A stretch of DNA of 37,121 bases. Origin: Butyrivibrio sp. (GTDB lineage: Bacteria > Bacillota > Clostridia > Lachnospirales > Lachnospiraceae). Each line of letters begins with the position of its first letter. Within the stretch, counting starts at the first letter, position 1. The stretch lies in contig NZ_JAGBLU010000114.1 of assembly GCF_017635265.1 (NCBI RefSeq), positions 1-37,121 of the forward strand. Reading direction: 5' to 3'. The notes under the pieces are model-generated. The model had not been told where the DNA came from. It saw only the letters and a list, made by a program, of their open reading frames with translations, and did no database searches. Of this stretch, positions 1 to 37,121 are shown piece after piece. The translations under genes were made by a program, and so were the position numbers.

Positions 1-358
1 GTCGGGATTTTTTCCATCTCATGATACAAATGAGGTTATAGAAGTTATTTGAATGCCTTTCAGGCTAGAGACCTTTTCCGGACTACTGTCCGTTTTGTTC
101 CATAGAGTGCCCTGATTCTGTAGTACAATCTGTGTCAGGACATATGCTATATGCCATTCTATGGAATCTTTTGCCGAGAACTAATTCTGAACATGCCGAC
201 CATCCACGACCGGATGACAACACGTTTTCCTTAAATGCATCTCGCAATTGATTTACTACTATATTATAAGCCTTATAGCAGCTGATGTCATCATGTTTTT
301 TGCCGTTTTAAAGCAAAGCCCCGACCGCAAGGTCGAGACTTTATCCTATTGTTAGGGA
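1..358. other. Gene-free left edge
   Basis: I find no convincing gene here. The first bases (a GTCGGGA stretch followed by six T) look like the tail of a plus-strand terminator cut by the window edge. A CCATTCTATGGAATC segment at 154-168 recurs at 5577-5591 next to the integrase, and a partial inverted copy lies around 99-110. A hairpin follows at 315-342. Confidence 0.5.
315..342 (-). terminator. Hairpin after the ATPase gene
   Basis: Read on the minus strand, AAAGTCTCGACC, a TTGC loop and GGTCGGGGCTTT form a 12-bp stem with two G-T pairs, just after the stop of the ATPase gene. Only a short T-rich stretch follows, so this is a weak intrinsic terminator. Confidence 0.45.
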
Positions 359-1492
359 CTAAGAAGTATATTCTGTCATCATTCTTTTCAAATGCATGTA
401 TTTCTCATAGGAAGGAACTGTGTCACCAAGCAGCCCACTCTGATAAGCATCGCTTTTCTTAATATCTTTCCTCTTCCATATTGCATCAAGTCTTTTTAGC
501 TTTATTCCGCCCTGATTGTATGTGATGTAAATGCAATCATTTCTATCATATTCATCCAATAGCTCAGGACAGTATGTTGAAAAAATAAGGGCCGATCCAT
601 TTCTGTTAATCTTCACATCCATAAAGAATCTTATGAGTGTTGTTACCACACTCCTATCAAGATCATGTTCAATTCCGTCAATGATCATATAACCACCCAG
701 GCGAAGTATTTCCATTGCCTTGGCAAAGACAGCAATTCCCTTTACAGTCCCGGATGAAAGATATTTGTAAAGTTCTCTATAATCGTTGATGTATACTTCC
801 TTTTCACCTTTGAGTCTTAGATGTGCTGATTTTATTCCATTTATAGTTTTGAATGATAATTCCTCCACATTGGGATCAAGAAAAGATAGCAGCTCATCTG
901 GTATTTCCTCACACAATAAGAGAGCACGGCCATCTACATCATGATGGATGTGCTCAAAGATCAGACTATCATTTTGTTTCTTTATCCATGCGACCATAAT
1001 ACTGACATCATCAGATAGATATGGATCATCATTATCTCTCCTTAAAACCAACATGGATTCATCAAATTCCAGAATCTCTTCTCTGGTTCTTGCCACTCCT
1101 TTTGATTTTCTAAAAAGCTTTTCCGCTTCAATAATGTATCTTCCATCCTTATAACTGATCGATGTCTCAAGCTTAAAAATGCACTCCTGCGAATAAAACC
1201 AGGTTGTTATAACAGCGTTCTCTGTATTTCCGAGGATATCCCTGTTATCTATGTGATTGACAGGCTCGCTGTTCATCATATCAAAGACAAAGTTGATCAG
1301 TTTTAATACTGATGTCTTCCCAGAAGCATTAGTTCCAATGATCACGCTTGTAGGATTCTGATAGAGATTTCCAAAAAGCTCATACAAAGATAGTCTGTCT
1401 TTTTCATACACTCTTTGCCTGGCTGTGAATCCAATTTCTATTTGTTCTTTAAAGCGTGGCAGTCCCACCGCTTTTATTCCTATAATCTTCAT
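359..1492 (-). CDS. AAA family ATP-binding protein (AAA15/21-like)
   Basis: This 377-aa protein has the layout of the ABC/SMC-like AAA_15/AAA_21 ATPases. A Walker A loop, GTNASGKTS, sits near residues 53-61, and a Walker B-like strand (YMIIDGIEHD) near residue 268 has glycine where many relatives have glutamate. A final strand (ALIFSTYCPE) resembles the switch region of the family. Relatives are often effector ATPases of defence or DNA-processing pairs, but no partner nuclease is adjacent. The ATG start has only a weak ribosome site. The gene follows hipA by about 70 bp, with an inverted repeat between them. The family call is secure; the function is unknown. Confidence 0.7.
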   Translation of the reverse strand: MKIIGIKAVGLPRFKEQIEIGFTARQRVYEKDRLSLYELFGNLYQNPTSVIIGTNASGKTSVLKLINFVFDMMNSEPVNHIDNRDILGNTENAVITTWFYSQECIFKLETSISYKDGRYIIEAEKLFRKSKGVARTREEILEFDESMLVLRRDNDDPYLSDDVSIMVAWIKKQNDSLIFEHIHHDVDGRALLLCEEIPDELLSFLDPNVEELSFKTINGIKSAHLRLKGEKEVYINDYRELYKYLSSGTVKGIAVFAKAMEILRLGGYMIIDGIEHDLDRSVVTTLIRFFMDVKINRNGSALIFSTYCPELLDEYDRNDCIYITYNQGGIKLKRLDAIWKRKDIKKSDAYQSGLLGDTVPSYEKYMHLKRMMTEYTS

Positions 1493-1512
1493 AACAAGCC
1501 CTGCAATAGCCT

Positions 1513-1537
1513 ACTTTGTTTCTTCATGAAACAAAGT
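1513..1537. repeat. Inverted repeat between hipA and ATPase genes
   Basis: ACTTTGTTTC and GAAACAAAGT form a perfect 10-bp stem around a TTCAT loop. No T-run follows on the minus strand, so it may slow rather than end transcription. A second small palindrome, TGACAA-A-TTGTCA, lies at 1545-1557. Confidence 0.5.
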
Positions 1538-1559
1538 GGTAATATGACAAATTGTCAGA

Positions 1560-2833
1560 TTACAAGATACCCCTTCTGGCTAGAAGTATCCTGTCACCTA
1601 TATCCGACGCATTTTCGAATCCAATTGAAGACAGTTCAGCTACCGACTTGCGGATCGAATCCTCGAATCTGTTAAGGACGTCTTCAAAGACATTCATTGC
1701 AACTCTTTCTCCAATGCCTACCTGTGAAGCCATTGTTACAAAATCGTCCCTGCCAATTTCATCAAGAGATCTTTTGCCGCCAATGTTAAAAGACATCTCT
1801 CTCGTGGAAGCTTCATATATGGCTGTGCTTATCATGTCATATGCCGGAGAGAGCCTCTTTTCTCCAAGATCGTAACTGTATAATAATGAAAAGTTCTTGA
1901 TATGGGCATCTGTATTCCCGAGCACGTAATCAAAAACGATCCTACGCCACAACTTCAGCTGATCTTCCAACGGATTACCGGAATGGTTCCTGATGATCTC
2001 AAACATTCTTGTCACATAGTTATCACCATCTTTTTCATATTTATCTGCAGCCGCAATACAAAGTGCCTGTGCAAAATCTTCCTGATGAAGCCTGAACGGG
2101 CGCTTCAGTCCGCCTATGATCTCAGACTTTTCATTTATGACTCTGTCATATCTTTTTGTAGCAAAAAGAACTTCAGAGTCAATGCCTTTCCCCATGTTGA
2201 TAATAAAACTCTCTGGGATATCGATGCCACACTTAGCCGCAGCCATCATGGACAGCTGCTCATTGGTCACAATCCCATCAAGCCGGATGTGACTCTGCTT
2301 GACAATATGCGTGCTCGGAGCGGTTCCACTTGGAAGATACCACTTATCATTTTCCTCATCATAATAAAGCCCGACCTTACCCGAAGCACCGGTTAATGAA
2401 AGATGAGTCTTGATAACAAGTTCCGATGATTTGGTCGCCCTTCTGCAGCAAGCTGTCTGACCTGTTCAGAAGATATGACATCATAACCGGTTTTGTCTTC
2501 ATCACCGGCTTCGCCAATCCTGATAGCCCCGAGGCATTCTTTCCCCAGATAATACAGTATTGACAGATAATCCCTTTCGTCAAAATGCATATTGCTGGCA
2601 ATGGTTTTTCTCATAAAACCTTCAGGAAGAAGCCCTTCAAAGAATACCTTCGTACGCTCTGCAGAAAATGGCTCTTTTTGAACAGGCAATGATACTGATA
2701 TTGCTTTGGGATCATTTTGAGTCAGGTACTCCTCATCATAGTGAAACCTTGCATCTTCAAATAATTCCCCTTCAATATATCCAACTGCTACCGGTTTGCC
2801 CTGTATTTCAAGAATCACATCATATTTTCTCAT
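1560..2833 (-). pseudogene. hipA: HipA-family kinase toxin, split by a frameshift
   Basis: The N-terminal piece (2833 to about 2430) and the C-terminal piece (about 2430 to 1560) together make one HipA of about 424 residues. The frame breaks near 2430: the upstream frame runs out at 2393, while the correct continuation (ELVIKTHLSLTGASGK) is in the next frame. The 1274-bp span is one base short of a whole number of codons, so one lost base explains it. The kinase part keeps the NTDAHIKN catalytic loop and the AYDMIST metal-binding segment. The start overlaps the hipB stop (ATGA), indicating translational coupling. HipA kinases phosphorylate translation factors such as glutamyl-tRNA synthetase. 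Here the toxin is probably inactive unless the shift is a sequencing error or is bypassed. Confidence 0.82.
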
Positions 2834-3048
2834 TTGTTGCCCCTTGCGTTTATCACAATATCCAGTCCAAGCATGTTCGCCAGATAAATTGCCTTTCCAA
2901 GCTCAGCCGTACTCTTTCCATTCTCCAGATCAGAAATAAAACTAATACTGAAACCTGTAAATTCAGATATATAGCGCTGCGTGTATCCAAGCTCTTTCCT
3001 GCGTTTCTTCAAAGCCTCACCAAACATTTTAGCATCAGATATGACCAT
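2830..3048 (-). CDS. hipB: HipB-like XRE antitoxin and repressor
   Basis: This 72-aa helix-turn-helix protein (LKKRRKELGYTQRYISEFTG, then SISFISDLENGKST) is typical of HipB. It should bind HipA and repress the operon. An AAAGGAG site precedes the ATG. Three copies of an AGCCG-NN-CGGCT dyad lie immediately upstream, the expected arrangement for autoregulation. Confidence 0.82.
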   Translation of the reverse strand: MVISDAKMFGEALKKRRKELGYTQRYISEFTGFSISFISDLENGKSTAELGKAIYLANMLGLDIVINARGNK

Positions 3049-3059
3049 AACAGCTCCTT

Positions 3060-3155
3060 TTAGCCGTACGGCTTATTCGGGTCAACCGCCTCAAGCAATT
3101 AGCCGAACGGCTAATTTTCTACTAATAATAGTATAATATTCGTCGTTCGGCTTAG
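3060..3155 (-). promoter_or_regulatory. Three hipB operator dyads
   Basis: AGCCGT-ACGGCT (3062-3073) is a perfect palindrome. AATTAGCCG-AA-CGGCTAATT (3097-3116) has 9-bp arms. A third site at 3142-3155 keeps one intact half, CGGCTTAG. Their position between the hipB start and the AT-rich promoter region makes them operators for HipB. Confidence 0.75.
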
Positions 3156-3168
3156 TCAATGCATTATT

Positions 3169-4017
3169 TCATCCTGTGTATTTCTGTAAGCTCCGTTCAA
3201 ATACCTTATAGTTACGGTCATCTCTCGGGCTACAGTAGACTGCAAACTCAATGTTCTTAAACGCATGAATATAGTTTTTGATCACATTCTTAGCAGCCAA
3301 AGCCACAACTTCAGGTTTATTCTGGAATGCTCCGCATCCAAATGCACCAAGAACAATTGCCTCTGCTCCGTTTGCAACAGCTGTGTCCAGGATTCGCGAC
3401 AATCTTCTTTCATGGATCTTCAGAAGGTCCGCATCGCTTACTTTAACTGGCTTAGTACCATCACCGCTATTAAACTGATTCCCGGGGACTGGTCTTAGAT
3501 TTGGTGCAGCGCAGGTAATGACATCAACACTGTACCAGTCCGGTTCTTCCATAAGCGTTGGATCTGCCGTGTCTGTTTTGAAAACGGTAACTCCCGGCGT
3601 ATAAATGATATCATCATTATGAATTGGATCCTTCGCAGCTCTGTGTGGATTATAGAAGCCATTCATCATTTCCTTTGTGTTAAGGCAAAAATACAATGTC
3701 GAGCACCTGCATAAGCACTCTTCCTGAGCGCTCGAACCTTTTACCACTCCGCCACCAGGATTGGTAGCAGAAGCAAAATTATGAACCGCAGTCTTTAGTC
3801 CTCTGTACGCACCCGCAGCCTGAAACGTTCTCTTTTTTGAAACAACTACAGTTGCTTTTTCTTCATTATTAGATGAATCATCTATATTAGTGCCCTCATT
3901 TTCCAGTATCAGCTTCTGGCCCTTAACTGAATTGATAATTGATTCAGCAAGTCTTTTGTCCTCTCTGCACATCCTTTCTGTATCTTCAAAAATCAGTACA
4001 TTTTCATTTCTTCCCAT
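3169..4017 (-). CDS. Bacterial-type poly(ADP-ribose) glycohydrolase (TIGR02452/DUF2263 macrodomain)
   Basis: The 282-aa protein shows the bacterial PARG signature: GGG at residues 88-90 within SATNPGGGV, followed by QEE at 98-100, whose glutamates cleave the ribose-ribose bond. The N-terminal accessory helix region and the C-terminal macrodomain (LGAFGCGAFQNKPEVVA) are complete and of family length. It removes ADP-ribose from modified targets, which in bacteria can include nucleic-acid ends and proteins hit by toxin or defence ADP-ribosyltransferases. No such transferase is seen nearby. TGAGGG precedes the ATG. Transcription starts from a copy of the shared CAACCACG-box promoter at 4110-4153, grouping it with the RNA-repair genes of this window. 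Confidence 0.87.
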   Translation of the reverse strand: MGRNENVLIFEDTERMCREDKRLAESIINSVKGQKLILENEGTNIDDSSNNEEKATVVVSKKRTFQAAGAYRGLKTAVHNFASATNPGGGVVKGSSAQEECLCRCSTLYFCLNTKEMMNGFYNPHRAAKDPIHNDDIIYTPGVTVFKTDTADPTLMEEPDWYSVDVITCAAPNLRPVPGNQFNSGDGTKPVKVSDADLLKIHERRLSRILDTAVANGAEAIVLGAFGCGAFQNKPEVVALAAKNVIKNYIHAFKNIEFAVYCSPRDDRNYKVFERSLQKYTG

Positions 4018-4109
4018 AACAATCCCTCAATATAACATAACTGTGCTCCCATTGCGCACTTCTTCGAGATGTGCCGGAGCTCCTATAAATGACGCTTATT
4101 CCTACAACT

Positions 4110-4153
4110 ATTCTACCCTATCAATTTCACAATTTCATTAAACGCGCGGTTGA
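4110..4153 (-). promoter_or_regulatory. Shared-box promoter 1 (PARG)
   Basis: On the minus strand the box TCAACCGCGCGTTTAA (4153-4138) is followed after exactly 22 bp by the -10 box TAGAAT (4115-4110). ATGAAA sits at the -35 position, 17 bp before the -10. The same geometry occurs at six other promoters in the window. Confidence 0.8.
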
Positions 4154-4161
4154 AAACCAGG

Positions 4162-4195
4162 CAAAAGAAAAATCCCACGGAACAAATCCGTGGGA
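4162..4195 (-). terminator. Intrinsic terminator of the integrase gene
   Basis: TCCCACGGA-TTTGT-TCCGTGGGA is followed by TTTTTCTTTT on the minus strand, just past the integrase stop. Confidence 0.9.
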
Positions 4196-4215
4196 GAATC
4201 TTCTATATAAAAATG

Positions 4216-5451
4216 CTAAAGTCCCAGCATACCATTTAGATTCTGGCCAACCTCCTGCTTTTTCTCATCGCTATAATCAGCATAGATATCCATGGTAGTC
4301 GAGAAATCTGAGTGTCCCATAACACTCTGTATAAACTTGGGATTGGCTCCTGCTTCGCAGAGCCTCGTACAAAATGTATGTCTAAGCACATGAGCAGTAA
4401 AATGTGGAAGAAGGAAAGGCTCACGACCTTCAGCCTCTGCTTCTGCTGTTTCCTTCTTATTGTAAGAGATGATGACGTTCTTAATAGCCTTATTCACTGC
4501 GCTGGGTGTAATCATCTTACGCTCAGCTGTAGAAAAAACAAAATCTTTATATCCATCGATCTCTTCTTCACAAAACCCTATACACTTCTGGATCTGATAT
4601 TCCTGCAGAAATGCATCAAACACTTCCTGGACCATCGGAATAGTGCGCCTACCAGCATCAGTCTTCGTATCAGTGATACGGCGCTCACAATGCCCTTTCT
4701 CATCGGGTCTGTTGTTAAACTCATGATCAACATGAATCATACGATTCTTAAAATCCAAATTGCTCCAACAGATTGATACTGCCTCTCCTATACGCATTCC
4801 TGTCCCCAACAGAACCGTGATGATCGGAACCCAGCCTTCAAATTCACGACTCTCACGGAGATGCTTCATGAAAGCTTTCTGTTCGTTGATACTCAGCGCC
4901 TCACGCTTTGTCGTATCAGATGGAGTGCCTTTCACATCCTTCTTAAGCTCCGCCATAATATCATCCGTCGGGTTGGTCCTGATAAGACCATCCCTGACAG
5001 CAACCTTAAATGCCGGGTGAAGCAGAGTGTGTACCCTGTCAACTGTAGATATCTTTACATGCCTCTCATCCAGGAGATAGTAGTAATAGGTTTTTATATC
5101 AGTATACTTTACATTTACTATCTTTTTCTTTCCAAAAGGTGTGTCTTTGATATAAGTTTTGTAGGTATTTACATATCCGCCTTTTGTAGTAAGCTTAAGA
5201 TTTCGCTTCTGATTGAGGTAATTCTCGATCATGTGATTTATTTCAATTGTTGCCGCCATGTGCGGATCGAGCCCATCAAAGTAATCGCGCTGAATACCTT
5301 TTTGTTTTTGGCGTAACTCAACTAATGTCTTGGCATAGATGAAATGTCTTTTGCCAAGCCTGTCTACATACGCATATACATATCTCCCATCGGAGCGCTG
5401 ATACTCACCTTTTTGCAATGCGTATCCTTTTTTATCTTTTCTTGATGCCAT
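4216..5451 (-). CDS. int: Tyrosine recombinase (integrase)
   Basis: This 411-aa phage/ICE-type integrase resembles the Tn916 group. An arm-binding N-terminal domain (about 1-60) is followed by a SAM-like core-binding domain (about 65-165) and a catalytic domain. The catalytic set is complete: Arg220 (GTGMRIGEA), a probable Lys263, His354 and Arg357 (HVLRHTF), His380 (MGHSD) and the nucleophile Tyr390 (MDIYADY). It would integrate and excise an element. The excisionase-like gene and a chain of regulators follow on its 5' side. A CCATTCTATGGAATC segment 125 bp upstream recurs at 154-168 and could mark recombination sites, though it could also be chance. Confidence 0.92.
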   Translation of the reverse strand: MASRKDKKGYALQKGEYQRSDGRYVYAYVDRLGKRHFIYAKTLVELRQKQKGIQRDYFDGLDPHMAATIEINHMIENYLNQKRNLKLTTKGGYVNTYKTYIKDTPFGKKKIVNVKYTDIKTYYYYLLDERHVKISTVDRVHTLLHPAFKVAVRDGLIRTNPTDDIMAELKKDVKGTPSDTTKREALSINEQKAFMKHLRESREFEGWVPIITVLLGTGMRIGEAVSICWSNLDFKNRMIHVDHEFNNRPDEKGHCERRITDTKTDAGRRTIPMVQEVFDAFLQEYQIQKCIGFCEEEIDGYKDFVFSTAERKMITPSAVNKAIKNVIISYNKKETAEAEAEGREPFLLPHFTAHVLRHTFCTRLCEAGANPKFIQSVMGHSDFSTTMDIYADYSDEKKQEVGQNLNGMLGL

Positions 5452-5576
5452 GTTTCCTCCTTAACAAAGCGAGGAATGGCCGGTTCATATTACGATTATA
5501 ATCCATGCCATTCCTCTCTTTCAACATAACTTTTTTAGTTAGCCCCCGCATAAATACTGCTGTTTGGAGTCATTTT

Positions 5577-5591
5577 CCATTCTATGGAATC
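5577..5591. repeat. 15-bp repeat, second copy (first at 154-168)
   Basis: CCATTCTATGGAATC is identical at 154-168 and 5577-5591, and a similar TTTT-CCG stretch follows both copies. The core is itself dyadic (TTCCAT-TCT-ATGGAA in this copy). Lying beside the integrase, it is a candidate recombination or regulatory site. A 15-mer match in AT-rich DNA of this length could also be accidental. Confidence 0.35.
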
Positions 5592-5603
5592 ATTTTCCGC
5601 TCT

Positions 5604-5828
5604 TTACTTTTTTACCTTAAAGTTTTCTAAATAATCATCAATTATCTGTGTATTAACAAGGCGGACACCCTTTATAGCATATACAGCACCAGCTTCATCT
5701 GCCAATGCTCTGAATGCGTGCTTTCCCATCGAGTAAAGCTGTTGTCCCTCCTTGTATCTTACGAACTTCTTCTGACCGGATACTACAAGGTTCTCAAGTT
5801 CCGGAATCTCAACTCTTGCTTTTGGCAT
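5604..5828 (-). CDS. Excisionase-like small DNA-binding protein (DUF6462-like)
   Basis: The 74-aa product (from MPKARVEIP) has the MerR/Xis-like pattern seen in small proteins beside Lachnospiraceae integrases: FVRYKEGQQLYSMGKHAFRA, a helix-turn-helix, then a strand and VNTQIIDDYL. The ATG at 5828 is chosen because GGAGG lies just before it; an in-frame TTG further upstream lacks that support. It ends about 150 bp before the integrase start and begins 10 bp after the sigma-like gene, so it is probably co-transcribed with both. Its likely role is directing excision; this is inferred from size and position. Confidence 0.65.
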   Translation of the reverse strand: MPKARVEIPELENLVVSGQKKFVRYKEGQQLYSMGKHAFRALADEAGAVYAIKGVRLVNTQIIDDYLENFKVKK

Positions 5829-5838
5829 ATTTCCCTCC

Positions 5839-6405
5839 TTATGCAATCTTACCTTCCAGGTAATTAACCATTTTTCCCTTTATCTTCATTTTGGTTCTAT
5901 GAACCATCTGTACTGCTGTTTCAACTGACACTCCAAGTTCATCAGCCATGTCAACATAGCCTTTATTCCCCTCAAGATATGGGATAAAATAAGATTTCTC
6001 CCTGTCACTAAGTCGACCGAGCTGTCCTCTGAACAAATAGTAGTGTCGTCTCATGGCATCCAGCAGATAAGCCTCATTAACATATTCAGTTTTTCTGTTA
6101 CATCCATTAAGAACACCGCCGGAAAAATCGCAGGTCACAACTGCACGTCTAATCTCATCACGTCCGGTCACTGTATCTCCCGTTGGATCCGAATGACCTG
6201 AAGTCTGAACTCTTACTCCAAGCGCAAGCTTTTCAGCTCTCCTGTTATTGATCTGTTCATCTTCTATGACAAACACCAGGCCATCAACGCTGCTTTCAAT
6301 TATCCCGAGAAACACTTCATAATAATTGCATATTATGTCTACTCTCCCGGATGCGTCGGACTCTGAGTATTTGTCCACAATGCTTTCCCCATAAGATTTG
6401 ACCAT
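5839..6405 (-). CDS. Sigma-70-like regulator of the integration module
   Basis: The 188-aa product has a C-terminal region like sigma-70 region 4. LGRLSDREKSYFIPYLEG is followed by MADELGVSVETAVQMVHRTK, a helix-turn-helix that would contact a -35 element or an operator. The N-terminal half is not recognisable. GGAAAGGAGCGTGT precedes the ATG at 6405, preferred over the upstream in-frame codon. It lies between the XRE repressor and the excisionase-like gene. Such proteins in mobile elements act as activators of excision or transfer genes; the specific target is unknown. Confidence 0.6.
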   Translation of the reverse strand: MVKSYGESIVDKYSESDASGRVDIICNYYEVFLGIIESSVDGLVFVIEDEQINNRRAEKLALGVRVQTSGHSDPTGDTVTGRDEIRRAVVTCDFSGGVLNGCNRKTEYVNEAYLLDAMRRHYYLFRGQLGRLSDREKSYFIPYLEGNKGYVDMADELGVSVETAVQMVHRTKMKIKGKMVNYLEGKIA

Positions 6406-6510
6406 ACACGCTCCTTTCCAGATTATTCTCACAGCATGCTGTCTCAAGACATTTTCATGATAACGTATGGAGCATGTGAAGGATGTATACTATCTGCACC
6501 CCCGCGTGTA

Positions 6511-6885
6511 TTATTTGCAACCTTTCATTTCATCTTGTTCCTTTTCAAAAACGTCTCGTATTGCCTCGACCTGCTTTACCGCCAGTTTCCTTAACTTTTC
6601 TTCTTTAATCCCGGAATACGCATCCACAAGTCTTCTCACTCCTATTCTTTCCTGTGAACAGTCAAACCTTTCTCCCATTACAATCCAATCAATAGTCACG
6701 TTGAATTTCTCTGCATATGCCATAGCCACAGCAAGAGTTATTTCTCTTTTTCCACGCTCATATCCTGAGACCGAGCATCTATCCGCAAAATGAATTTCCT
6801 TAGCCAATTGCCTTTGAGTCAGTCCTGCTCCCTCTCTCAACATCCTGAGTCTCTCTCCTACTGTTTCTGTGTTTTTAGTTCCCAT
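6511..6885 (-). CDS. XRE-family repressor
   Basis: This 124-aa protein has an N-terminal helix-turn-helix (VGERLRMLREGAGLTQRQLAKEI, continuing through SVSGYERGKREIT) and a C-terminal helical segment probably used for dimerisation. GGAGAATGAA precedes the ATG. Being the first regulator upstream of the sigma-like, excisionase and integrase genes, it is a candidate master repressor of the element. The region upstream holds several inverted repeats that could be its operators. Confidence 0.78.
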   Translation of the reverse strand: MGTKNTETVGERLRMLREGAGLTQRQLAKEIHFADRCSVSGYERGKREITLAVAMAYAEKFNVTIDWIVMGERFDCSQERIGVRRLVDAYSGIKEEKLRKLAVKQVEAIRDVFEKEQDEMKGCK

Positions 6886-7248
6886 TTCATTCTCCTTTTC
6901 CGGAGTCTGAAAACGGAAAACTCACCACTGCCCAGTGCTATATGTTTTGACAACAAAAAAGAAAGCCTGCAAAACGATAATGAAAACAGACCATACATAA
7001 ATATGGTTTCATTTTCCGTTTTGCAGACTTCCCCTGCGTAATTTCAGCATCCAAGCACTAGGCAAACTCTTGGAGCATGCATGGGCAGGTCAGTCAAATC
7101 CCAATTGGGATGCTATTTTGCACTCAAATGCAATGCTCCTCACAGTATGCAATTGTATAATCCCCCAAATAAGAAAACCGTTTAAAGATTTATAGCTTCA
7201 ATATAGAAGAAACACATCTATATCAATTTGCTAAACCGCATTTTTCAA
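6886..7248. other. Gene-free region rich in palindromes
   Basis: No gene is visible. The stretch holds the long hairpin at 6967-7026 and a nested palindrome system. A 14-bp perfect palindrome, ATCCCAATTGGGAT (7098-7111), is enclosed by the inverted pair GGAGCATGCA (7072-7081) and TGCAATGCTCC (7129-7139). These may be operators or an initiation or recombination site. Confidence 0.6.
6967..7026 (-). terminator. Long hairpin terminator
   Basis: CTGCAAAACG and CGTTTTGCAG close a near-continuous stem that also pairs ATGAAA with TTTCAT and CCATA with TATGG around an AT-rich loop. On the minus strand it is followed by GGCTTTCTTTTTTG, so it can terminate the small gene at 7249-7467. Confidence 0.7.
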
Positions 7249-7467
7249 TTACGTTGTTGCAGCTCCACGATTGATAAGAGCTCTAAGCCTCTCTGATATC
7301 CGGTTATCTTCAATAACCGTAACCTTCTCGGCATTGATTATTACTCTGTAGATTCTCCTACACACCGGACACTTCATCCAACCATCTGTCATAAAACTGT
7401 GCGAAATCGGATTTCCATCATAGGTACAACAAGCAACGCGTATTGTCTGTGCAGTTTCCTTATTCAA
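7249..7467 (-). CDS. Small zinc-finger-like hypothetical protein
   Basis: The 72-aa product is not recognised. It has CC near the N-terminus and CPVC in the middle (MKCPVCRR), suggesting a small metal-binding knuckle. I place the start at the TTG at 7467 because AAAGGAGG lies about 10 nt before it. A longer in-frame reading from 7521 would begin right at the predicted transcription start, without a ribosome site. Upstream are a clean -10 box (TATAAT, 7529-7534), no good -35, and the 11-bp phased TCCGAA array, so expression probably depends on an activator. Confidence 0.55.
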   Translation of the reverse strand: MNKETAQTIRVACCTYDGNPISHSFMTDGWMKCPVCRRIYRVIINAEKVTVIEDNRISERLRALINRGAATT

Positions 7468-7528
7468 TTGTAAAACTCCTCCTTTATAAATACCTTTTTT
7501 CATATTCTGTTTCCAAAACAATGGTATT

Positions 7529-7534
7529 ATAACA
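7529..7534 (-). promoter_or_regulatory. -10 box of the small zinc-finger-like gene
   Basis: TATAAT on the minus strand. The -35 position (about 7552-7557) has no TTGACA-like hexamer and overlaps the nearest repeat of the TCCGAA array, typical of an activator-dependent promoter. Confidence 0.55.
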
Positions 7535-7553
7535 GCATTAAGGAAACCTATCT

Positions 7554-7614
7554 TCCGAAAAGACTCCGAAGGCTCTCCGAATAAACTCCGAAAAGACTCC
7601 GAAATTCATCCGAA
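7554..7614. repeat. Six TCCGAA boxes at exact 11-bp spacing
   Basis: TCCGAA begins at 7554, 7565, 7576, 7587, 7598 and 7609. Two units are identical over 17 bp (TCCGAAAAGACTCCGAA). The helical phasing puts all boxes on one DNA face, as in iterons or cooperative activator sites. It ends at the -35 of the downstream promoter. Confidence 0.9.
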
Positions 7615-7649
7615 ATAAAAAAGGCTTAAAAACGGCCTATCATTTAGCA

Positions 7650-8258
7650 CTATAATTCATCAAGCGGAGTCAGATCATTCAAATCTTCTTCATTCTTAGG
7701 AATCTCCTTGTATGGAATAATGCCTTTTGCCATATCCTCATACTGCCTTCTCTTCACATACTTCCACATCAGTACTCCAAGTAGAATTATCGCAATTTCC
7801 AGCCTGTCATAAAACGTGGAGCTGGAGATTCCCATATCGGTATAGATATCTATCTGTTTTTCCTTTTTACCATCAAAATAAAAGTAGCACCGACTTAAAA
7901 TTTCTTTGTAATTTGGTCCCAAAACTCTGAAATTACCAACCTCATCAAGGATCATTTCAACCTTTCCTCTGAACCATGGCTTCTTGATGATGTTATCGAT
8001 TAGCATATCCCGCTCTTTTTCAGTCTGGTCAATAGGTTTTGTCAGAACTTCAAAGAAAATGTCCCTGTCATTATGCTTATCCTGAGTGATTTCCTCCTCA
8101 GTCTGTGGTACCTGCGCATCTTTAGTGGCTTCATAATTCTTGTCACCAAAGTCTTCGCACAAAGGTTTACAAAGCTCAAAGACTTTACCCTCAGAAAATC
8201 CCTCTGCCCTACACATCTTTGCAACTTCAACGTAATCTTTAGATTTCCTCTTTGGCAT
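7650..8258 (-). CDS. Sigma region 4/ArpU-like hypothetical regulator
   Basis: This 202-aa protein is not firmly recognised. Its C-terminal half (a run starting YKEILSRCYFYF, then MGISSSTFYDRLEIAIILLG) looks like the sigma-70 region 4-type helix-turn-helix of phage ArpU-like transcription regulators. The N-terminal half is charged and contains an acidic linker. A GAGGG site precedes the ATG at 8258, preferred to the upstream in-frame codon. It is immediately upstream of the TCCGAA array and could be the protein that binds there; this is a guess from position. Confidence 0.5.
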   Translation of the reverse strand: MPKRKSKDYVEVAKMCRAEGFSEGKVFELCKPLCEDFGDKNYEATKDAQVPQTEEEITQDKHNDRDIFFEVLTKPIDQTEKERDMLIDNIIKKPWFRGKVEMILDEVGNFRVLGPNYKEILSRCYFYFDGKKEKQIDIYTDMGISSSTFYDRLEIAIILLGVLMWKYVKRRQYEDMAKGIIPYKEIPKNEEDLNDLTPLDEL

Positions 8259-8319
8259 GTGATCACCCTCTCTCATAAAAAACTAAGGAAGAAAAACATG
8301 TCCCCGTTTTTCTTCCCTG

Positions 8320-8718
8320 TCAATGGTTCTTCTTGAATAACCCTAATTTTTCATACCTTGCTTCCTCTTTTTTTACCTGCTCCAATTCCTTTTTTGTCAT
8401 CATTCCCGACATAAAGTCTATAACTCTTTCCTGCCTTTGCTCAGTAAATTTTTGGGCATACATCATAATTCTCGTCTGCGTTGGAGTAAGAGTCATTTTA
8501 GGAGAAGGCGTTATATCAAAAGCAAAAAAATCCCCAACAGTAATTCCAAAGCCCTTACATAATTTGTCAAGCGTTTCTATTTTGGGGCAGCTTTTTCGTT
8601 TAAAAATATCTGTAACAGTCGTCGTGGGAAGACCAGATACCTTAGCAAGATGGGTAGGGCTCCAATCACGTTCATCTAACAGCATCATTATCCTGCGCTG
8701 AACTTCCGCACCATTCAT
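8320..8718 (-). CDS. XRE-family regulator
   Basis: The 132-aa protein has a helix-turn-helix at its N-terminus (MLLDERDWSPTHLAKVSGL, then TTTVTDIFKRKSCPKIETL) and a C-terminal helical tail rich in Lys and Glu. AAAGGAGATGATTCC precedes the ATG at 8718. It is upstream of the ArpU-like gene by about 60 bp and probably in the same transcript. An inverted pair, GTCGTT (8771-8776) and AACGAC, flanks its upstream region. Confidence 0.75.
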   Translation of the reverse strand: MNGAEVQRRIMMLLDERDWSPTHLAKVSGLPTTTVTDIFKRKSCPKIETLDKLCKGFGITVGDFFAFDITPSPKMTLTPTQTRIMMYAQKFTEQRQERVIDFMSGMMTKKELEQVKKEEARYEKLGLFKKNH

Positions 8719-8836
8719 GGAATCATCTCCTTTCAAATGAAAGTGATCACTCCATTATTCTCTCAAAATAGTCGTTCCTAAATAATCAGCTGCGCCTTAC
8801 AATCCATCGTGTTGAAACGACTACCCTATAAATGTG

Positions 8837-8861
8837 AAAAGACCTCTTAAAGAGGCCTTTT
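8837..8861. terminator. Bidirectional terminator
   Basis: AAAAG-A-CCTCTT and AAGAGG-C-CTTTT form a compact stem with T-runs on both strands, just after the stop of the 4-TM membrane protein gene. Confidence 0.75.
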
Positions 8862-8881
8862 CTCGTTCATATATATCGTTC

Positions 8882-9271
8882 TTACTGCTGGTCCATCCTT
8901 CCAGAATCAGGATCATCATTTTTCTTCTTACCAGTAATCAGTGCCACAACAGCAAGTCCTGCATTTATAAGACACCATCCCGACCAGATTACCAGATCGG
9001 AATAGCTTCCATAGTTGGCAAAGCCAATGAGAGCAGCCAAGCCGAATATCACGATCAGGGCTATGCTTCCACCTTTGCCTGCGGACTTTCTGACAACTAT
9101 CGATACAATACCTCCGGCAATCATGGCAATTGCAACCAGGAATCCTGCAGAACCTGAGACTTCCCCATTCTCAGAGAGCGCATTTGAAACCCCTGCAGCG
9201 CATGACTGTAGCAAAACAATCAGGCTGAGCACAATCGACAATATCCCCGCTATCAATCTCCACATCTTCAT
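8882..9271 (-). CDS. Small membrane protein with four predicted TM segments
   Basis: The 129-aa product has four hydrophobic stretches (about residues 5-26, 42-61, 69-86, 95-112), a short loop of small residues, and a charged tail ending KKKNDDPDSGRMDQQ. I do not recognise a family. AGGAGG lies before the ATG. It is the last gene of a group with the exported duplicated-domain protein and the VanZ-like protein, suggesting a shared envelope role. Confidence 0.65.
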   Translation of the reverse strand: MKMWRLIAGILSIVLSLIVLLQSCAAGVSNALSENGEVSGSAGFLVAIAMIAGGIVSIVVRKSAGKGGSIALIVIFGLAALIGFANYGSYSDLVIWSGWCLINAGLAVVALITGKKKNDDPDSGRMDQQ

Positions 9272-9290
9272 TTCACAAACCTCCTGCTGG

Positions 9291-10247
9291 TCAAAACTTT
9301 ATAGTGATAACATCCGAGTCAAAGATCTCATCCCAGGACTTTTGGTCAAAGATATGGAAGTAGAGCTCGACATCGGTTATATCTGTAATTCCATTTTCCT
9401 CCAGACTTGAGCTGAAGAAGGTAACTGCGCTTATAGCTTTTTTACTGGCTACAACATCCTCAGACATTGATGTATCAACCATAAAACCATTAACAGATAC
9501 ATCTCTAACCTGGATAGTAATATCCTTGTCAGAATTGTTCTCGACGTACAGAATGACTCCTGGACCAAAGACAGAATTCTCGTCAGATAAGCCTTTCCCA
9601 ACGATCTTCACATCATTTGTATCCACAAGCACTTCGCCTGAATCGTCATAGTTCTGAACATAACCATCAGCGATAGATGTATCAATCTTTATCACATCGG
9701 TATCAACGATTTCATCCCATGTCTCTGAATCAAAAATATGGAAAATGAATTCCATAGTTGCGATCTGCTCAATACCGCATTCCTTAAGACCAGATGTCTG
9801 GAATGTCAGTCCATCATTGGACTTCTTGCCGGCAGCTACATCTGCAGACATCATGGTATCAACCATGTAGCCGTTTACATTGGCATTCCTTGCCTGCACT
9901 GTGATTCCCTTGGCGGAGTTATTCTCAATAAGAAGAGTAAGCTTTGTTCCTGCCCAGGAATCCTCCATGCCGGTTGCTGTAATCTTGATATCATTCTCAT
10001 CAAAGAGAACCTGCTCTTCTATTGTTGCTCCGGATGCTTCCTTTTTTACCTCTTCCGTAGTTTCCTCAGACTTTGCCTCTTCTGACTTGGCTTCATCAGT
10101 GCCATTGCCTTCAGAATCAGAAGACGTTGTCACACTTGATATCTTCTTGTCTCCATCAGAGCTGGAAGATGAGCCGCTTCCAATAGCCATAGACGCAAAA
10201 AGCACCAGACATAATACCACCGCTAACCATTTCATTTTGTTTCGCAT
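9291..10247 (-). CDS. Exported protein with two tandem Ig-like repeats
   Basis: The 318-aa protein starts with a signal-type segment (MKWLAVVLCLVLFASMAIG), followed by a Ser-rich stretch and a Glu/Lys-rich linker. Two homologous domains of about 105 residues follow. Both show the pattern VLxDxNDxKI, then ENNSxKxITVQxR, VNGxMVDTxMSxDVxAxKK, and finally FHIFDxxxWDEIxDxDVIxI. The domains look like beta-sandwich modules of the kind found in Clostridial cell-surface proteins. It overlaps the VanZ-like gene by 16 bp. The duplication is seen directly; the surface role is inferred. Confidence 0.7.
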   Translation of the reverse strand: MRNKMKWLAVVLCLVLFASMAIGSGSSSSSDGDKKISSVTTSSDSEGNGTDEAKSEEAKSEETTEEVKKEASGATIEEQVLFDENDIKITATGMEDSWAGTKLTLLIENNSAKGITVQARNANVNGYMVDTMMSADVAAGKKSNDGLTFQTSGLKECGIEQIATMEFIFHIFDSETWDEIVDTDVIKIDTSIADGYVQNYDDSGEVLVDTNDVKIVGKGLSDENSVFGPGVILYVENNSDKDITIQVRDVSVNGFMVDTSMSEDVVASKKAISAVTFFSSSLEENGITDITDVELYFHIFDQKSWDEIFDSDVITIKF

Positions 10248-10672
10248 ATATTCCTTGCCTCCTCATAATGTGTTTTTATAATAAGAGCAGCAAAAGCTTC
10301 CGCCAGCGCCTCGACCAAAATATCCAATAGATCAAAACACCCTGGGATTATTGGAAAAAGTTGAATAACTTCCATGACTGTGGAAAACAGAATGGCAATC
10401 ACGAAAGCCATTTTAAGTTTTGCTGCGTTATTACCAATAGCAAAATACAATGCAAAAACCAAAGCATATGCCCAAAGAACATCTAGCAGGTAATATCTGA
10501 CAAACTGCCATATTCCGCCATGTAGTGTTCCCCGTCCTGACAACACGGGCATTCCCCATAATGACCTGACTGCCTCAACAAAAATCACATCCGGTGATGT
10601 GAGACAATAGATGACTGCTCCCAAGAGGAGCGGAACGGTGATATTAGATACAAGAAATATTCTTCTCTTCAT
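10232..10672 (-). CDS. VanZ-like family membrane protein
   Basis: This 146-aa protein has about four TM segments. Its end, IPGCFDLLDILVEALAEAFAALI, matches the VanZ-like signature (G-x-FD-x-xD and a glycine/alanine-rich helix). VanZ relatives are linked to low-level lipoglycopeptide resistance or envelope homeostasis. AAGGCGATC precedes the ATG. It heads the three-gene envelope group. Confidence 0.72.
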   Translation of the reverse strand: MKRRIFLVSNITVPLLLGAVIYCLTSPDVIFVEAVRSLWGMPVLSGRGTLHGGIWQFVRYYLLDVLWAYALVFALYFAIGNNAAKLKMAFVIAILFSTVMEVIQLFPIIPGCFDLLDILVEALAEAFAALIIKTHYEEARNICETK

Positions 10673-10701
10673 GATCGCCTTCTACACAAAAACAGCATAT
10701 A

Positions 10702-10769
10702 AAAAACTCCCTGCCACAATGAGTCTTACAGAATATCGTAACTTTTAACTCATTATAGCAAGGAGTTTT
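10702..10769 (-). terminator. Terminator between HTH-like and VanZ-like genes
   Basis: ACTCCCTGC-CACAATGAG and CTCATTATAG-CAAGGAGT pair across a 25-nt loop. On the minus strand the stem is followed by TTTTTTATA. The loop side also contains TATAAT, so a promoter for the VanZ-like gene may overlap it. Confidence 0.65.
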
Positions 10770-10808
10770 CCTCTCCGTTGCCCCTGTAACGGTGGTAAAA
10801 TATTTGGC

Positions 10809-11270
10809 TTAATCCTGCACTCCGCTGGTACGTAGTGGTGCAAGTCCATGTTCTTTCAGCATTGTATTGACCTCGATTATACTGCCGGGCTTTTCATTGA
10901 ACGCTATCATCACAAGAGCGTCCCTTTCATACTTGGCATATAGCTCAGCCATTCCATATTTCTTCAAAGCCCTCTGAGTTTCCTGAAGGGTGAAGTCTGC
11001 TGCATAGCAGATCCTCAGTATAACATCCCTCTGTTTGGTGTGCTTTTCGCCGGACAGCAGCTTATACCCATACCTTTCAGGGACATCCGCCTTAAGGAAT
11101 ACTGTCTGCTGCGTAATACCTTTCTCCGACAGCTTTCCCTTTACATATGATGAAAAGGAATTTGAATCAGACAGCATACTGTCCTTATTATTCTGGACAT
11201 AGGAATCATAATCTGATAAGTGTGTTTTCCCTAAAACCTTCTCCAATTCGTTCGTGTCTTTTTCCTGCAT
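10809..11270 (-). CDS. Predicted HTH-like partner of the Ser/Thr kinase
   Basis: The 153-aa product (from MQEKDTNELEK) contains a segment resembling a degenerate XRE helix-turn-helix (VKGKLSEKGITQQTVFLKADVPERYGYKLLSGEK), followed by a helical region. It is divergent from a membrane Ser/Thr kinase gene and shares its short promoter region, a pairing common in Lachnospiraceae, where the soluble protein may be substrate or regulator. GGAGGTGCGT precedes the ATG at 11270, preferred over the TTG at 11282. The exact function is unknown. Confidence 0.55.
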   Translation of the reverse strand: MQEKDTNELEKVLGKTHLSDYDSYVQNNKDSMLSDSNSFSSYVKGKLSEKGITQQTVFLKADVPERYGYKLLSGEKHTKQRDVILRICYAADFTLQETQRALKKYGMAELYAKYERDALVMIAFNEKPGSIIEVNTMLKEHGLAPLRTSGVQD

Positions 11271-11331
11271 ACGCACCTCCAAACCGTGTTAAAATAAATT
11301 ATATCAAGTTTTCAAGAAAGGGGATGTAATC

Positions 11332-12417
11332 GTGGATTTATCTCAGCGCCTGTCAATTTCATATTACAAGACAATCGCAACGATTAATGAGCCCCATAAA
11401 ATATACTTGGTCCAGCACCAGGAAACCGGTAAGTTCTATGTTAAAAAAATCCTTGATGTCTACTCGATTGAAGTATATATGTATCTCAAATCCAATCCCA
11501 TCACAGGCATCCCTCGTATCATCGATTTCTGTGAAGAGGATAATACCCTTACTCTGATAGAGGAGTATGTTTCAGGAACCACTCTTAAGGAAAAGATCGA
11601 GTCCGGAAAGCTCACCGCTGATCAGATTGGGAACTATATGATCAATCTGTGTGAGATACTTGAAAGGCTTCATTCACATACTCCTGCTCTTATACACAGG
11701 GACATCAAACCTTCAAATATCATCATAAGCAGCTATGACAACGTAATGCTCCTTGATTTCAATGCCGCCAAATGTAGTTCCGGCGATATTAATCATGGTG
11801 CTGATACTGTACTTCTTGGTACTCAGGGCTATGCAGCTCCCGAGCAGTACGGCTTTGGTGAATCATCACCGCAAACCGATATCTATTCTCTTGGCATTAT
11901 CATAAGAGAAGCATCCGCTTCACTTATGATAAAAACACATAAATTCGATTCCATCATCAGCAAGTGTACCCAGATGGATCCTTCAAGACGTTACCACTCA
12001 GCAAAAGAGCTAAAAGTCGCGCTCATGAGACTCATGGGAAAAGATCTTGCTCCTGAGGCAGAACAGGTCTCAATAACTTCATATTTACCACCCGGCTTTA
12101 GAACAATGACACCAGGTAAGATGATTGTTGCCATCCCGGTTTATATTCTTATCTTCTCCCTATGCTTCACGCTCGAAGTTAAGGATACTTCAGGTGCTGC
12201 TCTGTGGCTTGAACGGATAGCTCTGCTGATCATCTTTCTTGGAGATATCTTTATCGGATATAATTACCTCGGAATACAACGGATATTCCCGCCATGCCGA
12301 AGCAGTAACAGGCTTGTCCGTACCATTGGTACCGCCGCTCTAATAGCCATATATTCCGTAGTGATGTTTTTCCTTCTGATGTTATTGGAAATCATCATCT
12401 TCCATGCCGGTACTTGA
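11332..12417 (+). CDS. Membrane-anchored Ser/Thr protein kinase
   Basis: This 361-aa protein is one of the few plus-strand genes. The kinase domain (about 10-235) keeps the invariant lysine near 38-39, HRDIKPSN at 122-129, a DFN in place of DFG at 142-144 and APEQ at 169-172. Three TM segments follow (about 262-282, 295-312, 332-355), so the kinase is cytoplasmic with a C-terminal membrane anchor rather than the usual extracellular PASTA domains. The start is GTG with AAAGGGGATG upstream. It probably signals to the divergent HTH-like protein. Confidence 0.85.
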   Translation: MDLSQRLSISYYKTIATINEPHKIYLVQHQETGKFYVKKILDVYSIEVYMYLKSNPITGIPRIIDFCEEDNTLTLIEEYVSGTTLKEKIESGKLTADQIGNYMINLCEILERLHSHTPALIHRDIKPSNIIISSYDNVMLLDFNAAKCSSGDINHGADTVLLGTQGYAAPEQYGFGESSPQTDIYSLGIIIREASASLMIKTHKFDSIISKCTQMDPSRRYHSAKELKVALMRLMGKDLAPEAEQVSITSYLPPGFRTMTPGKMIVAIPVYILIFSLCFTLEVKDTSGAALWLERIALLIIFLGDIFIGYNYLGIQRIFPPCRSSNRLVRTIGTAALIAIYSVVMFFLLMLLEIIIFHAGT

Positions 12418-12439
12418 AATATAACATAAACCGCTAAAG

Positions 12440-12470
12440 AAAGTTGCCACCGCTACAGTGGCAACTTTTT
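12440..12470 (+). terminator. Terminator of the kinase gene
   Basis: AAGTTGCCAC-CGCTACA-GTGGCAACTT followed by TTT on the plus strand, just after the kinase stop. Confidence 0.85.
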
Positions 12471-12493
12471 GCTGTACTCCCGACGGCGCACAA

Positions 12494-12529
12494 CAAAAAG
12501 GACGATACTTCTATAAGTATCGCCCTTTA
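12494..12529 (-). terminator. Terminator of the hicB gene
   Basis: Minus-strand AAAGGGCGATACTT and AAGTATCGTCCTTT form a stem with a short loop and a T-run, just after the HicB stop. Confidence 0.85.
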
Positions 12530-12547
12530 AGCTATTTCAGTTGCATA

Positions 12548-12895
12548 TTATCCCTCGAGAATTCCAAGTTCATCATCTATAGCCCTCGATACAAATTGAT
12601 TTATCGTAATACCCTCATTTGCGGCATATAAGGCTATCTTTTTGTGCTGCTCAGGTTTGATACGCACATTGAAAGAGCCCTTAAACTCTCTTTCAGGTTC
12701 TTTTCCTACTTGTTTACAATAATAAAGGTAATTATCTATACAATCGTGCATTGCCTGGGTAAGCTCTTTTACTGATTCTCCGTGAAAGTTCAAGGAGTCA
12801 TTGATGCCAAGTACATGACCAATGAAAATCTGATCTTCCTGGTCAAACTCTACTTTTGCATGATACCCATTGTATTCCATCAGTGAACTAATCAT
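12548..12895 (-). CDS. hicB: HicB-family antitoxin-like protein, orphan
   Basis: The 115-aa protein has the HicB fold: an N-terminal partial RNase H-like domain (YHAKVEFDQEDQIFIGHVLG) and a C-terminal ribbon-helix-helix (FNVRIKPEQHKKIALYAANE, then GITINQFVSRAID). HicB normally neutralises the HicA mRNA interferase, but no hicA is present beside it. It sits 20 bp after the SEC-C gene and probably shares its transcript. AGGTGAGATAGA precedes the ATG. Confidence 0.78.
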   Translation of the reverse strand: MISSLMEYNGYHAKVEFDQEDQIFIGHVLGINDSLNFHGESVKELTQAMHDCIDNYLYYCKQVGKEPEREFKGSFNVRIKPEQHKKIALYAANEGITINQFVSRAIDDELGILEG

Positions 12896-12914
12896 TCTAT
12901 CTCACCTACTTCAT

Positions 12915-14888
12915 TTACGCTTTTCTGCCACAGCACTTTTTGAATTTCTTCCCGCTCCCGCATGGACATGGGTCATTTGGATAAACCTTCTTTGTCATTG
13001 GGACAACATTCCCTCCCATGCCTTGTGGGAATACTGCTGATTGAAGCTTCGTGGCATCTGATTCGGTATCTACCTTGAAGCCCATCTTCTCCATCTCATT
13101 TTTTCCGGCATTTAAAAAGTTTGCTGCCTCAGTGCTCATTGGTACAATCGTTGGGAACTCCTTTATGTCCGGAGGGAAAAGATGCGCCATCTCTTCTGGA
13201 GTATGTCCTCTGAAGCAAAACATTCGTGTATTGTTATGTACTGCTATTATGAGCTTAGAGAATGTCTCAACATCCTTTTCCGATCTGAGGGACAACCCAT
13301 GCTCTTTTAGAATATCAACATAATCCGATATACTGTCATTCATGGGAAATATCTTGGCTGCCATATGGCACATTTCTGCTGAGATATCTTCGTCCCATCC
13401 AAGTCCGCGGGTATAGTATTCATAAAGCTTTTTGTAGGCGGGATCATCAGCCGGATAATACTCCTTCATAAATGCTTCAATGTTATCTTCTGATGGTATG
13501 TAATACCCTACATCTCTCATCCCTTTTTCTATATTTTTATATAGATCATTTTTCACAACTTCTTTGGCTATCACCTTGTCGCCATGAAGCACACAGGGCA
13601 GATACTCCGAGGGTATTTCATCAAAAAGAGGCTTAAGCGCATCTATTCCGATATCCATTCCATCTTTTTGCTTAAAAATCCTGTACAGCTGTTTAAGGGG
13701 AATAACTACATGTATGAACCGTGCATAACTCAGGCATTTATACAGCCATCTTGCCTGTTTCCGAATTTTCCGATAATCACCCTGACTAATAGTTTCATAC
13801 GCATGTGCAATTCCGACCGTCACACCTACATAGCCATCTTCATAAGCTATATAGTAATTACGATCATAAATATTCTCATATTTATCCCAATCCTCATCAG
13901 TGCAGAAAACACCCTGCTTTTTGATAACATCCTCAAAGGTGTCCAATTCCTCTTCGGTCGTCCAAAATAATTGCTTTTTCATGGTTTCCGGCAGTAAAAG
14001 TTTTTCTGCCAGCTCTTTTGCAAGCTTCTTCCTGTTTTTTTCAGTGGTCTGATAATGAATATCTTTAGCAACATCCATCAGATCTTCAAGAGAATAGGTT
14101 GCCAAAAAAGCTGAAAGAGAGGTATGCCGTGGAGTTTCTTCAGATTCTGAGAGATCTGCGCCATCATTCCTTCTGTTAGTTATACTATTAAGTGTGTCAG
14201 CGATATATCCCCTGTCTGCTGCACTTCCATTGTCATACAGCATCTGGATTTTATCTGCCATCTCCTGTAAATAGCTATTCACTGATGGTTCTACATGAGA
14301 TTTCCCGCTGACAGGATTTCTGCTGTATACAATACCTTTCCCTGACTGTATTCTTGATGCTGTCTGTGTGTGCCCAGCAAAAGAGTTTTCTCCTTCAACA
14401 AGATAGTAGCTTTTGCCAAGTTCCTCATTTATTGCATACGCATCCGTAAAGAAAGGATCATTCTCCATTGACACTTCCTTTACTATTATGGGAGACTGTA
14501 CCTCTCTTCCTTTGCCAGCACCAGGGTTGCTTACTGTTGCCTTCACTACAAGCTTTTCTATTTCCAGACGGTATTCTGGAATCTGCTCCATGTCCAGTAT
14601 CCTGAAAGTGAACCACTTTTCCTTGTCAAGGTAATCATTCACAAAGGTCTCTGCAGCATCATATGCTGAATAATAAAAATCTGCCGGAAGGCGATTCCCC
14701 TCCCTGTATTCAGCAAGTCGTTCTTTCTTTGTATAAAACTCGAACTCAAATGTTTCAAGAAGAGGTATTTCGAGCACCTCCTCCAATATCACTGCCATCT
14801 GTGAGAATGTAATGCCTGAGGGTATGAGTATTCTTCTCCAGATTGGTGGTTTACTGTTTTTCCTTATGGCTTTTATCTGATAAAACAT
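12915..14888 (-). CDS. Plasmid pRiA4b ORF-3-like protein with SEC-C motif
   Basis: The 657-aa protein begins with a domain like the pRiA4b ORF-3 family (MFYQIKAIRKNSKPPIWRRI, then VLEIPLLETFEFEF). It ends with a SEC-C zinc-binding motif (CPCGSGKKFKKCC). The middle is alpha-helical, with no family that I recognise. Such fusions occur on plasmids and integrative elements and are of unknown function; SEC-C motifs bind zinc and often mediate contact with the translation or secretion machinery. The gene diverges from the zinc-ribbon gene. Confidence 0.72.
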   Translation of the reverse strand: MFYQIKAIRKNSKPPIWRRILIPSGITFSQMAVILEEVLEIPLLETFEFEFYTKKERLAEYREGNRLPADFYYSAYDAAETFVNDYLDKEKWFTFRILDMEQIPEYRLEIEKLVVKATVSNPGAGKGREVQSPIIVKEVSMENDPFFTDAYAINEELGKSYYLVEGENSFAGHTQTASRIQSGKGIVYSRNPVSGKSHVEPSVNSYLQEMADKIQMLYDNGSAADRGYIADTLNSITNRRNDGADLSESEETPRHTSLSAFLATYSLEDLMDVAKDIHYQTTEKNRKKLAKELAEKLLLPETMKKQLFWTTEEELDTFEDVIKKQGVFCTDEDWDKYENIYDRNYYIAYEDGYVGVTVGIAHAYETISQGDYRKIRKQARWLYKCLSYARFIHVVIPLKQLYRIFKQKDGMDIGIDALKPLFDEIPSEYLPCVLHGDKVIAKEVVKNDLYKNIEKGMRDVGYYIPSEDNIEAFMKEYYPADDPAYKKLYEYYTRGLGWDEDISAEMCHMAAKIFPMNDSISDYVDILKEHGLSLRSEKDVETFSKLIIAVHNNTRMFCFRGHTPEEMAHLFPPDIKEFPTIVPMSTEAANFLNAGKNEMEKMGFKVDTESDATKLQSAVFPQGMGGNVVPMTKKVYPNDPCPCGSGKKFKKCCGRKA

Positions 14889-14983
14889 GAGTAATCCCCT
14901 TATATAATGCTTTGACTACAACTATTATGGCATTGTATGCGGGGATAATGTCAATCTTTTTCCTGAACTCATCCTTGCTAATC

Positions 14984-15027
14984 TCAACCACGAGTTAATA
15001 GAAATCCATATTGATCTACAGTAAAAT
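14984..15027 (+). promoter_or_regulatory. Shared-box promoter 2 (zinc-ribbon gene)
   Basis: TCAACCACGAGTTAAT (14984-14999) is followed after 22 bp by TAAAAT (15022-15027). TAGAAA occupies the -35 position. This is the only plus-strand copy of the module, and it precedes a plus-strand gene. Confidence 0.85.
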
Positions 15028-15080
15028 GATATTGAGTTGTGTACCTGATAACTACCAATGACAATATCACAGGGATAAAT

Positions 15081-15398
15081 ATGGAGAAATCAAATCGATA
15101 CAGGGTAAATCCCACTTGTCCTTTCTGTAAAGAGGAGCATGAATGCTGGGACATTACTCTATCTGACGAGGAACAGAAATTACTTGATTCATATTACGAG
15201 TCCACAAAAGGACGCAGGGCGCAATATTCAGGTTTAGCCAATATGCTAAAGGACATTGAAGAAAAACCGCTAATCGTGACACGTACCTTGCGATGCGGGA
15301 TATGTCATAATAGCTTTACTGCTAATGTTGTTGTTTTTAAAGAGGATACGCTTTCCAAGTTCAGCCCCGTTAATCCTAAATACCATCAGACTAATTGA
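15081..15398 (+). CDS. Two-CxxC zinc-ribbon protein
   Basis: The 105-aa protein has CPFC near residue 13 and CGIC near residue 73, the two knuckles of a zinc ribbon separated by a helical linker. I do not recognise a named family. The ATG at 15081 (MEKSNRY) is chosen because AGGGAT lies just before it; an upstream in-frame ATG at 15039 has no ribosome site. It is driven by a copy of the shared-box promoter and converges with the phosphoesterase gene, overlapping it by 8 bp at the 3' ends. Confidence 0.65.
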   Translation: MEKSNRYRVNPTCPFCKEEHECWDITLSDEEQKLLDSYYESTKGRRAQYSGLANMLKDIEEKPLIVTRTLRCGICHNSFTANVVVFKEDTLSKFSPVNPKYHQTN

Positions 15399-16101
15399 GT
15401 TCCTTCGCTTCTTCAAAAGTTCTCTTCACAGTATCAACTATATACAGTTTCTGATTACCATAAGCAGATCCATCGGAATAAGTGGAGAATAGATCCAGAG
15501 ACAGAACACCACCAAAGTCAAGTGGCTCCTCCACCGGAGTATGCCCAACTACCTGGTAAAAAATATCATCCCTGAACATCCTATAAAAATCGGATTGCGG
15601 ACGAGCCCAAATTGGAGAACTATTTCTCCAAAGCTGATTTTTCCCCATGCGGTTTACATTGGCAAGAATGCTTTCGACATCCTTAATATGATAACCACAA
15701 GCGTGAAGTACAAATGACTCAGTCAGACCAGCATGACTAAAAAGAGTATCATCAATCCTGTGAACAAACTTATACCTGTCTTCTACAACTTGCTCCAGCT
15801 TTGTTATACCCTCAATTACCGTCTCCCTTGCTTGTATTGAGAAGCCGGATTCCATTGCATCCCACAAATATGAAACGTCGTGGTTCCCATAGCACCACAG
15901 AGAGTTCTCATGATCCCCGCCAAACTCAACTGCCCGATCCAATGTTTCCTTATAGGCATCAAGGTCGTTTCCTTTCCCCCAGTCATCTACAAGATCTCCG
16001 AGGATTACTATTGTGTCAAAAGAACTCTTATCTACTTTTTCTGCTTTATCAAAGATCCAGGGCTTTAGATGCACATCTGGAATCACTAATACTCTGCTCA
16101 A
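15391..16101 (-). CDS. Calcineurin-like metallophosphoesterase
   Basis: This 236-aa protein has all the motifs of a two-metal phosphoesterase: DVHLK (D9, H11), GDLVDD (35-40), GNHD (72-75), a FSHAG segment and a final GHTPV. The GDxVDD and SHAG wording is closer to PPP-type phosphatases than to nuclease-type enzymes. Start is TTG with AAGGAGCACG upstream. It lies 21 bp after the unknown 550-aa gene and is controlled by shared-box promoter 3. One of three phosphoesterases in this regulon, it could remove 2',3'-cyclic or terminal phosphates from broken RNA. That substrate is a guess. Confidence 0.8.
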   Translation of the reverse strand: MSRVLVIPDVHLKPWIFDKAEKVDKSSFDTIVILGDLVDDWGKGNDLDAYKETLDRAVEFGGDHENSLWCYGNHDVSYLWDAMESGFSIQARETVIEGITKLEQVVEDRYKFVHRIDDTLFSHAGLTESFVLHACGYHIKDVESILANVNRMGKNQLWRNSSPIWARPQSDFYRMFRDDIFYQVVGHTPVEEPLDFGGVLSLDLFSTYSDGSAYGNQKLYIVDTVKRTFEEAKELN

Positions 16102-16122
16102 AATGCGTGCTCCTTAATTCCT

Positions 16123-17775
16123 TTACGAATACTCCTTCGCCAGCTCTCCGCTATACTCATAGAAATCATCATTAATCACAAAAGCCACGCCCATGTTTGA
16201 AAGGTCACGAGATTCCATTTTGGTTCTCATGACAGAATAATAACGCCCAAAAGAATCTTTATTATCGGCAATATTATTAAAAATCGCGTCCCAATCACAG
16301 TCTCTGATCATCAGGTAATGGTTATTATCTGCCACCCATTTCATCCTACTTTTCGGCGTTGCTTCCATCAGCTCTCGGTACTCATCCTCATCAATAAGCT
16401 TATCAAGAAATTGCCTTGAAAGCCCGACGTTCTTTTTTATTGTTTCAGGCATTGTATCGCCCTTTTTGTAAAACTTCGCCTGCCCCAGATCTGTAATATC
16501 AAACTCTTCCTTCTCCTGAAGAATCGCTTCTTCTTTCTTTTTGACAACAGCATTAAATGTTTTTGACGGGTCCTGTTGGTAAACATTCTTCAACTCTTCG
16601 TCTGAAAGATTGTCAGCATTACTTAAATCGAGTTCAATTTGTTTCTTTTCTTTTTCAAGATACTCATCTATGATTATGTCCACGTCGCACTTATTGCCAA
16701 TTCTTTTATTCAGCGAGCTTCTAATCTGATCAATTGGAATAAATCTGTCTATCTTTTTGTTTCGTGCTCCCGCAAACGCGAATTGTGCAAGCATAGACCA
16801 AATACTATAGGGCGCTGGATTCTCCTGGTCAGTTTTTAAAACGTCTTCACAATCCTTATCAGGCAAATAGAGTTTAGCATCCATTATTCTGATTACAAAG
16901 TCCTCATACTGTTTTTTTCCTTGTTCTTTATCAAACACTATGAACTGACACAACTTATCAAAATCAAATCCACCGATAAGATAATTGCTTAAGCAATCGT
17001 CAAAAGCATACGTCCCTACAGGACTGTTATAAAACTTTTTGCGCCAATACTCATCCAATGCAGTTTCTGAAAAATGCGCTCTTAGGCAATCCCAAAAACT
17101 GTTGTCCTTTGTCCCGAGAAAAACATAATCAAATGCTTCCATTTTTTCAACATCTGCAATATCCAGTTCTCTAAGCCTCTTCATAAGCCTATTCATGTCG
17201 CACCTTGCTGGGATATCAATTTTCTTCTTCAAATATACATTTGCCATTTCGACAGCTTTCCTGCACTGTCCTCTTGTAATATCCCCGCTAACAAAAGCTT
17301 TTTTGCCAAGCCTGTCCTCAATAAGACAAGCTATTGCCAAAAGGTACATATGATAAGGCTCGCCCTGAGTTTTATTGCCCCATAGCCAGTAAGAATTGTC
17401 AAACCTCTCATCGTCCTCATCATAGTCCAGAAATTGAGGAAGATATGCCATCATAGCATCTCCTGCCTCAGGATTATAATATTTATCCTCAACAAGCTCT
17501 CTGGGAGTATAATCTGTTTCTGCTCGCCTCAGCGTATTATAATCTCCGCTTGCATACCATCCTCTAGTCTCTTCGTTTGAAAACTCATCTATTTCTATAG
17601 TTTCTTTTGTAGGAACCAGACAAAAAATCTCGATACCTTTTTTGCTTATGGTCTTAGTTTCGGCAAGCGGAAACTTTTTAGCCAGAAATAATGTCTCCTT
17701 GTATACCTTCTCCCATTCTTCCTTTGTAACTGCTTTGGATATCTTTATGTTTATGTATATTCCCACGCTTTTCAC
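16123..17775 (-). CDS. Hypothetical 550-aa protein of the shared-box regulon
   Basis: I do not recognise this protein. It starts with a small alpha/beta segment (MKSVGIYINIKISKAVTKEE), has a central mostly helical region (YHMYLLAIACLIEDRLGKKA, then DITRGQCRKAVEMAN), a charged Glu/Lys-rich stretch near residues 370-420, and an aromatic C-terminus. No signal peptide, TM segment or nucleotide motif is evident. Start is GTG with GAGAGG upstream. It is the first gene after shared-box promoter 3 and is followed by a metallophosphoesterase 21 bp on, so the two probably act together. Confidence 0.6.
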   Translation of the reverse strand: MKSVGIYINIKISKAVTKEEWEKVYKETLFLAKKFPLAETKTISKKGIEIFCLVPTKETIEIDEFSNEETRGWYASGDYNTLRRAETDYTPRELVEDKYYNPEAGDAMMAYLPQFLDYDEDDERFDNSYWLWGNKTQGEPYHMYLLAIACLIEDRLGKKAFVSGDITRGQCRKAVEMANVYLKKKIDIPARCDMNRLMKRLRELDIADVEKMEAFDYVFLGTKDNSFWDCLRAHFSETALDEYWRKKFYNSPVGTYAFDDCLSNYLIGGFDFDKLCQFIVFDKEQGKKQYEDFVIRIMDAKLYLPDKDCEDVLKTDQENPAPYSIWSMLAQFAFAGARNKKIDRFIPIDQIRSSLNKRIGNKCDVDIIIDEYLEKEKKQIELDLSNADNLSDEELKNVYQQDPSKTFNAVVKKKEEAILQEKEEFDITDLGQAKFYKKGDTMPETIKKNVGLSRQFLDKLIDEDEYRELMEATPKSRMKWVADNNHYLMIRDCDWDAIFNNIADNKDSFGRYYSVMRTKMESRDLSNMGVAFVINDDFYEYSGELAKEYS

Positions 17776-17799
17776 CTCTCAGTTCATTGATACTATCTA

Positions 17800-17843
17800 A
17801 TTTTATCGCACCAATGCTGAGATTGCAGTTAACTCGTAGTTGA
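17800..17843 (-). promoter_or_regulatory. Shared-box promoter 3 (550-aa protein and phosphoesterase)
   Basis: Minus-strand TCAACTACGAGTTAAC (17843-17828), then exactly 22 bp, then TAAAAT (17805-17800). The predicted transcript starts about 20 nt before the GTG start codon. Confidence 0.85.
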
Positions 17844-17912
17844 TAAAACCATCCTATCGTTCTATTTACGTAATAATACACAGCATCTTATATTGCTCAT
17901 AATATTTGCTCA

Positions 17913-17945
17913 TAAAAATGCCCACAACACAGCCATGAGGGCAAC
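17913..17945 (-). terminator. Terminator downstream of tRNA-Thr(AGT)
   Basis: Minus-strand TTGCCC, a loop containing further weak pairs, then GGGCA and ATTTTTATG. It is placed to end the transcript that carries the isolated tRNA-Thr gene. Confidence 0.5.
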
Positions 17946-18144
17946 TTCAGGTCAACCGGTTTAGCGCCTTAACCTTTACCATGGATTTCAACATATCTCT
18001 ATGTCTAAAGCACGTTTGCAGTTTCCAATTAAAGATTCAAGTAAGTACAATTAACCAGTGAGTATTCACAGTTAAACCAAAACCTAAAACAGTTAATTCG
18101 GAGGTCGTTTTGCGAGTCGACCTGCTCTTCCCCAGCATTTGGGG

Positions 18145-18218
18145 ATTCAGAAGCTGGATTCGAACCAGCGACTTCAAGCTCACTAGGCTTGCGTGCTATC
18201 CAACTGCACCATTCCGAA
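18145..18218 (-). tRNA. tRNA-Thr(AGT)
   Basis: Full cloverleaf: acceptor TTCGGAA/TTCTGAA, D-stem GTGC/GCAC, anticodon stem CAAGC/GCTTG with loop CTAGTGA, and T-stem GCTGG/CCAGC with loop TTCGAAT. The anticodon AGT carries A34, unusual in bacteria outside tRNA-Arg(ACG), and would need deamination to inosine. It lies apart from the main array, after the DIP1984-like gene. Confidence 0.88.
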
Positions 18219-18318
18219 TTTCCAGTATTTACAGTACTGGCCTCAATTGTAACTTAACCCTGTTACAGGGAAACCGGGTTTGAAGTTTTCGTGTTGCAGG
18301 CATTATCCTTTTTATTGT

Positions 18319-18978
18319 TCAGATTACGATAAAAGTTGTTGCATTAGAAACCTTTATCTGAGTATCCAGCTCGGTCAGAAGAGTATCTCTCTTTTCCCTA
18401 AGCATCGCTGTCTTCTTCTGTACGTCAAGCGGATCCACAAGTTCAGTGGTATTCTCTTTCACATAAGCTTCTACCACCTCAAGAGGCTTCTCATCCTTTA
18501 CTTTTGTATCCTTACCCAGAATAGAAAGTCTCATACTCTCTGCAGTAGACTGAAGCTGTTTATTCTTAAGCTCAGCAAGATTAACTCTCTTATTGAAATC
18601 TGATTCCATCTTTTCCTGAAGAGCAGCCTCAAAATCTGCTTCTCCATCATATGATCCAACACCGCGCAGTCTGCTTCTAAGAGAGATAGCTCCCGCAACG
18701 GTGAATTCACCATATGTGGTATTAATCTTAGTATTGGCATTGGATGCCACAATAGCAGCATCAATTCTCTGAAATCTGTCAATCAGATCCTGGATCTGCT
18801 GAAATGCGCTCTCTGCATCCTTGGCAAATTCCTCTCTTGATACCCTTGCATCGAGCACCTTCTCTTCATTAGGTTTGATTGTATCTACAAAGTTTGCCTT
18901 TGAAATCTTGTCATTGATTTTCTTTACAAGCAGGTCTCTTTCATCAAGAGCCTGAGTTACAAGCATTTTATCTGCCAT
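18319..18978 (-). CDS. DIP1984/septicolysin-like coiled-coil protein
   Basis: This 219-aa, largely helical protein has the layout of the DIP1984 family: an N-terminal heptad region, a central FQRIDAAIVASNANTKI segment matching the family's IN-x-TN-A motif, and a C-terminal helix ending in a short strand (ATTFIVI). A second family member lies at 31598-32113. The function of the family is unknown. AAGGAGG precedes the ATG. It starts 30 bp after the YkgJ-family gene and shares its promoter, shared-box promoter 4. Family placement rests on motif resemblance only. Confidence 0.55.
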   Translation of the reverse strand: MADKMLVTQALDERDLLVKKINDKISKANFVDTIKPNEEKVLDARVSREEFAKDAESAFQQIQDLIDRFQRIDAAIVASNANTKINTTYGEFTVAGAISLRSRLRGVGSYDGEADFEAALQEKMESDFNKRVNLAELKNKQLQSTAESMRLSILGKDTKVKDEKPLEVVEAYVKENTTELVDPLDVQKKTAMLREKRDTLLTELDTQIKVSNATTFIVI

Positions 18979-19007
18979 TTTCTTCCTCCTTGTTTACTCA
19001 TTCTTAG

Positions 19008-19715
19008 TTATGATTTTTGGTAGGTCATGATAGTATTTTCAAGCATTGAGATCATCTTTCCAGCCAGAATGCCATTTTCTTTTACCTGCGGAAGCAACGG
19101 CTGATCCACGTGGTAACGCAAGTATAAAATCTGGGCAATGCCTGATAGCATCTCATTGCCCAACTCACCAGGCAGCTTCGGCAATATTTCTCGTATACGT
19201 TCTGAGATTTCCATGACAATGTCCTGCCATGCAGCAAACCATTGCTCGCTCTCCTCAAGATTGAACCCTCCCATCCATTCGCGAGGAGTATGGATTTCAT
19301 CATCATAGCCGCAGTCAGTCGGCTGAAGGATATAAAATATATCAGTTCTATCATTCTGACGGGAAGCACATCTCCCAAGCGGAAACAATGCGCATACGGA
19401 AGGCTTGTACATATGAATCCCGCAACGATTGTCATCATTCAGGAATGGACATCTGCCGTTATCCTCACGCATCACCAAAGATACCAGCGGAAATTTACTT
19501 GTCTCACCAAGAAATAAAAAGCCATACTTATCCATAGCATCTGGTAAAGGTTCTTCTAATGCTTTTGAAATCCTGCACAGATCAAACGGGGATAAAAGAA
19601 TATCCGCCCGGTCTTTACAACACTCCCCACATTGATCACATCTGAACAAGAATTCATCATCTGACTTCAGCGGATGATGCATAAGTTCTTCAACCATTTT
19701 CTGCCTGTCATTCAT
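19008..19715 (-). CDS. YkgJ-family cysteine-cluster protein
   Basis: The 235-aa protein carries the CxxCxxCC cluster (CDQCGECC, cysteines 26, 29, 32, 33), a further RCGIHMYKPSVCALFPLGRC segment, and the alternating small motifs typical of YkgJ/PF03692 putative zinc- or iron-chelating proteins. The biochemical role of the family is unsettled; some members act in protein or RNA modification. The ATG at 19715 lies 12 nt after AGGAGG; a TTG further upstream would overlap the ribosome site. It is driven by shared-box promoter 4, which overlaps the 3' end of the phosphoesterase gene, and is followed by the DIP1984-like gene. Confidence 0.78.
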   Translation of the reverse strand: MNDRQKMVEELMHHPLKSDDEFLFRCDQCGECCKDRADILLSPFDLCRISKALEEPLPDAMDKYGFLFLGETSKFPLVSLVMREDNGRCPFLNDDNRCGIHMYKPSVCALFPLGRCASRQNDRTDIFYILQPTDCGYDDEIHTPREWMGGFNLEESEQWFAAWQDIVMEISERIREILPKLPGELGNEMLSGIAQILYLRYHVDQPLLPQVKENGILAGKMISMLENTIMTYQKS

Positions 19716-19762
19716 ATTCTGCCATTGCCTCCTAGACAAGTTTTACTCAAGTATTCACTATT

Positions 19763-19806
19763 ATTGTATCTGTGAATTCCAAGCATCTCAATTAACGCGT
19801 GGTTGA
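19763..19806 (-). promoter_or_regulatory. Shared-box promoter 4 (YkgJ and DIP1984-like genes)
   Basis: Minus-strand TCAACCACGCGTTAAT (19806-19791), 22 bp, then TACAAT (19768-19763), with TTGAGA at -35. The box overlaps the last codons and stop of the phosphoesterase gene, so it gives an internal promoter within the gene cluster. Confidence 0.85.
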
Positions 19807-20394
19807 TAAAATAGGAGCCGGATTCTTCTCCATTTTCTTGGCCTTTTTATCTATGGCATGATCAATCGTTACTCTGTGAATACTGTCGATATCTGACAGA
19901 ATGCCATCCTTTATAAGCTTCCCGAGATTAACAGGAGTATAGTCACAGACATTTGCAGCAAGGTTCAGATGCTTGCAGCCATCCTTGTATGCCTCAATGT
20001 TATTATGGTCATGACCATGGATGTTCAGACACCATGAGAGTCCATAGACCGGTTCATGAGATAAAAGAATCTTTTCTGCAATAAAGAGAGGTCCTGCATA
20101 TATCTCGTCGAAGCAGTCAGTATACTCTCCCCGCCTGTCGTGATTGCCAAGAAGAAGAATCTTTTTCCTAACTTTGAGTTCCTTAATATACTCTGGTCTA
20201 CCTACATCTCCAAGGCAGACGAAGGTATCATTTTTCATGATGGTCTTGTTGATAATATCTATCTGCTCCCTCGGAGTAATCCACCCAGGATCCATAAATT
20301 TACAGTCATCGTCATCAAAGTGCATATCCGAAAGTATATAAACTGAGCCTTTTTCGGACCAATGCCTGAAAGGTTCATAAAGTGTTGATATCAT
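19792..20394 (-). CDS. Metallophosphoesterase of the RNA-repair operon
   Basis: The 200-aa calcineurin-like enzyme has SDMHFDDD (D23, H25), LGDVGRPEY (GD 62-63), LLGNHDRR (GNHD 83-86), LSHEP and HGHDH, the complete two-metal set. GGGAGG precedes the ATG. It starts 18 bp after the RNA ligase stop, so the two are co-transcribed. Ligases of this kind need 3'-OH and 5'-phosphate ends, so a phosphoesterase that heals 2',3'-cyclic or 3'-phosphate ends would be a fitting third partner. The motifs are seen; the end-healing role is inferred from the operon. Confidence 0.8.
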   Translation of the reverse strand: MISTLYEPFRHWSEKGSVYILSDMHFDDDDCKFMDPGWITPREQIDIINKTIMKNDTFVCLGDVGRPEYIKELKVRKKILLLGNHDRRGEYTDCFDEIYAGPLFIAEKILLSHEPVYGLSWCLNIHGHDHNNIEAYKDGCKHLNLAANVCDYTPVNLGKLIKDGILSDIDSIHRVTIDHAIDKKAKKMEKNPAPILSTTR

Positions 20395-20412
20395 GCAGCC
20401 TCCCTTCCGCGG

Positions 20413-21459
20413 TCAGTCGTCATTCTTGATCAGGTATTTGTTGTTTATTACCTTCATGGAAAGCGGGCCGCTAAGTGTGTATGAATGTACAGGCTCTTTT
20501 GGCCTTATAACAATTCCTTCCCGGACAGTTCCGTTGTATCCGATACCATCAGCCCTTGTTAAAAGAGCCTGCTCATCCGGATACTTCGTAAGAAGATCTT
20601 CTCCCTCTTCCTCGACAGGAACCATCTTGCAACCAACATACTCGCATATAGCCCTGAGCATATCCAGGTTAGTTCTCTTGTCATTTACTCTTGCTGTAAA
20701 CACGAACCATTCAGGGGTCTTTAACTTAAGCCTGTTCTTCTGGATTCCTTCTCCACACCATTCTCCCTGAAGCACAATGCTCTGAATTTCGTTCTCCTTG
20801 GCATATTCCTCCATCTTCTCAGGGATTCCCTTAGACTTAACGTACTCAACAAATGAAGACTTACCATCATCCTTGTAGGTGAAGTTATGCCCCGTGTAGG
20901 AAACCTCATCATCTCTTACTCCAACAGAATGACTTGATCCATCCAGCTTGGTCGTGATGTAGTATGGAAGCCCTGCAAACTCCTTAAGAAGTTCTGGTGC
21001 TGACTGGATTCTGGTTTCATCAGTTTTAGGAATATATCCTGGCCTGTCTCCGATTATTGTTCCTGATGATCCAACCCTTTCAGGCATCTCCCACTCGCGA
21101 ACTCCAAGGATTTCTGTCACATCCATCCCCTCGGTTAGTTCTATTCCGTTCAGCTTGGGAAGTTTATCAATTCCAAGGCATAATCCCTGGGATATCTCTC
21201 CTCTGAACTTCATGGTCTTAAGCTTGAAGCCTTCTCCCATATATTCATTATTCTTGTAAGAGTTCTTTCTAAGAAACTCAAATTCCTCGCATATTGGCAG
21301 GAAAGAGTCTATCTCAAAATAGACCACCAAGTCCCCAACATGAAACTCATTCTTTCCTCCAACACACTTCCATCCAAGTACCTGAACAAGCTCAAGCCTG
21401 TCTGCGTCAGATATTGGAAATACTCCATTTACTCTCTGTATTGATGCTAACTTTCTCAT
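20413..21459 (-). CDS. ATP-dependent RNA ligase, DraRnl (Rnl5) type
   Basis: This 348-aa protein has the order known for the Deinococcus DraRnl family: an N-terminal OB-fold-like module (about 1-130), then the nucleotidyltransferase domain. Motif I is KLDGSS with Lys171 as AMP acceptor; a glutamate-containing motif (VLQGEWCGEG) follows; motif IV is EGIVIRP; motif V is SMKVINNKYL at the end. DraRnl enzymes seal 3'-OH/5'-phosphate nicks in duplexes with RNA at the 3' side, such as a cut tRNA stem or loop held by base pairing. The start MRKLASIQ at 21459 is chosen because GAGGGG lies before it; it begins 13 bp after the Thg1-like stop. Confidence 0.88.
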   Translation of the reverse strand: MRKLASIQRVNGVFPISDADRLELVQVLGWKCVGGKNEFHVGDLVVYFEIDSFLPICEEFEFLRKNSYKNNEYMGEGFKLKTMKFRGEISQGLCLGIDKLPKLNGIELTEGMDVTEILGVREWEMPERVGSSGTIIGDRPGYIPKTDETRIQSAPELLKEFAGLPYYITTKLDGSSHSVGVRDDEVSYTGHNFTYKDDGKSSFVEYVKSKGIPEKMEEYAKENEIQSIVLQGEWCGEGIQKNRLKLKTPEWFVFTARVNDKRTNLDMLRAICEYVGCKMVPVEEEGEDLLTKYPDEQALLTRADGIGYNGTVREGIVIRPKEPVHSYTLSGPLSMKVINNKYLIKNDD

Positions 21460-21472
21460 CTTTCTATACCCC

Positions 21473-22225
21473 TCAAGTAAATCTCCGAATAAGCCTGCCG
21501 TATTCATCTCCGAATGGTAGCTCATAATCTACGTGTATCCTGTTACGTGTCGTGATCCTTGTTTCGCCTGTAAGTGGATTAAGCCCTTCTTTTTTATATT
21601 CTTCCATCCACATACCTACACCGCGTTTCTGCCATGAGGGCAGCTTATCATAGTTGATTCCTCTACTGAAAAGGAGTTCATTTTTATATGCCACTCCTTT
21701 GCCTTTTAACTCCGAAGTTGCTTTATGAACTGATGCGCCTTCCTTTCGCAGCATCCAGTAGCAATGTGAATTAAGAGCATTTCTGTTTGCATCTTCCTGT
21801 CTCCATCGAAAGTAATCTTCCACTCTTTCTGCATTCGGAAGCGGTACCATTCTACAGTCAAATGTCGCTGCCATGCCAAGCTCAAGAGAAAAGACCGCGC
21901 TGGCTTCTGCTGCAAGCGTCGAGTTATACTTACGCACCTTCCTTCCAAAGGTATCCTCATCAGCCGCAAACAATAACGAAATCTCATCACTTTCTGTATA
22001 GGCGTAAACCACTCTGAATCCGCAATCCATTAGCTCCTTTGTGGTCTTTACCATCATATCCCTAAACTTTTCATCAAAAGGAGCTTCAAAATGACAAACC
22101 TCCTTTGTAAGCCTTGTAAATCCCCTCCCATCAAGTCTCGCTACCATGAAAATATCTGGAAGAATAACCTGATCTAAAGACTGCTCATAAACACGCATCT
22201 TTGAATCCATCTCATCAAAACGCAT
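21473..22225 (-). CDS. Thg1-like protein (3'-5' nucleotidyltransferase)
   Basis: The 250-aa protein is a Thg1 superfamily member. It keeps the metal-binding RLDGRGFTRL (Asp32) and YTESDEISLLF (Asp80, Glu81). At the position of the HINNLYNT motif of eukaryotic Thg1 it reads NALNSHCYWMLRK, so it belongs with the Thg1-like proteins (TLPs). TLPs add nucleotides in the 3'-5' direction using a template strand and can rebuild 5'-truncated tRNAs. No tRNA-His gene lies in the neighbouring array, arguing for repair rather than G-1 addition. GGGAG precedes the ATG. It heads the TLP-ligase-phosphoesterase operon behind shared-box promoter 5 and a structured leader. Confidence 0.9.
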   Translation of the reverse strand: MRFDEMDSKMRVYEQSLDQVILPDIFMVARLDGRGFTRLTKEVCHFEAPFDEKFRDMMVKTTKELMDCGFRVVYAYTESDEISLLFAADEDTFGRKVRKYNSTLAAEASAVFSLELGMAATFDCRMVPLPNAERVEDYFRWRQEDANRNALNSHCYWMLRKEGASVHKATSELKGKGVAYKNELLFSRGINYDKLPSWQKRGVGMWMEEYKKEGLNPLTGETRITTRNRIHVDYELPFGDEYGRLIRRFT

Positions 22226-22268
22226 CTTTCACTTCTCCCTGCTATACTTATTTCCCTAACTCTTAAAT

Positions 22269-22340
22269 CCGACTGTCACGGCGAAGCCCTAACGGTGGAC
22301 CCGATCTGATTTTCACACCACCTCCAGATTAGTGTGTCGG
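22269..22340 (-). ncRNA. Structured leader RNA of the TLP-RNA ligase operon
   Basis: In the minus-strand leader, CCGAC (22340-22336) pairs with GTCGG (22273-22269) to close a 72-nt element. Inside are ATCTG/CAGAT, a GGTGG/CCACC pairing that would form an H-type pseudokn with it, and a GTTA-G-GGC-TTC-GCC-G-TGAC hairpin. The element begins shortly after the predicted transcription start. It matches no riboswitch class I know. It may sense tRNA fragments, a metabolite or a protein; its tRNA-like size is notable. The fold is by eye. Confidence 0.5.
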
Positions 22341-22359
22341 CGCACATCCATCTAATTAA

Positions 22360-22403
22360 ATGATAGCCTCATAGCTGCTGCTTCTCAATTAACTCGTGGT
22401 TTA
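22360..22403 (-). promoter_or_regulatory. Shared-box promoter 5 (TLP-RNA ligase operon)
   Basis: Minus-strand TAAACCACGAGTTAAT (22403-22388), 22 bp, then TATCAT (22365-22360), with TTGAGA at -35. It lies between the last tRNA of the array and the structured leader. Confidence 0.82.
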
Positions 22404-22411
22404 AAGCCTGG

Positions 22412-22533
22412 TCGCGGGGACAGGTCGCAGGCATCCGGGGGATGCCACGCTTGCGACTCCGAGCACTGCGCAGGGAACCTGCTATCGCTGAGGTTATGAG
22501 CCTCGCATGGTAATTCCGTTCCACTTCCCCGCA
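22412..22533 (-). tRNA. tRNA(CAT) with 46-nt T-loop insertion
   Basis: Acceptor TGCGGGG/CCCCGCG, D-stem GTGG/CCAT, anticodon loop CTCATAA (Met, or Ile if C34 becomes lysidine), T-stem GCAGG/CCTGT. Discriminator A is followed by an encoded CCA (22411-22409). The T-loop spans 53 nt instead of 7 (22425-22477): after TTC comes a structured insert with GTCGCA/TGCGAC enclosing GGCATCC-CCC-GGATGCC. The insert start, CCTGC, also complements the T-stem 5' strand. Pair 27-43 is C-A. Confidence 0.82.
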
Positions 22534-22540
22534 ATGAAAA

Positions 22541-22612
22541 CGACTCTACAGAGAATTGAACTCTGATCTCCGGATAGACAGTCCGGCATAATAGCCTTTA
22601 TACCATAGAGTC
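22541..22612 (-). tRNA. tRNA-Asp(GTC)
   Basis: Acceptor GACTCTA/TAGAGTC, anticodon stem CCGGA/TCCGG with loop CTGTCTA, and a normal T-loop TTCAATT. Discriminator G fits Asp. Confidence 0.92.
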
Positions 22613-22618
22613 ATATAA

Positions 22619-22690
22619 AGCCGGATGAAGGATGTGCGCCCTCCTCTGATGGTTACAAATCACCTGCATCGCTATCTATGCTTATCCGGC
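22619..22690 (-). tRNA. tRNA-Thr(TGT) with non-canonical elbow
   Basis: Acceptor GCCGGAT/ATCCGGC and D-stem GCAT/ATGC are perfect; the anticodon loop TTTGTAA gives TGT. The T-stem GAGGG/CCTTC closes the loop CGCACAT, with no TTC, and the D-loop AGATAGCG lacks GG. The usual G18-U55 and G19-C56 contacts cannot form. Discriminator T is also odd for Thr. It is either a specialised or a decaying tRNA. Confidence 0.65.
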
Positions 22691-22695
22691 AGGTA

Positions 22696-22816
22696 TTCCG
22701 ATAACAGGGTGCTGGATGTCCGGGGGACATCCGTTTAGCACGGCCGAGCTACGCACAGGCGAACCTGTGGCTTCTTCCTTGTAAGGGAAGCACTCTCCCA
22801 GCTGAGTTATATCGTA
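22696..22816 (-). tRNA. tRNA-Val(TAC) with 48-nt T-loop insertion
   Basis: Acceptor TACGATA/TATCGGA (A2-G71 mismatch), D-stem ACTC/GAGT, anticodon stem CTTCC/GGAAG with loop CTTACAA, T-stem ACAGG/CCTGT. The T-loop is 55 nt (22709-22763). Its insert has the same plan as in the CAT, Trp and Asn genes but different sequence: outer GTGCT/AGCAC and inner GGATGTCC/GGACATCC. CCTGT also occurs at the insert start, making a direct repeat with the T-stem 3' strand. Confidence 0.82.
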
Positions 22817-22817
22817 G

Positions 22818-22890
22818 TGGACCGCACGGGAATCGAACCCGCCATCTCTGGATTGCAAAACCAGTGTCACCCCATTGCGACTTCCGGCCC
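22818..22890 (-). tRNA. tRNA-Ala(TGC)
   Basis: Acceptor GGGCCGG/GCGGTCC contains the G3-U70 pair that marks Ala tRNAs; 7-66 is G-G. The loop TTTGCAA gives TGC. T-stem GCGGG/CCCGT with the normal loop TTCGATT. Discriminator A. Confidence 0.85.
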
Positions 22891-22980
22891 AAGCTGCAGA
22901 AGACCGTGCCTGTGGCCTCCTGCTTTATTAAGTTATTTTACGTTCAGAAGTAAGGAAGTGCCTGCTTTCTCTCTTCTGAA

Positions 22981-23052
22981 AGCTCCATGTCGGTGCTGCC
23001 CCGACTTCCTTAGCTTGGAAAGCTAATACACTAGCTGATGTGCGAATGGAGC
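22981..23052 (-). tRNA. tRNA-Gly(TCC) with non-canonical elbow
   Basis: Perfect acceptor GCTCCAT/ATGGAGC, D-stem GCAC/GTGT, anticodon stem TTAGC/GCTAA with loop TTTCCAA, T-stem GTCGG/CCGAC. The T-loop is GGCAGCA, lacking TTC, and the D-loop ATCAGCTA lacks GG. Discriminator T is normal for bacterial Gly. All stems are intact, so this looks selected rather than decayed. Confidence 0.75.
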
Positions 23053-23056
23053 TGAT

Positions 23057-23126
23057 CGGGCAACCGAGAATCGAACTCGGATCAGATGCTTATAAGACAC
23101 CGGCTCTCACCATTGAACTATTGCCC
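23057..23126 (-). tRNA. tRNA-Ile(TAT)
   Basis: Acceptor GGGCAAT/GTTGCCC, anticodon stem GGTGT/GCATC with loop CTTATAA, T-stem CCGAG/CTCGG with loop TTCGATT. The D-arm is short. TAT is rarer than the usual CAT (lysidine) solution for AUA codons in bacteria. Confidence 0.85.
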
Positions 23127-23144
23127 AATATCAATTTGGGTATT

Positions 23145-23174
23145 AAAAAAGGACCCATCCTCTTGGACAGATCC
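23145..23174 (-). terminator. Terminator after the 53-aa ORF
   Basis: Minus-strand GGATCTGTCC-AAGA-GGATGGGTCC is a 10-bp stem (three G-T pairs) followed by TTTTTT. Confidence 0.8.
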
Positions 23175-23214
23175 TAAAATCCTACAGTATATTCCGGTGT
23201 GCCTGTTTACCAGC

Positions 23215-23376
23215 CTAACATCGGACTTTACCATCTGTCCTAAAATATTTTTCTATACCAAAAGCACGGCCTGATGTTCCTAATACGGGCGCATCAATAA
23301 CAAACGTATCGACTGTGAAGTCATACGCTTTTGTCGCGGTTATGCCTATAAGATTAGAAATCATCATCTGTCTCAT
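23215..23376 (-). CDS. Small ORF (53 aa) inside the tRNA array
   Basis: The ORF starts MRQMMISNLIGITA and ends FGIEKYFRTDGKVRC. It has no recognised family. AAGGTTAAGG lies upstream but somewhat far from the ATG. It is bracketed by two minus-strand terminators (23420-23485 and 23145-23174), so it forms its own small transcription unit between tRNA-Met and tRNA-Ile. It may be a real small protein or a remnant; no promoter is obvious. Confidence 0.4.
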   Translation of the reverse strand: MRQMMISNLIGITATKAYDFTVDTFVIDAPVLGTSGRAFGIEKYFRTDGKVRC

Positions 23377-23419
23377 TGAAAGCTTTTTACCTTAACCTTT
23401 CTTAATATTTCTGATAAAC

Positions 23420-23485
23420 AAAAAAGGAAGCGCTCGCATATTTATGTTGATGTTTGCATCAAAATAAATAGGACAGGCACTTCCT
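23420..23485 (-). terminator. Long terminator after tRNA-Met
   Basis: Outer AGGAAG/CTTCCT, then ATTTAT/ATAAAT and TTGATG/CATCAA around a TTTG loop. On the minus strand CTTCC is followed by TTTTTTG. It ends the tRNA segment above it. Confidence 0.8.
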
Positions 23486-23544
23486 ATGTACTTACATTAA
23501 CATCATACCGTATATTTGTAAAGCACTTTTTTAAAAAAACAAAA

Positions 23545-23618
23545 TACCTGAAATTGGGATCGAACCAATGGCCTTCTGCGTATGAAACAGACGCTCTTAC
23601 CAACTGAGCTATTCAGGT
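23545..23618 (-). tRNA. tRNA-Met(CAT), elongator-like
   Basis: Acceptor ACCTGAA/TTCAGGT, D-arm TAGCTCAGTTGGTAAGAGC, anticodon loop TTCATAC, T-stem ATTGG/CCAAT with loop TTCGATC. It has canonical features and no insertion. Confidence 0.93.
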
Positions 23619-23625
23619 AAAAAGC

Positions 23626-23743
23626 GGATACAGAGGGGTCGCAGACATCCAGGGGATGTCACGCTTGCGACTCCGAGCTTGCGAAGGGAACCCACAACCT
23701 CCCGGTTAACAGCCGGGCGCTCTGCCGATTGAGCTACAACAGC
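23626..23743 (-). tRNA. tRNA-Asn(GTT) with T-loop insertion and unmatched 3' end
   Basis: The 5' part is a good tRNA-Asn: GCTGTTG, D-arm GCTC/GAGC, anticodon stem CCCGG/CCGGG with loop CTGTTAA, and T-stem strand GTGGG followed by TTC. The same class of insert follows (GTCGCA/TGCGAC, GACATCC/GGATGTC). The sequence after the insert (CCCCT-CTGTATC) pairs poorly with GTGGG and GCTGTTG: at least three of twelve positions mismatch and several others are wobble. It is a pseudogene, or a tRNA needing editing or another 3' half. The 3' limit is uncertain. Confidence 0.6.
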
Positions 23744-23747
23744 TTAG

Positions 23748-23820
23748 TGCTGCCTATGGGGATTGAACCCATGACCTACGGTTTAAAAGACCGTTGCTCT
23801 CCCAACTGAGCTAAGACAGC
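23748..23820 (-). tRNA. tRNA-Lys(TTT)
   Basis: Acceptor GCTGTCT/AGGCAGC, anticodon stem ACGGT/ACCGT with loop CTTTTAA, T-stem ATGGG/CCCAT with loop TTCAATC, discriminator A. Confidence 0.94.
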
Positions 23821-23824
23821 TAAG

Positions 23825-23897
23825 TGGACTCGGACGATATCGAACCGCCTACGCGGAGATCTTCACTCTCCCGCTCTACCATTTGAGCTACAAGTCC
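23825..23897 (-). tRNA. tRNA-Phe(GAA)
   Basis: Acceptor GGACTTG/CGAGTCC, anticodon stem GGAGA/TCTCC with loop GTGAAGA, T-stem GGCGG/TCGTC (two wobbles) with loop TTCGATA. Confidence 0.9.
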
Positions 23898-23901
23898 ATA
23901 G

Positions 23902-23973
23902 AGACAAGGGCAGGATTCGAACCCACGATGGCGGAGTTGCAGTCCGCTGCCTTTCCAGCTTGGCTACCCTGTC
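23902..23973 (-). tRNA. tRNA-Cys(GCA)
   Basis: Acceptor GACAGGG/CCTTGTC, anticodon stem GCGGA/TCCGC with loop CTGCAAC, T-loop TTCGAAT, discriminator T as expected for Cys. Confidence 0.93.
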
Positions 23974-23977
23974 TTAA

Positions 23978-24048
23978 CTACGGCACTTGGAATCGAACCA
24001 AGATTACTGGAACCAAAATCCTGTGGGCTACCATTACCCCATACCGCA
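23978..24048 (-). tRNA. tRNA-Gln(TTG)
   Basis: Acceptor TGCGGTA/TGCCGTA with the U1-A72 pair typical of Gln; loop TTTTGGT gives TTG; T-stem CTTGG/CCAAG with loop TTCGATT; discriminator G. Pair 28-42 is A-A. Confidence 0.88.
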
Positions 24049-24058
24049 TGGTGCAGTC

Positions 24059-24280
24059 TTACTCGACTGCTATTATTCTTTCAATAGGAACTTCAAGATA
24101 TACAGAAAGTGCTACAATCCTATCAATGCTTGGAAGAACCTCTCCTCTTATGTATCTATACACAAGAGAAGTACTCGTTCCCAGGTATTCTGAAACCTCT
24201 GTAACTGTATGTCCGCTTTCTCTGATCAAATCTCTTATATGTATTCCTGTTTCTTCAATATCAATAACTGGATAATCCAT
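24059..24280 (-). CDS. Small XRE regulator within the tRNA array
   Basis: The 73-aa product (from MDYPVIDIEETGIHIRDLI) is a compact helix-turn-helix (HTVTEVSEYLGTSTSLVYRY, then GEVLPSIDRIVALSVYLEV) of the same small family as the genes at 25868, 30914 and 32219. AAAGGAG precedes the ATG at 24280, preferred to the upstream in-frame codons. It lies between tRNA-Gln and a terminator, so it probably shares a transcript with the tRNAs below it. Confidence 0.78.
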   Translation of the reverse strand: MDYPVIDIEETGIHIRDLIRESGHTVTEVSEYLGTSTSLVYRYIRGEVLPSIDRIVALSVYLEVPIERIIAVE

Positions 24281-24304
24281 TTTTCTAATCTCCTTTTTGC
24301 GCAC

Positions 24305-24338
24305 TAAAAAACCACTTAACCTCGCAAGCTAAGTGGTT
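24305..24338 (-). terminator. Terminator upstream of the array XRE gene
   Basis: Minus-strand AACCACTTA and TAAGTGGTT around an 11-nt loop, followed by TTTTAG. Confidence 0.8.
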
Positions 24339-24384
24339 ACAGATCATATCGACCTCGTGTATTTTTAATGCTCCGGATCATCCA

Positions 24385-24513
24385 TTATTCACTGGATCCT
24401 GGACCACTTTCCACCAACTTGCAATTTACATAACTAACAAAGCACTTCTGATTTTTGCAGAACTGCATAAACTGTTTGTTATTAAATTGCTTGCTGATAG
24501 TTACGTAGTACAT
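24385..24513 (-). CDS. Small ORF (42 aa) inside the tRNA array
   Basis: The ORF begins MYYVTISKQFNNKQFMQF and ends VNCKLVESGPGSSE. AAGAGG lies about 12 nt before the ATG. Nothing similar comes to mind. Its stop lies in a hairpin (ATCCA/TGGAT), and the terminator at 24305-24338 follows. Treat as a candidate only. Confidence 0.35.
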   Translation of the reverse strand: MYYVTISKQFNNKQFMQFCKNQKCFVSYVNCKLVESGPGSSE

Positions 24514-24605
24514 CTTAAAAATCTACCTCTTAACTTTCCGCTGACCTTTGGCAGCTCCATATCTTTGTTACACTTGTATTATCGTCCTGCCGGACCAGTT
24601 TGTAT

Positions 24606-24628
24606 AGTGTCATCGAATGACACTTTTT
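24606..24628 (+). terminator. Plus-strand terminator-like hairpin
   Basis: AGTGTCAT-CGA-ATGACACT followed by TTTT on the plus strand. No plus-strand gene precedes it. On the minus strand the same stem resembles a tRNA T-arm (loop ATTCGAT) without the rest of a cloverleaf, so it may be a tRNA remnant. Confidence 0.4.
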
Positions 24629-24648
24629 CATTAGCTATAAGGCTATAG

Positions 24649-24721
24649 TACAGACATCCTGACTCGAACAGGAAATACCTCCGTATCAGAGAGGCGTGAT
24701 AACCAATTTCACCATATCTGC
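24649..24721 (-). tRNA. tRNA-Ile(GAT)
   Basis: Acceptor GCAGATA/TGTCTGT (G1-U72), anticodon stem CCTCT/GGAGG with loop CTGATAC, T-stem TCCTG/CAGGA with loop TTCGAGT, discriminator A. Confidence 0.9.
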
Positions 24722-24725
24722 AAAG

Positions 24726-24798
24726 TATCCCCTGCAGGATTCGGACCCGCGTATGTGAGATTAGAAATCTCATGCCTTTTCCACTTGGCGAAGGGGAC
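24726..24798 (-). tRNA. tRNA-Arg(TCT)
   Basis: Acceptor GTCCCCT/AGGGGAT (G1-U72), anticodon stem TGAGA/TCTCA with loop TTTCTAA, T-stem GCGGG/CCTGC. The T-loop TCCGAAT has C in place of the universal T55. Confidence 0.9.
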
Positions 24799-24803
24799 AT
24801 AAA

Positions 24804-24875
24804 TGTTCCTCAGGCGATTCGAACGCCTAATTCCTGGTTCGTAGCCAGACAGTTTTTCCATTAGCTTAGAGGAAC
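24804..24875 (-). tRNA. tRNA-Arg(ACG)
   Basis: Acceptor GTTCCTC/GAGGAAC, anticodon stem TCTGG/CCAGG with loop CTACGAA (A34, normally made inosine by TadA), T-stem AGGCG/CGCCT with loop TTCGAAT. Confidence 0.92.
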
Positions 24876-24879
24876 ATGG

Positions 24880-24964
24880 CGCCGTGAACAGGGATCGAAC
24901 CTGTCTTCCCGTGAAGGAAACCGCTGATTAGCAATCAGGTGCCTTACCACTCAGCCACCACGGC
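24880..24964 (-). tRNA. tRNA-Ser(GCT)
   Basis: Class II tRNA: acceptor GCCGTGG/TCACGGC, anticodon loop TTGCTAA, long variable arm built on TTTCC/GGGAA, T-loop TTCGATC, discriminator G as in Ser. Confidence 0.92.
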
Positions 24965-24969
24965 TAAAG

Positions 24970-25054
24970 CGCTGCATGAAGGAGTCGAACCTTCTCTCCC
25001 GTAAAGGAGCCAGCGGTTTTCAAGACCGCGGCAATCCCGTTCTGCCAATGCAGC
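24970..25054 (-). tRNA. tRNA-Ser(TGA)
   Basis: Class II tRNA: acceptor GCTGCAT/ATGCAGC, anticodon stem GCGGT/ACCGC with loop CTTGAAA, variable arm GCTCC/GGGAG, T-loop TTCGACT, discriminator G. Confidence 0.93.
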
Positions 25055-25059
25055 TTGAG

Positions 25060-25177
25060 CATAACCCGTAGGGTCGCAGGCATCCAGGGGATGCCACGCT
25101 TGCGACTCCGAGCATTGCGCAGGGAACCCACACAAACTGTTTTGGAGACAGTTATGCTACCATTACATCAGGGCTAT
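25060..25177 (-). tRNA. tRNA-Trp(CCA) with 47-nt T-loop insertion
   Basis: Acceptor ATAGCCC/GGGTTAT, D-stem ATGT/GCAT with AATGGTA loop, anticodon stem ACTGT/ACAGT with loop CTCCAAA, T-stem GTGGG/CCTAC, discriminator G as in bacterial Trp. The T-loop is 54 nt (25073-25126). After TTC comes the insert with GTCGCA/TGCGAC enclosing GGCATCC-CCT-GGATGCC and the conserved GCTCGG. All tRNA stems close correctly across the insert. Confidence 0.87.
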
Positions 25178-25236
25178 ATTATTCTTTACACCTCTCTTTC
25201 CTCGTTATTTTTGTCGGTTATTCATGTATAAAAATC

Positions 25237-25253
25237 TTCTGCCTCTGGCAGAA
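25237..25253 (-). terminator. Terminator after tRNA-Leu(CAA)
   Basis: Minus-strand TTCTGCC-AGA-GGCAGAA followed by GATTTTTA. Confidence 0.75.
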
Positions 25254-25254
25254 A

Positions 25255-25329
25255 TACAGGCGGTGGAATTCGAATCCACACATAAACGAGGTTTGAGCTC
25301 GCTTCCTCTGCCAATTGGGATACACCTGT
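25255..25329 (-). tRNA. tRNA-Leu(CAA), short variable arm
   Basis: Acceptor ACAGGTG/CGCCTGT, anticodon stem GCGAG/CTCGT with loop CTCAAAC, T-stem GTGGA/TCCAC with loop TTCGAAT, discriminator A. The variable region is only about 6 nt, unlike the class II Leu tRNAs beside it. Confidence 0.87.
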
Positions 25330-25333
25330 GCAG

Positions 25334-25416
25334 TGCAGGATATCAGATTCGAACTGATACGGGCTAAGCCCAACTGGTCCTTAGCCAATTGCGTCTGCCA
25401 CTTCCGCCAATCCTGC
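25334..25416 (-). tRNA. tRNA-Leu(AAG)
   Basis: Class II tRNA: acceptor GCAGGAT/ATCCTGC, anticodon stem ATTGG/CCAGT with loop CTAAGGA, variable arm GGGC/GCCC, T-loop TTCGAAT, discriminator A. A34 in a Leu tRNA is unusual for bacteria. Confidence 0.9.
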
Positions 25417-25419
25417 AAG

Positions 25420-25498
25420 TACGCCCTAAGAGACTCGAACTCTTACGCTTTCGCAACAGATTCTAAGTCTGCCGTGTCTACCATTTCACCAAGGGCAC
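25420..25498 (-). tRNA. tRNA-Leu(TAG)
   Basis: Acceptor GTGCCCT/AGGGCGT (wobbles at 1-72 and 2-71), anticodon stem GCAGA/TCTGT with loop CTTAGAA, variable arm TGC-GAAA-GCG, T-stem AAGAG/CTCTT, discriminator A. Confidence 0.9.
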
Positions 25499-25501
25499 AG
25501 A

Positions 25502-25585
25502 TGTGACCGGCGAGACTCGAACTCGCAACCAACAATAGGAACAGAGACTTAAGCTCTGCGTGTATACCAGTTCCACCACGGTCAC
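25502..25585 (-). tRNA. tRNA-Leu(TAA)
   Basis: Class II tRNA: acceptor GTGACCG/CGGTCAC, anticodon stem CAGAG/CTCTG with loop CTTAAGT, T-stem GCGAG/CTCGC, discriminator A. Its first bases overlap the stop codon of the 17-aa ORF upstream. Confidence 0.92.
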
Positions 25586-25635
25586 AGATAATTCAGTTGT
25601 AAGCTCCTAAGTCGGAGTCGCAATAATCGTGTCAT
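25582..25635 (-). CDS. 17-aa Leu/Arg-rich mini-ORF before the tRNA-Leu block
   Basis: AGGAGAAAAGAC places a good ribosome site before the ATG. The peptide, MTRLLRLRLRSLQLNYL, has 7 Leu and 4 Arg in 17 residues, and the Leu residues use TTA, TTG, CTC, CTT and CTG. It ends inside the first bases of tRNA-Leu(TAA), followed by three more Leu tRNAs. It may act as a leader peptide sensing Leu or Arg tRNA supply. This is an untested idea; such a short ORF could be chance. Confidence 0.4.
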   Translation of the reverse strand: MTRLLRLRLRSLQLNYL

Positions 25636-25661
25636 GTCTTTTCTCCTATCAAATAACTAAG

Positions 25662-25743
25662 TGGGCAAGATGGGTGTCGAGCCCATTACCTCCGAAGAGA
25701 ACGGATTTACAGTCCGTCGCGTTTGCCGATTCGCTACTTGCCC
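25662..25743 (-). tRNA. tRNA-Tyr(GTA)
   Basis: Class II tRNA: acceptor GGGCAAG/CTTGCCC, anticodon stem ACGGA/TCCGT with loop CTGTAAA, variable arm built on CTC/GAG, T-stem ATGGG/CCCAT. The T-loop CTCGACA has C at position 54. Confidence 0.92.
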
Positions 25744-25746
25744 TGA

Positions 25747-25820
25747 TAATCCCCGCCGGAGTTGAACCGAGCATTTCAGCCTTGAAAGGGCTGTGTCCTT
25801 GCCATTTAGACGAGGGGACC
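25747..25820 (-). tRNA. tRNA-Glu(TTC)
   Basis: Acceptor GGTCCCC/GGGGATT (wobbles at 1-72 and 2-71), anticodon stem CAGCC/GGCTG with loop CTTTCAA, T-loop TTCAACT with a C-C mismatch at 49-65. It is the first tRNA of the array, 47 bp after the XRE gene. Confidence 0.9.
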
Positions 25821-25867
25821 ATATGCGGAGCTGTTTTTACTCACAGCTCCTTTATTCTATTTTTCTT

Positions 25868-26122
25868 TCAAGCACCTAACTGTGCCTGAACTCCGTTGTC
25901 AACGATGATTATGTCATCTATTAGAACATCAAATACCACCGCCAGTACAACCAGGTTGTCTATCGTTGGCATTGCTGTGCCGTGCTGCCACTTGTATATA
26001 GCTTGTGGTGTTGTGAAACCAAACAGCATCTGCAGATCCTTAACAGACAGTCCGGCATCCTGACGCAGCTTTGTTATGTTCCTTCCGGTTGCCGCCATAT
26101 CTATGGCAGGTATTGTAACCAT
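25868..26122 (-). CDS. XRE regulator heading the tRNA array
   Basis: This 84-aa protein has a helix-turn-helix (MAATGRNITKLRQDAGLSVK, then TTPQAIYKWQHGTAMPTIDN) and a C-terminal strand region (VFDVLIDDIIIVD). It is paralogous to the protein at 30914-31267, which shares QAIYKWQ and the DNLV segment. GGAAAGGAGCAGAA precedes the ATG. Two 29-bp dyads lie just upstream, so it is probably autoregulated. The tRNA genes begin 47 bp after its stop with no terminator between, so it may also set tRNA-array output. Confidence 0.82.
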   Translation of the reverse strand: MVTIPAIDMAATGRNITKLRQDAGLSVKDLQMLFGFTTPQAIYKWQHGTAMPTIDNLVVLAVVFDVLIDDIIIVDNGVQAQLGA

Positions 26123-26157
26123 TTCTGCTCCTTTCCGCTTATTGCATGAGCAAGCTT

Positions 26158-26230
26158 CACTAAACTCGACAAAACCTTGTCAAGTGAACTTGCATGGTTC
26201 GCACTAAACTCGTAAATACCTCGTTAAGTG
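26158..26230 (-). promoter_or_regulatory. Two 29-bp operator repeats upstream of the XRE gene
   Basis: CACTAAACTCG...GTCAAGTG (26158-26186) and CACTAAACTCG...GTTAAGTG (26202-26230) are near-identical, each an imperfect dyad (CACTAAAC against GTTAAGTG), with starts 44 bp apart. On the minus strand the first contains TTGACA, so bound repressor would cover a promoter. Confidence 0.7.
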
Positions 26231-26237
26231 CTCTACG

Positions 26238-26273
26238 CAAAAAAACGCCTACCTTTTTCACTTAAGGTAAGCG
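26238..26273 (-). terminator. Terminator upstream of the XRE-tRNA unit
   Basis: Minus-strand CGCTTACCTT and AAGGTAGGCG around an 8-nt loop, followed by TTTTTTTGC. It separates the XRE-tRNA unit from the genes to the right. Confidence 0.88.
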
Positions 26274-26312
26274 GTCGCTAAAACATGTTAATTTATCTGC
26301 CAGACCCTGGAT

Positions 26313-26468
26313 TTATTCCCACTGGGTTCGCCTATCAACAACATTTTCTCGCAATTGCCTGTCCTTAAATGAGTGCATGAAATATAATCCCCACTCTGAT
26401 CTTTTCAGGAGTGATGATTCATAACTTTCATTATGGAGGCAATAAATTCGATTCATTGTTGTTGTCAT
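26313..26468 (-). CDS. Possible small protein (51 aa)
   Basis: The product (from MTTTMNRIYCLHNESYES) is not recognised. GAAAGG lies upstream at a long distance. The ORF has a dyad-containing promoter-like region before it (26560-26576) and an intrinsic terminator after it (26238-26273), which supports a transcript. It could be a remnant. Confidence 0.3.
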   Translation of the reverse strand: MTTTMNRIYCLHNESYESSLLKRSEWGLYFMHSFKDRQLRENVVDRRTQWE

Positions 26469-26559
26469 GTCTCTGTTTTTCCTTTCCGGGAGCAGATTAT
26501 TTTTACTCCGCTTATCTCTTTCTATATCGAATAGTAACACTGAAATCCTTAGCTGTCTA

Positions 26560-26576
26560 TTATACTCGTAGTATAA
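26560..26576 (-). promoter_or_regulatory. Dyad over a -10 box
   Basis: TTATACT-ACG-AGTATAA is a perfect 7-bp inverted repeat overlapping TATAAT on the minus strand, directly after the phosphorylase stop. It is a candidate operator/promoter for the small ORF below it. Confidence 0.5.
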
Positions 26577-26601
26577 AGTCTACGCTCCGTCTCCGAGTGA
26601 A

Positions 26602-27366
26602 TCACTTATAACCTCTAAGTACATCCAGTCCCAGCAACAATGCTTTTTCATGGGAATCCGTCCCAAAACCTCTGGCATCATATTCATGAACATTTGCCAG
26701 AGAGTCTGCTGTGAAAAGAAACTGTCCGAACTTAGCGCATCGTTTTCTGCATACTGCAGCCAGCGCCGCACACTCCATCTCTACGACAGAACATCCTTCC
26801 TCCAAACGATACTTGACCATGTCCTTTGTCTCTCTGAAGAATCCGTCAGTGGTCCATGTCGTACAGGTAACAAATGGCAAGTCATGGGATTTAAAGCAGT
26901 CTTCTATTGCAGCAACCGGCTCTTCATCCAGCTCTATGTATCTTGACGCAGGAAGATAATGATATGAAGTTCCTTCATCTCTTAGTGCTCTAACAGGCAC
27001 AATGAAAGCATTCTCCGGGAGTTCGGCAAGTACTCCGCACGAGCCAACTGCTATAACTTTTTTGCAGCCACATGAGACTAATGAGTCCATTATCTGGGCT
27101 GCTGCAGGAGCTCCTATCGTTGATTGCACAAGACATATATCATCCTTTTCATGCAGAACATATATCTTTATATTGTGTGAAACTGTAATAAGTTCCTCTA
27201 CGACTTCAGCATTATTGTCTTTGGCATATCGATGCACCACATCTCCAAGAAATGTAAAAAGACATTTCTCTGGAAGCTGTATGCCTGCTAAATCATGATC
27301 AGGTGCAATAACCTCTGCAGAACAATCATCATATTCAAGTATTGGTATTTCATTCTTTATAATCAT
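26602..27366 (-). CDS. Nucleoside phosphorylase (PNP/UDP family)
   Basis: This 254-aa protein has the PNP_UDP_1 fold markers: a phosphate-binding STIGAPAAAQIM strand-loop, VIAVGSCGVL, and the nucleoside-binding CSVVEMECAALAAV, followed by FTADSL. Such enzymes split purine nucleosides or uridine with phosphate. GGGAGG precedes the ATG at 27366. It lies 17 bp after the GNAT gene and shares its attenuator-controlled transcript. The exact base specificity is not clear. Confidence 0.85.
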   Translation of the reverse strand: MIIKNEIPILEYDDCSAEVIAPDHDLAGIQLPEKCLFTFLGDVVHRYAKDNNAEVVEELITVSHNIKIYVLHEKDDICLVQSTIGAPAAAQIMDSLVSCGCKKVIAVGSCGVLAELPENAFIVPVRALRDEGTSYHYLPASRYIELDEEPVAAIEDCFKSHDLPFVTCTTWTTDGFFRETKDMVKYRLEEGCSVVEMECAALAAVCRKRCAKFGQFLFTADSLANVHEYDARGFGTDSHEKALLLGLDVLRGYK

Positions 27367-27383
27367 CGTTTTTCCTCCCACAA

Positions 27384-27932
27384 TTACAGAAACAGAACCA
27401 TGTTGATCTCATCAATATATGTACCGTCCTTAAGCTTGAAAGCTCTGAGGTTCTTGCCCATTTCCTGAAATCCCATCTTCCTGTAAAGGGCCAATCCCTT
27501 TTCATTATCTGCATAAGTGCCAAGTTCCATCTGCTCAAAGCCAAGCTCTTTTGCTTTATCGATTGCTTTCTTCATAAGCAATGTCCCAAGACCGCATCCG
27601 CAATATTCCTGCTCTATGGCAATTGCAAAATCGCATCTGTGCTTAAGTTTAATGTGGTTCCTGTGACTTGAAATAGAGCAATTGCCTACAGCCTTATCTC
27701 CATCGAAGACCGTAAACCACACTGAATCCTCAGCTTCAAGATTATCATTTATGATTCTCTTTTCTCTCTCAATATCCATGCTTATTTCTTCAGGGTATCT
27801 GATCAGAAAATGTGTCTCCTCTGCTGTCTTCACAATGTAATCCAGCATTGTCTGTGCATCCCTTTCCTCCGCAGATCTTAGCGTCAGATTCCTTCCATCC
27901 TTCAGTGTGATTCTTTCTTCTTCGATTCTCAT
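27384..27932 (-). CDS. GNAT acetyltransferase behind a leader-peptide attenuator
   Basis: The 182-aa product (from MRIEEERITLKDGRNLTLRS) has the GNAT core: the acetyl-CoA loop near EQEYCGCGLGTLLMKKAIDK (a Q/R-x-x-G-x-G/A variant), GFEQMELGTYADNEKGLALY and the YRKMGF segment. AGGAGG precedes the ATG at 27932. Upstream are a consensus promoter, a 33-codon leader ORF and an intrinsic terminator 20-60 nt before the gene. That layout fits attenuation as seen with inducible resistance genes. The substrate is unknown. Confidence 0.8.
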   Translation of the reverse strand: MRIEEERITLKDGRNLTLRSAEERDAQTMLDYIVKTAEETHFLIRYPEEISMDIEREKRIINDNLEAEDSVWFTVFDGDKAVGNCSISSHRNHIKLKHRCDFAIAIEQEYCGCGLGTLLMKKAIDKAKELGFEQMELGTYADNEKGLALYRKMGFQEMGKNLRAFKLKDGTYIDEINMVLFL

Positions 27933-27951
27933 GCTGCTCCTCCTTTGATGT

Positions 27952-27991
27952 AAAAAAATAGACCTCATCAAACATCCGCTTGATAAGGTCT
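27952..27991 (-). terminator. Attenuator-type terminator before the GNAT gene
   Basis: Minus-strand AGACCTTATCAA and TTGATGAGGTCT form a 12-bp stem followed by ATTTTTTTA. It lies between the leader ORF and the GNAT ribosome site, so it must be read through for expression. Confidence 0.82.
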
Positions 27992-28028
27992 TTGTAAACT
28001 CAGTTATTATGAATCAATAAAGCTATAT

Positions 28029-28130
28029 TCATCTATAACACGGCCTCATCTCGCACGTCAAATTTAACCCCTGATTAGTATTCACGGGCATAATATTGAC
28101 CATTCTGTTGACGAGACGAGTGTTTGCCAT
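28029..28130 (-). CDS. 33-aa leader peptide ORF
   Basis: GGAGG is 12 nt before the ATG. The peptide begins MANTRLVNRMVNIMPV and ends CEMRPCYR. It is the first ORF after a consensus promoter and precedes the intrinsic terminator of the GNAT-phosphorylase transcript. Ribosome stalling on it could free the downstream genes from termination. No homology is claimed. Confidence 0.5.
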   Translation of the reverse strand: MANTRLVNRMVNIMPVNTNQGLNLTCEMRPCYR

Positions 28131-28163
28131 ATAATCAGCTTTCCTCCGAAATTATTAGTTGTT

Positions 28164-28192
28164 AGTATACGCACCATGATAAGCGATGTCAA
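28164..28192 (-). promoter_or_regulatory. Consensus promoter of the leader-GNAT transcript
   Basis: TTGACA (28192-28187), 17-bp spacer, TATACT (28169-28164) on the minus strand. It is the closest match to a textbook sigma-A promoter in this window. Confidence 0.85.
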
Positions 28193-28229
28193 CTACTCCT
28201 GTTTTATTTGATAGCAAAAAGAAGTATCC

Positions 28230-29015
28230 TCATAAAGCAGTCATTTCCCTCTGTTTATAAATGAGCTGTTCTTCCCTATCATTTCTTTCTTCAAAAAGCT
28301 TTCTGATTAGTTCTTCCTGTTCTTTTTCAGACTGCTTTTCTTCTTTTTCAAGGAGCGCTTCGTGAATAGTCTCAAGTTCTCTATCTATACTGTCCATGAG
28401 CTTATCCCATTCCTTCATGCTCATTTCCTGGCTGCCGATCTGGATTTTGATCTCGGTTTCATTGTTGATGAGTTTGTAGTACAGTTCTGCTCTAAATGCG
28501 CTAATCTGAGCTGCCAGGACTGTTTCACCAATCTCAGGCTCTTTCTCCGCATCAGGAGTTTCAGATTCCGCAGCTGCTTCCTCTGCAGTCTCAGCCTTCT
28601 CTTCCTCTATTTCCATGCGTTTCCGGGTGCAGTGGTTATATTCATGGATAGCTCGCATTATGGCATTAAGATCCTCTGGTGTGAACATACTTGCTGCCCT
28701 GGCGAGCGTATCAATATTATCTACATTCAGATGAAGACTACCACCGCTGGGCAGCGCTATTTTAAGGATTTTATTTGTTTCATACATATTCCCGAGAGTT
28801 ATTGCATTCTGGTTATAGTCGCAAACAAAAGTAACACCGTTGTACTGTATGATTCCTTCCTTTGCCAAAAAGTTATACGGGCATTTCTTTTCCGTTTCCG
28901 CCTGAAGCTTTTGTCCAAAGCTCTCAGTCTCACCTACAGCTGAAGTAGTCCCTTTTCCCACTCCAAAATTATATGATTCTGTATAATAATCATTCGCCAG
29001 TGCTGCTATTCCCAT
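28230..29015 (-). CDS. Hypothetical protein with acidic linker and coiled coil
   Basis: This 261-aa protein is not recognised. From MGIAALANDYYTES it has an alpha/beta N-terminal part with FVCDYNQNAITLGNMY, a Glu/Ala-rich linker (about 135-165) and a C-terminal coiled coil rich in Glu and Lys. The ATG at 29015 is chosen because CGGAGGTATAC precedes it; the longer reading would start at a TTG without such a site. Transcribed alone. Confidence 0.6.
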   Translation of the reverse strand: MGIAALANDYYTESYNFGVGKGTTSAVGETESFGQKLQAETEKKCPYNFLAKEGIIQYNGVTFVCDYNQNAITLGNMYETNKILKIALPSGGSLHLNVDNIDTLARAASMFTPEDLNAIMRAIHEYNHCTRKRMEIEEEKAETAEEAAAESETPDAEKEPEIGETVLAAQISAFRAELYYKLINNETEIKIQIGSQEMSMKEWDKLMDSIDRELETIHEALLEKEEKQSEKEQEELIRKLFEERNDREEQLIYKQREMTAL

Positions 29016-29169
29016 GTATACCTCCGGATAACAAAAACGTGCCCTTTCAAGGATGGTCAATCCATTGAAAAGACACGCATTTCCATTGCTATCTTTTATA
29101 TCGGCAATATTCTTTAATTGTTTATAGGTGCAAATAATTCAGAATAACTTCAGAAAAGGAAACTGAAAG

Positions 29170-29655
29170 TTATTTTGCCTTGCAGGAGATCTTATCAACA
29201 TTCACTCTGAAAACAGCAACCTCATTCAATATCTCATCAGAATACTGCCATTTGGCCTTATCAGATGTCTGTCTCATCAGCGTATTAAGCCCGCTGATTA
29301 TTTCTTCCCTGTCCTCGACAATAGATATCTTTCCGGTTCCGACTATGCTCTGATATCTAGCTGAGTACTTGCAGGCTATGTCAGCCTCCAGTAGTTCATA
29401 GTTTCCATCAATCTCAAAGCCGATATTCGGCGATTCCTTGCTCAGTTCATACTTGCGTCCATCTTTTGCTCCATGAAAATAGAATACATACTGCCCGGAA
29501 TCATTAGCATATCCATAATTTACCGGAACGATATAAATCTCCCCGTTGTCATAGAACGCGATCCTCATGATCTGTTCTTTGGCTATAAATTCCTCAATTT
29601 GTTTCTTATCCTTAATTTCCCTGTCACTTCTTCTCACCGGCAATCTCCTCGTCAT
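29170..29655 (-). CDS. Pyridoxamine 5'-phosphate oxidase family protein, NimA-like
   Basis: The 161-aa protein has the opening RRSDREIKDKKQIEEFIAKE and then IYIVPVNYGYANDSGQYVFY, the pattern of NimA-type split-barrel flavoproteins. Members bind FMN and can reduce nitroimidazoles or handle haem. It begins 20 bp after the precorrin-2 methyltransferase gene, suggesting one operon. Confidence 0.82.
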   Translation of the reverse strand: MTRRLPVRRSDREIKDKKQIEEFIAKEQIMRIAFYDNGEIYIVPVNYGYANDSGQYVFYFHGAKDGRKYELSKESPNIGFEIDGNYELLEADIACKYSARYQSIVGTGKISIVEDREEIISGLNTLMRQTSDKAKWQYSDEILNEVAVFRVNVDKISCKAK

Positions 29656-29675
29656 TTATCCTACTGAAACTATAT

Positions 29676-30332
29676 TTACCTCACTATCACCAAAGAAAAA
29701 TAACCGGCTTCATCCGGAATAGAATGCATATCAAGATAAACCTTCTCATCTGGCATTCCACAATTTTCGATCATATAGACATTCTTGTTATAAGCAAAAG
29801 CTTTTTCTTTGATTTCCTTTAGCTTGCTCCCTGCTTTTAATATCACGAGCGTACCTTCAAATTCACAGAATTTTCCCGAGATGATCATCACTGATTCATC
29901 GCCCAAAGAAAGTGGTAACTCTAGCCTTGCTGCAGCAGCGCTAAACGAAGTGATTCCACTGACTATCTCTATTTCATAACCTTGTTCCTTTATAATGTTA
30001 GCAACATAATAAAATGTTGAGTAGAATTCCGGATCTCCCAATGTCAGAAAAGCCAAGTTCTTTCCTGATGAAAGATAGTCTATAACCTGTTCAGCCGCTT
30101 TATGATGAGCATCACTCAAGTCATCCTTTCGCATTGGAAATCCCAAAAGCAACAGTTCTTTTGATGAAATATCCGGAACAGCCTCTTTTGCAATCTTATA
30201 TGCAGTCCCTGGCTCACCATGGCTTTCAGGACATGCAATGCAATCAGCATTCTTTATGGTCTTTAGTGCTTTTATCGTTATTAGCTCCGGATCACCAGGC
30301 CCGACTCCAACAGCATACAATTTTCCTGCCAT
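29676..30332 (-). CDS. cobI: Precorrin-2 C20-methyltransferase
   Basis: The 218-aa tetrapyrrole methylase shows GVGPGDPELITIKALK at the SAM-binding start, LTLGDPEFYSTFYYV and IVSGITSFSAAAARLELPL, the set seen in CobI/CbiL. It methylates precorrin-2 (or the cobalt form) at C20 in cobalamin synthesis. No other cobalamin gene is nearby, so it is isolated here. It is slightly shorter than typical CbiL proteins (about 230 aa). Confidence 0.82.
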   Translation of the reverse strand: MAGKLYAVGVGPGDPELITIKALKTIKNADCIACPESHGEPGTAYKIAKEAVPDISSKELLLLGFPMRKDDLSDAHHKAAEQVIDYLSSGKNLAFLTLGDPEFYSTFYYVANIIKEQGYEIEIVSGITSFSAAAARLELPLSLGDESVMIISGKFCEFEGTLVILKAGSKLKEIKEKAFAYNKNVYMIENCGMPDEKVYLDMHSIPDEAGYFSLVIVR

Positions 30333-30347
30333 AGTATTTATGTATCC

Positions 30348-30824
30348 TCACAACTCTTTTCTAAAAAATCTGTTCATAGTACTGTGTACCACCTCTTTAG
30401 GACGCTCTATCTCTTTATATCCTTTCTTTTCATATATGTGGATCGCAGCCTGCAGATTATCATGGGTCTCCAAATACGAAATCTTGTATCCTGCCTCGCG
30501 CATTCTGTCCTCAATGAAGTCTATCAGTTCATAGCCAAGTCCAGAGCCTTTTGCAGTATCCGAAAGATATAGCTTCTGCAGCTCAGCAGTATCTTTAATC
30601 GGTTCAAATCTGGCAAATCCGATTCCACCAATAACCTCGCCATTGTCGCCTTCAATGACAAAGTATCTACGCTCATTATTACCATAATAGTCACTAAGGT
30701 GGTCTAATTCTTTGTCAAAATAGACTGTTCCTGGAATATCAAGATTAAAATGTTTAAGGTTATCCCTGACAAGCAATGCTACTACGGCATTGTCAGCCTC
30801 TGTCATTTCCCTGTATTTAATCAT
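30348..30824 (-). CDS. GNAT family acetyltransferase
   Basis: This 158-aa protein has the GNAT beta strands around VIGGIGFARFEPI, the LQKLYLSDTAKGSGLGYELI acetyl-CoA loop and IHIYEKKGYKEIERP. AGAGGAG precedes the ATG. It lies 15 bp before the precorrin-2 methyltransferase gene and is probably co-transcribed with it. Substrate unknown. Confidence 0.85.
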   Translation of the reverse strand: MIKYREMTEADNAVVALLVRDNLKHFNLDIPGTVYFDKELDHLSDYYGNNERRYFVIEGDNGEVIGGIGFARFEPIKDTAELQKLYLSDTAKGSGLGYELIDFIEDRMREAGYKISYLETHDNLQAAIHIYEKKGYKEIERPKEVVHSTMNRFFRKEL

Positions 30825-30913
30825 TCAAACTCCTCTTTCTTCTTCCCTGACTTTGCCATATAATTTCTTTCTTCCTGATTCTATCAGTTCTTTCTCAAAT
30901 GCCTGCGCTTCAT

Positions 30914-31267
30914 CTATTCTGTCAACTTAATACTTATCATATCTTTTTCAGGCAAAATATAAAAGCCATATTGAATCATCGTACTCAATACAGCTCTTAA
31001 AAAAGGAAGAAGAGGACTCTCGTCCTCTCCTGTTGTCATGTTATGAATAAGGATGTCTTCTATGTGGCATCCAAACAAAATGCTAAGTCTTACAAGGTTA
31101 TCGGTATTTGGCAAACATTGTCCGCGCTGCCATTTGTAAATTGCCTGCTCTGATTCAAGTCCAAGTGCATTGGCAAGATCAAATACCCTGTAGTGGTTCT
31201 GTTTGCGAAGCTGCTTGATCTTATCACCAGTAGCCTGCATGTCAACGAATACATCAAAAATATCCAT
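30914..31267 (-). CDS. XRE regulator with C-terminal extension
   Basis: The 117-aa protein (from MDIFDVFVDMQATGDKIKQL) contains the same helix-turn-helix as the regulator at 25868 (SEQAIYKWQRGQCLPNTDNL, then FGCHIEDILI). Its tail of about 40 residues ends KDMISIKLTE. GGAGGATAACGACC precedes the ATG at 31267. It stands alone, between two terminated units; its targets are unknown. Confidence 0.8.
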   Translation of the reverse strand: MDIFDVFVDMQATGDKIKQLRKQNHYRVFDLANALGLESEQAIYKWQRGQCLPNTDNLVRLSILFGCHIEDILIHNMTTGEDESPLLPFLRAVLSTMIQYGFYILPEKDMISIKLTE

Positions 31268-31373
31268 GGTCGTTATCCTCCGTATTAACAAAAGACTCTG
31301 CAACGCCATCCCGTTTCATTATAATATCACAAACTGCTTCAACAAAAAATATACCAGTGGTTTAGTTTCTTAA

Positions 31374-31413
31374 TCAAAAAAGAGGGGCATATGAAACCGA
31401 ACTTCAATGCCCC
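31374..31413 (-). terminator. Terminator after the DIP1984-family gene
   Basis: Minus-strand GGGGCAT-TGAA and TTCA-TATGCCCC pair, followed by TCTTTTTTGA. A GTACC-TTT-GGTAC hairpin sits just before it. Confidence 0.82.
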
Positions 31414-31597
31414 GGTACCAAAGGTACAAGTTTTTTGCAACAGGTGAGATTTTAAATTGTGCTTCAAACACACCCTGTTCGTAACCTTGAACAATTCTCC
31501 AATAAAAAATAACAAATAACCGCGAACCGCAACACTGAACGGCGATTAATGCTTAACACCTTGTACGCCCCTAAAACCTGATGCACGGAAAAAAACA

Positions 31598-32113
31598 TTA
31601 AACTTCCACCTCAAACTCAAAGGTCTGATTGAACTTATCAAGGGCAATCTGCATTGCCGCAATCTCCGCATCAATACGCTCATAATCCTTATTGACGGCC
31701 TTGAGATCGTAATTGATATATCTATACTCAGGAGCTGTTTTTCTTGCCCCGTACAAGCCTGAGTTTTCTCTCGTCTTAGCCTGGCGCTTACGCATCTTGT
31801 CAAGCACCAGCTTTCTCCTGTTAAGCTGCGCCATCTTTACCAGAATTGAATCAATAGTCATGTCTAGGCCTTCAACATCAATCTTGCTTGTTGCATTTGT
31901 CACATTGATCGCGTGCTTGATCTTTATTATCTTCCCATCAATCTCCGCTATCTTTGCAGATACTTCTGCGTAATCATAATCGGGAATAACCGGCTCCTCA
32001 TCCAGCGCAGCCACATAGACCTGCCCTTCCTGTTCTTTGTTTAGGTAAAAATCCTTATCATCATTAAGCTTCTTCAAAACTTTATTTGCATATGCTGATG
32101 TCATCTTTGTCAT
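31598..32113 (-). CDS. DIP1984 family (septicolysin-like) protein
   Basis: The 171-aa helical protein (from MTKMTSAYANKVLKKLND) has the family's KIIKIKHAINVTNATSKIDV motif, the charged EVSAKIAEIDG helix before it, and a C-terminal coiled coil ending FEFEVEV. Function is unknown; members are soluble and widespread in bacteria and phages. GGAGGGAAGCACT precedes the ATG at 32113. It is driven by shared-box promoter 7 and is therefore in the same putative regulon as its relative at 18319-18978. Confidence 0.72.
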   Translation of the reverse strand: MTKMTSAYANKVLKKLNDDKDFYLNKEQEGQVYVAALDEEPVIPDYDYAEVSAKIAEIDGKIIKIKHAINVTNATSKIDVEGLDMTIDSILVKMAQLNRRKLVLDKMRKRQAKTRENSGLYGARKTAPEYRYINYDLKAVNKDYERIDAEIAAMQIALDKFNQTFEFEVEV

Positions 32114-32158
32114 AGTGCTTCCCTCCATACTCTGTCATTTTCCTGTTCCTATACAATG

Positions 32159-32202
32159 ATTCTATAAAACCTTGATTGTTTTGTCGCTAAACCTGTGGTA
32201 TA
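32159..32202 (-). promoter_or_regulatory. Shared-box promoter 7 (DIP1984-family gene)
   Basis: Minus-strand TATACCACAGGTTTAG (32202-32187), exactly 22 bp, then TAGAAT (32164-32159). The box is the most divergent of the seven (about 12 of 16 positions), but the spacing is identical. Confidence 0.7.
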
Positions 32203-32218
32203 GAATGCAGTTACATAC

Positions 32219-32539
32219 TCATATTTCAATAACCACTCTGCACTTTTTCTTTGTCACCGGGACAAGTAAATCGTCAACGCTTACCCCAAGCATTCCACCT
32301 AGGACGTACAGATTCTCTACGACAAGAAAAGTCCCTTTATGCCTCCATTTATTTACAGCCTGCGGTGTAATACCCATCTTGTCAGCAATAGCCTTATCTT
32401 TTAGGCCCTTAGCTTTTATCATATCGCATATTCTATTTTTAGTTGCCTCTATATCGAGACCCGCAGACCTGTCCGGCTCTTCCCAGTCCACGATATAATC
32501 CATCTTGCTGCAAATCTTTTTCACTCTGTATTCTGACAT
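32219..32539 (-). CDS. XRE-type regulator
   Basis: The 106-aa protein (from MSEYRVKKICSKMDYIVDWE) has a helix-turn-helix (KDKAIADKMGITPQAVNKWR) followed by VENLYVLGGMLGVSVDDLLV. GAGGAGATT precedes the ATG at 32539. It lies just upstream of shared-box promoter 7, reading in the same direction, so it is a positional candidate for the regulator of that box. Confidence 0.72.
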   Translation of the reverse strand: MSEYRVKKICSKMDYIVDWEEPDRSAGLDIEATKNRICDMIKAKGLKDKAIADKMGITPQAVNKWRHKGTFLVVENLYVLGGMLGVSVDDLLVPVTKKKCRVVIEI

Positions 32540-32617
32540 AATCTCCTCTAAGATCTTGATTATATTCTTATGCATTCTTATTCTCCCCAGGTAGTAGATG
32601 TTTTATACATCTTTTTT

Positions 32618-33697
32618 TCAGATACTTCTATCTAACTGCCTTAACGCTTCAAAAATCTCTTTATCCTTTATATCCCATAGATCAGTTTCACCCAAAGCAT
32701 ACTGGATCAGCTGGCCCAATCGCATATCCGGATGCTTATCCCACGCTTTAGTAAGAAGATCGATATATCCCTGGATTCTCTCGGGATTCCGTTCCTTCCT
32801 CATTTCCTCAACGCCTTCTTCTATATGCTTGCGAACCTCTTCATCTGAATAAACTCTCCCCTCCCTAATATCCTGTTCAGCCTTCTCTAATGATTTCTCT
32901 AAGTTTTCCCATGTTGCCTTAATCCCAATCTGCTCATCATATGGAACAAGTTCTTCGAAAAGATAAGCAGGATACCCAAACGATTTGGGATGTTCAAGAA
33001 TGTGTATAAACAAGCCGTCATGTCTACCACCATGCGGGACAAACGTGTACTCTTTTCCCACCTCAAGCTCTTCTTCTGTAATAAAATGACCATCGCCTAT
33101 AAAGTCATGTGTCTTCTCTATACATCGGATTTTCCTTAGAGTTTTATCAAATGTATTTATCTGCTTGGTCATGACTACCTGCCTGGTTTCCTCAAAGAAT
33201 TTCTCTATCTGTTTTACAGAGACAGGAAAGAAATTATTTGTATCAACGCCAACGTCATATCTTCTTATGCCTTCACCTCGGTTAGACTCGTTATAATCCA
33301 TACGAGAATGGATATGACCATGAAGCTGGTAGCCTCCACTGTTTTTCTTTGGCCATGACATCATCGGATAATGCATCAGGGCATAATGATTACCATCTAC
33401 AGATATTTTCATGAAATCCTGCATATCCATAAACAACCTGGGATCATAGTTTTTGTCATGATTCCCTTTTATGAGATATTTCTTGCCATTAAGCTTTTTT
33501 ATTATGCTATCTGCTTCTTCAACCTTCATATGATGGCAGATGTCCCCAAGAATATAGACTGTGTCATCTCTCTTAACAACAGAATTATAATTCTGTATGA
33601 GTACGCGGTCCATCTCTTCAACGGATTCAAACGGGCGGTTCTGCATGGCAATAATCGCCCGGTGCCCCAAATGCATATCAGCAGTAAAATAAATCAT
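32618..33697 (-). CDS. Metallophosphoesterase with C-terminal accessory module
   Basis: The 359-aa protein starts with a complete calcineurin-like domain: FTADMHLGH (D7, H9), YILGDICHH, IKGNHD, MHYPMMSW and HGHIHS. Its C-terminal 50 residues (AWDKHPDMRLGQLIQYALGE and neighbours) match the N-terminus of the protein encoded just upstream. The ATG at 33697 overlaps the upstream stop by one base (TGATG), so translation is coupled. It is the third phosphoesterase under a shared-box promoter. HGHIHS-type enzymes include cyclic phosphodiesterases; substrate unknown. Confidence 0.82.
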   Translation of the reverse strand: MIYFTADMHLGHRAIIAMQNRPFESVEEMDRVLIQNYNSVVKRDDTVYILGDICHHMKVEEADSIIKKLNGKKYLIKGNHDKNYDPRLFMDMQDFMKISVDGNHYALMHYPMMSWPKKNSGGYQLHGHIHSRMDYNESNRGEGIRRYDVGVDTNNFFPVSVKQIEKFFEETRQVVMTKQINTFDKTLRKIRCIEKTHDFIGDGHFITEEELEVGKEYTFVPHGGRHDGLFIHILEHPKSFGYPAYLFEELVPYDEQIGIKATWENLEKSLEKAEQDIREGRVYSDEEVRKHIEEGVEEMRKERNPERIQGYIDLLTKAWDKHPDMRLGQLIQYALGETDLWDIKDKEIFEALRQLDRSI

Positions 33698-34476
33698 CAC
33701 TCTACTTCCTTCAATTTCTTGATAAGCCTGTCATTTTTGCATGAATAGTTTTCCAACTCCAATCGAAGCTTCTCCTTAAAGTGCCCGAAAAACAGAGCAA
33801 TGTCCTCTGCTTCATCTCCTGAATAATTCTCTATTGTATTATGTTTTTCATCATAACTTTTCTTATACAAAAGACATCTCGCTATTCTTTCATCAGCTGC
33901 TAGAGCAAATCCAGTAACATATGTATATAGCAGTACAAATGATTGTTCTTTTCCAAATGCCATCCTACAATATCTAGGATTCTCCAATTTAAGAATCAGC
34001 AATGCCTCTTCCTCGAATTTCTTGTTATTTAGGTCTTCATCAGATAATGGTCCGTGCTCTTTTTCATCATAATCATCAGCTTCAAAGTCCATAAAATTCC
34101 CAAGCCTTAGAGTCTGTCCACAAGAACACTTCACTTTAGTAGCCATGCCTAGTCCCGTAGGAATGAATGTATATGAAAACTTGTCAAACGCCATCCCCAT
34201 AGGACAGTCTTTATGCTGTTCTTTAAATCTTTTTAACCTGTCAGCATCAGCGCCACTTATCTCAAACGATGTCTCTTTATAGGATTTCTTACTTGCAGAA
34301 ATGCTTTCTACAAATTTTTCCATTCGTTTTAGGAACTCGTCCTCTTCGCAGTTCCACAGCCTATCCTTGTCCGGAACAATATCCATCACAAACTGTCCAA
34401 ATCTTAAATCAGGATACTTCTCCCATACCTCAGCTATCCTGTCCAGAAAAGGCCGTATTCTGCCAACATCCCTCAT
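33697..34476 (-). CDS. Hypothetical protein coupled to a phosphoesterase
   Basis: This 259-aa protein is not recognised. Its first 50 residues (RIAEVWEKYPDLRFGQFVMD) repeat the accessory module at the C-terminus of the downstream phosphoesterase. A CSCG near the middle and a CP nearby could bind metal; the rest is mixed helix and charged loops. GGGAG precedes the ATG. It is the first gene after shared-box promoter 6. Confidence 0.6.
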   Translation of the reverse strand: MRDVGRIRPFLDRIAEVWEKYPDLRFGQFVMDIVPDKDRLWNCEEDEFLKRMEKFVESISASKKSYKETSFEISGADADRLKRFKEQHKDCPMGMAFDKFSYTFIPTGLGMATKVKCSCGQTLRLGNFMDFEADDYDEKEHGPLSDEDLNNKKFEEEALLILKLENPRYCRMAFGKEQSFVLLYTYVTGFALAADERIARCLLYKKSYDEKHNTIENYSGDEAEDIALFFGHFKEKLRLELENYSCKNDRLIKKLKEVE

Positions 34477-34521
34477 GCAATTTCTCCCGATTTTTAATAT
34501 AACAACTCTACATACAATAAT

Positions 34522-34565
34522 ATTTTACCCACAATCCACTCCGCTTTCTATAAACCCGTGGTTGA
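34522..34565 (-). promoter_or_regulatory. Shared-box promoter 6 (unknown and phosphoesterase)
   Basis: Minus-strand TCAACCACGGGTTTAT (34565-34550), 22 bp, then TAAAAT (34527-34522), with TAGAAA at -35. Confidence 0.85.
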
Positions 34566-34594
34566 TAAAAAGAGATGTCAGCTCAGTCAGAAAC

Positions 34595-34634
34595 ACCCAT
34601 ATCGGCAATTATTTGTTTTTTTGCCAATATGGGT
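34595..34634. repeat. Strong inverted repeat upstream of promoter 6
   Basis: ACCCATAT-C-GGCAA and TTGCC-A-ATATGGGT pair around a T-rich loop. It probably ends the HD-hydrolase transcript. A second hairpin, GGCGATGC-ATTTA-GCATCGCC, lies at 34704-34724. Both fall in the 270-bp gap before the HD gene. Confidence 0.6.
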
Positions 34635-34750
34635 ATCAAAGTAACACTTATCTTAAGCTGTATTTTTGGAGATCATTCATTGACTCTTTTTAGGACATAT
34701 TGAAGGCGATGCATTTAGCATCGCCCCTAATTAACCATATACGCGTAAAA

Positions 34751-35341
34751 TCACTCCTTGATATTACCCTTTTTCATATGCTCCTTGATGAGCTTATCGG
34801 TAACTTCCTGATACAGTTTCTCTGAGCCAAGCCTTGTCTTACTCTGCCGGCCATAGACCTGATCAGCTGTAACGCCATGTTCCTTCCAGTCTGAACCTCC
34901 GTTACTGTTGTTAAGGAGTAATGGCTGAAGATTATCCATGGCATGAGCATACTTTGACTCCGGTGTTTCATATGCCTCAAACTCATCGAAAAGAGCTATC
35001 AACTCTGCTCTCTGGTCATCCGGCAAAAGAGAAAAGATTCTTTCCTTTGCCTTATCTTCACGCTCTTTCTGAGTCTTTATCCCTTCTGCATCATAGGCAT
35101 AAGTATCTCCGGCATCAATCTCCACCACATCATGGATCATGCACATAAGCATGACTTTTGCGATGTCCACGGGCTCATTAGCATACTCTTTTAAAATATA
35201 AGCCATCAGCGCCATGTGCCAGGCATGCTCCGCATCATTCTCATTTCTACCATGCCCAGAAAGGTGTGTTTGCCTAAAAATATTCTTTTCCTTATCCACT
35301 TCTAATGCAAAATCAAGCTGTTTCCTAAGTCTCTCGTCCAT
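34751..35341 (-). CDS. HD-domain hydrolase (YfbR/HDDC2-like)
   Basis: The 196-aa protein has the HD metal ligands in order: a His in DAEHAWHMALMA, HD in MCMIHDVVEIDAGD, and a later Asp in AHAMDNLQPLL. This matches 5'-deoxynucleotidase-type HD enzymes. AAGGGACTAT precedes the ATG. It follows the deformylase gene by about 55 bp. It probably dephosphorylates nucleotides; specificity is not readable. Confidence 0.82.
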   Translation of the reverse strand: MDERLRKQLDFALEVDKEKNIFRQTHLSGHGRNENDAEHAWHMALMAYILKEYANEPVDIAKVMLMCMIHDVVEIDAGDTYAYDAEGIKTQKEREDKAKERIFSLLPDDQRAELIALFDEFEAYETPESKYAHAMDNLQPLLLNNSNGGSDWKEHGVTADQVYGRQSKTRLGSEKLYQEVTDKLIKEHMKKGNIKE

Positions 35342-35396
35342 ATAGTCCCTTTATTCCATTTAACCTTTTCTTTCTTCATAATCGGTCTGAACTCGT

Positions 35397-35807
35397 TTAT
35401 ATAAGTATTCCTGAAAAGTGGTCGATTTCATGCTGGATTATCTGCGCTGTGAAATCCTTGTACTTCCCATGCTGAAGCTTGAAGTCCTGATCAAGATAGT
35501 CCACCTCAATCTCTTTATACCTGGTGCAGGGTCTCACACCTTCAAGAGACAGGCAACTCTCTTCTGTCTTGTATTCTCCGCTCTTCTTTGTAATTACAGG
35601 ATTGACCATCGCAAAATGGAATGGTCCCATAGCCACAACAATGATAGTCTTCTTAATGCCTATCATATTGGCGGCCATGCCAACACAGTGCTCCTGGTTG
35701 GCTCTTAGTGTATCAAGAAGATCCTGAATTACATGCTTGTCTGCCTCTGTTGCCGGTTCAGATTTCTGTTGCAGAAAGAACGGATCTTTAACTATCTGCT
35801 TAATCAT
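35397..35807 (-). CDS. def: Peptide deformylase
   Basis: The 136-aa enzyme has the three deformylase motifs: VGMAANMIG (GxGxAAxQ with Asn for Gln), EESCLSLEG (EGCLS variant with the metal-binding Cys) and QHEIDHFSG (HExxH). It removes the formyl group from new proteins. It is shorter than housekeeping deformylases (about 150-185 aa) and resembles the accessory forms on mobile elements. The ATG at 35807 has GGGAG upstream; a longer reading to 35906 lacks one. The Gln-to-Asn change in motif 1 is worth noting for activity. Confidence 0.82.
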   Translation of the reverse strand: MIKQIVKDPFFLQQKSEPATEADKHVIQDLLDTLRANQEHCVGMAANMIGIKKTIIVVAMGPFHFAMVNPVITKKSGEYKTEESCLSLEGVRPCTRYKEIEVDYLDQDFKLQHGKYKDFTAQIIQHEIDHFSGILI

Positions 35808-35934
35808 TACTTGCTTTCTCCCATTCTGCTTTATATTCATTAGCATTTGCGCAGAATGCGCTCTTAAGGTATCCCCTGCCTTCATAGAACTGAAAGCACA
35901 TCCCATGGTGGGGTCTTAAACATTTCGACATGAA

Positions 35935-36816
35935 TCATTCATCCTCCAGATCCCATGGATCTATATCAAGCTCAGCCTTGATACGAGTCTTTTTTTCTTC
36001 CCTATTTTGGAACGGGAATTCAATTATCTTCTTTTCCTTCTCTGCAACCATCCCCAGCTGTTCATTGGCTTCAAGTTTCTTCAGCTGTTCCTCAGTGTAA
36101 TCATCCAGGAAAAGAAAATCCGTATCCCAGAAGCATACATCAAGGTATTCACGAAGATCTTCATAGCAATTAACCAGATACTCCGCTGTTTCCTCAAGCT
36201 CTTTTCCTTCGAATTCTCCCTTGTAGGCTTCAAGCACAGCTTTCTTAACTACTGTACGATCAGGTTCGGGAATCCTTTCTACTGTAGATAACTCCTCCTC
36301 ATCATCAAAATCATCTCCGAAGAAATCATCCTCGTCATCTTCGAAATCTTCATCAAAACCCTCATCAAAGCCATCAAACATGCCATCCTCAAGGTCGTCA
36401 AAAAGTCCATCCTCCATATCCTGGTTGATCATATCAACTTCGCCAACTTCGCTCTCCAGAATACTGTAGAGAATATACTCCATTGCAAGATCCGGCACAT
36501 ATTCCTTCTTGGCCCTTAAAAGTTTGTACAGACCAAAGAACTTTTTATTTGCCTTATTCAAAGGATAGTTCTCAGGCAAATACATCATGGAAACGGCTGC
36601 AGCAAACTGATCATCCAGCATAAGCTCTTTTAGATCCACGAGCTCATCAAAGCTCTTTGTAGAAGCACTCTCATCAAGCTCACCCCTCATCGCCATTCCC
36701 CAGACAACTTCATCAAGGATAATATCCTCCATGATCTCCAGAAGCCTGTAGTTTACAAATTCAGTTACTATCTTATCCGCTTTTTCTTCACCAATAAGGT
36801 TCGGTACTCTAAGCAT
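35935..36816 (-). CDS. Hypothetical acidic protein
   Basis: This 293-aa protein has a helical N-terminal domain, a very acidic Asp/Glu/Phe/Gly-rich stretch in the middle (about 130-175), and a helical C-terminus ending DIDPWDLEDE. No family is recognised. GGAGGAGTAAAAAA precedes the ATG. Its stop lies about 30 bp before the region upstream of the deformylase. Confidence 0.62.
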   Translation of the reverse strand: MLRVPNLIGEEKADKIVTEFVNYRLLEIMEDIILDEVVWGMAMRGELDESASTKSFDELVDLKELMLDDQFAAAVSMMYLPENYPLNKANKKFFGLYKLLRAKKEYVPDLAMEYILYSILESEVGEVDMINQDMEDGLFDDLEDGMFDGFDEGFDEDFEDDEDDFFGDDFDDEEELSTVERIPEPDRTVVKKAVLEAYKGEFEGKELEETAEYLVNCYEDLREYLDVCFWDTDFLFLDDYTEEQLKKLEANEQLGMVAEKEKKIIEFPFQNREEKKTRIKAELDIDPWDLEDE

Positions 36817-36855
36817 TTTTTTACTCCTCCATTTTCATTACTCTGTGATTTCTAT

Positions 36856-36948
36856 TTAATTCCCTTCAACAGCAACGATGCAGTTCTCATAATAGCCATC
36901 ACCAGTTGTTCTGTGACCACTAACAACTTGATAGCAATCATTTCTCAT
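36856..36948 (-). CDS. Possible 30-aa ORF coupled to the Ig-like gene
   Basis: The ATG overlaps the stop of the Ig-like gene (GGATGA), a layout typical of coupled genes. The peptide (MRNDCYQVVSGHRTTGDGYY, then ENCIVAVEGN) is not recognised. It may be noise. Confidence 0.3.
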   Translation of the reverse strand: MRNDCYQVVSGHRTTGDGYYENCIVAVEGN

Positions 36949-37121
36949 CCGGCAATCAAAAACTGTGCGCTAATAGGATACCGGTTCAAACTATCCCCTT
37001 CGCTGCTAACTCCTGAATCCAAAACATCCTTGGTTATCTTATATGTTCCAGGTTCAAGCTTTCCGTAAAGCCATTCCCAGTTAGTTTCAATCTCAGCTTC
37101 CCCATTCTTTGGAATATTGTA
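36945..37121 (-). CDS. Bacterial Ig-like protein, 3' part only
   Basis: The last 58 codons of a gene that enters from the right edge. The sequence (IETNWEWLYGKLEPGTYKIT, with NIPKNGEAE before and AQFLIAG at the end) matches the closing strands of the Ig-like domain found at the C-terminus of many Clostridial secreted proteins. The N-terminus is outside the window. Confidence 0.68.
   Translation of the reverse strand, partial: YNIPKNGEAEIETNWEWLYGKLEPGTYKITKDVLDSGVSSEGDSLNRYPISAQFLIAG

Follow-up and report, generated by a model that had tools for sequence, protein, structure and literature searches.

Short GC-rich hairpins, probably mobile elements, in the tRNA loops of Butyrivibrio arrays

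The new comparisons indicate that four tRNA genes in a Butyrivibrio tRNA array are split in their T-loops by structured inserts, and that these inserts probably belong to one family of hairpin DNA elements, GC-rich and only about 27-55 nt long, that are or once were mobile and prefer tRNA loops. Such elements appear to occupy mobile tRNA arrays of Butyrivibrio and related rumen bacteria; an intron or a functional extension of the T-arm is a less likely explanation. Short structured inserts are not normally expected in the tRNA genes of bacteria, and a search of the openly available literature found no title describing such inserts in bacterial tRNAs.

The window, that is, the whole stretch of DNA analyzed, comprises positions 1 to 37,121 (37,121 nt) of contig NZ_JAGBLU010000114.1 from assembly GCF_017635265.1 (Butyrivibrio sp.) and has a GC content of 0.41. 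Its relevant features are the following:

19792..20394, minus strand: calcineurin-like metallophosphoesterase downstream of the ligase (PF00149, E 3e-05)
20413..21525, minus strand: RNA ligase adjoining the array (PF09414, E 1.6e-15; PF21189, E 5.7e-33; linkage only)
21473..22225, minus strand: Thg1 (tRNA-His guanylyltransferase) family protein adjoining the array (PF04446, E 2.8e-31; linkage only)
22411..25821, minus strand: tRNA array with the four split genes, in which ARAGORN lists 18 intact tRNAs
22412..22533, minus strand: tRNA with CAT anticodon (CAT1 type), T-loop split; acceptor TGCGGGG/CCCCGCG 7/7 and T-stem GCAGG/CCTGT 5/5 across the insert
22425..22474, minus strand: 50-nt T1 hairpin interrupting the CAT tRNA (seed copy of the T1 covariance model; geometric descriptor)
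22697..22816, minus strand: tRNA-Val (TAC), T-loop split; acceptor 6/7, T-stem 5/5
22709..22760, minus strand: divergent 52-nt hairpin interrupting tRNA-Val, made up of a 5-bp outer helix, an AAAC bulge and an 8-bp inner helix
23626..23743, minus strand: tRNA-Asn (GTT), T-loop split, acceptor stem not closing; acceptor 3/7, T-stem 4/5
23638..23687, minus strand: 50-nt T1 hairpin interrupting tRNA-Asn (seed copy of the T1 covariance model; geometric descriptor)
25061..25177, minus strand: tRNA-Trp (CCA), T-loop split; acceptor 7/7, T-stem 5/5
25073..25123, minus strand: 51-nt T1 hairpin interrupting tRNA-Trp (seed copy of the T1 covariance model; geometric descriptor)

Specifically, each insert lies between U54U55C56 and C61, replaces loop nucleotides 57-60 and has a GC content of 0.62-0.70; ARAGORN called none of the four split genes in the window. 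An earlier note on this DNA had described T-loop insertions in the CAT, Val, Asn and Trp tRNAs, and these are confirmed at 50-52 nt each, its figure of 46-49 nt being the net gain once the four missing loop nucleotides are subtracted. The helices, the bulge and the conserved GCTCGG element are as described there, and closure of acceptor and T-stem across the insert likewise holds for CAT (7+5 pairs), Val (6+5) and Trp (7+5, the maximum). The tRNA-Asn forms merely 3+4 of the 7+5 pairs and is a recombinant, because its 5' acceptor is that of a Lys tRNA.

A covariance model of the T1 insert was built from the CAT, Asn and Trp copies, which as seed sequences score 87-94 bits by construction; the Val insert, left out of the model, was recovered at 26 bits. 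The compensatory change proposed for both helices was borne out in the inner one, with three pairs changed on both sides among 20 aligned rows, and in none of the pairs of the outer one, which is altered in Val alone and in a shifted register; the wider insert family documents such change better than this 20-row set. The hairpin structure is maintained. That the RNA structure is under selection does not follow, because the family occurs in both orientations relative to the tRNA, some copies lie outside tRNAs, and paired changes in a DNA hairpin are possible without it. The alternative T-arm fold, in which the 5' strand of the T-stem pairs with the start of the insert, is present in the window (5/5 pairs in CAT, Trp and Val, 4/5 in Asn) and does not generalize, since the Lys and Met copies elsewhere form, by eye, only about 3/5 pairs; a role as a switch was rejected on this ground.

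Covariance model searches detected the insert in 15 of 79 genomes of the genus; at E up to 5, the T1 model gave no more than two to five matches per genome in eight genomes. Several carriers are named isolates of Butyrivibrio and Oribacterium, among them Butyrivibrio sp. MC2021 and B. proteoclasticus P18. Across eight kinds of tRNA (CAT1, Met, Asn, Lys-TTT, Lys-CTT, Gln-CTG, Trp and Val), the start of T1 or its Val variant follows TTC or ATC. Empty sites are also found: insert-free orthologues of Asn, Val, CAT1, Gln and Lys have ordinary 7-nt T-loops, among them a CAT and a Val gene at locus L048, the latter with the T-loop TTCAATC. Orthologues of the window's Asn gene whose acceptors do match are found at L034, L038 and L120. 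An origin of the insert in viruses or plasmids was rejected, as two patterns had no exact match in viral_contigs, and BLAST of the CAT gene against phages and plasmids gave nothing beyond parts of tRNAs that lack the insert and a match of 30 nt at E 0.3.

A single geometric descriptor, run over 479,886 bases from 40 or so chosen loci, gave 46 matches. Subtracting two reverse readings of Asn copies and two contigs present twice leaves 42 separate places, among which 12 inner helices of differing sequence occur; the chosen loci are a biased sample, because they were fetched for carrying inserts. A control tip in the descriptor gave one match. All T-loop copies (29/42 places) lie on the tRNA strand and all D-loop copies (8/42 places, 8/8) on the opposite strand, while the two anticodon-arm copies have one orientation each and the remaining three places are beside a tRNA-Arg. 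A smaller insert family is also found in both orientations, and furthermore in a Clostridiales-1 RNA. In this family, the S sequence in the anticodon loop of Ser-TGA corresponds, with three mismatches, to the opposite strand of the Leu-TAG T-loop insert. A pattern search for the small family across these 79 genomes yielded 20 rows, compared with 24 matches for the reversed control pattern; this count is at chance, because the control matches as many, and the contexts alone set the family apart. Group I P7-like motifs (AGACTA/TAGTCC) in the small inserts are accounted for by a single element read in opposite directions. Copies outside tRNAs include an intergenic one in G008 and others in G077, G085 and G012:C71. 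The chromosomal Ala-GGC gene carries a small insert at two loci (L131 and L136), near which truncated Ala 5' halves without the insert are found (L153-L157, L159 and L161); the Ala-GGC loci prove little about function, because these adjoining insert-free matches are truncated.

A tiny mobile element fits better than an intron, because the same hairpin family faces either way. Mobile hairpins would be expected to be short and GC-rich, to be present or absent at orthologous sites, and to turn up in various contexts and on either strand, and all of this was found; the shared insertion site in several tRNA types, the common geometry despite different stem sequences, the loss of 1-5 target nucleotides, the copies outside tRNAs and the chimeric tRNAs joined at inserts lend further support. 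Several observations count against mobility, among them T-loop copies that are all on the tRNA strand, which is not expected of a random inserter, and the closed stems of most non-chimeric copies, which exceed what dead genes would show, unless the insertions are recent.

At least 11 of 12 acceptor and T-stem pairs form across the insert in 21 of 25 non-chimeric copies, or 23 of 25 with two start positions corrected, against 4 of 480 for swapped halves. The idea that the inserts occur only in decayed pseudogenes therefore does not hold, since most non-chimeric copies retain their stems; in four chimeric genes the stems are not retained, and one further copy broke an anticodon stem. In the chimeras (L035, L039, L041 and L052), the 5' half of another tRNA is joined to a Met 3' half at the T1 insert, leaving 8-9/12 pairs, and at L058 Trp is joined to Glu at a D insert. 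These chimeras, together with the recombinant Asn of the window, show that the arrays do recombine, as would be required if the carriers were ordinary decayed pseudogenes and a repeat of single origin had been passed from T-arm to T-arm by homologous recombination. We nevertheless regard such an origin as highly improbable: each tRNA type has its own T-stem and acceptor on either side of the insert, so that conversion tracts would need to end within a few bases, and several unrelated insert families have one common geometry.

Closed stems also speak for introns of a new kind, cut from the pre-tRNA with the ends joined, perhaps by the adjoining RNA ligase after preparation by Thg1 or the phosphoesterase. 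The presence of these three enzymes beside the array speaks for such processing, as does the association of two of them with T1 across the genus. RNA ligase matches occur in 14 of the 79 genomes, comprising 10/15 T1-positive and 4/64 T1-negative ones (Fisher p 1.6e-6), and Thg1 matches in 10 of 79 (7/15 versus 3/64; Fisher p 2e-4). The processing model predicts this association, which to that extent counts against the mobile element, though plain co-residence on one element predicts it as well; the metallophosphoesterase is also common to other array contigs. Neither ligase nor Thg1 is a required partner: five of the 15 T1-positive genomes, four of them rated 99-100% complete, have no ligase match and eight have no Thg1 match, whereas C19 has a ligase and 30 tRNAs yet no T1 match. 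Removal of a protein-spliced intron should, moreover, leave a standard tRNA, and here the flanks lack either nucleotides 57-60 or the anticodon. Precise excision would leave T1 tRNAs with a T-loop of three nucleotides (TTC) and strip anticodon nucleotides from Ser-TGA and Gln-CTG, and the copy in Ser-GCT replaces GCC of the anticodon stem, which is broken. Together with the two orientations of the family, this makes an intron very unlikely.

Group I introns in particular, which have a conserved catalytic core of about 200 nt or more, were already discounted in the earlier note, and rightly: inserts of 50-52 nt are far too short, and the window and L015/L016 have no Rfam intron match to E 1. 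The Rfam families matched in the window, in L015/L016 and at a selection of loci were tRNA and, at two G080 loci and above the gathering score, Clostridiales-1 RNA; the inserts themselves had no match.

Mature tRNAs might alternatively retain the hairpin as a permanent, functional long T-arm that serves in translation, or that acts against enzymes which cut tRNAs, as a decoy or a marker. Besides the closed stems, a given tRNA type has its own T1 5' segment in different species (Asn has CTTCGCAAG, CAT1 has CTGCGCAGTG and most Met copies have CTCGCAGAG), and T3 copies retain TTCGA, in which a U54-A58 pair could form. Such an extension is unlikely, as insert-free orthologues are common, both orientations occur, some copies cost the anticodon, chimeras are frequent, and an elongated tRNA elbow should hinder the ribosome. 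A combined scheme, in which structured RNA or DNA hairpins are exchanged into tRNA-gene loops on mobile arrays, the pre-tRNAs are processed or used, and ligase, Thg1 and phosphoesterase repair the ends, seems quite unlikely; if true, it would be the first example of functional tRNAs in bacteria that carry short interruptions other than group I introns.

The available data is thus best compatible with the mobile hairpin element. When a tRNA gene forms a hairpin, a trans-acting enzyme that handles hairpin DNA may insert the element into its single-stranded loop. The insert would then stay in the transcript, by analogy with fungal mitochondrial double-hairpin elements, and the product would be a tRNA whose T-arm is overgrown and which is either inactive or no more than tolerated; identical copies could subsequently act as short homologies for array deletions. 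No transposase or other responsible enzyme was found: the three insert motifs are absent from the flanks of 20 Y1-transposase loci drawn from Y1_Tnp matches in 37 genomes, and an IS200/IS605 or RAYT origin was rejected accordingly.

Several known systems invite comparison. REP and IS200/IS605-type elements are bulged hairpins in bacterial DNA that Y1 transposases can move in trans; they differ from the present family in that T1 has few matches per genome and the 20 Y1 loci lack these sequences. Integron attC sites keep the target nucleotides after insertion and have G^TT junctions, and were rejected because target nucleotides are lost here and the 3' junction lacks TT. Bacterial group I introns also interrupt tRNA genes, but are far longer than the present inserts, which have no Rfam intron match. 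Archaeal bulge-helix-bulge introns at non-canonical positions are likewise short and lie in D-, anticodon or T-loops, with some tRNAs carrying a pair of them, and one report (PMC3293823) proposes disruption by a mobile element; the Butyrivibrio inserts differ in their missing mature-tRNA loop nucleotides and in their two orientations. In bacteria, plasmids and phages, tRNA array units likewise form dense tRNA clusters on mobile DNA (PMC12803027, PMC5966550); loop inserts such as those of the Butyrivibrio arrays are not known to be reported for them. The mobile reading draws its likeness from the double-hairpin elements, GC clusters and hairpin-forming repeats of fungal and sponge mitochondria, which two reports (PMC2800124, PMC4478555) describe as short, GC-rich, dispersed and insertion-polymorphic hairpins, some of them inside RNA genes and, in fungi, not removed from transcripts. 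This likeness is one of description, and the Butyrivibrio family is bacterial, concentrated in tRNA loops and marked by a defined one-sided bulge. Taken together, a hairpin family that recurrently enters tRNA loops would be the bacterial counterpart of these mitochondrial elements and would account for tRNA genes missed by finders and for chimeric tRNAs in mobile arrays, and its culturable carriers make both its movement and the fate of the interrupted tRNAs directly testable.

ARAGORN misses all four split tRNA genes of the window array (CAT, Val, Asn and Trp), each of which carries an insert in its T-loop; the source genome comprises 4.15 Mb in 151 contigs, with an estimated completeness of 88%.

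The tRNA array of the window and its inserts
about 25821 to 22411, minus strand: tRNA array
25073-25123, minus strand: insert in tRNA-Trp T-loop, 51 nt
23638-23687, minus strand: insert in tRNA-Asn T-loop, 50 nt
22709-22760, minus strand: insert in tRNA-Val T-loop, 52 nt
22425-22474, minus strand: insert in CAT tRNA T-loop, 50 nt

The earlier note held that the CAT, Val and Trp genes keep all their tRNA stems closed around the insert, and this is borne out by 7+5, 6+5 and 7+5 pairs, respectively (acceptor plus T-stem, of 7+5). The Asn gene, with the 5' acceptor of a Lys tRNA, fails to close (3+4 of 7+5). Among non-chimeric genes with the main ~50-nt insert (T1) or its divergent Val variant, 21 of 25 reach at least 11 of 12 pairs across the insert, compared to 4 of 480 when halves were swapped between different tRNA types. 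Two of the four initial misses, the window Val and Trp genes, reach 11 and 12 pairs with their gene starts correctly set, leaving G002 Asn (10) and window Asn (7 in the correct register); four chimeric genes score 8-9 of 12. The array also holds a tRNA with anticodon TGT (22619-22690) whose T-loop has no TTC (GGAGG GCGCACAT CCTTC), and a gene resembling it is found at L043 and L048 in two other genomes. Elsewhere in the window, an integrase (4216-5451) and a match to the phage tail fibre family phrog_1491 (18319-18978, E 1.5e-35) hint at phage-related DNA.

The insert is polymorphic: elsewhere in the genus, arrays with matching gene order have orthologues that lack it. Specifically, the insert-free Asn loop TTCAAGT or TTCAAAT becomes TTC-insert, and the same point is interrupted in Val (TTCAATC), CAT1 (TTCGACT), Gln-CTG (TTCGAGT) and Lys (TTCAAGC), a comparison which indicates that loop nucleotides 57-60 are replaced rather than pushed aside. 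The Gln T-stem shows a paired difference across the insert (GTAGG/CCTAC in the L048 insert copy, GCAGG/CCTGC in insert-free L036), which may be older than the insert. An insert-free Met (CAT) gene (L116:10980, L172:6688-6736) has the odd T-loop ATCATGG, which could be ancestral or a T1 insert partly deleted.

A covariance model of the CAT, Asn and Trp inserts (R1; E up to 0.001) gives 27 T1 matches, spread over 15 of 79 congeneric genomes; an earlier set had given 7 of 61, with none in its 24 genomes outside the genus. T-loops of recognisable tRNA genes account for 23 of the 27, three of them chimeric; of the other four, G062 has one in a tRNA fragment, G070 one in an anticodon stem, G013 one in a T-arm fragment adjoining tRNA-Arg, and G008 one between genes. 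As the G062 assembly consists of two contigs, the insert is no assembly artefact. An exact pattern matched 15 contigs of named genomes, labelled Butyrivibrio (11, two from one strain), Oribacterium (3) and Lachnospiraceae NK4A144 (1), and had zero matches in viral_contigs.

Systematic split-gene alignment and inspection of single loci identified further inserts.

Further inserts in tRNA genes
T2, ~27-34 nt: T-loops of Ala-TGC, Leu-TAG, Leu-TAA, Glu-CTC and Ala-GGC
T3: T-loops of Leu-TAG, Asn and Ser-GCT
S, ~25-30 nt: anticodon loop of Ser-TGA
D: D-loops of Trp and Glu-CTC
Gln-CTG anticodon-loop insert, ~50 nt (L016:9796-9926, L039:12130-12310, L052:4760-4960): 7-bp hairpin, 3-nt loop; in L039 and L052 the same gene also carries T1

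A common geometry, described as an outer helix of 5-6 bp, a one-sided bulge of 4-5 nt, an inner helix of 7-8 bp and the tip TCC-NNN-GGA, gave 46 matches across selected loci totalling 479,886 bases, compared to one for a control tip CCT-NNN-AGG; in the window it matched the four inserts and nothing else. Once two Asn copies read in reverse and two matches from duplicate contigs (L168/L048, L170/L041) are set aside, 42 places with 12 distinct inner helices remain: 29 T-loops on the tRNA strand (four in chimeric genes), eight D-loops on the opposite strand, two anticodon arms (on the opposite strand in L116, on the tRNA strand in L171) and three beside tRNA-Arg in G013.

The antisense sense of D-loop copies turned up unsought in the R1 search, through a plus-strand match in L016 (11280-11337, 27 bits, E 4.4e-5) that lies within a minus-strand Glu gene. 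A pattern search with the S sequence matched, at 3 mismatches, the opposite strand of the G068 Leu-TAG T2 insert. Both orientations favour a DNA element over an RNA intron, which would have no reason to function both ways; the uniform sense of T-loop copies, which counts against the DNA element, suggests a directional target.

Copies also lie outside tRNAs. S sits within two Clostridiales-1 RNA matches of G080 (57.4 and 52.5; gathering score 48), immediately 5' of the last hairpin, T2-like sequences occur in one stretch conserved among three genomes and in another shared by two others, and G008 has an intergenic T1-like sequence. Across 79 genomes the T2/S pattern gave 20 rows, not above the control (24), and 4 of 15 S matches look like chance (L068, L069, L072, L075; 3 mismatches each), so that these searches show contexts rather than enrichment. 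Clostridiales-1 RNA matches also occur at L126:1152-1246 (under the gathering score), L139:1374-1563 and L078:1370-1559, one adjoining a tRNA array. L130, L132 and L140, from three genomes, share a near-identical stretch with repeated imperfect palindromes GCACTA...AAGTGC, in two cases with a tRNA 3' end directly before a terminator, an arrangement that resembles the edge of an integrated element.

In an alignment of 20 inserts, 93.8% of cells pair. The earlier note's compensatory change in both helices stands for the inner one, where three pairs changed on both sides in five cells (shuffles reached five cells in 0/500 and three pairs in 8/500), and is not borne out in this alignment for the outer one, where no pair did so and pairing is imperfect in several rows; further pair types show no excess over shuffles (500/500). 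The exchange of whole helices from one insert family to another supports the hairpin more strongly. The selection on RNA structure claimed at the outset does not follow from it, since DNA palindromes can self-correct.

Insertion has damaged several genes: L171 Ser-GCT lost the anticodon-stem GCC to one insert and holds a second in its T-loop, Ser-TGA and Gln-CTG lack anticodon nucleotides, and the anticodon stem of L116 Leu is missing its 3' strand. Chimeras are joined at T1 inserts in L035, L039, L041 and L052 and at a D insert in L058. Scattered tRNA-Ala-GGC 5' halves, ending at or before the T-stem, occur in several genomes (L153-L157, L159, L161).

Genes for Thg1, an RNA ligase and a metallophosphoesterase run beside the window array. 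The ligase is found in 10/15 T1 carriers and 4/64 non-carriers (p 1.6e-6) and Thg1 in 7/15 and 3/64 (p 2e-4), leaving 5/15 carriers without a ligase match and 8/15 without Thg1. Among these matches, the one in G019 is a fragment and the one in G070 contains a stop. The association can be accounted for by the genes and T1 sitting together on the array. A second array in the same genome (L015, contig C19, 6063-11017) has 30 tRNAs, relatives of the ligase and phosphoesterase, and zero T1 matches.

Beside the observed loop replacement, family geometry, both orientations, polymorphism and chimeras, a course of events may be proposed in which a putative hairpin-handling enzyme would insert the element at the DNA level, the insert would be retained in RNA, the product would be inactive or tolerated, and insert copies could serve in array deletion. 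The parts of the literature on bacterial tRNAs consulted describe no such inserts. Closest in working, as far as the portions consulted go, are the mitochondrial double-hairpin elements and GC clusters (PMC2800124, PMC4478555).
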